From NCBI GenBank assembly GCA_017302835.1, contig JAFLCC010000018.1:1-50071 (forward strand): a DNA stretch of 50,071 nt. Direction: 5' to 3'. Position 1 is the stretch's first letter. Each line of letters opens with the position of its first letter. Shown piece after piece: positions 1 to 50,071 of the stretch. A program made the translations under genes and the position numbers. Origin of the DNA: Deltaproteobacteria bacterium (GTDB taxonomy: Bacteria; Bdellovibrionota; Bdellovibrionia; Bdellovibrionales; Bdellovibrionaceae). Below the pieces are notes generated by a model. That model had not been told where the DNA came from. It saw nothing but the letters and a program-made list of their open reading frames with translations, and did no database searches.

Positions 1-175
1 GTTTATACTTTGGAATTAAATTGAAATCTGGACCTGTTAAAACTTAAAGTCTTACTTTAAGTAAAAGTTGAAATTATCTAAACCTAGTTTTCCACATATT
101 TCCCACTAATTTTAGAAAGTTCCCACTCACTCGCCTCTTTCATCACCAAATCTTATCGTCTTCATAAGCGGTATT

Positions 176-203
176 TTGCTTAATCTCGCCCTTGGTCTAT
201 AAT
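176..203 (+). promoter_or_regulatory. Putative sigma-70-type promoter
   Basis: TTGCTT at 176-181, a 16-bp spacer and a perfect TATAAT at 198-203. Transcription would start near 210 and run toward the protease gene at 333, but would meet the hairpin at 287-307 first. This is motif matching by eye in an A+T-rich genome, so chance matches are common. Confidence 0.45.
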
Positions 204-286
204 TCCATTTTTTATTGCAATTAGAAAAATAGTCATTGATCTGACCTCGATGAAAATCTAGGCTCACTTGTAAACAAAAAAAAAGG

Positions 287-307
287 GCCAAAGGCTTGGC
301 TTTTTTA
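287..307 (+). terminator. Rho-independent terminator or attenuator hairpin
   Basis: GCCAA (287-291), loop AGGC, TTGGC (296-300), followed by six T. An A run precedes the stem, so it could work in both directions. It sits 26 bp upstream of the protease start codon and downstream of the putative promoter at 176-203, so transcription of the protease would be attenuated unless a second promoter exists. Confidence 0.55.
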
Positions 308-332
308 TTAAATCATTCACGGAGGGGAAACC

Positions 333-1611
333 ATGAAATATATTGTCGTTCTATGTGCCACACTTTTAGGCCTAAATACTTGGGCCGTTCAATTTGATCC
401 ATTACTACAACCTTTTTTGAGCAGATCCAATGACAATAGAATCATCAGGTTGGTTGTTACCTTTAAATCAGCCATGGACACATCAAGGGTTGCACCTGTT
501 CAGTTACGCTCCCCTAGGGCTCGCGCTCAGATGCAAAGCATGATGATGCAAAGTACGCAACAATCACAAAATAATTTCATTCAAACTCTTGGGCTCTGGA
601 AACGTTCTGGAATTCAAAATCAATTTTATTCTCTATGGTTAATTAATGGAATGATCTTGGACCTTCCAGTTAAAGATCTAAATAAACTTGCGAGTATTGA
701 TTCTCTGGATTTTGTTTATGCTGACAACACAGTAAAACTCATCGCTCCCGTAGGTGGCCGCATGTTGGCTCCCGTACAAATGCGAGAAGAACCTCAGTTG
801 ACCTATGGCCTTCAAAAAATTAACATTCCTGCTTTTCGAGCGGCTAAGCCCGAGGTTCTCGGCAAAGGAATCCGAGTTGGCGTGATCGATACAGGAATTG
901 ATGCTACTCATCCTGATCTTGCTGGAAAAGTAGTTGCCTTTGCTGATTTGGTTTCAAAGAAGACCACTCCCTATGATGACCAAGGTCATGGAACCCACGT
1001 TTCAGGAACTATCGCTGGAGGCTATGCTTCAGGAACAGGAATAGGCGTGGCTCCTGAAGTGAAGTTCATTGATGCTTGTTTCCAACTCTTGGGGCGGCGG
1101 TTCTCCTTCTGGCGATCCAAAAGACAATGCTATGTGCAAAGCTCTTGATTCATGGGTTAAGCTTGGTGTGATGCCTATCTTTGCCGCTGGAAACTCTGGT
1201 CCCGGTCCTAAAACAGTTGGATTACCAGGCGGCTGTCCTAATGCCTTCACTATCGGAGCCACGGACAGCAATGATGCCATTGCGAGTTTTAGCTCTCGTG
1301 GACCAGCAGTTTGGAAAACGGGAAGTTTTGTTAAACCTGATATTTTAGCTCCAGGAGTGAAAGTTAAGTCCAGCTTCCCTGGAAATAAATATTCTGAACT
1401 TTCAGGGACATCGATGGCAACCCCTCATGTTGCTGGGGTCGTGGCCTTAATGTATCAATTGCAGCCAACTTTAACAGTTGATCAGTTAGCCACCGTTTTA
1501 AAGAACACAGCCACAAAAGTAGGTCAAGATCCGAACACCTACGGAAGCGGTAGAATTGATATTTTAAAAGCTTCACAAGCTTTAGGTTTTATAAATCGAG
1601 GGAGATTTTAA
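333..1611 (+). pseudogene. Subtilisin-like serine protease (S8), broken by deletion and frameshift
   Basis: Exported S8 protease. The first frame (333-1148) encodes a signal peptide (about residues 1-18), an I9-type propeptide (about 36-135), the catalytic Asp in VGVIDTGID (Asp186) and the catalytic His in GHGTHVSG (His219). The second frame, open from about 1069 to 1611, carries SNSWGGG, the oxyanion Asn in AAGNSGP and the catalytic Ser in GTSMATPHVAG (codon near 1411). The frame changes around 1060-1080. In the family about 40 residues separate the GVAP strand from the SWGG strand; here only about eight codons do, so a deletion of roughly 100 nt that is not a multiple of three explains both the gap and the shift. 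All triad residues survive. The start has a GGAGGGG ribosome binding site. A sequencing error alone would restore the frame but not the missing segment. Confidence 0.85.
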
Positions 1612-1663
1612 GCTCATACTTAGTTAGGATCCGACTAAAAATAAAAGCTGCAAACAAAAAAAA

Positions 1664-1692
1664 GCAGAGACCAATCATGGCTCTGCTTTTTT
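1664..1692. terminator. Bidirectional terminator between convergent genes
   Basis: GCAGAG (1664-1669) pairs with CTCTGC (1681-1686), with an inner CC/GG pair; six T follow on the plus strand and eight A precede it, giving a T run on the minus strand too. It lies between the protease remnant (plus) and the PTS gene (minus) and would serve both. Confidence 0.8.
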
Positions 1693-1709
1693 AATTTTTG
1701 GCTGACTGA

Positions 1710-1770
1710 GCTATCTAGTAGGCTATCTAGCAATTAGGCTATTTAGCCATTTGCTATGAGGCTATTTGGC
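1710..1770. repeat. Degenerate short repeats of GGCTATYTRGC
   Basis: Four imperfect copies of a unit like GGCTATCTAGC occur at 1710-1718, 1721-1731, 1737-1748 and 1760-1770, irregularly spaced, between the terminator and the last codons of the PTS gene. The last copy overlaps the 3' end of that gene. Each unit is nearly self-complementary. No function can be assigned. Confidence 0.5.
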
Positions 1771-3735
1771 TTCAACTAACTTTATTTTTTTCAAAATATC
1801 CTGATAAAGAGAACCCTGTTCGTTGTTTGTAAAAACAATGGGAGTTAAATGGGATTTTGCCTTTTCCTTAATCAAGCTCAAATTAAACTCAATCATTTTT
1901 TGTCCTTTTGTGACCTTATCGCCAATACCTACAAAAGCTTTAAATCCCTCGCCCTTCATATTAACGGTATCAATCCCGATATGAATAAGAACTTCCAACT
2001 CATCATTCCGCCTTAACACGAGTGCATGATTTGTCGGAAATAAATGTACGATCTCGCCGTCAAAGGGAGCCAATACTTCACCTTCTTTTGGGTTAATTAA
2101 AAAACCTTCTCCTAATATCTTTTGAGAAAAAGTATCATCTGGAGTCATCTCAATACTTAAAATTTCTCCAGCGACCGGGACTAAAAAACCATTTACTTCT
2201 AAATTTGAAGTTGTGGCCTTCAAGCTGGAATTAGAGCTTAAGCTGGGATTAGAGCTTGGAGTTGAAGTTGATGTTGGACCCGTCGAAACACTTGCATTCT
2301 GATTTATGAGAGACTTTATTTCTTCTTTAATTTTATCCGATTGAACTCCAAAAATAATTTGATAATTATTTCCGGTATTCATTGTCCCAGCGGCGCCAAG
2401 TCTCTTAAAAGTATCTTTACTCACTAAAGACGAATCCTTTACTGAAACTCTTAGTCTGGTGATACAAGCATCCAAACTTGCAATATTTGCGGCACCACCA
2501 AGGCCAACTAAAACATCCATTGCCAATTTACCAGTCAACTTCACTACAGGTTTTTCACTAGATTCAGTTTCTTCAACCTCACGACCTACCGTTTTCAAAT
2601 TTAAAAAACCAATTAAATAGTAAAATCCAAAAAAGTAACCAGATCCAATTAAAGGGCCAACAACTAACCAAAGAGCCCAGCTATTTTTTTGATTAAAGAA
2701 TCCAACGACAAAATCTATCAAGGACGCTGAAAAGGTGTATCCTAAATGAATATCAAATTGGTGAGTTAAAACTCCGGATAAGAAAGCCAAACAGACATGC
2801 AATACAAACAGCAAGGGTGCCACAAAAATAAAAGCAAACTCAATGGGTTCTGTAATACCCGTAATAATAGAAGTTAATGCAGCTGATAGCATCACTCCCC
2901 CCACAGCCTTTCTTTTCTCTGCTGGAGCTCTTAGAACCATTGCAAGGGCCGCCAATGGCAATCCAAAGAGCATGATGGGAAACTCTGAGGCCATGAACTT
3001 ACCGGCTTGAGGATCACCTCCAAAATATCGAGCCGACTCTCCTTTTAAAATCTGCCCTGCAGAAGTCACAAATTCCCCAAATTCAAATAAAAATGGAGGG
3101 TAATAAACATGATGTAGACCTAAAGGAATTAACAGTCGTTTCCCAGCAGCATACAACGCCGGACCATATTCAGAGCTTAAAACGGACTGACCAAAACTAT
3201 GAATTCCATGCTGAATGGGAGGCCAAAAGACGCCTAGGATTAAACCGAGCACTAAGCAAGAAGCCGCAGTCAAAATCGGTACTAACCTCTTCCCAGAAAA
3301 AAATCCAAAAACAGGATTAAGTTGAGTTTGATGAAATCTATTATATAAATTTGCTGCCAAGGCACCCACCATGATACCACCAAAAACTCCTGTATTGATG
3401 GCTATTTCACCAGGATTAAAACCAGAAATCACTTTGAGTACATTTAAAAGAGTAAAAAAACCAACACCAGCCGAAAGCGCTGCCACGCCTGCCCCTTGAG
3501 AAAATCCTACAGCAACACCCATGGCAAATATAACTGGCAACTGTTCAAAAATAGCAAGACCACCACTAAATAAAATTTCTCCCAAATTTTTTAAAATAAC
3601 CATTTCAGAAAAATTGTCTTTTAAAATTCTGCCTAAAGCGACAAGCAATCCTGCAGCTGGCAAAACAGAAACTGGAACCATTAAGGACTGCCCAACTTTT
3701 TGTAATACTGAAAATGATTTATCAAAAAACTTCAT
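1762..3735 (-). CDS. ptsG: PTS glucose-type permease, EIICBA fusion
   Basis: Imports and phosphorylates a hexose at the inner membrane using phosphate relayed from HPr. Domains in order: EIIC membrane domain (about 1-390) with GITEPIEFAFIFVAP and the GLHHVYYPPFLFEFGEF segment; EIIB (about 398-480) with the phosphorylated Cys in SLDACITRLRV; a Ser/Thr/Pro-rich linker; EIIA (about 513-657) with the phosphorylated His in VLIHIGIDTV. The length of 657 residues fits an intact single-chain permease. The family includes glucose (PtsG) and N-acetylglucosamine (NagE) members. The EIIC sequence reads more like PtsG, and the gene directly follows a secreted glucoamylase (12-bp gap), which makes glucose the likely substrate; the specificity remains inference. 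HPr and EI are not in the window. Confidence 0.85.
   Translation of the reverse strand: MKFFDKSFSVLQKVGQSLMVPVSVLPAAGLLVALGRILKDNFSEMVILKNLGEILFSGGLAIFEQLPVIFAMGVAVGFSQGAGVAALSAGVGFFTLLNVLKVISGFNPGEIAINTGVFGGIMVGALAANLYNRFHQTQLNPVFGFFSGKRLVPILTAASCLVLGLILGVFWPPIQHGIHSFGQSVLSSEYGPALYAAGKRLLIPLGLHHVYYPPFLFEFGEFVTSAGQILKGESARYFGGDPQAGKFMASEFPIMLFGLPLAALAMVLRAPAEKRKAVGGVMLSAALTSIITGITEPIEFAFIFVAPLLFVLHVCLAFLSGVLTHQFDIHLGYTFSASLIDFVVGFFNQKNSWALWLVVGPLIGSGYFFGFYYLIGFLNLKTVGREVEETESSEKPVVKLTGKLAMDVLVGLGGAANIASLDACITRLRVSVKDSSLVSKDTFKRLGAAGTMNTGNNYQIIFGVQSDKIKEEIKSLINQNASVSTGPTSTSTPSSNPSLSSNSSLKATTSNLEVNGFLVPVAGEILSIEMTPDDTFSQKILGEGFLINPKEGEVLAPFDGEIVHLFPTNHALVLRRNDELEVLIHIGIDTVNMKGEGFKAFVGIGDKVTKGQKMIEFNLSLIKEKAKSHLTPIVFTNNEQGSLYQDILKKIKLVEAK
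2222..2257 (-). repeat. 18-bp tandem repeat in the EIIB-EIIA linker
   Basis: Two adjacent 18-bp units (2222-2239 and 2240-2257) differ by one base and are followed by a diverged third. They encode the Ser/Asn/Leu-rich part of the linker between EIIB and EIIA. The unit length is a multiple of three, so copy-number change would alter linker length without shifting the frame. Confidence 0.7.
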
Positions 3736-3747
3736 ACTTTCTCCAAA

Positions 3748-5223
3748 TTACCTTGTTCTATATGTTGATAATATTTGATCTCTTCTAAGCTTAGCTGTGA
3801 TAAAAGCGGCATAACTCCAAGTTAAGTTCGGAGCCCCTTGCATGTAGCCATTTTCACGGTTAAACTGCTCAGAAGTAGAGCCGTTTTCATCCGTATGAAA
3901 AATGACTCTTAACAAATAAAGGTCAGCCTCACTAATAAGATGATCAATAATTTGCTTAAATTGTGGTTGACCCGAACTTATTACCTGCCCATCTCTGAGA
4001 TCTAAATTCAAAAGAGTTGAAAAGTACTTCTGATTGGCAAAATTAATAACCACTTGATTGCTTCTAATGTAACTAGTGGCCAATCTATATAAATATTCTC
4101 CAGATCCTGCAGTAATTAGGAACCAAGGATTCCCTATTGAAGTCGTTGTGTAACCATCATAGGTATCCTCTGGGTATCGACCAAAGGGTGTATTCAAAAA
4201 TTGAATTTTTCCAATGTTGTAAATTGAAGAAAACGACGATTTTAAAGCCAAATAGGTAGAAAAAACCCTAGGATCAACTACGGAAAAAGATACTTGATTC
4301 ATCTCAGAATGCAATACTCCAAGAAGAGCTGCACTATCCAAACCTGATCTTCCTCTATTTCTATTTGAAAAAGATTGGTAGCATGCTTCATTTGAGTAAC
4401 TGGTCGCAAAAATATAGTTAACACTTGGATTCCAAAAAAAATCCAATTGAGAGGAAATATTTGCCATTTGTTTCTGATAATAATCAGCAGCTCCTGGATC
4501 TTTCATATATTTGGCAATCATCGTTCCAAAATGCATCGCTTTTCTTTGTGCCATTAAATTATAAAAATGATGTCCACACACCTCTTCCCATAAATCAAAA
4601 TTAGCTCTCATCCAATTGTGAGCCACAAATTCAAGATCATTTTTAACAACTGAAAAAGTATTAAGCCGAGGATTATACAAGTTAGCCAGCATGGAAGGGT
4701 ATTCTGACCAACGCTCTCGTGCCGCTAAAGACAGCAACTCGATATTAACAATGCTTCGCAAAGCAGGGCCATCATTTTGCGGTCGTCCCCAATCTTTTTT
4801 AAATGAATCGCCACTCACATAAAATTTAGGTTCACCCAAACCTAAATGATTTAGACTATTCCTCTGAAGCAAAATATTAAAATCAATAGTATCTAAAAAA
4901 AATCTTTTTAAATTTTCTTTTAATGGAGATCTAGACTGAATCGAATTATAAACTCCAATTAAACTTTCTGTAGTCAAAGCCGCATCTCTCACCCAATGAT
5001 AGTAGTAATCTGGATTGGCTCTTGAAGGAGCCGCCGGTATAGCACCTCTTCTGCCATCGATATAAGAAAGATTTCTTAATAATAAGTTTACTGAATTCTG
5101 GTACTGATTTTCTATTGCAGTATTCTTATTGGCTAACAAGAACGGTACATTTTTAGTAGAGGAAAAGGATTGTGAAGAAAAAACAACAATGAGTATTGTA
5201 TTTAGGATACTTTGGTATTTCAT
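3748..5223 (-). CDS. Secreted glucoamylase, GH15 family
   Basis: Releases glucose from the non-reducing ends of starch or glycogen. A signal peptide covers about residues 1-21. GH15 landmarks: HWVRDAALT near residue 76, the general acid in FDLWEEV (Glu213), RYPEDTYDGYTTTSIGNPW, and the general base in GSTSEQF (Glu452) followed by LTWSYAAFITA. The 491 residues match a catalytic domain without a starch-binding module. The start has an AGGGGGG ribosome binding site. The next gene, 12 bp downstream on the same strand, is the PTS glucose-type permease, so the two probably form an operon for external or prey-derived glycogen: hydrolysis outside the inner membrane, then PTS uptake. Operon function is inference; the enzyme family is clear. 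Confidence 0.88.
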   Translation of the reverse strand: MKYQSILNTILIVVFSSQSFSSTKNVPFLLANKNTAIENQYQNSVNLLLRNLSYIDGRRGAIPAAPSRANPDYYYHWVRDAALTTESLIGVYNSIQSRSPLKENLKRFFLDTIDFNILLQRNSLNHLGLGEPKFYVSGDSFKKDWGRPQNDGPALRSIVNIELLSLAARERWSEYPSMLANLYNPRLNTFSVVKNDLEFVAHNWMRANFDLWEEVCGHHFYNLMAQRKAMHFGTMIAKYMKDPGAADYYQKQMANISSQLDFFWNPSVNYIFATSYSNEACYQSFSNRNRGRSGLDSAALLGVLHSEMNQVSFSVVDPRVFSTYLALKSSFSSIYNIGKIQFLNTPFGRYPEDTYDGYTTTSIGNPWFLITAGSGEYLYRLATSYIRSNQVVINFANQKYFSTLLNLDLRDGQVISSGQPQFKQIIDHLISEADLYLLRVIFHTDENGSTSEQFNRENGYMQGAPNLTWSYAAFITAKLRRDQILSTYRTR

Positions 5224-5443
5224 GTATACCCCCCTGACGCGATATTTTTATTACTTAGAAATTTAAGTTCAAGGTATTTTATCGCAGTTGCGCTGATGCG
5301 TTGTGTTTTTCAAAGGGTATAAAATAGCATTACCTTTTTCACCACTGTAGATAATTAGACAGGAAATAAATCCAGTAAAGTTATTGCACTAGTTAAGTAT
5401 TGGGAAGAAAAACTAACAAAATGGTGTCATTTTGGCTCAAAAG

Positions 5444-6679
5444 TCATTTTGGCTTAAGAACTTTTCCGCCAAAAAGTTCCATTTCTTTTTCTATTTTAAT
5501 TATCTGTTCGAAACTTATCGTTTCCAAAACAAAATCGATGCGGGTTTCTCTTAAAAATAGACCTTGAGTGACTCGATCATGATGAACTTCTAAAATATTG
5601 GCATTTTGACCTGCTATGATTTGAGTCAGTTTTTGTAATGTCCCTGGGGTGTCATCCACAATCACTGACATCTTAACAAGCCGACCTCTTTGTATTTGCC
5701 CACGCTCAATAACTTTAGAAACTATATTCAAATCAATGTTTCCACCACAAAGCAAAACACAAGTCTTTTCGCCAAGATCTAACTTCTTCTTCAAAACCCC
5801 AGCAAAACCTGCAGCGCCAGAACCTTCTGTCACGGTTTTAATTCTTTCAATCAGATACACAATGGCCTCAGCAATTTCATCGTCCGTTACGGTGACAATT
5901 TCATCCACATATTTTGAGATAAAATTTTCATACATAAACTGACTTGGTTTTTTGATCGCAATCCCATCTGCAATCGTGGCAATTTTTTTGACACCAGGAA
6001 TCACTTCCTGATGGTGAAATAATTGACTCATCCCTGGAGTTTGAGCTGACTGAACCCCGTAAATTTTACATTGAGGACGCAACGTTTTTATGGCTATCCC
6101 GATACCGCTGATGAGCCCACCTCCACCAATAGGAATAACGATGCTATCAACATCTGGAAGCTGATGTAAAATTTCCAATCCGATAGTCCCCTGCCCCGCA
6201 ATGACCCAGGGATCTTCAAAAGGGTGAACAAAAGTGTATCCCTCTTTTTTTTCTAACTCTTTAGCATACTCAAAGGCCTCATCATAGATTTCCCCTCTAA
6301 GAATCACCTCTGCTCCATAATGTTTAGTGGCTGCGATTTTGTTCAATGGCGCCGTTTCTGGCATGACAATAAGGGATCTTACACCAGCCAGTTTAGAACT
6401 CAGAGCGACACCTTGAGCATGATTCCCCGCAGAGCTGGCAACAACTCCGCGGTTTTTTTCTTCGGGCCTTAAATTCATGATGCGGTTATAAGCCCCACGA
6501 ATTTTAAAACTTCCGGTTCTTTGAGTATTTTCAAATTTAAAGTAAATCGATTTTCCCAGCAATTCACTGGCTGAAGGAGAATAATCCAGCTCGGTATTTT
6601 TCACGACATTCTTTAACAGCTGCTGGGCTTTTTGAATTTCAGATATATCTACTTTAAATTCCGAACTTTTAAGAGACAT
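5444..6679 (-). CDS. ilvA: Threonine ammonia-lyase (threonine deaminase) with ACT domain
   Basis: Converts threonine to 2-oxobutanoate and ammonia with pyridoxal phosphate, the first step toward isoleucine. The PLP lysine lies in the GSFKIRGAYNR motif (Lys59) and the phosphate-binding loop is PIGGGGLISG near residue 183. A C-terminal ACT domain follows (about 330-405, VDDTPGTLQKLTQII). The 411 residues fit the shorter one-ACT class, which can be biosynthetic or catabolic; allosteric behaviour cannot be read here. The start has a GGAGAG ribosome binding site. It lies 12 bp after the FadL-type gene on the same strand and is probably co-transcribed with it. No other isoleucine genes are in the window. 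Confidence 0.9.
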   Translation of the reverse strand: MSLKSSEFKVDISEIQKAQQLLKNVVKNTELDYSPSASELLGKSIYFKFENTQRTGSFKIRGAYNRIMNLRPEEKNRGVVASSAGNHAQGVALSSKLAGVRSLIVMPETAPLNKIAATKHYGAEVILRGEIYDEAFEYAKELEKKEGYTFVHPFEDPWVIAGQGTIGLEILHQLPDVDSIVIPIGGGGLISGIGIAIKTLRPQCKIYGVQSAQTPGMSQLFHHQEVIPGVKKIATIADGIAIKKPSQFMYENFISKYVDEIVTVTDDEIAEAIVYLIERIKTVTEGSGAAGFAGVLKKKLDLGEKTCVLLCGGNIDLNIVSKVIERGQIQRGRLVKMSVIVDDTPGTLQKLTQIIAGQNANILEVHHDRVTQGLFLRETRIDFVLETISFEQIIKIEKEMELFGGKVLKPK

Positions 6680-6691
6680 TTTTTCTCTCCA

Positions 6692-8110
6692 TTAAAATTT
6701 ATAACTTAAACCCGTGTGAATTCCTAAAGCGGTAGCCTCATAAGCACCTTTTGGAGAGTTTAAACTATTCGCTGGAGTATCTGATGCCGAACCACTCACT
6801 GTGGTGTAATCAACAGCTAAATTAAACTCCAAGGGTTGAGAACCAGCTTGAAATTCATGTCCAGTTCCTAAGGTGTAGGTCGAAGCTGCTCCTGGAGGGG
6901 TAAAGCTAGCACGGGCATATTCAGTATTAGATACCTGAGAGGTCCAAACATAACCAAACCTTACAGGCCAAGAAATTCCTGCATACTCACCGGCGAGTTT
7001 AAGATTGTGCTGATCTTTCCATTTGAGATCAATATCTGTGATTTCAGCAGAGGTCGATCCTACAGTGATAGTCCCATCCACAACCACCTTTTCAATTTTG
7101 GAATATTGAGTAAATACATATTCACCAAAAAACTTCCAAGCCTCAGCTAATTTAATTTCCGTGCTCAAGCCCAGCGCCATGGGTAAAGAAGTTTCCACCT
7201 TGGCATCGACCTCTGCAATAGTTAAATCTACGACGGCTGCACAGGGATTAGTTACACCTGAAACCACAGCGGCACCACAAGCATTGGCCTTTCCAGAGGC
7301 TTTTCCTGTTCCATTTAGCTTTGTTTCTGTTCTTAACGTAAACCCTAATTTAACGGATTCACTCAAATCATATTGAGCTCCTAATCTGACGGAATCCAAT
7401 TGTGCCGCTTTGATGTCTTTCACTTCAAGAGCTGTAATGGCCGCGACACCAGAGGCACTTGAAGTGTATCCCATAGAATTAAAACTGGCGTTGGTCATCG
7501 TGTATCTAATTGCAGCTCCCAGACGGAAGGATTCAGATACTTTGTAACCAAGACCTGTTGCAAATTCAGTGATCACCACATCTGATTTCACTTTGGCTTT
7601 AAAATTTCTTGGAGCAAAGTCCACATCTTCATAATTGGCTTTCACTCCACCCACCGCATAGTAACCCAATCCCAAAGATAGACTATCGGTTAATTTCATA
7701 CTGTAAGTCACACCAGGAATGATAGATGCCCCATTATTTGAAGTTTCTTTTTTCTCGGCATAGGTAAATGACGAAACGGTAGGACCAGCCAAAACAACAT
7801 TTGAACTTGGAACAACAGGACCTTTAACGGTTGTTGATGATTGAGACAAATTGAAAACAAATTCGCCAAATTCAGTGCTATTTACAAGACCTGCAGGATT
7901 ATAGTATATAGAATCAGAGCCTTTAATTCCAGGGGCGGCAACACCTGCAACTCCCGAATACTTAGCGCCCCATAAAACTGCCTTTTCAAAACCAGCCCCG
8001 TTGGATGTAACTGATGTTAGCAGAATGGCCATGAGCAAAAAACTCTTGCTACAAATTCTTTTCATCTGAATTTTTTTCATTTGAATCCCTTTCAATTGAA
8101 TGCTTTCCAT
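6692..8110 (-). CDS. OmpP1/FadL-family outer-membrane protein
   Basis: Likely a 14-strand outer-membrane channel for hydrophobic compounds, by family. A signal peptide ends near residue 39. The mature N terminus carries the FadL-type segment GAKYSGVAGVA followed by GSDSIYYNPAGL, and the rest alternates as a barrel with a C-terminal aromatic (LSYKF). Length is 472 residues. The start at 8110 has AAGGAG five bases upstream, although three further in-frame ATG codons follow within a 15-bp tandem repeat; MKRICSKSFLL inside this stretch would also make a normal signal peptide. The substrate is unknown. It precedes ilvA by 12 bp. Confidence 0.85.
   Translation of the reverse strand: MESIQLKGIQMKKIQMKRICSKSFLLMAILLTSVTSNGAGFEKAVLWGAKYSGVAGVAAPGIKGSDSIYYNPAGLVNSTEFGEFVFNLSQSSTTVKGPVVPSSNVVLAGPTVSSFTYAEKKETSNNGASIIPGVTYSMKLTDSLSLGLGYYAVGGVKANYEDVDFAPRNFKAKVKSDVVITEFATGLGYKVSESFRLGAAIRYTMTNASFNSMGYTSSASGVAAITALEVKDIKAAQLDSVRLGAQYDLSESVKLGFTLRTETKLNGTGKASGKANACGAAVVSGVTNPCAAVVDLTIAEVDAKVETSLPMALGLSTEIKLAEAWKFFGEYVFTQYSKIEKVVVDGTITVGSTSAEITDIDLKWKDQHNLKLAGEYAGISWPVRFGYVWTSQVSNTEYARASFTPPGAASTYTLGTGHEFQAGSQPLEFNLAVDYTTVSGSASDTPANSLNSPKGAYEATALGIHTGLSYKF
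8061..8105 (-). repeat. 15-bp tandem repeat at the start of the FadL-type gene
   Basis: Three imperfect 15-bp units (8061-8075, 8076-8090, 8091-8105) encode repeats of the type KxIQM/L. Two units end in an ATG and the unit length is a multiple of three, so the repeat multiplies in-frame start codons ahead of the signal peptide. Confidence 0.7.
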
Positions 8111-8214
8111 TTGTTCTCCTTAATTTAGTTTTTAAACCAATTTAAGGAATATCAAATTAGAGTGACAACTCAAGGGATTTCTTTGAAATTTAAATTATTT
8201 AAATATTTGCAAAT

Positions 8215-8490
8215 TCAATCTTCATCCAACTGCCAAAAACTAGATAGACCTTGCAAGGGTGGATAGCTCTGATGAGGCAACCTTGTTTTGAATTTAATCT
8301 GACTGCCCGAATGACTCACTCCCATAGCGGCACGTTCATCATAATATAAAAAAGGCAGCAATCTTTTGTGACAACTATGACACTCGGTAACTAATTCACC
8401 TATGCATTCATTTGTAGCTCCACAGACGTGACATCGGCGAAAATGAATTTTGATACCCAAGCGAACCTCTTTTCTAAGAGTGTCGCCCAC
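8215..8490 (-). CDS. Small zinc-ribbon-like protein
   Basis: Not recognised as a named family. The 91-residue product has two Cys pairs, CHVCG and CHSCHK, about 16 residues apart, a spacing that suits a zinc ribbon, with one extra Cys between them. The second half is rich in aromatic and basic residues. No signal peptide or membrane segment is seen, so it is probably cytoplasmic. The start is a GTG inside a GTGTGTGTG run with only a weak ribosome binding site, so the true start is uncertain. It stands alone, 104 bp upstream of the FadL-type gene on the same strand. An inverted repeat lies about 35-50 bp upstream of the start. Confidence 0.6.
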   Translation of the reverse strand: MGDTLRKEVRLGIKIHFRRCHVCGATNECIGELVTECHSCHKRLLPFLYYDERAAMGVSHSGSQIKFKTRLPHQSYPPLQGLSSFWQLDED

Positions 8491-8718
8491 ACACTCTTTG
8501 ATTCTACTTGAGTTCTTTGCAATTGATAAGCCCCCGTATCAAATTCAAGCAGGAAAAAAAAATATCGTTCCTCAAAACGAATATCCTTACTCGTTCAAGG
8601 TGGTTAGATGTTCATTCAAAATTTTGTTAGAAAATAACTCTAAATAGATTTAGGTTTTTTGCGTTACGTCATTAGACACTGATGAGAAAAAAGGTCTTAT
8701 TTCGAAATGATCTTAGGG
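8491..8718. other. Intergenic region without a recognised gene
   Basis: No coding frame on either strand is convincing; a 65-codon plus-strand frame at 8450-8647 has no ribosome binding site and overlaps the zinc-ribbon gene. With the adjoining 8719-8883 segment, nearly 400 bp lack an annotated gene. It contains the inverted repeat at 8523-8542 and a T run on the minus strand just after the 8719 stop. Confidence 0.5.
8523..8542. promoter_or_regulatory. Inverted repeat upstream of the zinc-ribbon gene
   Basis: TTGATA (8523-8528) and TATCAA (8537-8542) are exact inverted copies separated by a C-rich 8-bp spacer. It lies 33 bp upstream of the GTG start at 8490 and has no T run, so an operator is more likely than a terminator. 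This could be chance. Confidence 0.3.
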
Positions 8719-8883
8719 TCAAAAACAATTAGCTCCTTCTTCATACTTCCTGATGGATGCAAAAGGATTAAGATCTGTCCATTCAAATCCTCCAGGTGGA
8801 TATTGATCTGATGGAAGAAGCGCAATTAAAATACCTAAATCATGAACTAAAGGAAAAGGAATAATATGAGATGGCTCGAGAAT
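8719..8883 (-). other. Open frame continuing past the stop of the upstream gene
   Basis: After the TAA stop (8884-8886) of the exported protein encoded upstream, the same frame stays open for 54 codons to a TGA at 8719. The peptide reads like real protein (it includes SHIIPFPLVHDLG and GGFEWTDLNPFASIRKY), not like random A+T-rich frame. No ATG, GTG or TTG start with a ribosome binding site was found inside it. It may be the original C-terminal part of the upstream gene cut off by a recent nonsense mutation, a read-through extension, or the tail of a lost gene. Confidence 0.4.
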
Positions 8884-9345
8884 TTAATTTTTAATATTTT
8901 CTGATGGCTGTTTAAGGTAAGTGATGTTTAAAGACGCATCAACTAAAACACTGGAATATTTTGAATCTAAACTGTTATCACAAAGTAAAAGTTTCGTATC
9001 AAAACGGTAGCTCAAAGAATGACAAGAGAACACCTGGCTATTTTCTTTTTGTAATTTTCTATCAACTTGATTAGAATTTTGACTCGTGTTTTGGTTTGAT
9101 TTTTGATTTAGGTTTTTCCGAAAAACATAAATTTCTATTTGAGCTTCTGATGCCGACAGTCCATTCATTGATTTTGATAGATAGGCTTTGGGACCTTTGA
9201 GCATCAAGCAGTGGTTTGAAGGTTGGCATTCATGAATTTCAAAGTCCGTCATTCCTAAAGAAATCACTGCTGGGGAACTTGAACACCAAATCAATAATAG
9301 AATTAAAACCGTACTAGCCGAATTTACCATGATTTTACTTCTCAC
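8884..9345 (-). CDS. Small exported protein of unknown function
   Basis: No family recognised. A hydrophobic signal segment covers about residues 9-25 (STVLILLLIWCSSS); the Cys after LLLIW is a weak lipobox candidate. The mature part has scattered Cys residues (positions 40, 46, 108 and 122) that could form disulphides in the periplasm, and an Asn/Gln/Ser-rich low-complexity stretch near residues 79-94. The start used is a GTG overlapping the upstream gene by 11 nt; an ATG 15 nt later (9330) keeps the whole signal peptide and is equally possible. It is the last gene of the fic operon. Its TAA stop is followed by 54 further open codons in frame, so the protein may have been longer. Confidence 0.65.
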   Translation of the reverse strand: MRSKIMVNSASTVLILLLIWCSSSPAVISLGMTDFEIHECQPSNHCLMLKGPKAYLSKSMNGLSASEAQIEIYVFRKNLNQKSNQNTSQNSNQVDRKLQKENSQVFSCHSLSYRFDTKLLLCDNSLDSKYSSVLVDASLNITYLKQPSENIKN

Positions 9346-10645
9346 ATTTTTTCTGCTGTAAGGGTATCACCGTATTTGCGTCCTGATTTGGAAATATCCC
9401 GGCCATTGTTGGATCACCGACGCTGATCAAATCTCCACATGGATTAAATGTAAAAGGACCTAAATCTCGAATGTCTTTTGGTGGCTTTTGAGTAAACGAA
9501 ATATAATTCGTTTTTGTTTTTATACTTCGACCTGAGTCCTTCAATTCTAGATCTTTCGGCACACCTTTAAAGAAATTCATATAATCATTTAGAAATGAAC
9601 TAAAATAACTATCAATACATATCCCTTCGAAAAAAAGCATGCCTATTCGATTTGGATTTGCTCCTACACCCTTTGGACATGCCAACTTTGGATTGTCTAT
9701 AAACCATCGTACCGCCAGCATTGAATCAATACCCAGATTTTGAATTTGGTTTATTTTTGAATTTTCGCGAAGAAGTCCAAAAGATTTATTATTTAAAAGA
9801 TCATTAAAAAAAGTTGCCTTATCATTTTCTTGACGATCATCATATCGATGGAAAGCTTCTAAATACCCAGTTAAATCATAGGCATTTAAAAAATTGAAAT
9901 AAATTAATGTTATATTTACAAATAATTGAAGTTCTTCAAAGTCTGCTCGATTTAAATCAATTTGATGGCGAATCTTCTCGTCGGGGCAATTAATTTCATA
10001 ATCAAACTGTTTCGTTATTTTCAGTTCGCATGCATCTACAAAACTCTTATTTAAATTTCTTTCAAAAAGCGGTAAATACTTAATGGAAATTTCGGCGTTC
10101 TTATTATGATTCAAAAAATAATTCAAATTTTCAAATGACTTAATTAATTCATCAAAATATTCCTGCAAGTCCTTTTCAACGAAAAACTCCGGGTTCCCAT
10201 CTAGGAAAAACTTTTCCGATACGAGACTACTTGAAAATCCCTTTTTAAAATTTTCATAGGCTTTTGTATCATTTTTAAATAATGGCTTAGACCTTATTAC
10301 AAATCCTTTTAATTTAATTAAACATTCGGTCAGTGACTTGATAAATCCAGCTTTAGCATCTTTAGGATTCGTAGTCACAGCCAAAGAGGCTACTTTGTTA
10401 GCTTCGACGAAGTTATTTGTAGTTAAAATTTCTTCAGCTGAATCTGTGAGCTCTTTTGCCTTTTCTGCCGGAGGAAGATTTGAACTCATAATTCCATCGA
10501 TAGAAATTTTCCTTGAAAGGCCTTCTGAATTATAAGTTGGAGAACAACTAGTAACCATCAAACCAAAGAATAAGCTGAAAACTATTCTCATCAAGGAATT
10601 AGAGATCCAAACGAATATTTGATTTCTTCTTAAATTATTTTTCAT
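9335..10645 (-). CDS. Lipoprotein of unknown function in the fic operon
   Basis: No family recognised. The start at 10645 is preceded by GGAG eight to nine bases upstream; 24 nt of open frame lie further upstream but overlap the preceding gene more. The signal sequence ends in a lipobox, GLMVTSC, so the product is a lipoprotein anchored to the inner or outer membrane. Residues about 65-105 (KELTDSAEEILTTNNFVEAN and on) look like a TPR-type helical pair; the rest is helical, ending in a Cys-containing tail. It overlaps the preceding ART-like gene by 11 nt and is followed by a small exported protein, so the four genes are probably co-expressed and their products meet outside the cytoplasm. Confidence 0.75.
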   Translation of the reverse strand: MKNNLRRNQIFVWISNSLMRIVFSLFFGLMVTSCSPTYNSEGLSRKISIDGIMSSNLPPAEKAKELTDSAEEILTTNNFVEANKVASLAVTTNPKDAKAGFIKSLTECLIKLKGFVIRSKPLFKNDTKAYENFKKGFSSSLVSEKFFLDGNPEFFVEKDLQEYFDELIKSFENLNYFLNHNKNAEISIKYLPLFERNLNKSFVDACELKITKQFDYEINCPDEKIRHQIDLNRADFEELQLFVNITLIYFNFLNAYDLTGYLEAFHRYDDRQENDKATFFNDLLNNKSFGLLRENSKINQIQNLGIDSMLAVRWFIDNPKLACPKGVGANPNRIGMLFFEGICIDSYFSSFLNDYMNFFKGVPKDLELKDSGRSIKTKTNYISFTQKPPKDIRDLGPFTFNPCGDLISVGDPTMAGIFPNQDANTVIPLQQKKCEK

Positions 10646-11747
10646 AGGGTAGTTCTCCAGTACATCCAAATTTATTTTTTTGTAGCCATTCTTTAGTGGT
10701 AGTTGATTTGGGAAGACCTTCTAGATCCTGCCATAACAATTTACCTCTTTGGGTTTTCATAGCCTCTTGGCTAGTTATCAAACCCCCTCCCGGCCGTGGA
10801 TAGGTCCCCATTGCCAAGTCCTTGCAAGTAGTTTCTGTTTCGCAAAGTGTAAGGAAAACCTCGCACTGATCCCCACGGCAACTACTCTTTGAACCTTTCA
10901 CTTTATAGGTTGGGAAAAGAGTCAGGAAATCGGTTAGAACTTGTTTGGCTTGGAAAGATAATTTTGGATCTATACTTTGAAGGGCATCAAAAAAAAGAGT
11001 CTGAATTCGAATTCGATTATCTTTCAAATCAATTGTCTTTGCGTTGTAAAATTGAGCAAACCCTGGCTTCAGCCATTTCTCTCCAGTAATAACAATAGCC
11101 CTTCCAATAAAATTTCTATTTTGGCAAACCTTAAAAAGAGTTTCACCGTAACTATAGGAAAAACCATCTATCTTTAAAATTTCAAAAAAGATTTTTTTAA
11201 CTAAAGCTTTGCATTTGGATTTTAATCTTTCACCACCGTTTTCAAATAATGAATTTATATTTTGAAAAGATTCACATTGGAAATAATCCTTCATTTCATC
11301 GAAGTCTGAAGCCTTGGCATTATCTTGCAGCCTTTGATTTTCTGATAAAGTATAATCGTAAGTAAAATCAAGAAGCTTAAATCCAATGGGTAAATTGAGT
11401 TCTAAAAGAACCCAGGTATCTGATGAACCATAGCTATGTGTTGTTACAGGATCAACAGAAGTATATAACCCATATCCATACATATATGAATTTCCATTAG
11501 TTCCAAAGCGATCCCAGAAAACATGACTTAATGCTTTCGCTCTTTCCAATTGAGCGCTCTGATCCCCTACCTCTCCTCCTTGGCTCCAACTAAAGACAGT
11601 CACAGATTTTTTTAGTGTTTTTACTTTTGTGGCAAAATATTCAACTAATTTGGTAATGTCTTTGCCGTCATAAACGTGCAATGAATCCGCTTTTAAAACT
11701 TGCACAGAAAATAATAAAAATAAACTACCTATAAATTTAAGCTTCAT
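10635..11747 (-). CDS. Exported protein with ADP-ribosyltransferase-like features
   Basis: The start at 11747 lies six bases after AAGGAG and opens a clean signal peptide (MKLKFIGSLFLLFSVQVLKA), so the product is exported. No family is recognised with certainty. The segment VTVFSWSQGG, then YMYGYGLYTSVDP with a following HSYG and a strand WVLLELNLPIG, and later IDGFSYSYGE with AIVITGEKWL, follow the order of strands seen in the ADP-ribosyltransferase fold (basic or His strand, G-x-Y-x-S/T turn, late acidic strand). This is resemblance by eye, not a domain hit. Six or more Cys residues in the second half suggest disulphides. It overlaps the fic gene upstream and the lipoprotein gene downstream by 11 nt each, which implies coupled translation. 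Confidence 0.7.
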   Translation of the reverse strand: MKLKFIGSLFLLFSVQVLKADSLHVYDGKDITKLVEYFATKVKTLKKSVTVFSWSQGGEVGDQSAQLERAKALSHVFWDRFGTNGNSYMYGYGLYTSVDPVTTHSYGSSDTWVLLELNLPIGFKLLDFTYDYTLSENQRLQDNAKASDFDEMKDYFQCESFQNINSLFENGGERLKSKCKALVKKIFFEILKIDGFSYSYGETLFKVCQNRNFIGRAIVITGEKWLKPGFAQFYNAKTIDLKDNRIRIQTLFFDALQSIDPKLSFQAKQVLTDFLTLFPTYKVKGSKSSCRGDQCEVFLTLCETETTCKDLAMGTYPRPGGGLITSQEAMKTQRGKLLWQDLEGLPKSTTTKEWLQKNKFGCTGELPYEK

Positions 11748-12903
11748 TGCCATCTCCTTTTTTTTGCGGCCGAGGTACCACATTACATCCAGCTGTCGTT
11801 GGATCTTGAGCACATCTATTCAAAATATAGAGACTGCGAAGAATCCCTTTGCCAATGGCCTTGGCCCATTCAGATTCAGTTAAATACATATCTTCATCCA
11901 TGTTTGATAAAACTGGGGCCGGCAGACCTAAACTTTGAATATAAAATGAGATTATATTTCTACTCACTCTTCCATTTCCATCAGCAAAGGGATGAACACC
12001 TATAAACTGACGTTGAATTCTTGCCAAAGTAAGCAAGAAATCTTCACTTATTTGCCCTTCTTGCCGCCACTTTAATACTATTTGATTAAGATCTGCTAGC
12101 CACATTTCAAAAGATTTATGCACTTCCACAGCTGATGGATAATCTACATAACCACACTGTGAATCTTCATTTCTTTCGTTTTTAAAAAATTTGGACGCAT
12201 TTACTTCGGCCCACTCGTTTCTAAAAAACCAAGGTTCCTTATTTTTAATTCGAGTTTCAATTTTATCAATAATTCCTGAAATCTGCTGGTCGTAACAAAT
12301 TGTAGGATTCCAAATAAAAAGACTTTTAGATGGGTTTAAATAACTTTTATAACCTGCCCCTAATTTAAGAGATTTAATTTGTTCTTTACTAACTGCTTTT
12401 TTACGATAAATAAATAAGCCAACTTCATCTTGTTTTCGAATTTGGCCTGCATTCATCATCAACTTGTCCATCATTTGCTCGTGCATTTTAAGGATCCATT
12501 CTTCAGAAATAGATGACAATGGAAACTCATTCACGATGTCATCTGATTTTGGTATCGTTAGCTCCATAAAGGCTTGACCTTTTTCCCAACTCATCCAAGT
12601 TTCAGGTGCTGGGTCATAAACAACATAGGGATTAAATTTTGATAAATAGCGATGATGGGCCCAATCAGGTCCATTAATAAATTGTGGCCCAATGTAATCA
12701 CTGATCCTGTCGTAACTAGGAATTCCTTTTTGCTTCAACATGACCTTGGCTTCTTGAAACCGATCATAGACATGACAAAAATTCGAAGTGCCAAGAAATT
12801 GAGTTTTCATATTCTCTAGCAATGCCGGACAAGCGACGACGGGCTCACCAAGTATCAAGATCAATGCTAGAAAATTTAATTTCCATTTCTGTATTTGGCT
12901 CAT
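11737..12903 (-). CDS. Exported Fic-domain protein (predicted AMPylase or other nucleotidyl/phosphocholine transferase)
   Basis: Fic enzymes usually transfer AMP from ATP to a hydroxyl side chain of a target protein. The full active-site motif HPFADGNGR is present (His304), followed by the VSRNIISFYI helix, so the core looks catalytically competent. Residues 1-25 form a signal peptide ending in VVAC, which could be a lipobox, so it is exported; most Fic proteins are cytoplasmic or injected. About 250 residues precede the Fic core and are not recognised. No inhibitory S/TxxxE(G/N) helix was found. The start has GAGGAG eight bases upstream. It is the first gene of a minus-strand operon with the ART-like protein, the lipoprotein and the small exported protein. 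Confidence 0.85.
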   Translation of the reverse strand: MSQIQKWKLNFLALILILGEPVVACPALLENMKTQFLGTSNFCHVYDRFQEAKVMLKQKGIPSYDRISDYIGPQFINGPDWAHHRYLSKFNPYVVYDPAPETWMSWEKGQAFMELTIPKSDDIVNEFPLSSISEEWILKMHEQMMDKLMMNAGQIRKQDEVGLFIYRKKAVSKEQIKSLKLGAGYKSYLNPSKSLFIWNPTICYDQQISGIIDKIETRIKNKEPWFFRNEWAEVNASKFFKNERNEDSQCGYVDYPSAVEVHKSFEMWLADLNQIVLKWRQEGQISEDFLLTLARIQRQFIGVHPFADGNGRVSRNIISFYIQSLGLPAPVLSNMDEDMYLTESEWAKAIGKGILRSLYILNRCAQDPTTAGCNVVPRPQKKGDGNEA

Positions 12904-13025
12904 GATCTAAGCTCCTCACTTAAATTGAACCGGCAATATAAAAGACTGTTTTAATTATTTCCACTGTAGAGATTTGAGCAAATATGTATTTTTTACAACT
13001 GCTTGCGGACTGGCCATAAAAGCCA

Positions 13026-16000
13026 TTAAAATTCGTCGTTCACTGTTCTTTCATTTTCAATTCGGCTGAGGAGTAAATATAAAGAAGGTACTACAATCAA
13101 GGTGAAAAAAGTTGAGACAATACTTCCACCAATAATGGTCAATCCCATGGGAGCTCTTGTTTCTGAACCTATGCTATTACCAATAACCAAAGGCAATGCG
13201 GCAAGTACTGTGGCTACTGAGGTCATCAGAATAGGACGCAATCGTATCGGACAAGCTTCCAATAAAGCCTCTTTAACTAGTCCACTATTTTTAGAGGAAA
13301 GTTGAGTGTTCTTTTCAGGTTGAACTTCATGTTGAACCTTGTGATGTTGAAATAATTTACGACGAATTTGATTTGTAAATTCCACCAACAAAATAGAATT
13401 CTTTTTAGCAATCCCCATAAGCACAATAATTCCAATAAAACTAAATAGATTTAAAGAAACTCCAAAAAGCCACAAAGCTAAAAAAGCTCCGGTGATACTA
13501 AAAGGAAGGGCCACCAAAATAACAACCGGGTGAATAAACGAATTAAATTGAATGGCCAAAATCATGTAGGCTACCACGATTCCAACAAGGAGAGCGCTGA
13601 TCAAGCTTTTGAAAGCTTCTTCTAAACCAGAGGCCGCGCCCTCTAGCGCAAAGTCGTAACCTGCTGGAAGAATTTCCTTGGCATAACTTCTGGTTTTATC
13701 CAAAACGGCGCTCTGGGAAAGACCTTGAGCCAACCCCCCGAAAACCGAAACAATTCGCTGCCGATTGATTCTAGTGATTGTCTGCAAAGCCCCCTTTGTT
13801 TCCATATTCACAGCACGCTCTAAAGGAATCAAATTTCCAAATGAATTTCGTATTTCTAAATTTGAAATATCTTTTTCCGATTTGACGTACTCATCGGGAA
13901 TTTTAATACGTATGTCAAAACGCTTCCCATCGGAAGTAAAACGTCCCTGCCGAATGCCACCGAGTGCCGCATTTAAAGTTTTTGAAACGCTATCTTTGGT
14001 GAGCCCCAAATTATACAACTCTCCAGAGGGCTTAGGCTGCACTAGCAGCTCAGGCAGTCCTAATTTAAAATCTGTATCTAAGTCCACAGAAAGTTTTTCA
14101 TCACTTAAGCGTTTCATTAGTTCTTCAGACTTATCTTTAAGAAAAATTAAATCAGGGCCCCTTAAATTAAAAGCGATAGGAAAGGATCTTCCAGAAGTAA
14201 TTCCTCGAGCTGAGATATCACGCATCTGAATACGAACGCCTTTAACCGCCTTAAATTTTTCTCTGAATTGATCCATGAGCTGAAGATGGGTTAAATCTCT
14301 TGTTTCTTTAGATTTTAATTTCATGGCAATGGTAATATTATTCACTGAGGTGCTTAAACCACCTAAACCTACACTCACAATATAACCTTCCAGATAGGGA
14401 TTATCTTTAATTACATTTTCAACCTCAATGGATTTAGTATAAGTGGTGTCTAGAGAGCTTCCTGGAGGAGTCATTGCCGTCAATAAAATAATATTTTGAT
14501 CTTGCGGTGGCAGTAGTTCTTTTTTAACAAGCTTAATTAATTGTAACGAAACAATAAACACAGCGAGGGAGCCTATCACGACTGTTTTTGACCACTGTAA
14601 TGTTTTACCTAAGATTTTCCGATAGGCATGAGAAAACTTTTCAGAAATTTCATCTAGTTTGTGTTCAAATTTAGAAATTTTTGGACTTCCAGATAGGAAG
14701 GCTGCAGCCCTCATAGGCGTGATGGTTACGGCCTCCAGCAAAGAGAGCAAGATAGCTGCAGACATGGCAATCCCAAACTGAAAGAAAAACTTCCCATAAA
14801 TTCCATCCATAAACACAACAGGTAAAAAGATAGCTACCACAGACAAGGAGGCAGCAATTGCTGAAGGAAGTATTTCCTTTGAACCATCACTTGCTGCCTT
14901 ATTGGGACTTTTTCCCATACGGTAATGGCGAACAATATTTTCCAACAACATGATCGCATCATCTACCACAATCGAAATAGAGAGCGTGAGGGCAAGTAAT
15001 GTAAATAAATTTAAAGTCATTCCCGAAAAATAAAGAATGATAAAAGTACCAAATATAGACGTCGGAATTGAAAATAAAATATTGATGGCCGAACTTAAAC
15101 TTCCTAAAAAGACAAAACAAACAAGAATAGTTATGAATCCAGCTACAATGAGTTTTTCAATTGTCGAATGAACCGTCGCCTTCGTTGGTAACGTAAAATC
15201 GATATTAACTTGAGTGAAAAAGCCAGAGGGCAAATTGGGTTTTAATTCCTCCATTTTTTTTCGAATATTTTCAGACAGATCCACTTCATTCGCACCACGC
15301 TGCTTCTTAACACTCAAGAAAACAGCTTCTTGACCCTTAATTCTTGCCATTCTTCGAATATCACTCAGACCATCTTCCACACGAGCCACGTCTTTTATTT
15401 TTAAAGCTGTTTCTGGCTGCACGATTTGTCCACCACGCTTCAAAATTCGAATCTCTGCAAATTGCTCTGGAGAAATAAGCTCCCCGAGCCATCTCACTCT
15501 TAGCTCCTTATCCTTCGCGACAAACTGCCCGGCCGCTGATTCTCGATGCTGAGAAGAAATGGCTTCCAGAACATCCACGATGGTTAACTCATGCTTTTTC
15601 AGTTTGATGGGGTCAATCCACACCCGTAAGTTGCGAGCTGAAAAACCCGCAATAGAAACTTCGCCAATATTGGGAACAAACCTAATTTTATCCAAATAAT
15701 AATTATCAATCCACCTCATGGTTTCCTTAAGGGACTGACCCGAAGAAACTCCTAGGATCATGATGGGATCTTCCTCGGGATTTGTTTTTCTAATTACAGG
15801 AGGATCTATCTCTGCAGGCAAGATAAGCTGACTTAAATTGGATTGAACTTCCTGCAAGGCCACATCAATATTTCTATTTATATTGAACTCAAGACGAACA
15901 CTGCCTGAACCTTGTCTGGCCACAGACTTCATTTCTTTAACGCCTTCAATATTTAAAAGTCTTTGCTCAATGGGATCTAGAATTTCCGTTTCAATAAGTT

Positions 16001-16169
16001 CTGGCGAAGCTCCTTCAAAATTAACAGATATATCTAATATCGGAAAATCCACGTCGGGCAATTGACTCACCCCTAGACGACTTAAGGATATCCCCCCAAA
16101 AATGATAAGAGCGCTCATCAAAATCCAGGCAAAAACGGGTCGTTTTATGGATAAATCAATTAAATTCAT
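13026..16169 (-). CDS. RND-family efflux pump, inner-membrane component (AcrB/HAE1-like)
   Basis: Proton-driven inner-membrane transporter, normally working with a membrane-fusion protein and an outer-membrane channel to expel drugs or lipophiles. The 1047 residues match the family. Seen: N-terminal LIDLSIKRPVFAWILM, the paired Asp of TM4 in SIVVDDAIMLLEN (near residue 400), the TM10 Lys in GIAKKNSILLVEF, and the final 4-helix block ending LIVVPSLYLLLSR. An insertion of about 30 polar residues (KLFQHHKVQHEVQPEKN region) follows TM10. No fusion protein or TolC homologue is adjacent: the gene upstream by 24 bp is a small exported protein and the glycolytic genes. Substrate unknown. Confidence 0.9.
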   Translation of the reverse strand: MNLIDLSIKRPVFAWILMSALIIFGGISLSRLGVSQLPDVDFPILDISVNFEGASPELIETEILDPIEQRLLNIEGVKEMKSVARQGSGSVRLEFNINRNIDVALQEVQSNLSQLILPAEIDPPVIRKTNPEEDPIMILGVSSGQSLKETMRWIDNYYLDKIRFVPNIGEVSIAGFSARNLRVWIDPIKLKKHELTIVDVLEAISSQHRESAAGQFVAKDKELRVRWLGELISPEQFAEIRILKRGGQIVQPETALKIKDVARVEDGLSDIRRMARIKGQEAVFLSVKKQRGANEVDLSENIRKKMEELKPNLPSGFFTQVNIDFTLPTKATVHSTIEKLIVAGFITILVCFVFLGSLSSAINILFSIPTSIFGTFIILYFSGMTLNLFTLLALTLSISIVVDDAIMLLENIVRHYRMGKSPNKAASDGSKEILPSAIAASLSVVAIFLPVVFMDGIYGKFFFQFGIAMSAAILLSLLEAVTITPMRAAAFLSGSPKISKFEHKLDEISEKFSHAYRKILGKTLQWSKTVVIGSLAVFIVSLQLIKLVKKELLPPQDQNIILLTAMTPPGSSLDTTYTKSIEVENVIKDNPYLEGYIVSVGLGGLSTSVNNITIAMKLKSKETRDLTHLQLMDQFREKFKAVKGVRIQMRDISARGITSGRSFPIAFNLRGPDLIFLKDKSEELMKRLSDEKLSVDLDTDFKLGLPELLVQPKPSGELYNLGLTKDSVSKTLNAALGGIRQGRFTSDGKRFDIRIKIPDEYVKSEKDISNLEIRNSFGNLIPLERAVNMETKGALQTITRINRQRIVSVFGGLAQGLSQSAVLDKTRSYAKEILPAGYDFALEGAASGLEEAFKSLISALLVGIVVAYMILAIQFNSFIHPVVILVALPFSITGAFLALWLFGVSLNLFSFIGIIVLMGIAKKNSILLVEFTNQIRRKLFQHHKVQHEVQPEKNTQLSSKNSGLVKEALLEACPIRLRPILMTSVATVLAALPLVIGNSIGSETRAPMGLTIIGGSIVSTFFTLIVVPSLYLLLSRIENERTVNDEF

Positions 16170-16193
16170 TTATGTAAGATTCGGGCCAATTAA

Positions 16194-16862
16194 TTACAAA
16201 CTCAATGAAAATCGAAAAGCCAGTTGACTATAGCCCATAGCTTCAACAATTGGTGAAAATTCAATTCCTTGAAAATATTTAGAAAATCCATCCCTATTTT
16301 GAATACATTGAAGATACTCAGGCTCTTTCCATTCTGGAACCTGAAGTAACAAAAGTTCATCAGTTATTTTGACGGGACTTACATTATCAAATTCCTTTAA
16401 AAATTCAAAATGCTCTTCCACACATTTTCCATTGCAACTTAAAATTAACTCCCCTAAGGAGTTTCCATAATCCATAGGATATGGCAAATCTTTCATTCTC
16501 CGAAACACTGTAGATTCTTTGATCCCCCATAACTGAAAATTTACAGGAAGCGATAGCATAAATTTTCGATCAGCATGCCATCCTTGAACTCTAATCGACT
16601 GGAGAGTGTTATAGTCGTTAATCCAAAAATGAACATCCAAGAGGACCGTTCCTTCTAATGGTAGGTAAGTGGACAAGATGGAACGTATTTTTTCTTGAAA
16701 AGTTTTCTTAGTTACGGACCAATTTACATTTGTGGAAGCATAGGTGTATTCAAGTTCATTTTCACAAAGAGAATGTTCATAAAACTGAACACAACCGATA
16801 TGACTGGCCATCGCAAGGCGCGAAAAAAATATTAAACAAAGAATTGTGAAAAGCAGTTTCAC
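16194..16862 (-). CDS. Exported protein of unknown function
   Basis: Not recognised. A signal peptide covers residues 1-19 (MKLLFTILCLIFFSRLAMA), followed by about 200 residues with six Cys, fitting a periplasmic disulphide protein. The GTG start overlaps the tpiA stop as GTGA, so translation is coupled to tpiA. It is followed 24 bp later by the RND pump; it might replace a partner subunit of the pump, but it does not look like a membrane-fusion protein (no lipoyl or long coiled-coil region), so that is speculation. Confidence 0.75.
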   Translation of the reverse strand: MKLLFTILCLIFFSRLAMASHIGCVQFYEHSLCENELEYTYASTNVNWSVTKKTFQEKIRSILSTYLPLEGTVLLDVHFWINDYNTLQSIRVQGWHADRKFMLSLPVNFQLWGIKESTVFRRMKDLPYPMDYGNSLGELILSCNGKCVEEHFEFLKEFDNVSPVKITDELLLLQVPEWKEPEYLQCIQNRDGFSKYFQGIEFSPIVEAMGYSQLAFRFSLSL

Positions 16863-17641
16863 TTAGTTCCATTTTCAATAATTTGCGAAAAACTCTTTAC
16901 TTCTAAGGAGGCCCCGCCCACTAAAAAACCATTAACGTTTTCAATAGCAATAAGTTCCTTTGAATTATCAGCTTTAACAGATCCCCCATACAAGATAGAA
17001 ACAGTTGAAAGATTTAATTCTGATAGAATTTTTTTGACGAAAGCATGGGTCTCTCGAACTTGCTCAATAGAGGCAATTTTACCAGTCCCAATGGCCCAAA
17101 CAGGTTCATAGGCGACAACTAAGTTTTCATTAGTAACCTGCCTTAAACCAGCTTTGAGTTGGCTTTCTAACACTTTTTCAGTCAGGCCAGATTCGCGTTC
17201 TTGCAAAGACTCGCCCACGCAGAAAACTGGAGTTAGCGACTGATTTTGTAATTTTATTATCTTCTGATTTAAAAATTCATTTGTTTCATTAAAATAGCTT
17301 CGTCTTTCCGAGTGACCCACCAAGCTATACTTTCCACACAAATCCTTTAAAACCTGCATGGAGTTTTCACCTGTGAATGCTCCACTCGATTCTGGATAGA
17401 CATTCTGGGCTCCCCATCCCAAAACCCCATCCAAGTCCGCATTCTTATTTATTTTTAAAATACCTTCAGATGCTGCTTCCCAATTTGAAGCTGGAGGAAA
17501 AAAAACAACATTAATTTTCTTTTCATTTTTTATTTTTGTTAAAAACTCTGAACAAAAGCCAGAAAACTCAGAAAAAAATTCTCTGGTTTGTTTTGGGTTT
17601 TTATTTAACTTCCAGTTAGCAGCAAAAATCAATGGCTTCAT
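16859..17641 (-). CDS. tpiA: Triosephosphate isomerase
   Basis: Interconverts dihydroxyacetone phosphate and glyceraldehyde-3-phosphate in the cytoplasm. Catalytic residues are in place: Lys11 in AANWKLNK, His110 in LVGHSERR, Glu179 in VAYEPVWAIGTG, with the phosphate loop GGSVKADN near the end. Length of 260 residues is normal. The ATG is preceded by AGGA. It follows pgk by 52 bp and completes a gap-pgk-tpiA cluster on the minus strand; a GTGA overlap links it to the next gene. Confidence 0.95.
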   Translation of the reverse strand: MKPLIFAANWKLNKNPKQTREFFSEFSGFCSEFLTKIKNEKKINVVFFPPASNWEAASEGILKINKNADLDGVLGWGAQNVYPESSGAFTGENSMQVLKDLCGKYSLVGHSERRSYFNETNEFLNQKIIKLQNQSLTPVFCVGESLQERESGLTEKVLESQLKAGLRQVTNENLVVAYEPVWAIGTGKIASIEQVRETHAFVKKILSELNLSTVSILYGGSVKADNSKELIAIENVNGFLVGGASLEVKSFSQIIENGTK

Positions 17642-17693
17642 AAAAATCCTAAAAAAATATTATTAATGACTCACTATTCAATTTCTCAAATTC

Positions 17694-18893
17694 TCAATTT
17701 CTGATTTTAAATCGCAGAACTTCAAGTCCTGGAAGCTTATCACCTTGTAAGTACTCAAGACTGGCTCCACCACCTGTAGAAATGTGAGTCATCTTGTCAG
17801 CATAACCACTCATTTCCGCAGCGGAAGCACTGTCTCCACCTCCTACAATTTTAACAGCCTTGGATTCGGCAATAGCTTTGGCCAAGCCAAAGGTTCCTTT
17901 AGAAAAGGCAGGGGTTTCAAAAACACCCATGGGACCGTTCCAAAAAACCGTTCCTGCTTCAGCAATCAAGGTATTGAATTTTTTTAAAGATTCTGGGCCG
18001 ATATCCACTCCCAACTCATTTTCGCCAATGGTTTTGGAAATTTTGGCATCCGTCGTATTTGAAATAGAGGTTGTCACTAAATGATCTACTGGCAATAAAA
18101 TGGTTTTATTCCTCGCTTCGATCCTTTCAATCATCTCTTTCGCATACTTGAGTTTATCGTTTTCAACTAAGGACTTTCCAACTGGCTGTCCCTGAGCTTT
18201 TAAAAAAGTGTAAGCCATCGCTCCACCGATAATAAAAGCATCCACAACTTCCATCAATTTTTCAATCACCGCAATCTTATCTGATACCTTTGAGCCACCT
18301 AAAACAGCCACATAGGGTCTCTTTGGATTTTCTAATAGCTGGTCAAGCATATTGATTTCTTTTTCAATCAGAAAACCAATCCCTCTTTGGGGAATGAGTT
18401 TGGGTAAAGCATGAATTGTTGCATGGGCACGATGAGAAGCGCCAAAAGCATCGTTAATATAAATATCTGTATAGGAAGCAATTCTTTGAGCAAACTCTTC
18501 AGAATCTTTTGTTTCGCCTGGTTCAAATCGCACATTCTCTAGAAGAATCATCTGATCTTTTCTTAAAGTATGTAACAATTGCTTTACTGCCGTGGCTTTA
18601 GGATCCTCAACAAGGATGACTTCCATATTTAATTTTTCGGAAAGCCTCTTTGCCACAGGCTCTAAAGAAAACTCCTTATCTTTTTCAGATTTGGGTCTCC
18701 CAAGGTGAGAAGCTAAAACTAACTTTCCACCTTTTCCCTGAATATATTTAATAGTTTCTAAAGTCGCATTGATTCGATTTTCATCAGTGATAGTGCCCTT
18801 ATCCAAAGGCACATTCAGATCCAATCTTAAAAAAACAACTTTATCTTGAAATTCAAAATCACGAACTGTTTTTATTCCTTTTAATCCGGACAC
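17694..18893 (-). CDS. pgk: Phosphoglycerate kinase
   Basis: Transfers the acyl phosphate of 1,3-bisphosphoglycerate to ADP. Seen: the N-domain substrate motif FLRLDLNVPLD, SHLGRPK, the INDAFGASHRAHATI segment, the hinge PYVAVLGGSKVSDK, NGPMGVFE, and the nucleotide loop VGGGDSASAA. The 399 residues are full length. It starts with GTG preceded by AAAGGTG, a minor deviation. It lies 24 bp after gap and 52 bp before tpiA on the same strand. Confidence 0.96.
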   Translation of the reverse strand: MSGLKGIKTVRDFEFQDKVVFLRLDLNVPLDKGTITDENRINATLETIKYIQGKGGKLVLASHLGRPKSEKDKEFSLEPVAKRLSEKLNMEVILVEDPKATAVKQLLHTLRKDQMILLENVRFEPGETKDSEEFAQRIASYTDIYINDAFGASHRAHATIHALPKLIPQRGIGFLIEKEINMLDQLLENPKRPYVAVLGGSKVSDKIAVIEKLMEVVDAFIIGGAMAYTFLKAQGQPVGKSLVENDKLKYAKEMIERIEARNKTILLPVDHLVTTSISNTTDAKISKTIGENELGVDIGPESLKKFNTLIAEAGTVFWNGPMGVFETPAFSKGTFGLAKAIAESKAVKIVGGGDSASAAEMSGYADKMTHISTGGGASLEYLQGDKLPGLEVLRFKIRN

Positions 18894-18917
18894 AAGATCA
18901 CCTTTCTAAAAAAATTC

Positions 18918-19925
18918 TTATAAACCTTTTTCAGCCATGTATTTTACGAAATCGACCATTCTTTGTGAAAATCCGGTCTCGTTATCATACCAAGAAAGTA
19001 CTTTGCCCATTTTTGGCGAAACCACCATTGTGCTTTGCATATCTACAATTGAAGAATGAGTATTTCCATTGAAATCAACAGAAACGAGTTCTTGTTCTTC
19101 ACAGTATAAGACATTTTTTAAATTTGTTTTTGCGGCTTTTCGTAAAGCTTCATTGATCGTATCCACAGTCATTGTATTTTGTGTTAAAAAAGTAAAATCC
19201 ACAACACTCACATTGGGAGTTGGAACACGAACTGCCATACCATCAATTTTCCCTTTAAGTTCTGGCAACACCAAACCTACGGCCTTAGCGGCACCGGTGG
19301 TTGTCGGAATCATGCTAATACCCGCAGATCTAGCTCTCCTTAAATCTTTATGATTTGTGTCTAGAATTCGTTGATCATTGGTGTATGAGTGAATGGTTGT
19401 CATGGTTCCATTTTCAATCTTAAATGTATCATTAAGTACTTTAGCTAAAGGGGCTAAACAATTTGTCGTGCAAGAAGCATTGGATAGAAATTGATGTTTT
19501 ACGGGATTGTAATCTGCATGATTCACTCCATACACAACCGTTAAATCAACACCATCTGCAGGGGCAGAGATAAACACTTTTTTGGCACCAGCCTGAATGT
19601 GTTTCTGATAATCATCTCTTCCTTTTAAAACACCTGTGCACTCAAGAACTACATCCACTCCCAAGTCTTTCCATGGAATTTCTGCAGGATTTTTTTGAGA
19701 AAAGTATTTGACCTGTTTGCCATTTACAAAAAAATCTTTTTCATTATGAGTAACTTCAGCTTTAAATTTTCCATGGGTTGAATCGTATTGTAATAAATGG
19801 GCTGCGCATTCAATATTGTCCAACGAGTTAACGGCTACAATATCCAATTCTTCAAAACCGACTCTAAATAAGACTCTTCCTATTCGACCAAAACCATTAA
19901 TACCTACTTTGATTTTCTTAGACAT
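18918..19925 (-). CDS. gap: Glyceraldehyde-3-phosphate dehydrogenase
   Basis: Oxidises and phosphorylates glyceraldehyde-3-phosphate. The Rossmann glycine motif is NGFGRIGR and the catalytic Cys152 lies in SNASCTTNCLAP; the catalytic His is in TTIHSYTNDQ. The 335 residues are full length. At the end of the second strand, where NAD-specific enzymes have Asp (VND), this protein reads VNSLDN, a Ser in place of the Asp that contacts the adenosine ribose; this is known to relax coenzyme choice toward NADP in some family members. The start has AAGGAG five bases upstream. It heads the gap-pgk-tpiA cluster, whose promoter must lie in the 157 bp upstream. Confidence 0.95.
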   Translation of the reverse strand: MSKKIKVGINGFGRIGRVLFRVGFEELDIVAVNSLDNIECAAHLLQYDSTHGKFKAEVTHNEKDFFVNGKQVKYFSQKNPAEIPWKDLGVDVVLECTGVLKGRDDYQKHIQAGAKKVFISAPADGVDLTVVYGVNHADYNPVKHQFLSNASCTTNCLAPLAKVLNDTFKIENGTMTTIHSYTNDQRILDTNHKDLRRARSAGISMIPTTTGAAKAVGLVLPELKGKIDGMAVRVPTPNVSVVDFTFLTQNTMTVDTINEALRKAAKTNLKNVLYCEEQELVSVDFNGNTHSSIVDMQSTMVVSPKMGKVLSWYDNETGFSQRMVDFVKYMAEKGL

Positions 19926-20036
19926 ACGGACTCCTTGTTAATTATCTTCGTTTTTGTTTTGTTGTTCTTCATTTATAAGTTTAATTTATACAACTCAGAA
20001 GGTTTCATAATACAAAACCTGCATTTCCTCAATCAT

Positions 20037-20050
20037 AGAAGTAAACTTCT
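20037..20050. promoter_or_regulatory. Palindrome upstream of gap
   Basis: AGAAGT and ACTTCT flank two bases, giving a perfect 14-bp palindrome 112 bp upstream of the gap start and 33 bp downstream of the oligopeptide-binding gene stop (20083, both minus strand). No T run follows on the minus strand, so a terminator is unlikely; an operator is possible. Chance cannot be excluded. Confidence 0.3.
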
Positions 20051-20082
20051 CGTGTGTTGACTCTGTGTGCCGCATGGATTTT

Positions 20083-21867
20083 TTACCATTCCCATTCTTC
20101 AGCTTTGAGGGACTCAAAATAAAGATGACCTGTTAATTTAAAATTTTTCATGTTTTTAGGTATCACTGCATTTTCACTTCGAAAATACAAAGGAAGCACA
20201 GGGATATCCCGGGTGTACAACTTAATTAATTCATCATTTATATGTTTTCTTTTTTGTGGGTCAAGCTCGTACTCATAGCCATCGGCAAACTTGTCTGCCT
20301 GGGAATTTATATAGCCAGTAAAATTTTGCCCAGTCCATGTATTTTTTTCAGAAGGAATATTTTTTGAACTCATCACTGCTTTTTGAGAGTTTTCAGGAAA
20401 GCTAATCCAGGCAAACATGGCTAAATCAAATTTGCGCTTAGGAATCACTTCGGTAAATAAAAACCGAGCCACTTCTGACTTCACTTGTAAATCGACACCA
20501 AGGGTTTTCCATTGAGCCTGAATGATGGATCCAAAAGTTTCATTCACCTTTGATTCCGCATCTAGACTCAATGAAAAGGATAGTTTTTGTCCTTTTTTAT
20601 ATCGATAACCATCAGGATCTAACACCCATCCAGCCTCTTCGAGTAAGGCTTTGGCTTTTCGTTTGTCTGGCTCATAAAAGGTAACGATTTTTTTATCTTC
20701 AGTATAAAGCCGATCTAGTGGAGAGGTAAAATGATGCGCTAAAGTGGCTTTACCTTCAAAAACGGAATTGAGTATTTCTTGTTTGTTTAATCCAAAAGAC
20801 AAAGCCTTGCGAACTTTGATTTCCTTTAAAATAGGGTGATCTAAATTAATATCTAAATGGTAATAGGTCACACCGTCTTGAAAGACAATTTGATAGGGCA
20901 ACTTCTCTTCTTCTAATTTACTTCGAAGAGCTAATGCCTGATCAAAATCTAAACCAATCCGAGATATCATGTCTAAATTCTTGGATCTTAGATTGGCCTC
21001 CAATACTCCCGAATTCGTAATTATTTTTATAATTATTTTTTTAATTTTAGGTTTGGGACCATAAAAATTTTCATTGGGAACAAGCACAATATGGGAACCC
21101 AGCTTGGCCTCTGAAACAAGATAAGGCCCATTCCACAATCCCTTAGTTGCAGGATTTTTTTGATACAAAGAATTATGTTCATAACCTTCTTTCTCGCTCC
21201 CAAATTTTTGAAAAATTTCCTTTTCAAGATGTTCCGGCAGAGGCGAAGGTGTTCTTAAGACGAAATCCCATTTAGCTACCCTGTATTTTACTTGACACTT
21301 TGTTGGTTCTTTTTCATTCCAAATCACATCTTCGATGTCATCTACATCATCTTTGGTGGGTAATGAAACATTGGGATTTAAGCCAAACTGCCAAGCAAAT
21401 TTTAAATCTTTACATGTTATGGGGACGCCATCACCCCATTTAAGACCTTCAATAAACTCCCAGGTAGCAACTAATTTTTTAATATTTTTACTGGGTGACT
21501 TTTCATTACTTTTTTCAAAAACCAGACTTGCTGATTTGTCTGTTAAGCTAGGAACTTTTTTGACAATCATAGGTCTCACCTGACTTTGTTCATCCAAATA
21601 AACGAGGGGCCTATAAGAAAAATAAATCATGTACCGTGCTACGGCAGATGAAGACAGAATGGGATGCAAAGTTTCATATTCGGAATTAACACCTATACGA
21701 AGCTCTTCATGCTTGGCAAAAGAGTTTTCCATATAGAAAAATAAAAAGAGATACACAAAGGCAAAAAACACCGAACTTTTTTTTACTGAAAGAACAAAGT
21801 CAGAAATCTTGATAATCTTGATAATCTTGATAATCTTGATAATCTTGATAATCTTGATAAAATTCAT
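20083..21867 (-). CDS. Peptide-type ABC substrate-binding protein (family 5), paralogue 2
   Basis: Extracytoplasmic binding protein of the oligopeptide/dipeptide (OppA/DppA) type. Family landmarks: LRIGVNSEYETLHPILSSS, WEFIEGLKWGDGVPITCKDL, NGPYLVSEAKLGSHIVLVPN, and VRKALSFGLNKQEILNSVFEGKA. The N terminus is unusual: MNFIKIIKIIKIIK repeats encoded by six perfect 9-bp units precede the hydrophobic signal core (about residues 28-50). The ATG has AAGGTGG upstream. It follows a close paralogue by 27 bp, clearly a tandem duplication. No permease or ATPase gene is present, so the transporter partner must be elsewhere, or the protein acts as a stand-alone receptor. Confidence 0.85.
   Translation of the reverse strand: MNFIKIIKIIKIIKIIKIIKISDFVLSVKKSSVFFAFVYLFLFFYMENSFAKHEELRIGVNSEYETLHPILSSSAVARYMIYFSYRPLVYLDEQSQVRPMIVKKVPSLTDKSASLVFEKSNEKSPSKNIKKLVATWEFIEGLKWGDGVPITCKDLKFAWQFGLNPNVSLPTKDDVDDIEDVIWNEKEPTKCQVKYRVAKWDFVLRTPSPLPEHLEKEIFQKFGSEKEGYEHNSLYQKNPATKGLWNGPYLVSEAKLGSHIVLVPNENFYGPKPKIKKIIIKIITNSGVLEANLRSKNLDMISRIGLDFDQALALRSKLEEEKLPYQIVFQDGVTYYHLDINLDHPILKEIKVRKALSFGLNKQEILNSVFEGKATLAHHFTSPLDRLYTEDKKIVTFYEPDKRKAKALLEEAGWVLDPDGYRYKKGQKLSFSLSLDAESKVNETFGSIIQAQWKTLGVDLQVKSEVARFLFTEVIPKRKFDLAMFAWISFPENSQKAVMSSKNIPSEKNTWTGQNFTGYINSQADKFADGYEYELDPQKRKHINDELIKLYTRDIPVLPLYFRSENAVIPKNMKNFKLTGHLYFESLKAEEWEW
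21805..21858 (-). repeat. Six perfect 9-bp tandem repeats in a signal-peptide coding region
   Basis: The unit AATCTTGAT (ATCAAGATT on the coding strand) is repeated six times without mismatch and encodes an Ile-Ile-Lys periodicity at the N terminus of a binding protein. The perfect identity points to recent slippage expansion. As the unit is three codons, gain or loss lengthens or shortens the positively charged n-region without frameshift. Confidence 0.9.
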
Positions 21868-21894
21868 AAAACCACCTTATGACCTAGTCATAAA

Positions 21895-23616
21895 TTAAAA
21901 TTCCCAATCTTCTGCATTTAAAGATTCATAAAATTTATGACCTGTTAATTTAAAATTTTTCATATCTTTGGGGATAACAGCGGACTCGCCTCGAAAGTAC
22001 AAGGAGATCACAGGAATTTGTTCTGTGTACTCCTTTAAAATTTCATAAGAAATTTTCTTTCTTTTTTCAAAATCAAATTCGCTTTCATAATCATCCACAA
22101 GCTTATCTACTTTATCACTTTTAAATCCTGTAAAATTTTGGCCTGTCCACGTATTTTTTTCATTTGGAATGTTGTTGGATCGCAAAACTGCCTTAGATGA
22201 AATTTCAGGAAAACTGGACCAAGAAAAAAAAGCCATATCAAATTTTCTTTTTGGCAAAATTTCTGAAAATAAAAATCTTGCTAACTCGGTTTTTAATTTT
22301 AAATCGACGCCAATCTGTTTCCATTGGGACTGCAACATCGCTTGTATGGTTTCATTTGCTTTTAATCCTGCAGAAGTCACCAAGGTAAAGCTCAGCTTTT
22401 GCCCATTTTTATACCGATAATTATCAGCTCCTAATTTCCATCCAGCTTCGTCTAACAATTTTTTGGCTTTTCGTTTGTCAGATTCATAAATGGTAATTAT
22501 TTTTTTATCTTCGGTATACAATCGATCCAACGGCGAGATCAGGTGGTGGGCTACCGTGACTTTTCCTTCAAATACAGATTTAACCAACTCTTCTTTATTT
22601 AAACCATAGGAAAGGGCTTTTCTCACGCTTAAATCTGATAAAATGGGATGAGATAAATTGACATCCATATGACCGTATGTCACCCCATCTTGAAAGATCA
22701 TCTTATAGGGAAGGTTTTCACTTTTGATCTTTTTTTCAAAGGCCAAGGCCTGGTCCATGGTTAATCCCATCCGAGAAATTTTATCTAAATTTTTGGATCT
22801 CAGATTGGCTTCTAAGGTGCCAGAATTAGGAATAATTTGAATCACTATTTTTTTTATTTTTGGTTTTTTCCCATAAAAATTTTCATTGGGCACCAAAATG
22901 ATATGGGATCCTAACTTAACCTCAGAAACCCGATAGGGGCCATTCCATAATCCTTTTTTAGTTGGGTCTTTTTGATACAAAGTATTTCGATCATATCCCT
23001 CTTTTTCCTTGCTAAACTTATTAAAAATTTCCTCTTCCAAGTGAGAAGGCAAAACACTAGGCATGTTTATGAAGAAATCCCATTTCGCTTCCTTAAATTT
23101 AACGCTACATTTGGTGGGGGATTTTGGATCCCATTCGATTGTTTCAATGTTTTCATATTCATCTCTACTAGATAAAGTGATATTTTTACTAAGTCCTACT
23201 TGCCAAGAAAATTTTAAATCCTTACAGGTTATGGGAACACCATCGCCCCACTTTATTCCGTCGACAAACTCCCACTCCGTAATGATCTTTTTTAAATTAT
23301 TTTCGGAAATGACTTTTACTGACTTATCATTTAGATTGGGAATTTTCTTTACAATAAGCGGAGCAAATTTATTTTCATTGTTCAAATAAACCATAGGCCT
23401 ATAAGAAAAATACATCATGTAGTTTCCTACCGCAGTTGAATTCAGAATTGGATTTAAAGTTTCAAACTCTGAAACAACACCTATCTTTAACTCTTCATTG
23501 CCAACGGCCTTAATTGACGGACTGAAAAATAAGATTCCTACAACAAGTGTTCTGATGATAAGAATAATGAAGGTTCTGATTATCCCATTAAAAGGGATCG
23601 GTAACATGAATTTCAT
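21895..23616 (-). CDS. Peptide-type ABC substrate-binding protein (family 5), paralogue 1
   Basis: Extracytoplasmic binding protein of the OppA/DppA type, 573 residues with an N-terminal signal segment (about 8-37). It matches its downstream neighbour along the whole length, for example LKIGVVSEFETLNPILNSTA, WGDGVPITCKDLKFSWQVG and NGPYRVSEVKLGSHIILVPN. The start ATG overlaps the tatD stop as ATGA, so it is translationally coupled to tatD. The N terminus also has a duplicated IIRT element. No transport partners are nearby. The substrate could be peptides released from prey; that is inference. Confidence 0.86.
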   Translation of the reverse strand: MKFMLPIPFNGIIRTFIILIIRTLVVGILFFSPSIKAVGNEELKIGVVSEFETLNPILNSTAVGNYMMYFSYRPMVYLNNENKFAPLIVKKIPNLNDKSVKVISENNLKKIITEWEFVDGIKWGDGVPITCKDLKFSWQVGLSKNITLSSRDEYENIETIEWDPKSPTKCSVKFKEAKWDFFINMPSVLPSHLEEEIFNKFSKEKEGYDRNTLYQKDPTKKGLWNGPYRVSEVKLGSHIILVPNENFYGKKPKIKKIVIQIIPNSGTLEANLRSKNLDKISRMGLTMDQALAFEKKIKSENLPYKMIFQDGVTYGHMDVNLSHPILSDLSVRKALSYGLNKEELVKSVFEGKVTVAHHLISPLDRLYTEDKKIITIYESDKRKAKKLLDEAGWKLGADNYRYKNGQKLSFTLVTSAGLKANETIQAMLQSQWKQIGVDLKLKTELARFLFSEILPKRKFDMAFFSWSSFPEISSKAVLRSNNIPNEKNTWTGQNFTGFKSDKVDKLVDDYESEFDFEKRKKISYEILKEYTEQIPVISLYFRGESAVIPKDMKNFKLTGHKFYESLNAEDWEF

Positions 23617-24416
23617 AAAACTCCTGACTCTGCTTTAAGTTTGGGGAATATTGTCTCTGCATTTTTTCTTGTTTGTAAACACAATTCCTTCAGGGAAATA
23701 TTTTTTATTTCGGCCACCACTTTGGCGGTATGAACGACGTAGGCCGGCGTATTGGGTTTACCTCGCATGGGTACCGGAGATAAAAAAGGTGAATCCGTCT
23801 CGATAAGCAAGCGATCCAATGGTATCGCGCTCACTGTTTTTTTTAATTCATGGGCATTTTTAAAAGTCACTACCCCTGAAATAGAAATAAAATAACCTAA
23901 ATCTAAACACTGATCGGCAAGCCATTGAGTGCCGGTAAAACAATGAATCAAACCCTTAACTTGATCTTTGTACTCACTTAAAATCGCGACCGTATCTTCT
24001 TCGGCATCGCGGGTATGAATTTCGACAGGCATTTTTAATTGCCTCGCTAAATCTAATTGACTACGAAAAGCCTCTAATTGTTCATTTTTGGGAGATTGGT
24101 TGTAATAGTAATCTAAGCCAATCTCACCGATGGCCACGACTCGCTCTTGGCGGGCATTTCGTAGAATGAATTCTCCTACTTCTTTGCTGTACGAAACTCC
24201 ATCATGGGGATGAATTCCCAATGTACAATAGACATGGGGAGCATATTTTTTAGCAAGTTCTAAAACCACCGGCAAATCCTGAGGGTCGGTTCCAATGGTG
24301 ATAATACGATCCACCCCTACAGAAAGTGCCTTCTCAATGGCCATTTCTGGCCCCTCTTCGAGCTTGTCCAAATGAGCATGCATGTCCATCCATCTTAATT
24401 CCTGATCACTTAACAT
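23613..24416 (-). CDS. tatD: TatD-family metal-dependent hydrolase (DNase)
   Basis: TatD-type TIM-barrel nuclease. Metal ligands: MDMHAHLD (His13, His15), GEIGLDYYY, the HTRDA His, the LIHCFTG His and the late Asp in LLIETDSPFL. The 267 residues are normal. The ATG is preceded by AAAGGAG. The gene order tmk-holB-tatD is common in bacteria. It lies 24 bp after holB and overlaps the first peptide-binding protein gene by 4 nt. Confidence 0.92.
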   Translation of the reverse strand: MLSDQELRWMDMHAHLDKLEEGPEMAIEKALSVGVDRIITIGTDPQDLPVVLELAKKYAPHVYCTLGIHPHDGVSYSKEVGEFILRNARQERVVAIGEIGLDYYYNQSPKNEQLEAFRSQLDLARQLKMPVEIHTRDAEEDTVAILSEYKDQVKGLIHCFTGTQWLADQCLDLGYFISISGVVTFKNAHELKKTVSAIPLDRLLIETDSPFLSPVPMRGKPNTPAYVVHTAKVVAEIKNISLKELCLQTRKNAETIFPKLKAESGVL

Positions 24417-24440
24417 GAAACACTCCTTTATCCAAGATCT

Positions 24441-25466
24441 CTACCCATGATCTCTATTTTGGATTGGTATAGATTTATTTTGATTCAAATCACAGATTAA
24501 TTTTTCTAAGAGAAAAATGGGGTCTGGACTCCAACCCATTTCCTTTGCTGTTTTTCTAAAAAAGTCATTAATGAGAAATATTTTTTCAACCGAAACTTTA
24601 ACTAATTCTAAGATTTCTTTTTTATTATCTGGTAAAATCAAACTAAGAGAATCCACGTCCTGTTTTAATACTAAAACATCTCTTAAAACCAAGGGGGCCA
24701 AGGTCATAAAATCCATAAATTGGCTTTTATCTTTATAAAAAAACCGCCACTCTGTTTGGGAAAACAAATGGGGATTTAAGAAAAGTTCTTTAATAAACTT
24801 TAAAGTCTGTTGTAAAGTTTTTTGCCCTTCCTCTTCCATTAAATTTTTAATAAGATGAAGCTGACCTCTGTAGATAAAGTTCTCAGCGGTGTAGGCCCAT
24901 TCCTGAGTGACCCTCTTCATCTCCTCTTCAGATAAGCTATGAAATCGAATCACTCGTGATCGTGATTTGATGGTGGTTAATATTGATTTTAGAGAATGAG
25001 TCAGGAGAATAAAGATAACCCCTTCCGTAGGTTCCTCAAGAGTTTTAAGAATGGCATTGGCAAAAGATAAATTCATTCTGTGAGCCCCATCAATAATAAT
25101 AAATCTTTTTCTGGACAAAGCTCTGAGTCTTAAGAATTCTTTCACTCTTTCCGCTTGATCGATTTTTATAATATTATTTTGTGGTTCAAGAAAAAGCAGC
25201 CCTTCATGGCCAAGATAATCTGAAGGTTCTGAACCTTCCTTTGTCTTTGATTCAGACGCCACCCGCTTACAAGAATTGCAAAACCCACAACCATTTTCTG
25301 TCTGACACAAAAAATACTGAGCCAAGGCCATCGCTACTTTCTTTTTCCCAATGCCTTCAGGGCCTGTAAAAAGAAAAGATCCTGATTGGTTTTCACTATC
25401 TATAGCTTGAACCATCCGATTCCACACTCGATCATGACCCGTTATTTTTTCTTTTAATCCAGCCAT
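24441..25466 (-). CDS. holB: DNA polymerase III delta-prime subunit
   Basis: Clamp-loader subunit of the replicative polymerase. AAA+ features: a Walker A-like GPEGIGKKKVA, a zinc-binding Cys cluster (CGFCNSC plus an upstream Cys) near residue 55, NAILKTLEEPTEGVIFIL, and the sensor/SRC-like SRSRVIRF. The C-terminal half is variable, as usual for this subunit. The start overlaps the end of tmk by 13 nt. 341 residues. Confidence 0.88.
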   Translation of the reverse strand: MAGLKEKITGHDRVWNRMVQAIDSENQSGSFLFTGPEGIGKKKVAMALAQYFLCQTENGCGFCNSCKRVASESKTKEGSEPSDYLGHEGLLFLEPQNNIIKIDQAERVKEFLRLRALSRKRFIIIDGAHRMNLSFANAILKTLEEPTEGVIFILLTHSLKSILTTIKSRSRVIRFHSLSEEEMKRVTQEWAYTAENFIYRGQLHLIKNLMEEEGQKTLQQTLKFIKELFLNPHLFSQTEWRFFYKDKSQFMDFMTLAPLVLRDVLVLKQDVDSLSLILPDNKKEILELVKVSVEKIFLINDFFRKTAKEMGWSPDPIFLLEKLICDLNQNKSIPIQNRDHG

Positions 25467-26089
25467 CCTCGCGCTTTCAGCTTTTGCATGACTTGTTTCA
25501 ACATCTCTTCACTGCTTAAAAAGGCTGCAACAATAAGCCATCGCTCGGGCGTTTCCTTTGCTAATTGTAAAAAAGCATCACGAACTCTTTGATGAAATTC
25601 ATTTTTCTCAGACTCAATTCGATCTTCTTCAAGTCCAAATTGAAGGGCTCGATTTTGTCGGCGTTGTTTAGACTCCTCCACCGAAATATCTAATAAAATA
25701 TAAAGATCAGGCTCGAGTCCCTTGGTTGCAAATTGATTCAACCACTCGACATCTTTTCGATCTAAAAATCGTCCCCCACACTGAAAAGCGATGGAGCTGG
25801 CAGAAAAACGATCAGAAAGAACCCAATTTTTTTCCTTCAATTTGGGCTCAATAAGAGTCTCGATGAGCTGAGCCCTGGAAGCTTCATACAAAAGCAGTTC
25901 AGCCCTAGGAACGGGGGCTGTTTCCCCTTTGTTCACAATCAAGTCTCTTAGTTTATCCCCCAAAGGGGTTCCACCAGGTTCCCGGGTGGTCACATAATTA
26001 ATTTTTTGATTATCAAGCTCCTTGAGAAGCAGCCCCATCAGCGTGCTTTTCCCAGAACCATCCAACCCTTCAAAAACGATAAATGGCAT
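25454..26089 (-). CDS. tmk: Thymidylate kinase
   Basis: Phosphorylates dTMP to dTDP. P-loop in FEGLDGSGKST (Lys14), the TREPGGTPLG motif, the LLLYEASRAQ segment and the DRF motif in LSDRFSASSIAFQ. From the ATG at 26089 the product is 211 residues, the usual length; the open frame extends 39 nt further to a TTG, which would add an unneeded N-terminal tail. It is the first gene of tmk-holB-tatD-binding proteins and is divergent from secG, so the promoters of both lie in 26090-26211. Confidence 0.93.
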   Translation of the reverse strand: MPFIVFEGLDGSGKSTLMGLLLKELDNQKINYVTTREPGGTPLGDKLRDLIVNKGETAPVPRAELLLYEASRAQLIETLIEPKLKEKNWVLSDRFSASSIAFQCGGRFLDRKDVEWLNQFATKGLEPDLYILLDISVEESKQRRQNRALQFGLEEDRIESEKNEFHQRVRDAFLQLAKETPERWLIVAAFLSSEEMLKQVMQKLKARGWLD

Positions 26090-26211
26090 GTCCCTATATG
26101 TGTCATACAAAATACTGAAATAAACCAAAAATTAAACCAACGCACGGTGTAATTTATTGTGAATTTCCCAATAAATGATGATATGGGCGCTACACAATAT
26201 CGGAGATCCAT

Positions 26212-26655
26212 ATGATAGGTTTTTTAACTGTTGTCCACATTCTCATTGCTATTTCACTTTGCGCCCTTGTTTTAGTCCAAGATTCCAAAGGGGGTGGGGC
26301 ACTTGGTATCGGCGGCAGCGGTTCAAATTCTCTTCTTGGAGCCACCGGAGCCCAAAGCTTAGCTTCAAAACTCACTCGATACATGGCGATTTTCTTCGCT
26401 ATTTCTTGTGTCGCTTTAACTTACTTTCTCGCCCACCAAAATAAGAGCGTGGTTGATCAACTGGGAACACCCGCCCTTACGGCTCCGGCTATGCCTGCAG
26501 CGACTCAATCCACTCCTGCCGTTCCCGCAGAAACGGCTCCTCCTGGGGCGTCTTCTTCTGGGGTACCTGCCTCTGGTACAGACGCTGTTCCTAAAGCAGC
26601 TAGTCCTGCAACTCCAACTACTTCTGGACAACCTGAGGCTAATGATAAAAAATAA
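26212..26655 (+). CDS. secG: SecG subunit of the preprotein translocase, with long Ala/Pro tail
   Basis: Small membrane subunit of SecYEG. Two membrane helices (about 2-22 and 52-72) flank the conserved LVLVQDSKGGGALG and the Gly/Ser-rich loop ending TRYMAIFFA. Typical SecG is 75-120 residues; this one carries an additional low-complexity tail of about 60 residues rich in Ala, Pro, Thr and Ser (from about 85), probably unfolded in the periplasm. A GGAGATCC ribosome binding site precedes the ATG. The next gene follows after 15 bp. Confidence 0.93.
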   Translation: MIGFLTVVHILIAISLCALVLVQDSKGGGALGIGGSGSNSLLGATGAQSLASKLTRYMAIFFAISCVALTYFLAHQNKSVVDQLGTPALTAPAMPAATQSTPAVPAETAPPGASSSGVPASGTDAVPKAASPATPTTSGQPEANDKK

Positions 26656-26670
26656 TCTTTAACTATAAAG

Positions 26671-27459
26671 ATGATGTTTAAAGATAATATTTTCACTTAT
26701 TTATTCCTAGCTCTAGGGATAGGCTTCGTTACTGTTGCTTATCTGTTAACCAATAGTTACCAAAAAAAACTGCCCTCACAAAAAAATATTGCGACTCTTG
26801 AAAAAATTTCTGGTGAGGTTTTTATTACAAAAAAATTTAAACTAAAAAAGAAAAGTGTTACTGAAAAAATCTTCTTAAATTCCTTGGATTCTATTGAAAC
26901 ATCCGAGTCCTCTAAGGCTGAAATTGAATTTCCCTCGGGAGAGAAAATTCATCTTCTAGATAACAGCAAACTGATTGTCGATGAAGAAAATGAAATGATA
27001 CATCTCATTCTTCATCGAGGAGATATTGAAATTCAAAATTATGGTTCCAATGAGCACATTTTTATTTCTTTTCAGGGGCTCAAAGTTCAACTTCGTGAAT
27101 GGGAAGTCTATAAAAAAAATAAAGTCCTCTCCTACGAGGATCAAAAAAAAGTTCTTAACTCCTTTCAGTCAGATCAAAACTTATCAGAGAATTATGTTGC
27201 CAATTTAATTCAAAACCACAAACATAAGTTCCTTCAATGCTATAATAAATTATTACAAAAAACCCCTGGTCTTTCAGGATCTGTAACCCTTTCTTTCACC
27301 ATTGAAAAATCAGGTAAAGTTTCTAATCCCAATATCGCCAGCTCCCAACTGAGAGATTCCGATTTTAAATCTTGTTTGTTTGAGGTTCTAAAAAGAATTG
27401 AATTCAAAGCCTTTGAAGGCGAGCCGATCTCGACAGTGATCCCACTAAATTTCGAGTAA
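26671..27459 (+). CDS. FecR-like / AgmX-PglI C-terminal (TonB-like) membrane protein
   Basis: A membrane anchor covers about residues 8-28. The middle (about 40-150) resembles a FecR-type beta domain (EKISGEVFITKK, then SLDSIETSESSKAEIEFPSG). The C-terminal 90 residues fit the AgmX/PglI TonB-like domain: HKHKFLQCYNKLLQKTPGL, SGSVTLSFTIEKSGKVSNPN, and FKSCLFEVLKRIEF with its second Cys. Proteins of this type occur in myxobacterial motility clusters and in Bdellovibrionota; the exact role is unknown. The product would span the periplasm from the inner membrane. It probably shares the secG transcript; its own ribosome binding site is weak. Confidence 0.75.
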   Translation: MMFKDNIFTYLFLALGIGFVTVAYLLTNSYQKKLPSQKNIATLEKISGEVFITKKFKLKKKSVTEKIFLNSLDSIETSESSKAEIEFPSGEKIHLLDNSKLIVDEENEMIHLILHRGDIEIQNYGSNEHIFISFQGLKVQLREWEVYKKNKVLSYEDQKKVLNSFQSDQNLSENYVANLIQNHKHKFLQCYNKLLQKTPGLSGSVTLSFTIEKSGKVSNPNIASSQLRDSDFKSCLFEVLKRIEFKAFEGEPISTVIPLNFE

Positions 27460-27487
27460 AATTTATTTCTAGATGGTCCCTTTGCAA

Positions 27488-27606
27488 GGGGTTACGCCTA
27501 TGGCTCAAATCGAGGCCGCAGGAGGGCGGCGACTGAGGCTTGGCAAGGCCAAGTCGCAGGGAGCCCGACCGACGAGAACGAAGAGTTGAGCCATAGGCGT
27601 AACCCC
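27488..27606. repeat. GC-rich element bounded by 21-bp perfect inverted repeats
   Basis: Positions 27488-27508 (starting GGGGTTACGCC) and 27586-27606 are exact inverted copies, 21 of 21. The 77 bp between are about two-thirds G+C by eye, against about 35% in the flanks, and contain further short self-complementary parts (CTTGGC, GCCAAG). It fills almost all of the 146-bp gap between two convergent genes and its right end touches the stop codon of the App1-like gene. It could be a MITE/REP-type mobile repeat, a structured RNA or a strong bidirectional transcription barrier. Confidence 0.8.
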
Positions 27607-28652
27607 TATCTGTATTCATTTATGTAATCAATATGGTCTTGAACCCAAGGTTCTTCGATAAATAATTTCTTATCAAAATTATTATGAGAGGGGGCATAGG
27701 TGCTATGAAGAAGTCCCTTTTCTACAAAATGAGATTTTAAATCAATAAAAGTATCTTCAGTGATCACGCTCCTTCGTATGAGGTCATCAAAGCTCTTCAT
27801 TAATTCTTCAACTGTAAAATGGTAATTGTAAATCATATCTTGCATGACTTCCGACATTCCTTCAAAGTTGATTTTTTGATGTTGATACAAATCCAGCGTC
27901 ACTTGAAACGTGTTGTAGGTGGGTAAGGTTCGACGACCAAATTTTAAATAATATTCAGGATCTGTATCTGTCGCTAAATTAATGTAAATTTTTTCAATAG
28001 GATCATTAACTGGAATTTGGGATTGCAAATTTAATATAACGTCGACCTGATCACCGGTGACGTAGAGCTGTTCTAAGATATTTCGTATATCATTAGGACT
28101 GATTCTTCTAGCGCAGATATCTGAATATAAATTGTAGATAATGGCATCGCTTTCACTATCATCTCCCCAGCAAATTTGTTTTACATTCTCACCAAGTAGG
28201 GTTCTTAACTGCATCAGGGCTTGAAGTTTGTATCCTACTTGTTTAGTTAAGCGCCAAAAACGACCAGGTTTGATATTCTTCAAATTGTCTTTATAAAAAC
28301 AACCCAAAGGATTGATGTTATCAATATACAATTTCTCTGTAATTCGATCCTCAAGCTGTGGAGGACTTGCTGTGATAAAATATATGGGAAAGTATTCACT
28401 TCCTTTTGTTTTGGCTCGAAACTCTGCCAGATTTCTTAATAAGGTGTCTGTTCCAGGTACATTTTTTTTATTTAGGGCCTTTTCCATCACCGTCTTGATA
28501 AGGCCCTGAATAGAATCAATCGAAGTATCTAAATAAGTCTTATCCAGATCCCAAATAAACACCTCTTCGATTCCTTTAGTTACTCCCTCTGGAGCGTATC
28601 TAAAGAATACCACATCCCCATTGATCTCTGCTGTTTTTCTCCAATCCGCCAT
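27606..28652 (-). CDS. App1-like phosphatase (DUF2183 family)
   Basis: HAD-fold phosphatase related to yeast App1 phosphatidate phosphatase. Seen: the DxDxT nucleophile motif FIWDLDKTYLDT, YFITASPPQLEDRI as the motif II region, KNIKPGRFWRLTKQVGYK with the motif III Lys, and the acidic motif IV WGDDSESDAIIYNLY. No signal peptide or membrane span is seen, so it is probably cytoplasmic. Substrate (phosphatidate or other) is unknown. The last 100 residues are helical and unassigned. It ends at the inverted-repeat element and is divergent from the gene at 28845. Confidence 0.78.
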   Translation of the reverse strand: MADWRKTAEINGDVVFFRYAPEGVTKGIEEVFIWDLDKTYLDTSIDSIQGLIKTVMEKALNKKNVPGTDTLLRNLAEFRAKTKGSEYFPIYFITASPPQLEDRITEKLYIDNINPLGCFYKDNLKNIKPGRFWRLTKQVGYKLQALMQLRTLLGENVKQICWGDDSESDAIIYNLYSDICARRISPNDIRNILEQLYVTGDQVDVILNLQSQIPVNDPIEKIYINLATDTDPEYYLKFGRRTLPTYNTFQVTLDLYQHQKINFEGMSEVMQDMIYNYHFTVEELMKSFDDLIRRSVITEDTFIDLKSHFVEKGLLHSTYAPSHNNFDKKLFIEEPWVQDHIDYINEYR

Positions 28653-28781
28653 TCTAACCCTACTGCAAAGTGCCTACAAATATTGTTCCTACTATTTTCG
28701 TTCTTTGGTTAAGTTTATTCTATTCGAGCTTAAAGAGTAAACTGAATAAACTCGGAAGCCCTCATTCTATTTTGGTCCTTA

Positions 28782-28820
28782 GGACCCATGGGATAATCTA
28801 GATGATCATTCCATGGGTCC
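28782..28820. repeat. 10-bp inverted repeat between divergent genes
   Basis: GGACCCATGG (28782-28791) is an exact inverted copy of CCATGGGTCC (28811-28820) around a 19-nt spacer. It lies 25 bp upstream of the gene at 28845 and 130 bp from the divergent App1-like gene. No T run follows. An adjacent GGTCCTTAGGACC half-palindrome (28774-28786) overlaps the left arm, so alternative pairings exist. It could be an operator or a folded leader. Confidence 0.5.
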
Positions 28821-28844
28821 TTTCCTAGACATTAAGCTAGAGCT

Positions 28845-29651
28845 ATGCTAGAAATCCTATCCATTATGGAAAAGTCGTTTATATCAAAAGAAGCGTTAAC
28901 TGGAATTGTTTATTTAAGCGGAAATAAATCTTCTATTTTAGAACATTTCAACTTAGCAATTAATCGCTTTGGGTTTTGTATTCATAAAGATCAATCTGAG
29001 TATTTAAATTTTAGCATAGGAGCTGAGTTTTCAAAATGGGTTGAATTGCTATTCAATTTTTTTCCTTGTCTTGATTTTCTAGATATTTATGAAATTATTT
29101 CCAATCCAACGCTGTCTCCATTGATTAACAAAGAAGAGTTATTCAAAAAATACCATATTCCTCCCAATGAAAAAGTTCTTTATCTGATGAGGGAATCTAA
29201 ACTTCACTGGACTTCCGAAACTTTGAATTGGATTTCAGAAAAGAAAATTCGACCTCAGGATTTACTCTTTCTATTGAATTTGCAAATCAAAGAAAGAGCC
29301 TCTCTTCTTCATTCGATATCTAGTTCTCCGCTTTCAAAAAGCCAAGCTCTTCAATTTTTAGAATGGGCTTGTGATTTAATAATGCTAAAAATGGATATTT
29401 CTGAAATCACTGAAAATTTGATTACCGATGCCAGTTTAATTAAAATTAAGGAGTTACGTTATCCTAAGAGCTTTCTGCAACACCCCCTTCAAAAACTAAA
29501 TCTCAACTGGGGCTCAAAGGTACAATCACAATTTCTTCGCAAGCAAGATCGTGCCGGGTTACAAATTCAATTTTTTGTTTCCTCCTCCGATGAATTACAA
29601 AATGTGATCCAGCTTCTACAAAAAAATCAAAATGAATGGCGATGCCCATGA
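28845..29651 (+). CDS. Unknown protein paired with the SPL-like radical SAM gene
   Basis: No family recognised. The 268-residue product is soluble, mostly helical in the middle (NWISEKKIRPQDLLFLLNLQ and on) and ends in a short mixed segment. The helical part has the look of a helix-turn-helix-like or adaptor domain, but no motif can be named. The start has no strong ribosome binding site; an in-frame ATG at 28866 is an alternative. It overlaps the radical SAM gene by 16 nt, so the two are co-translated and probably act together, possibly in the repair or modification reaction. Confidence 0.7.
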   Translation: MLEILSIMEKSFISKEALTGIVYLSGNKSSILEHFNLAINRFGFCIHKDQSEYLNFSIGAEFSKWVELLFNFFPCLDFLDIYEIISNPTLSPLINKEELFKKYHIPPNEKVLYLMRESKLHWTSETLNWISEKKIRPQDLLFLLNLQIKERASLLHSISSSPLSKSQALQFLEWACDLIMLKMDISEITENLITDASLIKIKELRYPKSFLQHPLQKLNLNWGSKVQSQFLRKQDRAGLQIQFFVSSSDELQNVIQLLQKNQNEWRCP

Positions 29652-30832
29652 CAAATCCAGTGACAAATCCAGTGTTAAATACAGTGTTAGATAAAATCTA
29701 TATTGATAGGGAAACTCTTGATTCACGTTTAAGCCAAAGGCTTATTTCTCTTTACCCAAATGATAAAATTGAAATCGTTACTTCTGATTTCACAAAGGAT
29801 CACAAAGGAAATTTATCTAAGGACCAATTTGAATGGAGTAAAAAAAATCTTTTCGTTACCAATTTCAAAGGGTATTTTTTCAAAAGATGCCCAGGCGCTA
29901 CCCAAAAAAAAACAATCACTTGTTGCAATTACTATGTTCTGAATCTGGGTTCCCAGTGTAACTTCAATTGCAGTTATTGTTATTTACAAAGCTATCTAAA
30001 TACTCCCATAATGAAAGCCTATGCAAATATTGATAAGGCCATTGAAGAACTCAGATCCATGATGGAAGAGTTTCCCAAACTCCCCTATCGGGTGGGAACT
30101 GGAGAGGTTATTGATAGCCTGAGTCTGGATCCTCTGACTCTTTTTTCTAGAGACCTCATACCTGTTTTTAATGAATTTCCACACTGGACCCTTGAGTTTA
30201 AAACCAAGTCAGATAATGTGGATCAGTTTTTAGACTTGGGGCCCTGCCCGAATGTTATCGTCAGTTGGTCGATAAATCCACCCCATATCATTGAGAAAGA
30301 AGAACACTCGACGGCTCGTTTTTCTGAAAGAATCAGTGCGGCTATCAAATGCAAGAACAAAGGATTTCCCTTAGCCTTTCATATCGATCCCATTATTTGG
30401 CATGAGAACTGGCAGGAAAACTATGCTTTTTTAGTTGATGAAATCATTAAAAATTTCACGCCAGAAGATATTAAAGTTTTTTCGTTGGGAACCTTGAGGT
30501 TTCAACCAGAACAAAGGTATCTCATGAAGGAACGTTTCGGAATGGACTCCTATGTCAATAATTCAGAAATGTTTTTGTCAGATACTGGAAAAATGCGTTA
30601 CGATTGGCATCAGAGGAATGAAATGTTTCAATTTATTTATAAACGGTTTAAAAACCACAGCCCCAACTGGAATATTTTTCTTTGTATGGAAACTCCAGAG
30701 ACTTGGGCTACCTCTGTGAATTCATCCCCAATGAGTGTCACAGGATTAAAAGATTTCTTTCGTCCTCTTCCTAAAATTAAACACGAAGGCGAGGACTCTG
30801 ATGAAAAAAATGAGCCAACTATTTTTAATTAA
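29636..30832 (+). CDS. Radical SAM protein of the spore photoproduct lyase (SPL) family
   Basis: Carries the CxxxCxxC iron-sulphur motif in GSQCNFNCSYCYLQ (Cys108, Cys112, Cys115), preceded by FFKRCPGATQ and TCCNYYVLNLG and followed near the end by NIFLCMETPETW, the order seen in SPL-family enzymes. In spore formers SPL repairs UV thymine dimers; these bacteria are not expected to sporulate, so the substrate here is open. The N terminus is padded with a 12-bp tandem repeat (encoding TNPV/LNTV), and three in-frame ATG codons lie within the first 13 nt. It overlaps the preceding gene by 16 nt and the following DUF3015 gene by 32 nt. Confidence 0.83.
   Translation: MAMPMTNPVTNPVLNTVLDKIYIDRETLDSRLSQRLISLYPNDKIEIVTSDFTKDHKGNLSKDQFEWSKKNLFVTNFKGYFFKRCPGATQKKTITCCNYYVLNLGSQCNFNCSYCYLQSYLNTPIMKAYANIDKAIEELRSMMEEFPKLPYRVGTGEVIDSLSLDPLTLFSRDLIPVFNEFPHWTLEFKTKSDNVDQFLDLGPCPNVIVSWSINPPHIIEKEEHSTARFSERISAAIKCKNKGFPLAFHIDPIIWHENWQENYAFLVDEIIKNFTPEDIKVFSLGTLRFQPEQRYLMKERFGMDSYVNNSEMFLSDTGKMRYDWHQRNEMFQFIYKRFKNHSPNWNIFLCMETPETWATSVNSSPMSVTGLKDFFRPLPKIKHEGEDSDEKNEPTIFN
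29651..29686 (+). repeat. 12-bp tandem repeat at the start of the radical SAM gene
   Basis: ACAAATCCAGTG occurs twice exactly (29651-29662, 29663-29674), then as a diverged third copy (29675-29686). It encodes TNPV TNPV LNTV directly after the start codons. The unit is four codons, so slippage keeps the frame. Confidence 0.85.
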
Positions 30833-31343
30833 AAGTTATTCCTTTTTATTATTATCATTATTTTATCTATTGAATTTTTCCACTGTTGCCTTTGCAAATA
30901 CTAAAAACCAAGGCTTAAAGCCGCAACTTATGGGACAGGGTCAATTTGGCATGCCAGGTTGTGGCTTTGGGTCCATGGTCTTTGAACCGAAAGAAAATAA
31001 ACTTTTCTCCATGACTCTAAACCATATTACCTCTTCCCAAGCCTTTGGAATTTCATCAGGGACCTCAAATTGTCACGAACCCCTCCCCTCAGAGATTAAC
31101 CGAGCTGAAAGCTTGCCTGAATTTATCGAAAACAATAAATTGAGTATTTCAAGAGATGCCGCTCGTGGGAGTGGAGAAACCATTAAGGTTCTATCCCAAA
31201 TGCTCGAGTGCAATCCAAAAGAAGTGGGGCATGTTTTAAAAACTAATTACCAGAAAATATTTGTTGAAACTAAAATGCAGTCAGCTGGTATTGAGGCCCA
31301 CTTAAATAATTTGCTCACTGACGATCAGAAATGTTTTGAATAG
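30801..31343 (+). CDS. Exported DUF3015-family protein
   Basis: A signal peptide covers about residues 1-32. The mature part carries the DUF3015 signature: PGCGFGSMVFEPKENK, NHITSSQAFGISSGTSNC, then a helical half with ISRDAARGSGETIKVLSQML. DUF3015 proteins are small periplasmic or outer-membrane-associated proteins of unknown function. The start lies inside the radical SAM gene (32-nt overlap), so it is probably the third gene of that operon; whether the function is linked is unknown. 180 residues. Confidence 0.82.
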   Translation: MKKMSQLFLIKSYSFLLLSLFYLLNFSTVAFANTKNQGLKPQLMGQGQFGMPGCGFGSMVFEPKENKLFSMTLNHITSSQAFGISSGTSNCHEPLPSEINRAESLPEFIENNKLSISRDAARGSGETIKVLSQMLECNPKEVGHVLKTNYQKIFVETKMQSAGIEAHLNNLLTDDQKCFE

Positions 31344-31404
31344 CTTTCTTTTAAAGACTTTCTTCGCAGTTACAGATTTTCCCTCAGAACTCGCGTTATT
31401 CCAT

Positions 31405-32319
31405 CTAAATTTTTTCCCAATTTATTTTTTCCAATGGAATCTCAAGCCAACTTTCTTTTTTGGGAAAGCCATCAGGTTTTTTTTCTGTTAACTTGAAGTA
31501 CTTAAGAACCCCAGTAAAGGCACAGATAAAGGCTTCAAAGGCATGGCTGTTTTGAATCATGATCTTAAAGTCTTGTTCATAAACAAAGGCTAATTTATTT
31601 TCACAGAGAGTATCTAGAATAATTTCTCTGGATTCATTTCCATCAATGGAATGACGGTGATATTTTAAATAATTTTTGCTAATATTAAAGGATTTACCTA
31701 ACCGCCAGATCGAAAGTTTGGGATAAACTTCTATCCAATTCATGGGAATTCTTTTCTTTAAAAAGATGGCCCTCGCTAATAAAGGCGCCATATTTGCTCC
31801 TAAGGCCGCAGACAAATCAAAGGTCTCTTCAAGTTCATGGTTAATATACAGCTCTGCAGCTCGCTGGGTGTAGGGAGTGATCGATTTTTTTGGTTTTTTA
31901 TTTTTATTTCGTTTATTATTTAACTTATTCATCCATTTTATATGTTCTTGATGACAGTTTTCCATACCTGGACACTTTAATTTACAATTTAAACATAAAG
32001 GTAAATTCCAAGGAACATCCACCGCAAAATATTCAGTAAATGCTTTATAGTCATTAACAAGTTGAATAATTCTTTGATCTGCAGAGACCGTGTCCTCATT
32101 TTTAATTTTATCAAAAATTTTAGTTAAAAATATCTTATGATAACGAGGGTAATACTCCACAATGGCGAGACAGGCCTTATCTGTTTTACCTCCGGCCAAG
32201 GATAAGCCCATAAAGCGATGAACGGGGTCAGTTCCTTTAGATAAAGTAAATCCCTTATCCGAGTCTAAATCGGATCCACGGGAAGAGAATTCAATATTTG
32301 GTAGCCTTGTTTTTGACAT
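31405..32319 (-). CDS. DUF429-like protein (RNase H-like fold, putative nuclease)
   Basis: The pattern FMGLSLAGGKTDKACLAIVEY, AVDVPWNLPL, a Cys cluster (CLNCKLKCPGMENC), TPYTQRAAELY and the C-terminal HAFEAFICAFTGVL matches the DUF429 group, predicted to have a ribonuclease H-like fold with nuclease activity. Catalytic acids would be in VDVPW and around the HAFEA helix. The Cys cluster could bind zinc. The start used overlaps the GHMP kinase gene by 55 nt; a start within the overlap end, near the Met of FMGLSL (32211), is possible. Last gene of the gld operon; the functional link is unclear. Confidence 0.68.
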   Translation of the reverse strand: MSKTRLPNIEFSSRGSDLDSDKGFTLSKGTDPVHRFMGLSLAGGKTDKACLAIVEYYPRYHKIFLTKIFDKIKNEDTVSADQRIIQLVNDYKAFTEYFAVDVPWNLPLCLNCKLKCPGMENCHQEHIKWMNKLNNKRNKNKKPKKSITPYTQRAAELYINHELEETFDLSAALGANMAPLLARAIFLKKRIPMNWIEVYPKLSIWRLGKSFNISKNYLKYHRHSIDGNESREIILDTLCENKLAFVYEQDFKIMIQNSHAFEAFICAFTGVLKYFKLTEKKPDGFPKKESWLEIPLEKINWEKI

Positions 32320-33278
32320 TCATTAATAATGCTACTTCTGGTTGATTCCTCTGTCCAGATCAGAACACAACCTCCGCCACCCGCACCGCAAATTTTAATA
32401 GATTGCTCGCCATTTTTCATGGCTATTTCTTTCAACTTAATTATTTCTGGACTTGAAAAAGCACTAGTTAACTGAATTCTAAACTTATATTCTAAATCAA
32501 ATAGCCTTGGAATTTCACTCCATCGATTCTTTTCACAAACCAAGGCCATTTCACTGGCCACCTCTTTGAGAGCTGACAATGTCATTAATGTCTCTTTATC
32601 TTTTCTTACAGCAGCTTTTAAGACTTCAAAATTATTAATTCCTGAATGATGACTTTTTCCCGTATGCACCAATAAAAAATGTTTTTTTAGCGGCGTATTC
32701 TCTGTAGATATGATTTTTTGCTCAATGCCAGTTGGATGATAAGTTAAAATATTTAACCCACCGCTCATTGCAGGATAATAATCCTGGGTTCCCGTTGGAG
32801 TTGTTAATATCTGAGCCTCTAAATTATGGGCCAAGAAGACCATCTCATGGGCTGATGGCATCTGACGCTTTGTCATTTTATAAAAAGCCTTCAAACATGA
32901 AATTAACAAACTAGAACTACCACCGAGGCCAGCACCAACCGGGCTTTGGGATTTAGTTTTTAATTTAAAACCCCGTTCGAAAGTAAAAAAAGAGATCAGA
33001 GGTTTATAAAAACAGAGTTCCTTATCATCAGACTTAAGAAGATCATCTTTATTTTTAAACGTTTTATGATAATTTAAGTCCAATGAATCAATAGTGATTA
33101 ACTCATGGTCCACATTGCCTTTTAAGTTTGGAATCAATTCAACTTCCGAAAAAATATCTACGGCCACATTTACGGTGACGGCACCCCCCAAAAAGGAATA
33201 CAGAGGCCACATATCAAGGGTTCCACCAGCAAGATCAACCCTTGTTGGCGATTTAATAATCACTTGATTCAAAGACAT
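32265..33278 (-). CDS. GHMP-family sugar kinase (heptose-7-phosphate kinase-like)
   Basis: Phosphorylates a small-molecule hydroxyl with ATP. Seen: N-terminal KSPTRVDLAGGTLDMWPLY, the ATP loop SPVGAGLGGSSSLLIS, and the C-terminal KICGAGGGGCVLIW. The 337 residues and the N-terminal LAGGTLD signature are closest to D-glycero-D-manno-heptose 7-phosphate kinase (HddA) types, but the substrate is not certain. It follows the DUF4340 gene by only 3 nt. A role in surface glycan assembly would suit the neighbourhood but is inference. Confidence 0.82.
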   Translation of the reverse strand: MSLNQVIIKSPTRVDLAGGTLDMWPLYSFLGGAVTVNVAVDIFSEVELIPNLKGNVDHELITIDSLDLNYHKTFKNKDDLLKSDDKELCFYKPLISFFTFERGFKLKTKSQSPVGAGLGGSSSLLISCLKAFYKMTKRQMPSAHEMVFLAHNLEAQILTTPTGTQDYYPAMSGGLNILTYHPTGIEQKIISTENTPLKKHFLLVHTGKSHHSGINNFEVLKAAVRKDKETLMTLSALKEVASEMALVCEKNRWSEIPRLFDLEYKFRIQLTSAFSSPEIIKLKEIAMKNGEQSIKICGAGGGGCVLIWTEESTRSSIINECQKQGYQILNSLPVDPI

Positions 33279-33281
33279 ATT

Positions 33282-34724
33282 TTATTTCTTCGGTAAGGTT
33301 TCACTGCTAGTCCCTGGTAACTTATCTTGTATTTTTTCTGGAGTCTTTTCTAGAACTTTTTCTTTCATCTTTGTCATTTCGTTCAATTGCAATTTGTCGA
33401 TTTCAAGATCTTCAATGATAAAAGGTTCATTAAAAAGATTTGTTCTTGCAATCCTCACATTTTTGTCTAAATCAGCCACTTTCTTCTTAATGGAGTCAGA
33501 CATCGTCAGCTCAAATACTGTTTTTTTATCTTGATCCAAAAACTGTATTTTGTGGGATAATTTCGTTTTTTTAAATTCAGCATCATTAATGTAATTAAGA
33601 ACATTTAAATCTTTAATTTTATCCATCATGCCTTTAACTGTTTCCTGCTGAACCTCGATCTTGGAATCCTCTTTAGTTAATTCCCATTTTCCATTATTTT
33701 CCACAAAACTCGATTTTTTTAAAGAAGTTTCAAAATCGATATTTTTCACTTTGGTTTTATCTAATGCCAAAAAAGGAAGTTTGGTATCTCTGTATTCATT
33801 TAATTGAACAGACTCAAATTTTTTTCCAAAAGAATTATCTACTTTAACAATCAAAAACGGATCATTAATTAACATGATAAAAGAATTGTCCTTATCTTTC
33901 ACCAGAGAGGCTGTCCATTTTTTATCCAATAAATTCACCTCAATTTGAATTTCAGGCTTTGTCAAATTGTACTTACTTTTTTGGCTTGGGACTTCCGAAG
34001 ACTCAACCAAGATAGCTTGGGCCATAGTCTCATTGAGTTTAGAAATTGATTCACGGACTTTATTTTGATCCAAAATCCAATTTGATTTTTCAGGACTCAA
34101 CCATTTAGCCTCTTTATTTACAAAGCTAAATTTATCTTTTTTATTTTTAATCACCACACTTTGAACATTTGAAATCTGATGTCTAAAAATTTTTTTATTT
34201 CTCAGATCAAATGATTTTTTTCCAATGTGCCCGGACCAGGAAGAGCTTGCAACAAAGACTTTGCTCTGGCCTGGAATTCGCAGAAATGAATTATTTTCAA
34301 AATTCTTTTTATCCGACACTTCCACAGAGGCACTGGCCCCAGCCGTGGTAGAAAGTGTTAATTTGGCAGCTTTCTTATCAAATCCAAAAAATTGCCACTG
34401 AATGTCTTTTCCTTCCACCGCCGTTGAAATAGTTTTTTCCTCAACAAGTTGTTTTAACCAAGACTCAACTCCCTCACTATCCCCCATGTCCTGCACGGGT
34501 TCTGCCATCTTCCAACCTTCAGAAGTACGGGATAAAGAAATTTTTTCTTTATCCCCTTCGATAAGAATATAATTAATCTGTTCCGGTTTTAAATCTTTGA
34601 AAATTTTAGACTGTTCTTCTTTGACTACTTTTTCTTTTTCTTTTCCTTTATATTCTCCTAAGTAGGCATAGGCAGAAAGCAACACGACTACTAAAAATAA
34701 TATCCATGTTCCTTTGTTTCTCAT
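33282..34724 (-). CDS. DUF4340-domain protein
   Basis: An N-terminal membrane anchor (about residues 6-22) is followed by a large extracytoplasmic region with at least three related beta modules, e.g. INYILIEGDKEKISLSRTS, VQSVVIKNKKDKFSFVNKE and VKNIDFETSLKKSSFVENN, each ending in a GxW-type turn; this is the DUF4340 repeat. Such proteins are typically encoded next to gldG-type genes and are thought to work with that ABC system. It follows gldG by 12 bp. A Pro/Lys/Glu-rich tail ends the 480-residue protein. Confidence 0.85.
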   Translation of the reverse strand: MRNKGTWILFLVVVLLSAYAYLGEYKGKEKEKVVKEEQSKIFKDLKPEQINYILIEGDKEKISLSRTSEGWKMAEPVQDMGDSEGVESWLKQLVEEKTISTAVEGKDIQWQFFGFDKKAAKLTLSTTAGASASVEVSDKKNFENNSFLRIPGQSKVFVASSSWSGHIGKKSFDLRNKKIFRHQISNVQSVVIKNKKDKFSFVNKEAKWLSPEKSNWILDQNKVRESISKLNETMAQAILVESSEVPSQKSKYNLTKPEIQIEVNLLDKKWTASLVKDKDNSFIMLINDPFLIVKVDNSFGKKFESVQLNEYRDTKLPFLALDKTKVKNIDFETSLKKSSFVENNGKWELTKEDSKIEVQQETVKGMMDKIKDLNVLNYINDAEFKKTKLSHKIQFLDQDKKTVFELTMSDSIKKKVADLDKNVRIARTNLFNEPFIIEDLEIDKLQLNEMTKMKEKVLEKTPEKIQDKLPGTSSETLPKK

Positions 34725-34736
34725 TTAAAACTCCTT

Positions 34737-36257
34737 TTAAGCGTTTCTTCGTCTGAACCAAATAACAATTGATGTGATCAACATGATTAATGGTAAGGGA
34801 ATAATGATTCCAAAATAAAACAAAGCCTGCTTAGCCTGTGAAGGATCTAGTTCTGTTTTACTCAGTTCCTTAGGGCTGATGCTGATTTGATTTTCATCTT
34901 TAGCTAATTGAGAAAAGGAATTAGCCACGAGATCTTTGTTCATATTGGCATCAATGAGCTCATTATTAAAAATATCTGCATCTCCGAAAACAACCATTTG
35001 AAAATCATGTTTATCAGACGAACTTAATTTTCCTTTAGCAAAAATAACTGAAGTAAAATTACCCTCAGCACTTGGTTTCTTTGCAGATAAACTTTCTAAC
35101 GATACGGCCGGACCCACTTTTACTAGATCATCATAGGCGATCGTTGAGGGCGCTTGTCCTAATTTTTTAACCGCTTGTGGAAGCAAGAAAAGTGAAACCT
35201 GATTTTTTGCAAAAAGCTTGGTGATTTCGCTTTGCGAAGAGTATTGAAAAGCAAAGGTAATTCCTTTTGGCAAGGGAGAATCTGCGACGCTGATAAGGTA
35301 GTTATTTTCCATTTCAAGACCATAGGATGTTAACCATTTATCAAGACCGGTATTATTTTTCTGTTCCAGAGCCAGAATCAAATTTCCACCTTTTGCCACA
35401 AAATCAGTAAGGGCTTTCAATTCATGCTCTAAGAAACCTTGCATTGGACCGATAATAGCTAAAACATCAGCATCTTCTGGAACTTTTCCCGTCTGTGAAA
35501 GGGCGAAGGTTTTGACTTCATAATTCTTGCCTTCCAATACAGTCTTTAATCTTCCAAGGCCCTTTGCTCCTTGAGAATCAGACAAGGAATACTCAGCGTG
35601 GCCCTCAGAAAAATAGATCTTCTTAGACTTATCACTCATCACACGGATAAGTGCCTGGGTGATGTCTTGCTCGTCTATTTTTTCAATACTTTGTTTTTTC
35701 CCTTTATATTCAAGAAAGACTATCCCTTTACCTTGTTTAACTCCATAGGCTTCTGCCAAGTCAGGTCTTTCATTCACTTCGACAAACTCTAGATTAATCT
35801 TATTCGTGTTGTCCTGATATTTTCTTATAAGTTCCCGAAAGGCCTTTCTATTTTCTTCATTCCCATCTTGTTTTTGGGCATAAAAAAATCTAACTTTTAG
35901 CTCTTCTGTTAATGTTTTGATGATTTTCAAGCTCTGTTCCGACAAAGAATTCCTTTGCGCTTGAGAGAAATCAAAAGTCTTTACATTCCTTGCGCCCAGA
36001 AAGTTCACAACAAAAAGCAAAACAAAAACCAGAATGATCATCACCCCCATGTTCATTCCATTTTTTGTGGTTTTCATTGAAAAAAACTCTTTATAGAATT
36101 TTCTATCTACTAAAATAGAAAGACCAAGAAAAACTCCAATTAATCCAAGAAGCACCCAATAGAAAGGGTACCATTCTCTGATAAAAAAACGAGTGACAGC
36201 AAATGCCGCCAGAGTGATACCTGCGAATAACAATCCTAATTGACCTAATTTACTCAT
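34737..36257 (-). CDS. gldG: GldG-like ABC transporter auxiliary protein
   Basis: The ATG at 36257 lies five bases after GGAGG. Two N-terminal membrane helices and a third near residue 75 (MGVMIILVFVLLFVVNFLGA) precede a large periplasmic part with the GldG/IFT52-like domain: NSLSEQSLKIIKTLTEELKV, RKYQDNTNKINLEFVEVNE, KKIYFSEGHAEYSLSD, DVLAIIGPMQGF. A C-terminal helix (LFYFGIIIPLPLIMLITSIV) anchors the end. In Bacteroidota GldA/F/G support gliding motility; in other phyla the system is widespread and its substrate is unknown. It starts 2 nt after gldF. Confidence 0.85.
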   Translation of the reverse strand: MSKLGQLGLLFAGITLAAFAVTRFFIREWYPFYWVLLGLIGVFLGLSILVDRKFYKEFFSMKTTKNGMNMGVMIILVFVLLFVVNFLGARNVKTFDFSQAQRNSLSEQSLKIIKTLTEELKVRFFYAQKQDGNEENRKAFRELIRKYQDNTNKINLEFVEVNERPDLAEAYGVKQGKGIVFLEYKGKKQSIEKIDEQDITQALIRVMSDKSKKIYFSEGHAEYSLSDSQGAKGLGRLKTVLEGKNYEVKTFALSQTGKVPEDADVLAIIGPMQGFLEHELKALTDFVAKGGNLILALEQKNNTGLDKWLTSYGLEMENNYLISVADSPLPKGITFAFQYSSQSEITKLFAKNQVSLFLLPQAVKKLGQAPSTIAYDDLVKVGPAVSLESLSAKKPSAEGNFTSVIFAKGKLSSSDKHDFQMVVFGDADIFNNELIDANMNKDLVANSFSQLAKDENQISISPKELSKTELDPSQAKQALFYFGIIIPLPLIMLITSIVIWFRRRNA

Positions 36258-36259
36258 GA

Positions 36260-37030
36260 TTACCTCCAACGATGAGATTCAACGACTCTCTCATTTAAAA
36301 ACAAAAATAATCCAATTGTACTAAAAAAATAAATTAACGAATTGGTTCTAATAGTTCCTTCAATCAATCCCGATATATGAAAGCTAAGAGAAATATGTTC
36401 TAAAATATCCCTGACCCATTGGGTATCAGCAAATTCAACAGCTTGTGAGATAAACCAAACAGCAATGTTCAGAAGAGCCGAAGTCACGTAGGAAATCAAA
36501 ATGCTTTCCGATAAACTCGAACAAAATAAGTTCATTGCTGCATAAACTGCCGAAATTAAATAAATACCGAAAAAAGCGATAAGTAAAGGGGCCCAATTCA
36601 ACTTTGCAAATAAAACCGTTCCCAAAGGGTATAGGAAGGCAATGAAAAAAATCACAAATAGGGCCATCAAAGCCCCAAGGTATTTTCCAACAACAATTTC
36701 AAAAGACTTTAAAGGACAAGTCAGCAGCAAATCAAAAGTCCGCAATTTTTTTTCTTCTGAAAACAACCTCATGGTGATGGCGGGAACGATAAAAATTAAA
36801 ATCAAATTGAGTATCTGCAAATGATTTAAAAAGACAGTGTAATGAATATTCGCCTGCCCTGCAGCCCCAGGCTGCATCATCGACATAGCTCCCATTTGGA
36901 AAAACCTCTGCAACTGCATGGTAAAAAGAGCACTTAATATTAAGGTAACAAATGTCATCATAATATAAAAAGTGGGATTTTTGGTAAAGCTTTTAAACTC
37001 CTTCATAGCGATGGTAAGCATATTCGACAT
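36260..37030 (-). CDS. gldF: ABC-2-type permease, GldF-like
   Basis: Membrane subunit with six predicted helices and the ABC-2 signature EEKKLRTFDLLLTCPLKSFEIVVGKYLG. The ATG at 37030 has AAGGA seven bases upstream; longer open frame before it overlaps gldA and is unlikely to be used. 256 residues. It lies 1 nt after gldA and 2 nt before gldG, so expression is surely coupled. Partner of the GldA ATPase; substrate unknown. Confidence 0.88.
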   Translation of the reverse strand: MSNMLTIAMKEFKSFTKNPTFYIMMTFVTLILSALFTMQLQRFFQMGAMSMMQPGAAGQANIHYTVFLNHLQILNLILIFIVPAITMRLFSEEKKLRTFDLLLTCPLKSFEIVVGKYLGALMALFVIFFIAFLYPLGTVLFAKLNWAPLLIAFFGIYLISAVYAAMNLFCSSLSESILISYVTSALLNIAVWFISQAVEFADTQWVRDILEHISLSFHISGLIEGTIRTNSLIYFFSTIGLFLFLNERVVESHRWR

Positions 37031-37031
37031 T

Positions 37032-37967
37032 TTATATTCCTTTCTCTGAACCATAGGTAAGCTTCAAGAAAACATCTTCTAAATCTACCTTGCTTGGACT
37101 TAACTCGATTAATCCAAGTCCATTAGAAACAATCTTAGAAGATAATTGATCAATGATTTCATCATCCCCTTTGTATCCAATTTTCCATTCTTTTTTATTA
37201 GCCCCGGAATCCACATCAAGAACGCCAGCTACATCTTTTAAGAGAGATCCTAAATCCTGAATTTCCTTCCTCAACTTGACAAATACACGACCTTGGCCTT
37301 TTTCTAAGCTGGAAAGGTTTTGAATTGTATCTTGAGCCACAATTTTTCCCTTATTTATAATGACAACCCTTTCGCAGGTCGCTTGAACTTCAGGTAGAAT
37401 ATGCGTAGACAAAATAATTGTATGTTGGCCCTTAAGTTCTTTTATCAAATCTCTGATTTCGGCAACCTGTTTGGGATCCAAACCCACTGTAGGTTCATCC
37501 AATATTAACACTTCAGGATCTGAAACTATAGCTTGCGCTATTCCCACTCTTTGCTTGAACCCTTTTGATAAATTATGAATCAATCTGGTCGAAACAGCAT
37601 TTAAATTAGTTTTTTCAATGGCACGATCGACAAAGGAATTTATTTTAGTTTTATCCACTTGTTTAAGCTTGGCTACGTATTTTAAATAGTCCCTGACAAA
37701 CATATCAGAGTATACTGGGGGTATTTCTGGCAAATACCCAATTCTTTTTTTAACTTCAATAGGGTTTTCAAAAACATCAAAACCCGCAATAGATGCGGAT
37801 CCACTTGAAGGGGCCATAAAGCCAGTGATGATCTTCATTGTGGTTGATTTTCCAGCTCCATTGGGACCTAAAAAGCCAACCACATCACCTTTTTTTATTG
37901 AGAAAGTGACATTTTCAATGGCTTTTAGATTTCCATACTCTTTACAGAGTTCTTTGACTTCTATCAT
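37032..37967 (-). CDS. gldA: ABC transporter ATPase, GldA-like
   Basis: Cytoplasmic ATPase. Walker A GPNGAGKST, signature LSKGFKQRV, Walker B VLILDEPTVGLDP and switch His in STHILPEV are all intact. A C-terminal domain of about 90 residues follows, as in DrrA/GldA-type exporters. The ATG at 37967 is preceded by GGAAGGTG; the open frame continues upstream for 42 nt but across a terminator hairpin, so the later start is preferred. First gene of the gldA-gldF-gldG-DUF4340-GHMP kinase-DUF429 operon; its promoter would lie between the hairpin (37999-38020) and the start. Confidence 0.9.
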   Translation of the reverse strand: MIEVKELCKEYGNLKAIENVTFSIKKGDVVGFLGPNGAGKSTTMKIITGFMAPSSGSASIAGFDVFENPIEVKKRIGYLPEIPPVYSDMFVRDYLKYVAKLKQVDKTKINSFVDRAIEKTNLNAVSTRLIHNLSKGFKQRVGIAQAIVSDPEVLILDEPTVGLDPKQVAEIRDLIKELKGQHTIILSTHILPEVQATCERVVIINKGKIVAQDTIQNLSSLEKGQGRVFVKLRKEIQDLGSLLKDVAGVLDVDSGANKKEWKIGYKGDDEIIDQLSSKIVSNGLGLIELSPSKVDLEDVFLKLTYGSEKGI

Positions 37968-37998
37968 TTTCACCTTCCTATGAAACAATATAAATAAA

Positions 37999-38020
37999 TT
38001 CGCAGGCAAACACCTGCGAA
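37999..38020 (-). terminator. Terminator downstream of the NFACT gene
   Basis: TTCGCAGG (37999-38006) pairs with CCTGCGAA (38013-38020) around a 6-nt loop; on the minus strand the stem is followed by TTTATTTAT. It lies 60 bp after the NFACT stop and just upstream of gldA, separating the two transcription units. Confidence 0.7.
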
Positions 38021-38080
38021 AAATATTCTCTTGAGAGTTTGTTTTGAAGTCAAGAACTAGTCATTTAAGTCTTATTTTTT

Positions 38081-39352
38081 TTAAAACCGGGGGTTTTTCC
38101 ATAAGAAATTTTGTTCATTAGCGAACTGAACTCGTCCCAGTCTATCACCTTTAATAGGCTTAACATAGCGACATTCTGTATAAACTACATCGAAGGATCC
38201 ATTCGATTTTTCGATCTTTGATTTGCTATATTCAGACACCATCCATTCAATAACCTTAACGATTTCATCATTTGATAACTTATAATTTTTATTTCTTCTT
38301 ACAATAACGTGGGCGCTTGGAAAATCCCTTAGATGAAACCATAAATCCCATGCCTGGGATTTTTTTAATAATTCCATATTGGATTGTGCATTTTTCCCCA
38401 TGTAGGCAATAGCCTGCTGGCTCAATTCTAATTTTCTTAAGGCCATCGTCGCAGATTGTACAGGAGAAATTTTATGTTTCGTCAGCTTTTGATTTTCTTC
38501 AAAACTTGTATTTTGTAAGTTCTTAATTTCTTCCTTCAATTTTTCAATACGCTGGATGGCCCCTGATCTTTTCTGTTCATAACCCTTGGCTTTATTAAAA
38601 ACAGTTTCTCTATTCCAATCTTTGGTTTTAGATTTATCTACATATTCTAGCCATTCAAAGGGCAAATTTTCTAAAGAATTGTATTTTAGGAACTCTCCTA
38701 TTTTATAATAGGTCTCTTCTTTGTTATCTTCCAAGGTCGCCAAAATTTTTTCAATGGCACCTTGTTTTTTTGTTATATTTTTAAGATTTTTTACTTCCCA
38801 TAATTTCTTTTCATCACGAATTGCCGCATTTTTGGATGAGAATTGCGCTTCCCATTCTTCTTTGAGAACTTGGTGAGATCTGAATTCCTCGGCTTCTGTC
38901 ATCTTCTCAATTGCAGAAAAATCTCGATTTTGAGGTTTTATCCAAGAGATTTTTTTCTCCTCTGCGGTAACAATTAAATTAGCGTTATTGGGAATAAGAA
39001 TAACTTCTATTTGATGTTTAGATTCCAAATGAGAAAAATAAAATAAAGCTCGACGTCCCCATTCTGGTTGGTATTCTATCTCCACAAGGGGACGATTTTT
39101 TAGATTCGAATTGATAAATAAGGTCACCGGTCTAGGCTTTTGACTTTTAACGACTGGTTGCTTATTTGTTTCATAAAGTAACAACATCGGCGATGGAGAT
39201 AAATCTATAACCAACCAAAAAGATTTATGCAGATATAATCCAAGAACCAAGCCCCTTTCAAAGGGATACACTTCTTGCAGCTGAGCTGAAATAATTTTGG
39301 ACTTCAAATATTCAATAATATGATGAAACTCTTGGAAATTAATTGACTTCAT
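38081..39352 (-). CDS. NFACT-family RNA-binding protein (RqcH-like)
   Basis: NFACT proteins (RqcH in bacteria) bind stalled 50S-peptidyl-tRNA complexes and add alanine tails that mark nascent chains for degradation. The C-terminal NFACT-R domain is clear (AWDLWFHLRDFPSAHVIVRR, YTECRYVKPIKGDRLGRVQF). A coiled-coil region lies in the middle (about 250-300) and an N-terminal NFACT-N-like region precedes it. At 423 residues it is shorter than typical RqcH (about 550-570), so the HhH or coiled-coil part is reduced and tailing activity is uncertain. Monocistronic, with a terminator downstream. Confidence 0.82.
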   Translation of the reverse strand: MKSINFQEFHHIIEYLKSKIISAQLQEVYPFERGLVLGLYLHKSFWLVIDLSPSPMLLLYETNKQPVVKSQKPRPVTLFINSNLKNRPLVEIEYQPEWGRRALFYFSHLESKHQIEVILIPNNANLIVTAEEKKISWIKPQNRDFSAIEKMTEAEEFRSHQVLKEEWEAQFSSKNAAIRDEKKLWEVKNLKNITKKQGAIEKILATLEDNKEETYYKIGEFLKYNSLENLPFEWLEYVDKSKTKDWNRETVFNKAKGYEQKRSGAIQRIEKLKEEIKNLQNTSFEENQKLTKHKISPVQSATMALRKLELSQQAIAYMGKNAQSNMELLKKSQAWDLWFHLRDFPSAHVIVRRNKNYKLSNDEIVKVIEWMVSEYSKSKIEKSNGSFDVVYTECRYVKPIKGDRLGRVQFANEQNFLWKNPRF

Positions 39353-39395
39353 TTTCTAGACTATACATCTATCCAGTTTATTAAATCAATGAGGA

Positions 39396-40256
39396 ATGGG
39401 ATTTCGCCGAACTGGTACAATAGCATCTCTAGAGGTATTCATCAAATGGCTAATCTTTGGAGGCGTTCCCAAGTATTTAGAAGAAATAAATTCAAAATTG
39501 TCGCTAGATCAAAATTTAGAAGAACTTTTTTTTAAGGAAAATGCTCTTTTTAGAGACGAGTTTGACAAAATATTCAAAGTTCATTTTCGTGAACCTAAAA
39601 ATTACTATCACATTATTCAAATAATAAAAAAAGACACTCTCATCTTAAATGAAATTTCAAATAAACTAAAAATGAAATCAAGTGGTGGCGTTAAAAACTA
39701 CATTGAAAATCTGAAGCTTGCTGGATTTATTCGATCTGTAAATAGTTATTTTCATCCTAAATCTAAATACCCACGATACAAAGTAAGTGATGAGTTCTTA
39801 CTTTTTTATTTCCATTTTATCGATCCACAAAGAAAAATTTACGAGTCAGATAATGCTATTAATTATTTTAAAAATGACTTAACTAAAAATCTTGATGTCT
39901 GGTTGGGATTTGCTTTTGAAAATTATGTGATTAATAATGCGATGTATTTTGCTGAGAAAATGGGATTCTCAGAAAGAGTCAAGTCCTATGGCCCCTACTA
40001 TGGAAAAAAAGAAAAAGTCCAAGTAGACTTAATTTATGCTCGATCTGATAAAACAATTACACTCTGTGAAATGAAATTTCATACAAGACCGATATCCACA
40101 GAAATTATTCCAGAAATAAATCGAAAAATTGAAAAACTGCCATTGAAGCCATCAGAGTCTTTACACAAAGTTTTAATTGCACCTAATGGCGTGTCCCAAG
40201 CCCTTCTTGACTGCGAATATTTTGAGGAAATTTTAACCATGAAAGATATTTTTTAA
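39396..40256 (+). pseudogene. 5'-truncated ATPase/DUF234 nuclease gene
   Basis: The 286 residues correspond to the C-terminal part of the archaeal-type AAA ATPase (DUF234) family of about 450-480 residues: a lid segment (FIKWLIFGGVPKYLEEINSK), a winged-helix (LNEISNKLKMKSSGGVKNYI) and a PD-(D/E)XK nuclease-like end with VDLIYA and LCEMKF. The N-terminal ATPase with Walker motifs is absent; an in-frame TGA lies directly before the start. This indicates a remnant left by deletion of the 5' half, near the divergent NFACT gene. AGGA abuts the ATG, so expression of the fragment cannot be ruled out. Such genes are often horizontally acquired. Confidence 0.75.
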
Positions 40257-40274
40257 GTTTCCAAATATGGGGCG

Positions 40275-40280
40275 TATAAT
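40275..40280 (+). promoter_or_regulatory. Possible -10 element before the small gene at 40406
   Basis: A perfect TATAAT at 40275-40280 lies 125 bp upstream of the small gene at 40406. No good -35 hexamer is seen at the right spacing. A run of 12 T at about 40330-40341 lies in between, so part of the transcripts might end there. Confidence 0.3.
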
Positions 40281-40405
40281 ATTGATACGGTTCGAAAACC
40301 AGCTTCTGCAGGACCTTGGCAAATGTGAATTTTTTTTTTTTAAAACAAGTCCTTTTTAACTAAAAATTCTATTAAGGAGGCCAAAATAGTTCCGATAGTT
40401 TTTTC

Positions 40406-40669
40406 ATGAACGATAAACAAGTGCTTATTGAACTTATCATTACCTATCTCAGGGATTCTAGGAACCTTAACGAGACTTCAGCACAGTTTGTTAAAAGAAT
40501 TAGAGACCAGTTCATCAAGTATTTATTACTTTCGAATACCATTCCTGCACCCGCCTACCGAGAAGTGGTTCAAGACATCGAAGAGGAAGTTATCGAAATC
40601 TACCGAAAAAAAACTTACGGTTATCAATCGCTAAAAGAATTCAGAATCGCCAAAATTCTTAAAAACTAA
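40406..40669 (+). CDS. Small protein of unknown function
   Basis: Not recognised. 87 residues, soluble and mainly helical (VLIELIITYLRDSRN, FVKRIRDQFIKYLLL, VVQDIEEEVIEIYRKK), possibly a small regulatory or antitoxin-like protein, but no motif supports that. An unusually strong AAGGAGG lies at 40374-40380, but 25 nt before the ATG, too far for normal use; the frame between them is open yet holds no ATG, GTG or TTG, so the real start is unclear. Its stop overlaps the end of the convergent methyltransferase gene by 4 nt. Confidence 0.55.
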   Translation: MNDKQVLIELIITYLRDSRNLNETSAQFVKRIRDQFIKYLLLSNTIPAPAYREVVQDIEEEVIEIYRKKTYGYQSLKEFRIAKILKN

Positions 40670-41547
40670 AATACTTCTTTTTCACACAGAGATAGATAAA
40701 TGGGCCCAAATGAAAATTTATCTGGTAAAAAAATATAACCAAACTCAGTCTCTTCTGGTATTAAATGTTCGAACTGCCATTTAATTTTTACAGTTTTTAC
40801 TTTTTTCTTCTTCTTTATTAACTTGAGAATAATTTTGTCATTCTCAATTGGATTCAAAGAGCATGTTGAATACATTATCAATCCGCCGGGTTTTAATGCC
40901 ATATAAGCCGATGCAAGAAGTGAATATTGTCTGATAGCCAATCTCTCACTTTTTTTCAGTGACCATTCAAAAATATCTTTTGCACTTTCAATTAAATGAC
41001 GTTCCCCAGAGCAAGGAGCATCTAAAAGAATTTTATCAAAGGTTTCAGGCATTTTTAAACCGTAAAACTGGGCATCCCAGCCTTTAACCCAAATAGAATC
41101 TCTTTTTTCACGAGAGATGTAATTTTTCACTACTTTTATCAATCTATCCCTTCGCGCCTCTGATAACTCATTAAGTATCAGTTCACCATGGGAAAAAACT
41201 TTTTCGGCAAGAATAAGCCCCTTTCCCCCTGGCGCCGCACACATGTCTAAAACTTTATCCGATCCAGATAGAGGAAAATGCTCTGCTGCTAAATAACTTG
41301 CAGGATCCATGATGTAATAATCAAGAAGGTGACAATCATCTCTTATTATTTCTTTATGATTTTTCTGAAAAGAATCAGACAACCAATAAACACCCTCTTT
41401 AATTTTTTCCAAATCAAAATCATTTTTAGCTGTGCTAAATTGATTTTTTCGTAATACTTGTTTTTCTTTTTTCTGCAAGGATTCCCAAATGAGTGCCCAC
41501 CGAGAACCATAGATGCCTTCAAAGTAATTGTGGAAATTTGAAAAAAT
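40666..41547 (-). CDS. RsmB/NOP2-type RNA cytosine-5 methyltransferase
   Basis: SAM-dependent m5C methyltransferase of the NOL1/NOP2/Sun family. Seen: DPASYLAAEHF, the SAM loop VLDMCAAPGGKG, the catalytic motif IV DAPCSGERH and motif VI YSTCSLNPIEND. No RNA-binding NusB domain is present, so the target base is not known. The frame has no ATG: a TTG at 41478 would cut off a well-conserved N-terminal segment (FHNYFEGIYGSRWALIWESL). The coordinates given start at an ATT (41545-41547) that lies five bases after AGGAG and keeps this segment; initiation at AUU is inferred. It is in the same frame as phoR, just after its stop, as the last gene of the pho operon. Confidence 0.82.
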   Translation of the reverse strand: MFSNFHNYFEGIYGSRWALIWESLQKKEKQVLRKNQFSTAKNDFDLEKIKEGVYWLSDSFQKNHKEIIRDDCHLLDYYIMDPASYLAAEHFPLSGSDKVLDMCAAPGGKGLILAEKVFSHGELILNELSEARRDRLIKVVKNYISREKRDSIWVKGWDAQFYGLKMPETFDKILLDAPCSGERHLIESAKDIFEWSLKKSERLAIRQYSLLASAYMALKPGGLIMYSTCSLNPIENDKIILKLIKKKKKVKTVKIKWQFEHLIPEETEFGYIFLPDKFSFGPIYLSLCEKEVF

Positions 41548-41580
41548 AAAGTCTCCTAATTGATATCTAATTAAATAATT

Positions 41581-42930
41581 CTATAGTGGTGGAAAAGTAC
41601 AAATAAATTCAGATCCCTGACCCAGTTGACTTTTTAATTCTACTTTACCGTTGTGAGAAATCATAATGTGCTTCACAATGGCTAGGCCCAAACCCGTCCC
41701 GCCCTGATCTCTAGATCGGCCTTTGTCTACTCGATAAAATCTTTCAAACAACCGATCATGGTGTTCTTGTTGAATTCCAGGTCCATCATCAATAACTCTA
41801 AGAAGGGTATTTCCCTCCACGTCCTTTTCCCAAATGACCTGAATTTTCTTGTTATGAGGAATATATTTAATGGCATTCATAATTAAATTTTTTAAAATTT
41901 GCTCCACTTTTTGCGCATCTGCGAAAAAAGAATCTACCCCACTTTTTATAATAATGACCTGTGATTTTTCTTTCGCAAAGAGTGATAAGTCAGAGACTAC
42001 CAAATCAGTTATCTGAAGTGGCACAATTCTTTCCAGCTGTAATTCACCATGGGATTCAAGTGAAGACAAAGTCAACAAGTCATTAACCAATTCAATCAAC
42101 CGAGTCACATTTCTAGAAATGATATCAAGAAAAGTACTGGCCTGTTGCAACTGACCATTCTTTAAATCTTCCTTCAACGTATCTACATAGCCTTTAACCG
42201 AGGTTAATGGAGATCTTAATTCATGGGAAGCATTGGCAACAAAATCGATTCGCACTTGTTCGAGCTTTTTCAGATCCGTAATATCATGGAACACACCAAT
42301 AACGCCATAAATTTCATTTGATTTGGTTTTTCTTAATGGAGTAAGAGATACTAAAAAATTTCTATGATAATGATCTAATACGGTTTCCATTTTCATTGTA
42401 GATTTTTGAGTTTGTCCAGTTAAGAAAACTTTTTTAAATGAATCATAAACATCGGGAGTTCTAAAAATATCAGTTAATTTTAATTGTCCCATTGCCATTT
42501 TTTCAGAATTTAAAAACAAAGTAGCGAATCTGGAGTTAAAGAAAATAACTTTTTCTTCAAGGCTTACATTAATAAGTCCTTCTTGAACCGAACTCATAAA
42601 GGCTTGCATCTCTTCACGCTCCCTGAAGAGCTGATCTTTTCGTTTTCTTAATTTTTTTTGTAATCGATCCAATCCTTGTTCTAAGGCTGAAAATTCACCC
42701 ATTTGCTCTTCTGTCAAATCTTCAGATATAAAATCCAAATCGGGATTGTTTTTCCGATCAGAAACCCTGAGGGTTTTAAGATAAAGTTTGTAAATTGGAA
42801 AAGTAAAAACGTAGGAACTATAAATAGAAATAAATAAAGATCCTAAAGAAAAATAGAGAGCTGAAGAGAAATGATTTGGAAAAAAAATTAACCAAATCCA
42901 AAACAATAAATTAAACGAAATACACTGCAC
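41581..42930 (-). CDS. phoR: PhoR-like sensor histidine kinase
   Basis: Membrane histidine kinase that phosphorylates the adjacent PhoB-like regulator. Two N-terminal helices (about 3-18 and 24-45), a linker/HAMP-like coiled coil, a PAS domain (about 105-220), HisKA with the phospho-acceptor in VANASHELRSPL (His236) and an HATPase domain with NAIKYIP, DDGPGI and GGTGLGLAIVKH. The GTG start given (42930) lacks a ribosome binding site; the same frame is open for 16 more codons to an ATT (42976-42978) overlapping the phoB stop, and those codons (NLKRYPWRIYSQYFLV) look like a genuine N terminus. Placed between phoB and the methyltransferase. Confidence 0.88.
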   Translation of the reverse strand: MQCISFNLLFWIWLIFFPNHFSSALYFSLGSLFISIYSSYVFTFPIYKLYLKTLRVSDRKNNPDLDFISEDLTEEQMGEFSALEQGLDRLQKKLRKRKDQLFREREEMQAFMSSVQEGLINVSLEEKVIFFNSRFATLFLNSEKMAMGQLKLTDIFRTPDVYDSFKKVFLTGQTQKSTMKMETVLDHYHRNFLVSLTPLRKTKSNEIYGVIGVFHDITDLKKLEQVRIDFVANASHELRSPLTSVKGYVDTLKEDLKNGQLQQASTFLDIISRNVTRLIELVNDLLTLSSLESHGELQLERIVPLQITDLVVSDLSLFAKEKSQVIIIKSGVDSFFADAQKVEQILKNLIMNAIKYIPHNKKIQVIWEKDVEGNTLLRVIDDGPGIQQEHHDRLFERFYRVDKGRSRDQGGTGLGLAIVKHIMISHNGKVELKSQLGQGSEFICTFPPL

Positions 42931-42973
42931 CAGAAAATACTGACTATAGATGCGCCAGGGGTATCTTTTTAAA

Positions 42974-43675
42974 TTAATTGAGGTCCAACCTGACTCGATA
43001 ACCCACTCCTCTGATTGTTTCGATATGCTCGCCCCATATACCCAATTTTTTTCTTAATCCAAAAACGTGAGTATCAATGGTTCTACCAATGACATTGATA
43101 CCCTCTCCTTGGATATTTTCAATTAATTTTTCTCGAGTTAAAACTCTTCCATGATTTAAGATCATCAAAGAAAGTAATTTAAATTCACTGGGAGTTAGAT
43201 GTAACTTCTGATCCAGGATCTTCACCTCGTAGGTTTTAAAATTAATTGTCAAATCAGAAATTGTCATTTGCTCATCAGCTTGGGGTGTCCCTGCCATCAA
43301 GGCTCTTCGACAAATAGCCTTGACTCTAGCCATAAATACCTGGGGATCAAATGGTTTAGCTAGGTAATCATCCGCCCCTTTATCTAACCCCAAAACAATA
43401 TCTTTAACTTCTGTCTTTGCAGTAACCATCAAAATACTGGAACTTGGATTTTTTCTTTTGATAACCTCAATAAAATCAACCCCGCTCATTCCCGGCAGCA
43501 TCCAATCCAACACAGTCAAATCAAAGATATTATTTTCTAACGCCGCTACGGCCTCCATGGGGCTTCCACACTCAACAACTTTAAAACCATGACGCAATAA
43601 ATGAAGGGCCATCAATTCTCGAATTTCTTTTTCATCCTCTACGATAAGGATTCTAGCCTGCACCCTTGCCACCAT
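42974..43675 (-). CDS. phoB: PhoB-like response regulator
   Basis: OmpR/PhoB-family transcription regulator. Receiver domain (about 8-120) with the acidic pocket VEDEKE, phospho-acceptor Asp57 in LTVLDWMLPG, TAK and the switch Lys in DYLAKPF; winged-helix DNA-binding domain (about 135-230) with LTPSEFKLLSLM and RTIDTHVFGLRKKLG. The gene overlaps phoU by 23 nt and is followed by the kinase gene. Phosphate regulation is inferred from the phoU neighbour; no pho box could be identified by eye. Confidence 0.9.
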   Translation of the reverse strand: MVARVQARILIVEDEKEIRELMALHLLRHGFKVVECGSPMEAVAALENNIFDLTVLDWMLPGMSGVDFIEVIKRKNPSSSILMVTAKTEVKDIVLGLDKGADDYLAKPFDPQVFMARVKAICRRALMAGTPQADEQMTISDLTINFKTYEVKILDQKLHLTPSEFKLLSLMILNHGRVLTREKLIENIQGEGINVIGRTIDTHVFGLRKKLGIWGEHIETIRGVGYRVRLDLN

Positions 43676-44318
43676 GTCTTACGTCTTCTCCGGTACAGGC
43701 AAAAATAATATCTTCTGCAATGTTCGTTGCATGATCTCCTAACCTTTCAAAGTTTCGGGCAATCAAAATTAAATCCAAACTGGCGTCCACATCCTGAGGG
43801 TTCTTCTTCATATGCTCGCATAAATCATGAAAAACTTTATTTTTTAAATCATCCACATCATCATCCATCAAGAGGATTTGACGAGCCTGCACGTGATCTC
43901 CACGCACGAAACAATCTAAAGATTCTTTGACCATCTTGCGCACAAATTCAGCCATTTGAATAATCATCACCACTTGCTCTAGGGAGTTTCGATTTAAATA
44001 ATCACTTGTTGTATAAGCAATATTTGAAACTTGGTCACCCATACGCTCTAGATCTGTGTTAATTTTTAAAATCGATAAAATAATTCTTAAGTCTTTGGCC
44101 ACTGGACTTTGTTTGGCTAAAATATTTAAACAGGATTCATCAATTTTAATATGATCCTCGTTAATTTTTTGTTCAATTTGATGAATGTTTTTCAGTGGAT
44201 TCACGCTTCGCGTGCTTATGGCTTTAACAGCATCGAGCAAAGCTAATTCAACACTTCCCCCCATTATTAAAATTAATCTTTTCACCTCATCAATTTGTGA
44301 ATCTAATGCTCTTTCCAA
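43653..44318 (-). CDS. phoU: PhoU-type phosphate signalling protein
   Basis: Two-repeat helical-bundle protein that binds metal and connects the Pst transporter with PhoR to keep the pathway off when phosphate is ample. Both repeats show the E/DxxxD metal motifs (LKINTDLERMGDQVSNIA and IARNFERLGDHATNIAEDII). 221 residues. The start is a TTG preceded by AAGG at proper distance. It is the first gene of phoU-phoB-phoR-methyltransferase. The Pst transporter genes are not in the window, an arrangement different from the usual pstSCAB-phoU. Confidence 0.92.
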   Translation of the reverse strand: MERALDSQIDEVKRLILIMGGSVELALLDAVKAISTRSVNPLKNIHQIEQKINEDHIKIDESCLNILAKQSPVAKDLRIILSILKINTDLERMGDQVSNIAYTTSDYLNRNSLEQVVMIIQMAEFVRKMVKESLDCFVRGDHVQARQILLMDDDVDDLKNKVFHDLCEHMKKNPQDVDASLDLILIARNFERLGDHATNIAEDIIFACTGEDVRHGGKGAG

Positions 44319-44448
44319 TTCTTACCTTTTCCTTCTTCCGACAAACATTACCTTCTTATACACTTAGACCTCTATCATTTCCTAACAAAAAAAATTGAGA
44401 ATCAATAAACTTCATCCATAACTGAGAGCGTCGGCAGCTTCTTAGCAT

Positions 44449-44480
44449 GTACTTGAAAAGTCTTAGAACTTTTCAAGTAC
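44449..44480. repeat. 13-bp perfect hairpin upstream of phoU
   Basis: GTACTTGAAAAGT (44449-44461) and its exact inverse ACTTTTCAAGTAC (44468-44480) flank a 6-nt loop. No T run follows on either strand, so a simple terminator is unlikely. It lies 131 bp upstream of the phoU start and next to the longer element at 44510-44638. It may be a protein-binding site or part of a larger mobile repeat. Confidence 0.75.
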
Positions 44481-44509
44481 GAGCTTCATACTAATTCCTA
44501 TTATATTTA

Positions 44510-44638
44510 GAGCCTGTCCCCAAAAGGTCAGATACAAGGCGTGATTCCGTCAAATAATTCGTGGAGGCTTACTTTTTGTAAGTTGGAACGAATTTTTTGG
44601 CGGTCCAACGAAGTAGATGACCTTTTAGGGACAGGCTC
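44510..44638. repeat. MITE-like element with 21-bp terminal inverted repeats
   Basis: Left end 44510-44530 (GAGCCTGTCCC...) and right end 44618-44638 (...GGGACAGGCTC) are inverted copies with one mismatch in 21. The inside folds too: AATTCGT/ACGAATT and CTTAC/GTAAG around a T5 loop, so the whole 129 bp forms one long hairpin. GAGCCTGTCC-type ends resemble terminal repeats of some IS families, so a non-autonomous transposon remnant is plausible. Clear target duplication was not seen. It abuts the stop codon of the barrel gene at 44641 and could end its transcript. Confidence 0.7.
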
Positions 44639-44640
44639 GT

Positions 44641-45675
44641 TTAGAATAATTGCCTTACCCCAACAAAAGCAAATTCTTTTTCAGGTGAATACTTTGAATG
44701 ATTCTGCCCATAGGAAGTAAAACTGTAGCCAAGAAATCCTGATCTGGCATCCTTTGTTATTTCGAAAAACGCTTGATAGGACTTAATTTCGTCCTCTTTT
44801 TGAGATAAATTAGGATCGAAAAAATCTCCTTTGAAAAGAAGGGATTTATCTTCGCCAACTTCAAATTTCAACCATAAAGATCCCCCCTCTCCACTAATCA
44901 CTTGCTCTGGGAAAGCCGTGCTATCCCAGCCTTCGGCCCGATGATATTGCGACACACCTATGGCTGCGTCTTGGGTTCTTAATGCCTCTAAACCCATTTT
45001 AAGAAACCCAAAGTTCCATCCAAGCTTCATGATCCATCTTTCTTTGAGATTGAATGGTTTTTCATAATCATCATAAGACCCGTCCATGTACATTATTCCT
45101 AAATTAAATACAGAATCATTATAGTCCAAAACTAAATAATTATCTTTTTGATTTCCAGACTCTTCTTTCTTGTTTTCTTCTCCGTTGGATATACCCATAC
45201 CTATGGACAAAAAATCTGAAAAAAGATAATGCACTTCGATCCCTAAATCCGCATCGGGCAGATACTTAAAACGCCGAGATGCCATCTTGAGTTCATCAAA
45301 AAAATCGTAGTTATAAATCTCTGAGTCATTTTCATTGATAAAATTACGAAATAAGCCATATCGAAAAAACACTTCCTGGCCTTCTGAAATCCATTGATAG
45401 AACACTTTTGCAAGATCCGCAGGAAGTTTTTGATTAAAATTATCACGTTCAGAAGATAACTGAAGTTCGATAAAAACAGAATTTTGCCCATCCAAAGTGG
45501 CATCTACGTTCAATAGAGTCGATGGCAAGACAAAAGCCACTTGCCCTCTTTTTGCCGAGGGCTTTGACGAGATTTTTGTAAAAACATTGACCTCCCCACC
45601 CACATCCATTGTTGCACCAAAGGACATCCTGCTGGCAAAAAAACCCAACACATAAACAAAAAATAATTTTCTCAT
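44641..45675 (-). CDS. Outer-membrane beta-barrel protein, porin-like
   Basis: Signal peptide (about 1-20, MRKLFFVYVLGFFASRMSFG) followed by alternating amphipathic strands (VFIELQLSSERDN, GIEVHYLFSDFLSIGMGISNG, SLWLKFEVGEDKSLLFKGDF) and a C-terminal aromatic end (FVGVRQLF), all typical of outer-membrane barrels. 344 residues from the ATG at 45675, with a weak ribosome binding site; 36 nt of open frame lie upstream. The architecture suggests a porin; proximity to phoU/phoB and ppx hints at phosphate or polyphosphate, but that is inference. Divergent from ppx. Confidence 0.7.
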   Translation of the reverse strand: MRKLFFVYVLGFFASRMSFGATMDVGGEVNVFTKISSKPSAKRGQVAFVLPSTLLNVDATLDGQNSVFIELQLSSERDNFNQKLPADLAKVFYQWISEGQEVFFRYGLFRNFINENDSEIYNYDFFDELKMASRRFKYLPDADLGIEVHYLFSDFLSIGMGISNGEENKKEESGNQKDNYLVLDYNDSVFNLGIMYMDGSYDDYEKPFNLKERWIMKLGWNFGFLKMGLEALRTQDAAIGVSQYHRAEGWDSTAFPEQVISGEGGSLWLKFEVGEDKSLLFKGDFFDPNLSQKEDEIKSYQAFFEITKDARSGFLGYSFTSYGQNHSKYSPEKEFAFVGVRQLF

Positions 45676-45734
45676 ATCCAGAAGAGTGCCTGATTGCTTT
45701 ACAAGTAACAATAGATGATAGATGATGTCATGGA

Positions 45735-46655
45735 ATGTCTAAAATATTATCTGCAATTGATATTGGCTCTAATGGAATAAGAATGATGATCGCTGATGTT
45801 ATTCAGAATGAGAATCAACCACCTTTTTTGAAAGAAGTTAAAAAACTAAGATCCTCTATCCGCCTAGGGAAAGAAGTCTTTCTAGATCAACCTATCTCTG
45901 AATCAACGATCCTTGAGTCTATCGAAACTTTTTCTCATTTTAAAACCATGAACTTAAAACACCATGTTCAAAATTGTAAAGCCGTAGGTACAAGTGCCTT
46001 AAGAGAAGCTAAAAATAAAACAGAGTTTGTTGAAAGAATTGAAAAATCCACTGGAATCAAAATCGATATCATTGATGGTCACGAAGAAGCCAATCTTATA
46101 TTTTTGGCCGTCAGCAAGGAGCTTCATCTTGATTCAAGTGCCCATATTTTGATCGATATTGGTGGGGGCAGTGTTGAAATCACTTTCTGCGAAAAGGGAA
46201 AAATGATGGACTCTAAAAGTTTTCCCATGGGAACTGTCAGAATTTTAGACCAGCTCATCAAACGAAATCTAAAAGAAGATAATTTAAAAATTGTTATGGG
46301 AGACTTTATTTCTCCTTTATCCACCTATATTGGCAATCACCCGCTACACAATTCGTTAGCCTCTGCAATTGGCACTGGTGGAAATTTAGAGTGCATGGCT
46401 CGTTTAAAATTAGACCTGTTAAAAAAAACTCCCAACTCTTATGTCACTCTTCATGAACTTGTAGAAATGAATCAGAAAATTAAAACCTTATCTCTGAGTG
46501 ACCGTGTGGAAAAGCTCAACTTAAGGCCAGATCGCGCCGATGTGATCTTGCCCGCCATTTTGATTGTGAAAACCATTATGAGACAGGCTGGCGTCAATAA
46601 AATTATTATCCCCTCCGTAGGACTTAGAAATGGAATTCTTTGGAGCATGATTTAA
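45735..46655 (+). CDS. ppx: Ppx/GppA-family phosphatase (exopolyphosphatase)
   Basis: Hydrolyses polyphosphate ends or pppGpp. ASKHA-fold motifs: AIDIGSNGIRMMIADV (phosphate 1), AVGTSALREAKN, IDGHEEANLIFLAV and LIDIGGGSVEITFC (phosphate 2), with GTGGNLECMARL near residue 212. 306 residues is the short form without a C-terminal HD domain. Only a weak TGGA precedes the ATG. It lies a few kb from the pho genes and is followed after 6 bp by the FliG-C-like gene. Ppx and GppA cannot be told apart from the sequence. Confidence 0.87.
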   Translation: MSKILSAIDIGSNGIRMMIADVIQNENQPPFLKEVKKLRSSIRLGKEVFLDQPISESTILESIETFSHFKTMNLKHHVQNCKAVGTSALREAKNKTEFVERIEKSTGIKIDIIDGHEEANLIFLAVSKELHLDSSAHILIDIGGGSVEITFCEKGKMMDSKSFPMGTVRILDQLIKRNLKEDNLKIVMGDFISPLSTYIGNHPLHNSLASAIGTGGNLECMARLKLDLLKKTPNSYVTLHELVEMNQKIKTLSLSDRVEKLNLRPDRADVILPAILIVKTIMRQAGVNKIIIPSVGLRNGILWSMI

Positions 46656-46661
46656 AGGAGA

Positions 46662-47507
46662 ATGATTTTAGGGACCATTCTTAAAGAACCTCGCTCTAAA
46701 GTAAATCCATTTTTTGCCGATACTTTTCTCATGGGAATGCTAGATAGATATAAAAAAAAAGGTGGCTTTATTCAATTGCTAAATTTATTAGAGACATCTA
46801 ATAAAGCAAAGCAGGATCAGTTTTTAAATCTCATCCATCAAGAGAATTCACATTGGGAATTAGCACTTAAAAAAAGAATTCTCAGTATTGATAAAGTGAC
46901 CTCTTGGGAGAAAAGTACCTTATCGGAAATTATCTCCAGAATTCAGCCTCTCACTCTCGCCGTAGCCTTGCGCCACTATTCAGAAGAGAAAAAGGCCGAA
47001 ATCTTAAATGTTCTTACCCAAAGCGAACAACGAAAAATTCAAAATCTCGTCTCTGAAACGAATCCCACTCCTGCAGAAATTGGGACCTGCATCGCAAAAA
47101 TCATTTCGGAAGTCCGCACTTTAATCCAACAAGGAATCATCAAACTAGAGAAAATTGATCCTGAAATAGCTATCCCAGATAATATAGAAGATCAACTCAA
47201 TCAAAAAAGCCAAGGCCATTTCCCTGAAAATCCAATCCCAGGAGAAGTGACGTCAAATTCACAAGCGACCTCCACCTCCGAAGGTGAACCTGAAACAAGT
47301 CTTGATTTCAGTGGTGCCAATCGCCACAAAAAAACCAAGGATGACAAACACGAGGAGAAAGCAGATTTTTCAAAAACAGATTCGTCAAAAGATGAATTAG
47401 ATTTCTTAAAGAGAAAACTTAACAGTGTTATTCAAGAAAACACACATTTGAAACAAGAACTAGCCTTACTAAGAAACAAGCTGGAGCAGATTAAAAAAAT
47501 TGCTTAG
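46662..47507 (+). CDS. FliG C-domain-like protein with acidic linker and coiled coil
   Basis: Residues about 20-160 follow the FliG middle/C-terminal helical pattern: KKGGFIQLLNLLETSNK, ALKKRILSIDKVTSWEKSTL, ISRIQPLTLAVALRHYSEEKK, EILNVLTQSEQRKIQNLV and an end helix IISEVRTLIQQGIIKL. FliG is the flagellar rotor protein whose C-domain contacts the stator. Here the N-terminal MS-ring-binding part is missing, and a low-complexity acidic linker (about 180-240) and a coiled coil (about 245-280, DELDFLKRKLNSVIQ) are added. It is thus a paralogue with another role. It lies 6 bp after ppx and probably shares its transcript. The assignment rests on pattern by eye. Confidence 0.68.
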   Translation: MILGTILKEPRSKVNPFFADTFLMGMLDRYKKKGGFIQLLNLLETSNKAKQDQFLNLIHQENSHWELALKKRILSIDKVTSWEKSTLSEIISRIQPLTLAVALRHYSEEKKAEILNVLTQSEQRKIQNLVSETNPTPAEIGTCIAKIISEVRTLIQQGIIKLEKIDPEIAIPDNIEDQLNQKSQGHFPENPIPGEVTSNSQATSTSEGEPETSLDFSGANRHKKTKDDKHEEKADFSKTDSSKDELDFLKRKLNSVIQENTHLKQELALLRNKLEQIKKIA

Positions 47508-47592
47508 GCAGGGGTACTCCTAGGCCCTTAGGGTCAGTATCCCAATTAAATCGTTGATTTCATACCTAATTAAAAATATGACTAGTGACGCA

Positions 47593-48606
47593 ATGAAGTT
47601 ATTTACTCAATTACATTTTTGTATTCAAATTTCTTTTTGGTTTTTAAATTCCTCACCTTTAATTGCTAGTAATATCGAACCCTTCTTTATTAACCAAATA
47701 ATTGATTCTAAATCATTTGCATCACCAACCTGGAATAAAAAATTAAACATAAATAGCGTTTTTTTAATAAAAAACAACACCTCTGGTGATACCATAGGCT
47801 TGGCCGAACTTAAGAAAGTTGAAATTCTTGAAAATGGAAAATATCAAAACATTTTCTATCTGCAAAAAGTATTTGATAATCAAATCATTCAGGTTGGTGA
47901 CGAGTTAAATGAAATAAATCTAACAACCTATAACGAAAATTATAAAGGATCCACCGAACTCCTGGTGAAAAAGACAAAAACCAATGTTTCTTCCCGATAC
48001 AAGCCCCTATTCACCCAAGGAGTTGTCGCCGGTGAAACCGCGGAGCCTCTCGAAAAAGACGAGTTTTTGATCACTTATTTAGGTCAAATTTACTATGGTT
48101 TTTATCCTTATTGGACCCTGGGAACGACGGCTCCATTAAATGCCGCTGGAGGTATTAATTTTTCTTCCAAGATGAGGCTTCTTTCTACAGAGAAAAATAC
48201 CTTAGCTACTGGTTTAAGCTTTGCTCGCATACCCAATACAGATCAAAGCACTTTGAATCTAACTTTTCTGTGGGATTCTTATAGTAACACTTCAATGATC
48301 ACTCACAATTACTTAAGCCTTGCTGTTTTATCTTATGATAAGGCGGCTGAAACAACAGCCATTAAATCCTTTGCATCGAGCTCCATACAATCGGGTTATG
48401 AATTTATTTTACCCAGCTGGGATAGAATACTGCTTGGTCCAAACTATAATTTCGAAAGAAAAAGCATTGGCGGTTATTTTTCCTACGTCAAAGTATGGGA
48501 CCGTTTGCATCTCTATTTAAGCTTAAATACGATCGACATCAGAACCCTAAAGTGGTCCTACACTGAAGGTTATTATTTTTTTCTTGATCTGTACTGGAGA
48601 TTTTAA
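47593..48606 (+). CDS. Probable outer-membrane barrel protein of unknown function
   Basis: No family recognised. From the ATG at 47593 a signal peptide (MKLFTQLHFCIQISFWFLNS) is followed by an N-terminal soluble part (about 25-130) and then by amphipathic strands (FLITYLGQIYYGFYPYWTLG, NTLATGLSFARIP, LHLYLSLNTIDIRTLKWSY) ending in an aromatic C terminus, LDLYWRF, as in outer-membrane barrels. The open frame extends 39 nt upstream (TTG at 47554, ATG at 47578); no good ribosome binding site marks any of these starts. It converges with the vWA lipoprotein gene, 9 bp away. Confidence 0.65.
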   Translation: MKLFTQLHFCIQISFWFLNSSPLIASNIEPFFINQIIDSKSFASPTWNKKLNINSVFLIKNNTSGDTIGLAELKKVEILENGKYQNIFYLQKVFDNQIIQVGDELNEINLTTYNENYKGSTELLVKKTKTNVSSRYKPLFTQGVVAGETAEPLEKDEFLITYLGQIYYGFYPYWTLGTTAPLNAAGGINFSSKMRLLSTEKNTLATGLSFARIPNTDQSTLNLTFLWDSYSNTSMITHNYLSLAVLSYDKAAETTAIKSFASSSIQSGYEFILPSWDRILLGPNYNFERKSIGGYFSYVKVWDRLHLYLSLNTIDIRTLKWSYTEGYYFFLDLYWRF

Positions 48607-48615
48607 TACTAACAA

Positions 48616-49818
48616 CTAGTCATTACAAGAATAAGCGCTAATGGATACCTTGGTTCCAACGGGAAGTTTTTTGTTAAACTTAATCACTTTCCCCACAATC
48701 TCATGACTTACTGATGGGTCAGAAGTAGAAACAGTAACCGTTAATCCTTCTGGAGTTGAACATTTAATTGCAAAGTTATCAACGATAGGACCTGTGACCT
48801 GATCGAAAATATTTTGCAATTGTTGAGTATAATCATCACTACAAACATCTCCCAAAACCATCGCTACTGGCGCGAGTCCCTTAACTTTTCTTTCCGTGTT
48901 AATGAGCGATTGAGCTGCTTTTCGAGCATTGTTATATTCAAATCCGTAAGATCCCTTTACCACATTTAATAATTGCTGTGATTGAAGGGGCAAGCAGTAC
49001 TCATCGGCCACAATGATGGGATGAATACCAAAATTTTTACTTGGATATTGAGTACGTATATTTTGTGGTAACTGCCTTCCTAAATCCAAGTCAGTCAAGG
49101 CATAAGACCCAAGACTCGCGTACAATTGACTTCGCTCATCTTCATCAGATAAGAAAATAATCTGCAAGTCAGCCTCATCTCTTAAAAACGAATCAGGATT
49201 GTTTTTGACTACTATATTAGCCGCGTAAATACCCCTTTCGTCACCTGAAGGGCAATTCTGACTGTATTCCGTATCATAACTTGATTCACTTAAAGATCTT
49301 CCACCTGCAATCCAATTTCTAATAAATGTTTCACAGTCTTGTGTTTCTTTTCTTTTTACAGCTTGGTTAAAAATCTCGATTTTTTGACTTAAATTTCCAT
49401 CATCTCTTGATAAAAACTTCTTACCACTGGACATGGTAATTAATTTTCCATCTTGTAAAGCTCCGTTTTGATTGATCCCTCTGGCACCATTTTCTGGAGA
49501 AGAAATATCTGTGGTTGTAAAAGCTATTCGATAATCTACAGATTTTTTTTCTAGATTATTAATAAATTGCCCAAATCGAATTGCCATTCGTTCTTGTTCA
49601 TAGGACATGGAAGCTGAATTATCAGTTACAATTAAAATATCGACCTTACCGCCATCTACAACATAATCCTGTCCGGGATAGACGGGTTTTCCGTTTTGTA
49701 CCACGCAAGATTTATCCTTTTCACAATCAAAACTCTGAGAAAACTTAACGGCAGAACAGGCTCCCAAAAAATAAGCTCCCATAAAAATTATAAATGTTGC
49801 AATTTTGTTTGCCATCAT
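48616..49818 (-). CDS. vWA-domain lipoprotein
   Basis: The signal sequence ends in the lipobox FLGAC, so the product is a lipoprotein. A von Willebrand factor A domain follows: the MIDAS motif in ILIVTDNSASMS (DxSxS) at about residue 64, then LQIIFLSDEDERS as the later acidic MIDAS strand. vWA domains bind ligands through a divalent metal. Eight or more Cys in the mature part suggest disulphides. The ATG at 49818 lies six bases after AGGAG. The role is unknown; surface adhesion or complex assembly is possible. 400 residues. Confidence 0.83.
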   Translation of the reverse strand: MMANKIATFIIFMGAYFLGACSAVKFSQSFDCEKDKSCVVQNGKPVYPGQDYVVDGGKVDILIVTDNSASMSYEQERMAIRFGQFINNLEKKSVDYRIAFTTTDISSPENGARGINQNGALQDGKLITMSSGKKFLSRDDGNLSQKIEIFNQAVKRKETQDCETFIRNWIAGGRSLSESSYDTEYSQNCPSGDERGIYAANIVVKNNPDSFLRDEADLQIIFLSDEDERSQLYASLGSYALTDLDLGRQLPQNIRTQYPSKNFGIHPIIVADEYCLPLQSQQLLNVVKGSYGFEYNNARKAAQSLINTERKVKGLAPVAMVLGDVCSDDYTQQLQNIFDQVTGPIVDNFAIKCSTPEGLTVTVSTSDPSVSHEIVGKVIKFNKKLPVGTKVSISAYSCND

Positions 49819-49977
49819 CAAAGGCTCCTATCCTTTGATATAACAAAATCAATACCAAAAGAAATCAAACCTAATGAAGATCAGCTCAAATCCAATCCCC
49901 TAAGACAAATAATGGCACTTTTCGAACAATTTTGAGACACTTTATTGCCTCTTTCTTCTTTTTGTGGGGATAGGGGT

Positions 49978-50071
49978 TTAATTGGATTCAGGGTCATACT
50001 TCCATTGCAGGGCAAAACGGCTGTTTAGGTAGCCAACTTTTTGCATTATTTTAAGCTTAAAATACTCCATG
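49978..50071 (-). CDS. 3' end of a gene running off the window
   Basis: On the minus strand an open frame enters from the right edge and ends at a TAA at 49978-49980. The visible C terminus reads KLKIMQKVGYLNSRFALQWK and ends in DPESN. Too short to identify. The 157 bp between this stop and the vWA gene start show no other gene and must hold the vWA promoter if that gene is transcribed on its own. Confidence 0.45.
   Translation of the reverse strand, partial: MEYFKLKIMQKVGYLNSRFALQWKYDPESN

What the first reader, a model, noticed from the sequence alone, without database searches (positions are those of the whole stretch)
8719..12903. Operon of exported Fic-domain and ART-like proteins with a lipoprotein partner
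A Fic protein with an intact HPFADGNGR motif and an export signal is followed by an exported protein with ADP-ribosyltransferase-like strand order (GYGLYTSVDP, then DGFSYSYGE and AIVITG), a lipoprotein and a small exported protein. All three junctions can be read as 11-nt overlaps, which implies coupled expression. Fic and ART enzymes use nucleotide substrates that are not normally present in the periplasm of a free cell, but would be if the proteins reach a prey cytoplasm. That makes a prey-directed protein-modification system a plausible and apparently undescribed idea. The Fic motif and signals are seen; the ART call and prey role are inference.
Basis: partly seen in the sequence, partly recalled or inferred. 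Interest (0 to 1): 0.8.

Follow-up and report, generated by a model that had tools for sequence, protein, structure and literature searches.

The report
Exported Fic enzyme with ADP-ribosyltransferase-like partner
A relative of the bacteria-eating bacterium Bdellovibrio carries an operon for a secreted Fic-type protein-modifying enzyme and a partner shaped like diphtheria toxin's enzyme part; the same two protein types are joined again and again across its phylum, which points to an undescribed class of secreted protein-modifying effectors, although this copy of the partner has lost key active-site residues.

Summary
Four overlapping exported genes lie on the minus strand at 12903-8884, starting with a Fic protein with an intact HPFADGNGR motif (Pfam Fic 6e-9). 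The second protein has no Pfam, NCBIfam or PDB sequence match. Its AlphaFold model matches ADP-ribosyltransferases in all 20 top structural hits (diphtheria toxin catalytic domain, MbcT, NatT, ParT, ExoA, RES; Z 5.0-6.2), so the ART guess is supported. In this copy, however, the H-Y-E histidine (S53) and glutamate (S197) are replaced, so it is probably a weak, altered or dead ART.

The main result goes beyond the window. Exported Fic and ART proteins are linked across phylum Bdellovibrionota, as gene pairs in both orders and as single-chain fusions. I found no paper describing this.

The lipoprotein and small protein are a separate, widespread module, not a specific partner. The operon sits in a variable slot beside AcrB. 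Prey targeting fits the cofactor argument but was not shown. The Fic model failed (pLDDT 36).

The parts
11737..12903 (-). Exported Fic protein, 388 aa; Fic motif HPFADGNGRVSR at residues 304-315; flap-like GxxR at 153-156; family signature W103xxW106-E107-x-G109
   Evidence: Pfam PF02661 6.3e-9; alignment invariants; signature and absence of a canonical inhibitory motif
10635..11747 (-). Exported ART-fold protein, 370 aa; Tyr strand GYGLYTSVDP (Y95) kept; His strand has S53, third catalytic position has S197
   Evidence: AlphaFold pLDDT 70, pTM 0.65; the 20 best VIA-align rows are all ADP-ribosyltransferases; triad table
9335..10645 (-). Lipoprotein, 436 aa, family found in 45 of 144 class genomes
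   Evidence: lipobox VTSC
8884..9345 (-). Small exported protein, 153 aa (GTG 9345 or ATG 9330), partner of the lipoprotein in many genomes
13026..16169 (-). AcrB-type efflux pump gene, upstream border of the variable slot (not part of the system)
   Evidence: Pfam ACR_tran; synteny
8215..8490 (-). Conserved small 91-aa ORF, downstream border of the slot (not part of the system)
   Evidence: conserved next to the FadL-like gene in G060, G062, G063

Best explanation
The first two genes encode one instance of a secreted Fic-ART effector pair that is widespread in Bdellovibrionota. Both proteins carry Sec signals and conserved cysteines, so they would fold outside the cytoplasm and be released. 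Inside another cell, or in prey contents where ATP and NAD+ are present, the Fic enzyme would attach a nucleotide (most likely AMP) to target proteins, and the ART-fold partner would act on the same target or process. In many relatives the partner keeps the catalytic His and Tyr and may transfer ADP-ribose. In this window it has lost the His and the Glu, so here it more likely serves as a binding or scaffold subunit for the Fic enzyme, or is decaying. The lipoprotein and small protein are an independent envelope module transcribed with it. Shown: genes, Fic motif, ART fold (predicted), recurrent linkage, variable genomic slot. Inferred: enzyme activities, release, target, pseudo-enzyme role.
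For: ART fold: the top 20 structural matches are all ARTs and the unrelated rows below cover a different part of the model; the best PDB sequence match of the wide family profile is the PARP13 ART domain, at the Tyr motif (E 0.06). Linkage: 11 of 28 ART genes in the class lie next to or are fused with an exported Fic, 6 of 9 genera. Outside the class: overlapping pairs in G176, G179 and G339. Fusions in G008, G078, G184, G203, G207, G364; the ART domain of five of these fusions matches the operon ART family at 97.4% probability, E 1.3e-11. Predator genomes: G004, G007, G010 and G046 have the lengths of HD100, SSB218315, Tiberius and Ca. B. qaytius. Export: signal sequences throughout, and conserved Cys counts in the Fic group. 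Slot: different or no cargo in G063, G060, G062.
Against: This copy lacks the canonical His and Glu. The close relatives look damaged: G066 ART has a stop codon and its Fic has D to K in the motif; G063 Fic is frameshifted with D to R. VIA-align Z stays below 8. No secretion route beyond Sec is identified, and no activity or target is known. ART genes without Fic neighbours are common (17 of 28).
Confidence: 0.6

Rival explanations
1. Self-directed envelope regulation: the Fic and ART-like proteins act in the bacterium's own periplasm on its own proteins or on imported prey metabolites, using non-ATP donors such as nucleotide-activated head groups.
For: Sec signals alone place proteins in the periplasm; co-transcription with a lipoprotein module; some Fic proteins use donors other than ATP (AnkX uses CDP-choline, known biology).
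Against: No periplasmic nucleotide pool is known in a free cell; pairing with an ART fold, whose donor is NAD+, recurs independently of the lipoprotein.
Confidence: 0.17
2. Decaying or lost system: in this lineage the operon is a remnant of a once active effector pair, kept open by chance or recent loss of selection.
For: His and Glu lost in the ART; relatives with a stop codon, a frameshift and Fic motif changes; patchy presence in a variable slot.
Against: All four window frames are open, the Fic motif is intact, and codon usage is native in three of four.
Confidence: 0.13
3. Contact-dependent or diffusible toxin aimed at competing bacteria or eukaryotes rather than prey, with the lipoprotein or small protein as immunity.
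For: ART and Fic folds are common toxin folds; tandem ART arrays in G088 and G337 look like diversifying toxin sets.
Against: Lipoprotein and small protein occur mostly without Fic or ART, so they are not cognate immunity; no secretion-system trafficking domain found by Pfam or NCBIfam.
Confidence: 0.1

Closest known systems
Fic/Doc family (PF02661), e.g. SoFic and FICD AMPylases
   Same: HxFx(D/E)GNGRxxR motif, Pfam score above cut-off, flap-like GxxR upstream
   Different: Carries a Sec signal; lacks the (S/T)xxxE(G/N) inhibitory motif; has its own W-x-x-W-E-x-G signature and conserved cysteines; linked to an ART
Diphtheria-toxin-like / PARP-like (H-Y-E) ADP-ribosyltransferases; MbcT, NatT, ParT, RES toxins
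   Same: Predicted fold and Tyr-strand motif GxGLYxxxDP
   Different: No detectable family match by sequence; window copy lacks His and Glu; exported alone, with no known receptor or translocation domain detected; operon or fusion with Fic
HD100-type 770-aa exported Fic protein of Bdellovibrio (L156, L158, L160)
   Same: Exported Fic; C-terminal part with R..STS..RQxE pattern suggests an R-S-E ART (motif level only)
   Different: Single chain, different ART class, HPVLNGNGR with N in place of the acid
Legionella and other injected Fic or ART effectors (AnkX, SidE)
   Same: Use of Fic or ART chemistry on another cell's proteins
   Different: Those are type IV or III secreted; here Sec signals
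Fic toxin-antitoxin modules (VbhT/VbhA, Doc/Phd)
   Same: Fic domain
   Different: Cytoplasmic, with a small antitoxin gene; none here

Membership tests
Fic family (PF02661) | Fic core and HxFx(D/E)GNGRxxR motif | tested here: met
   Pfam 6.3e-9, 37 bits vs cut-off 24; HPFADGNGRVSR at 304
Fic family (PF02661) | Flap hairpin and ATP pocket | tested here: inconclusive
   Invariant GxxR (153-156) fits a flap; AlphaFold model unusable, pLDDT 36
Fic family (PF02661) | AMPylation or other nucleotide transfer | not testable with these tools
   needs biochemistry
Class I-III regulated Fic | (S/T)xxxE(G/N) inhibitory motif in cis or in a small partner | tested here: not met
   absent from P0001; no small antitoxin ORF beside the gene
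ADP-ribosyltransferase superfamily | ART fold | tested here: met
   20 of 20 top VIA-align rows are ARTs, Z 5.0-6.2, 125-159 residues aligned; model pLDDT 70
H-Y-E ART class | Tyr in GxGLY strand | tested here: met
   Y95, kept in 35 of 36 family members
H-Y-E ART class | His in first strand | tested here: not met
   S53 in window; His in most wide-family members, e.g. YHYF in the HD100 copy
H-Y-E ART class | Catalytic Glu | tested here: not met
   S197 in window; E only in the IEY/AEY subgroup; the alignment is not structure-checked at this site
Secreted Fic-ART pair of Bdellovibrionota (proposed here) | Exported Fic adjacent to or fused with exported ART-fold protein | tested here: met
   window plus 10 class members and further pairs and fusions outside
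Prey-directed effector | Delivery into and action on prey | not testable with these tools
   no localisation or activity data; precedent only (PMC12622784)

The most novel reading that the evidence does not exclude
Bdellovibrionota, including the model predator HD100, deploy a phylum-wide class of Sec-exported two-enzyme effectors that combine Fic (AMPylation-type) and ADP-ribosyltransferase chemistry on the same prey process, with some lineages turning the ART half into a non-catalytic subunit of the Fic enzyme.
Probability: 0.35. Interest if true: 0.85.

Novelty: new variant of a known kind. Interest (0 to 1): 0.62.

Why it matters
How Bdellovibrio and its relatives disable prey proteins early in predation is little known; described predation enzymes are mostly wall hydrolases, proteases and nucleases. 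A recurrent secreted Fic-ART pairing gives specific genes in HD100 (about 1,940,902-1,943,214 and 2,715,402-2,716,313 in G004 coordinates) that can be deleted, tagged and assayed. It also suggests that two cofactor-dependent protein modifications are used together by an exported system, which is unusual.

Tried and rejected
Lipoprotein as cognate immunity or dedicated partner: rejected, the lipoprotein plus small protein pair is common without Fic or ART. Fic toxin-antitoxin module: rejected, exported and no antitoxin motif. Phage origin: tblastn of P0002 against phages and viral contig scans found nothing. PHROGs matches for the ART were chance level. Foldseek alone gave no match at E below 0.001, with an ART (SAIP) second; VIA-align resolved it. 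AlphaFold of the Fic protein with two sequences failed. Genome-contig scan with single P0002 found nothing; with A7 it found two metagenome-assembled genomes, G066 and G088. PDB profile search of the HD100 C-terminal part gave no ART, so its R-S-E reading rests on motifs only.

Full report
Check of the observation. The window encodes four minus-strand genes with overlapping ends: Fic 12903-11737, ART-like 11747-10635, lipoprotein 10645-9335 and small exported protein 9345-8884. Codon usage supports the first three frames. The small frame is weaker, but G066 encodes a homologue. The three 11-nt overlaps can be read as stated; the third needs a GTG without a Shine-Dalgarno sequence, and an ATG at 9330 is an equal alternative. 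The stretch 8719-8883 lies after the last stop codon.

The Fic protein. Pfam Fic is matched above cut-off, and the nearest PDB matches are Fic proteins. The motif HPFADGNGRVSR is complete. In 11 of the 15 exported Fic proteins compared, a signature W-x-x-W-[E/D]-x-G lies well upstream of the motif, and the canonical (S/T)xxxE(G/N) inhibitory motif is absent from the window protein. Six cysteines are present in most of the close group. A structure prediction with two sequences failed, so the flap and ATP pocket rest on sequence only.

The ART-like protein. No Pfam or NCBIfam match was found, PHROGs gave only chance-level hits, and no PDB sequence match was found for the single protein. A model from seven sequences has mean pLDDT 70 and pTM 0.65. 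VIA-align places ADP-ribosyltransferases in all of the first 20 rows (Z 5.0 to 6.2): diphtheria toxin catalytic domain, MbcT, NatT, ParT, exotoxin A domain III, Albireti toxin, SAIP and a RES toxin. PARP13, PARP4 and tankyrase follow further down, and the unrelated rows cover a different part of the model. Z below 8 alone would be weak, but the uniform superfamily is hard to get by chance. The best PDB sequence match of the wide family profile is the PARP13 ART domain, at the same Tyr motif (E 0.06).

Active site. Across 36 family members the Tyr of GxGLY is kept in 35, the first-strand His is common (YHYF, YHW), and a Glu at the third position is present in one subgroup that includes the HD100 copy. 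The window protein has Ser at the His and at the Glu position. The close relatives in G066, G088 and G063 also lack the Glu, and most of them the His. I therefore expect little or no normal ADP-ribosyl transfer from this copy.

Link between Fic and ART. Within the class, ART genes lie beside an exported Fic gene on the same strand in the window, G046, G053, G055, G065, G066, G079, G082, G083 and G121, and are fused in G078. Both gene orders occur, often with short overlaps. That is 11 of 28 genes and 6 of 9 genera; with two to eight Fic genes per genome chance gives about 1e-12 or less by genus. The test treats genera as independent and uses a round gene number, so it shows magnitude only. Outside the class there are overlapping pairs in G176, G179 and G339, a convergent pair in G209, and fusions in G184, G203, G207 and G364; in Bdellovibrio itself, G008 has a fusion. 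Those loci were partly chosen for long frames, so no rate should be read from them. The ART domain of five of the fusions matches the operon ART family at 97.4% probability.

Known predators. G004, G007, G010 and G046 have chromosome lengths equal to HD100, SSB218315, Tiberius and Ca. B. qaytius (against the table in PMC11656739). HD100 encodes a triad-intact exported ART (L157) and an exported 770-aa Fic protein (L156). The C-terminal part of the latter shows R..STS..RQxE, an R-S-E ART pattern, at motif level only. Ca. B. qaytius, an epibiotic predator, has the ART-Fic pair (L084).

Lipoprotein and small protein. The lipoprotein family occurs in 45 of 144 class genomes, often followed by a related small exported protein, and at several loci next to a TIGR02147 regulator. 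Only the window and G066 were seen to join this module to Fic-ART.

Genomic setting. In G060 and G062 the neighbours tpiA, the small ORF and the FadL-like gene are adjacent without AcrB or the operon. In G063 the slot between AcrB and the small ORF holds a DUF4423/TIGR02147-like regulator and an exported protein instead. The operon is a variable cargo in this genus. Relatives show decay: a stop in the G066 ART, D to K in its Fic motif, and a frameshift with D to R in the G063 Fic.

Mechanism. Fic and ART enzymes need ATP or other nucleotides and NAD+, which are cytoplasmic. Sec export of both, in predators, fits action on another cell; a Sec-exported Bdellovibrio protein is reported to reach the bdelloplast (PMC12622784). 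How they would cross the prey inner membrane is unknown. Papers on Bdellovibrio in the held library do not mention Fic or ART systems as far as searched; most subscription papers are not held.

Verdict.

Noticed in passing
L066:8266-13480; L169:2847-8256: Tandem arrays of exported ART-family genes: four copies in G088, of which two lack the Tyr-strand consensus, and five copies in G337.
   Followed up: partly
L156:2903-5215; L155, L160, L162, L163, L171: Exported 720-900 aa Fic proteins in Bdellovibrio and relatives whose C-terminal part carries R..STS..RQxE-like motifs, a possible R-S-E ART; some have N in place of the Fic acid (HPVLNGNGR).
   Followed up: partly
L156:1387-2925; L160:7921-9502; L084:2986-4593; L104:7418-9003: A BamB-like gene plus a small lipoprotein gene flank the HD100-type Fic gene, and look-alike lipoprotein genes flank the ART-Fic pair in G046 and G055, suggesting a shared locus.
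   Followed up: partly
window 8719-8883: In-frame open tail of about 53 codons after the TAA of the small exported gene; purpose unknown, possibly a remnant.
   Followed up: no
L161:4609-5241; L159:3330-3962: A 210-aa exported protein of unknown family precedes the triad-intact ART in G010 and G007; in HD100 it is missing and the ART start resembles its signal sequence.
   Followed up: no
L076, L078, L080, L073: Lipoprotein plus small exported protein module next to TIGR02147 regulators, widespread in the class, function unknown.
   Followed up: partly
L186:5463-9755: In G063 the slot that holds the Fic operon in the window carries a DUF4423/TIGR02147-like regulator and a 336-aa exported protein.
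   Followed up: partly
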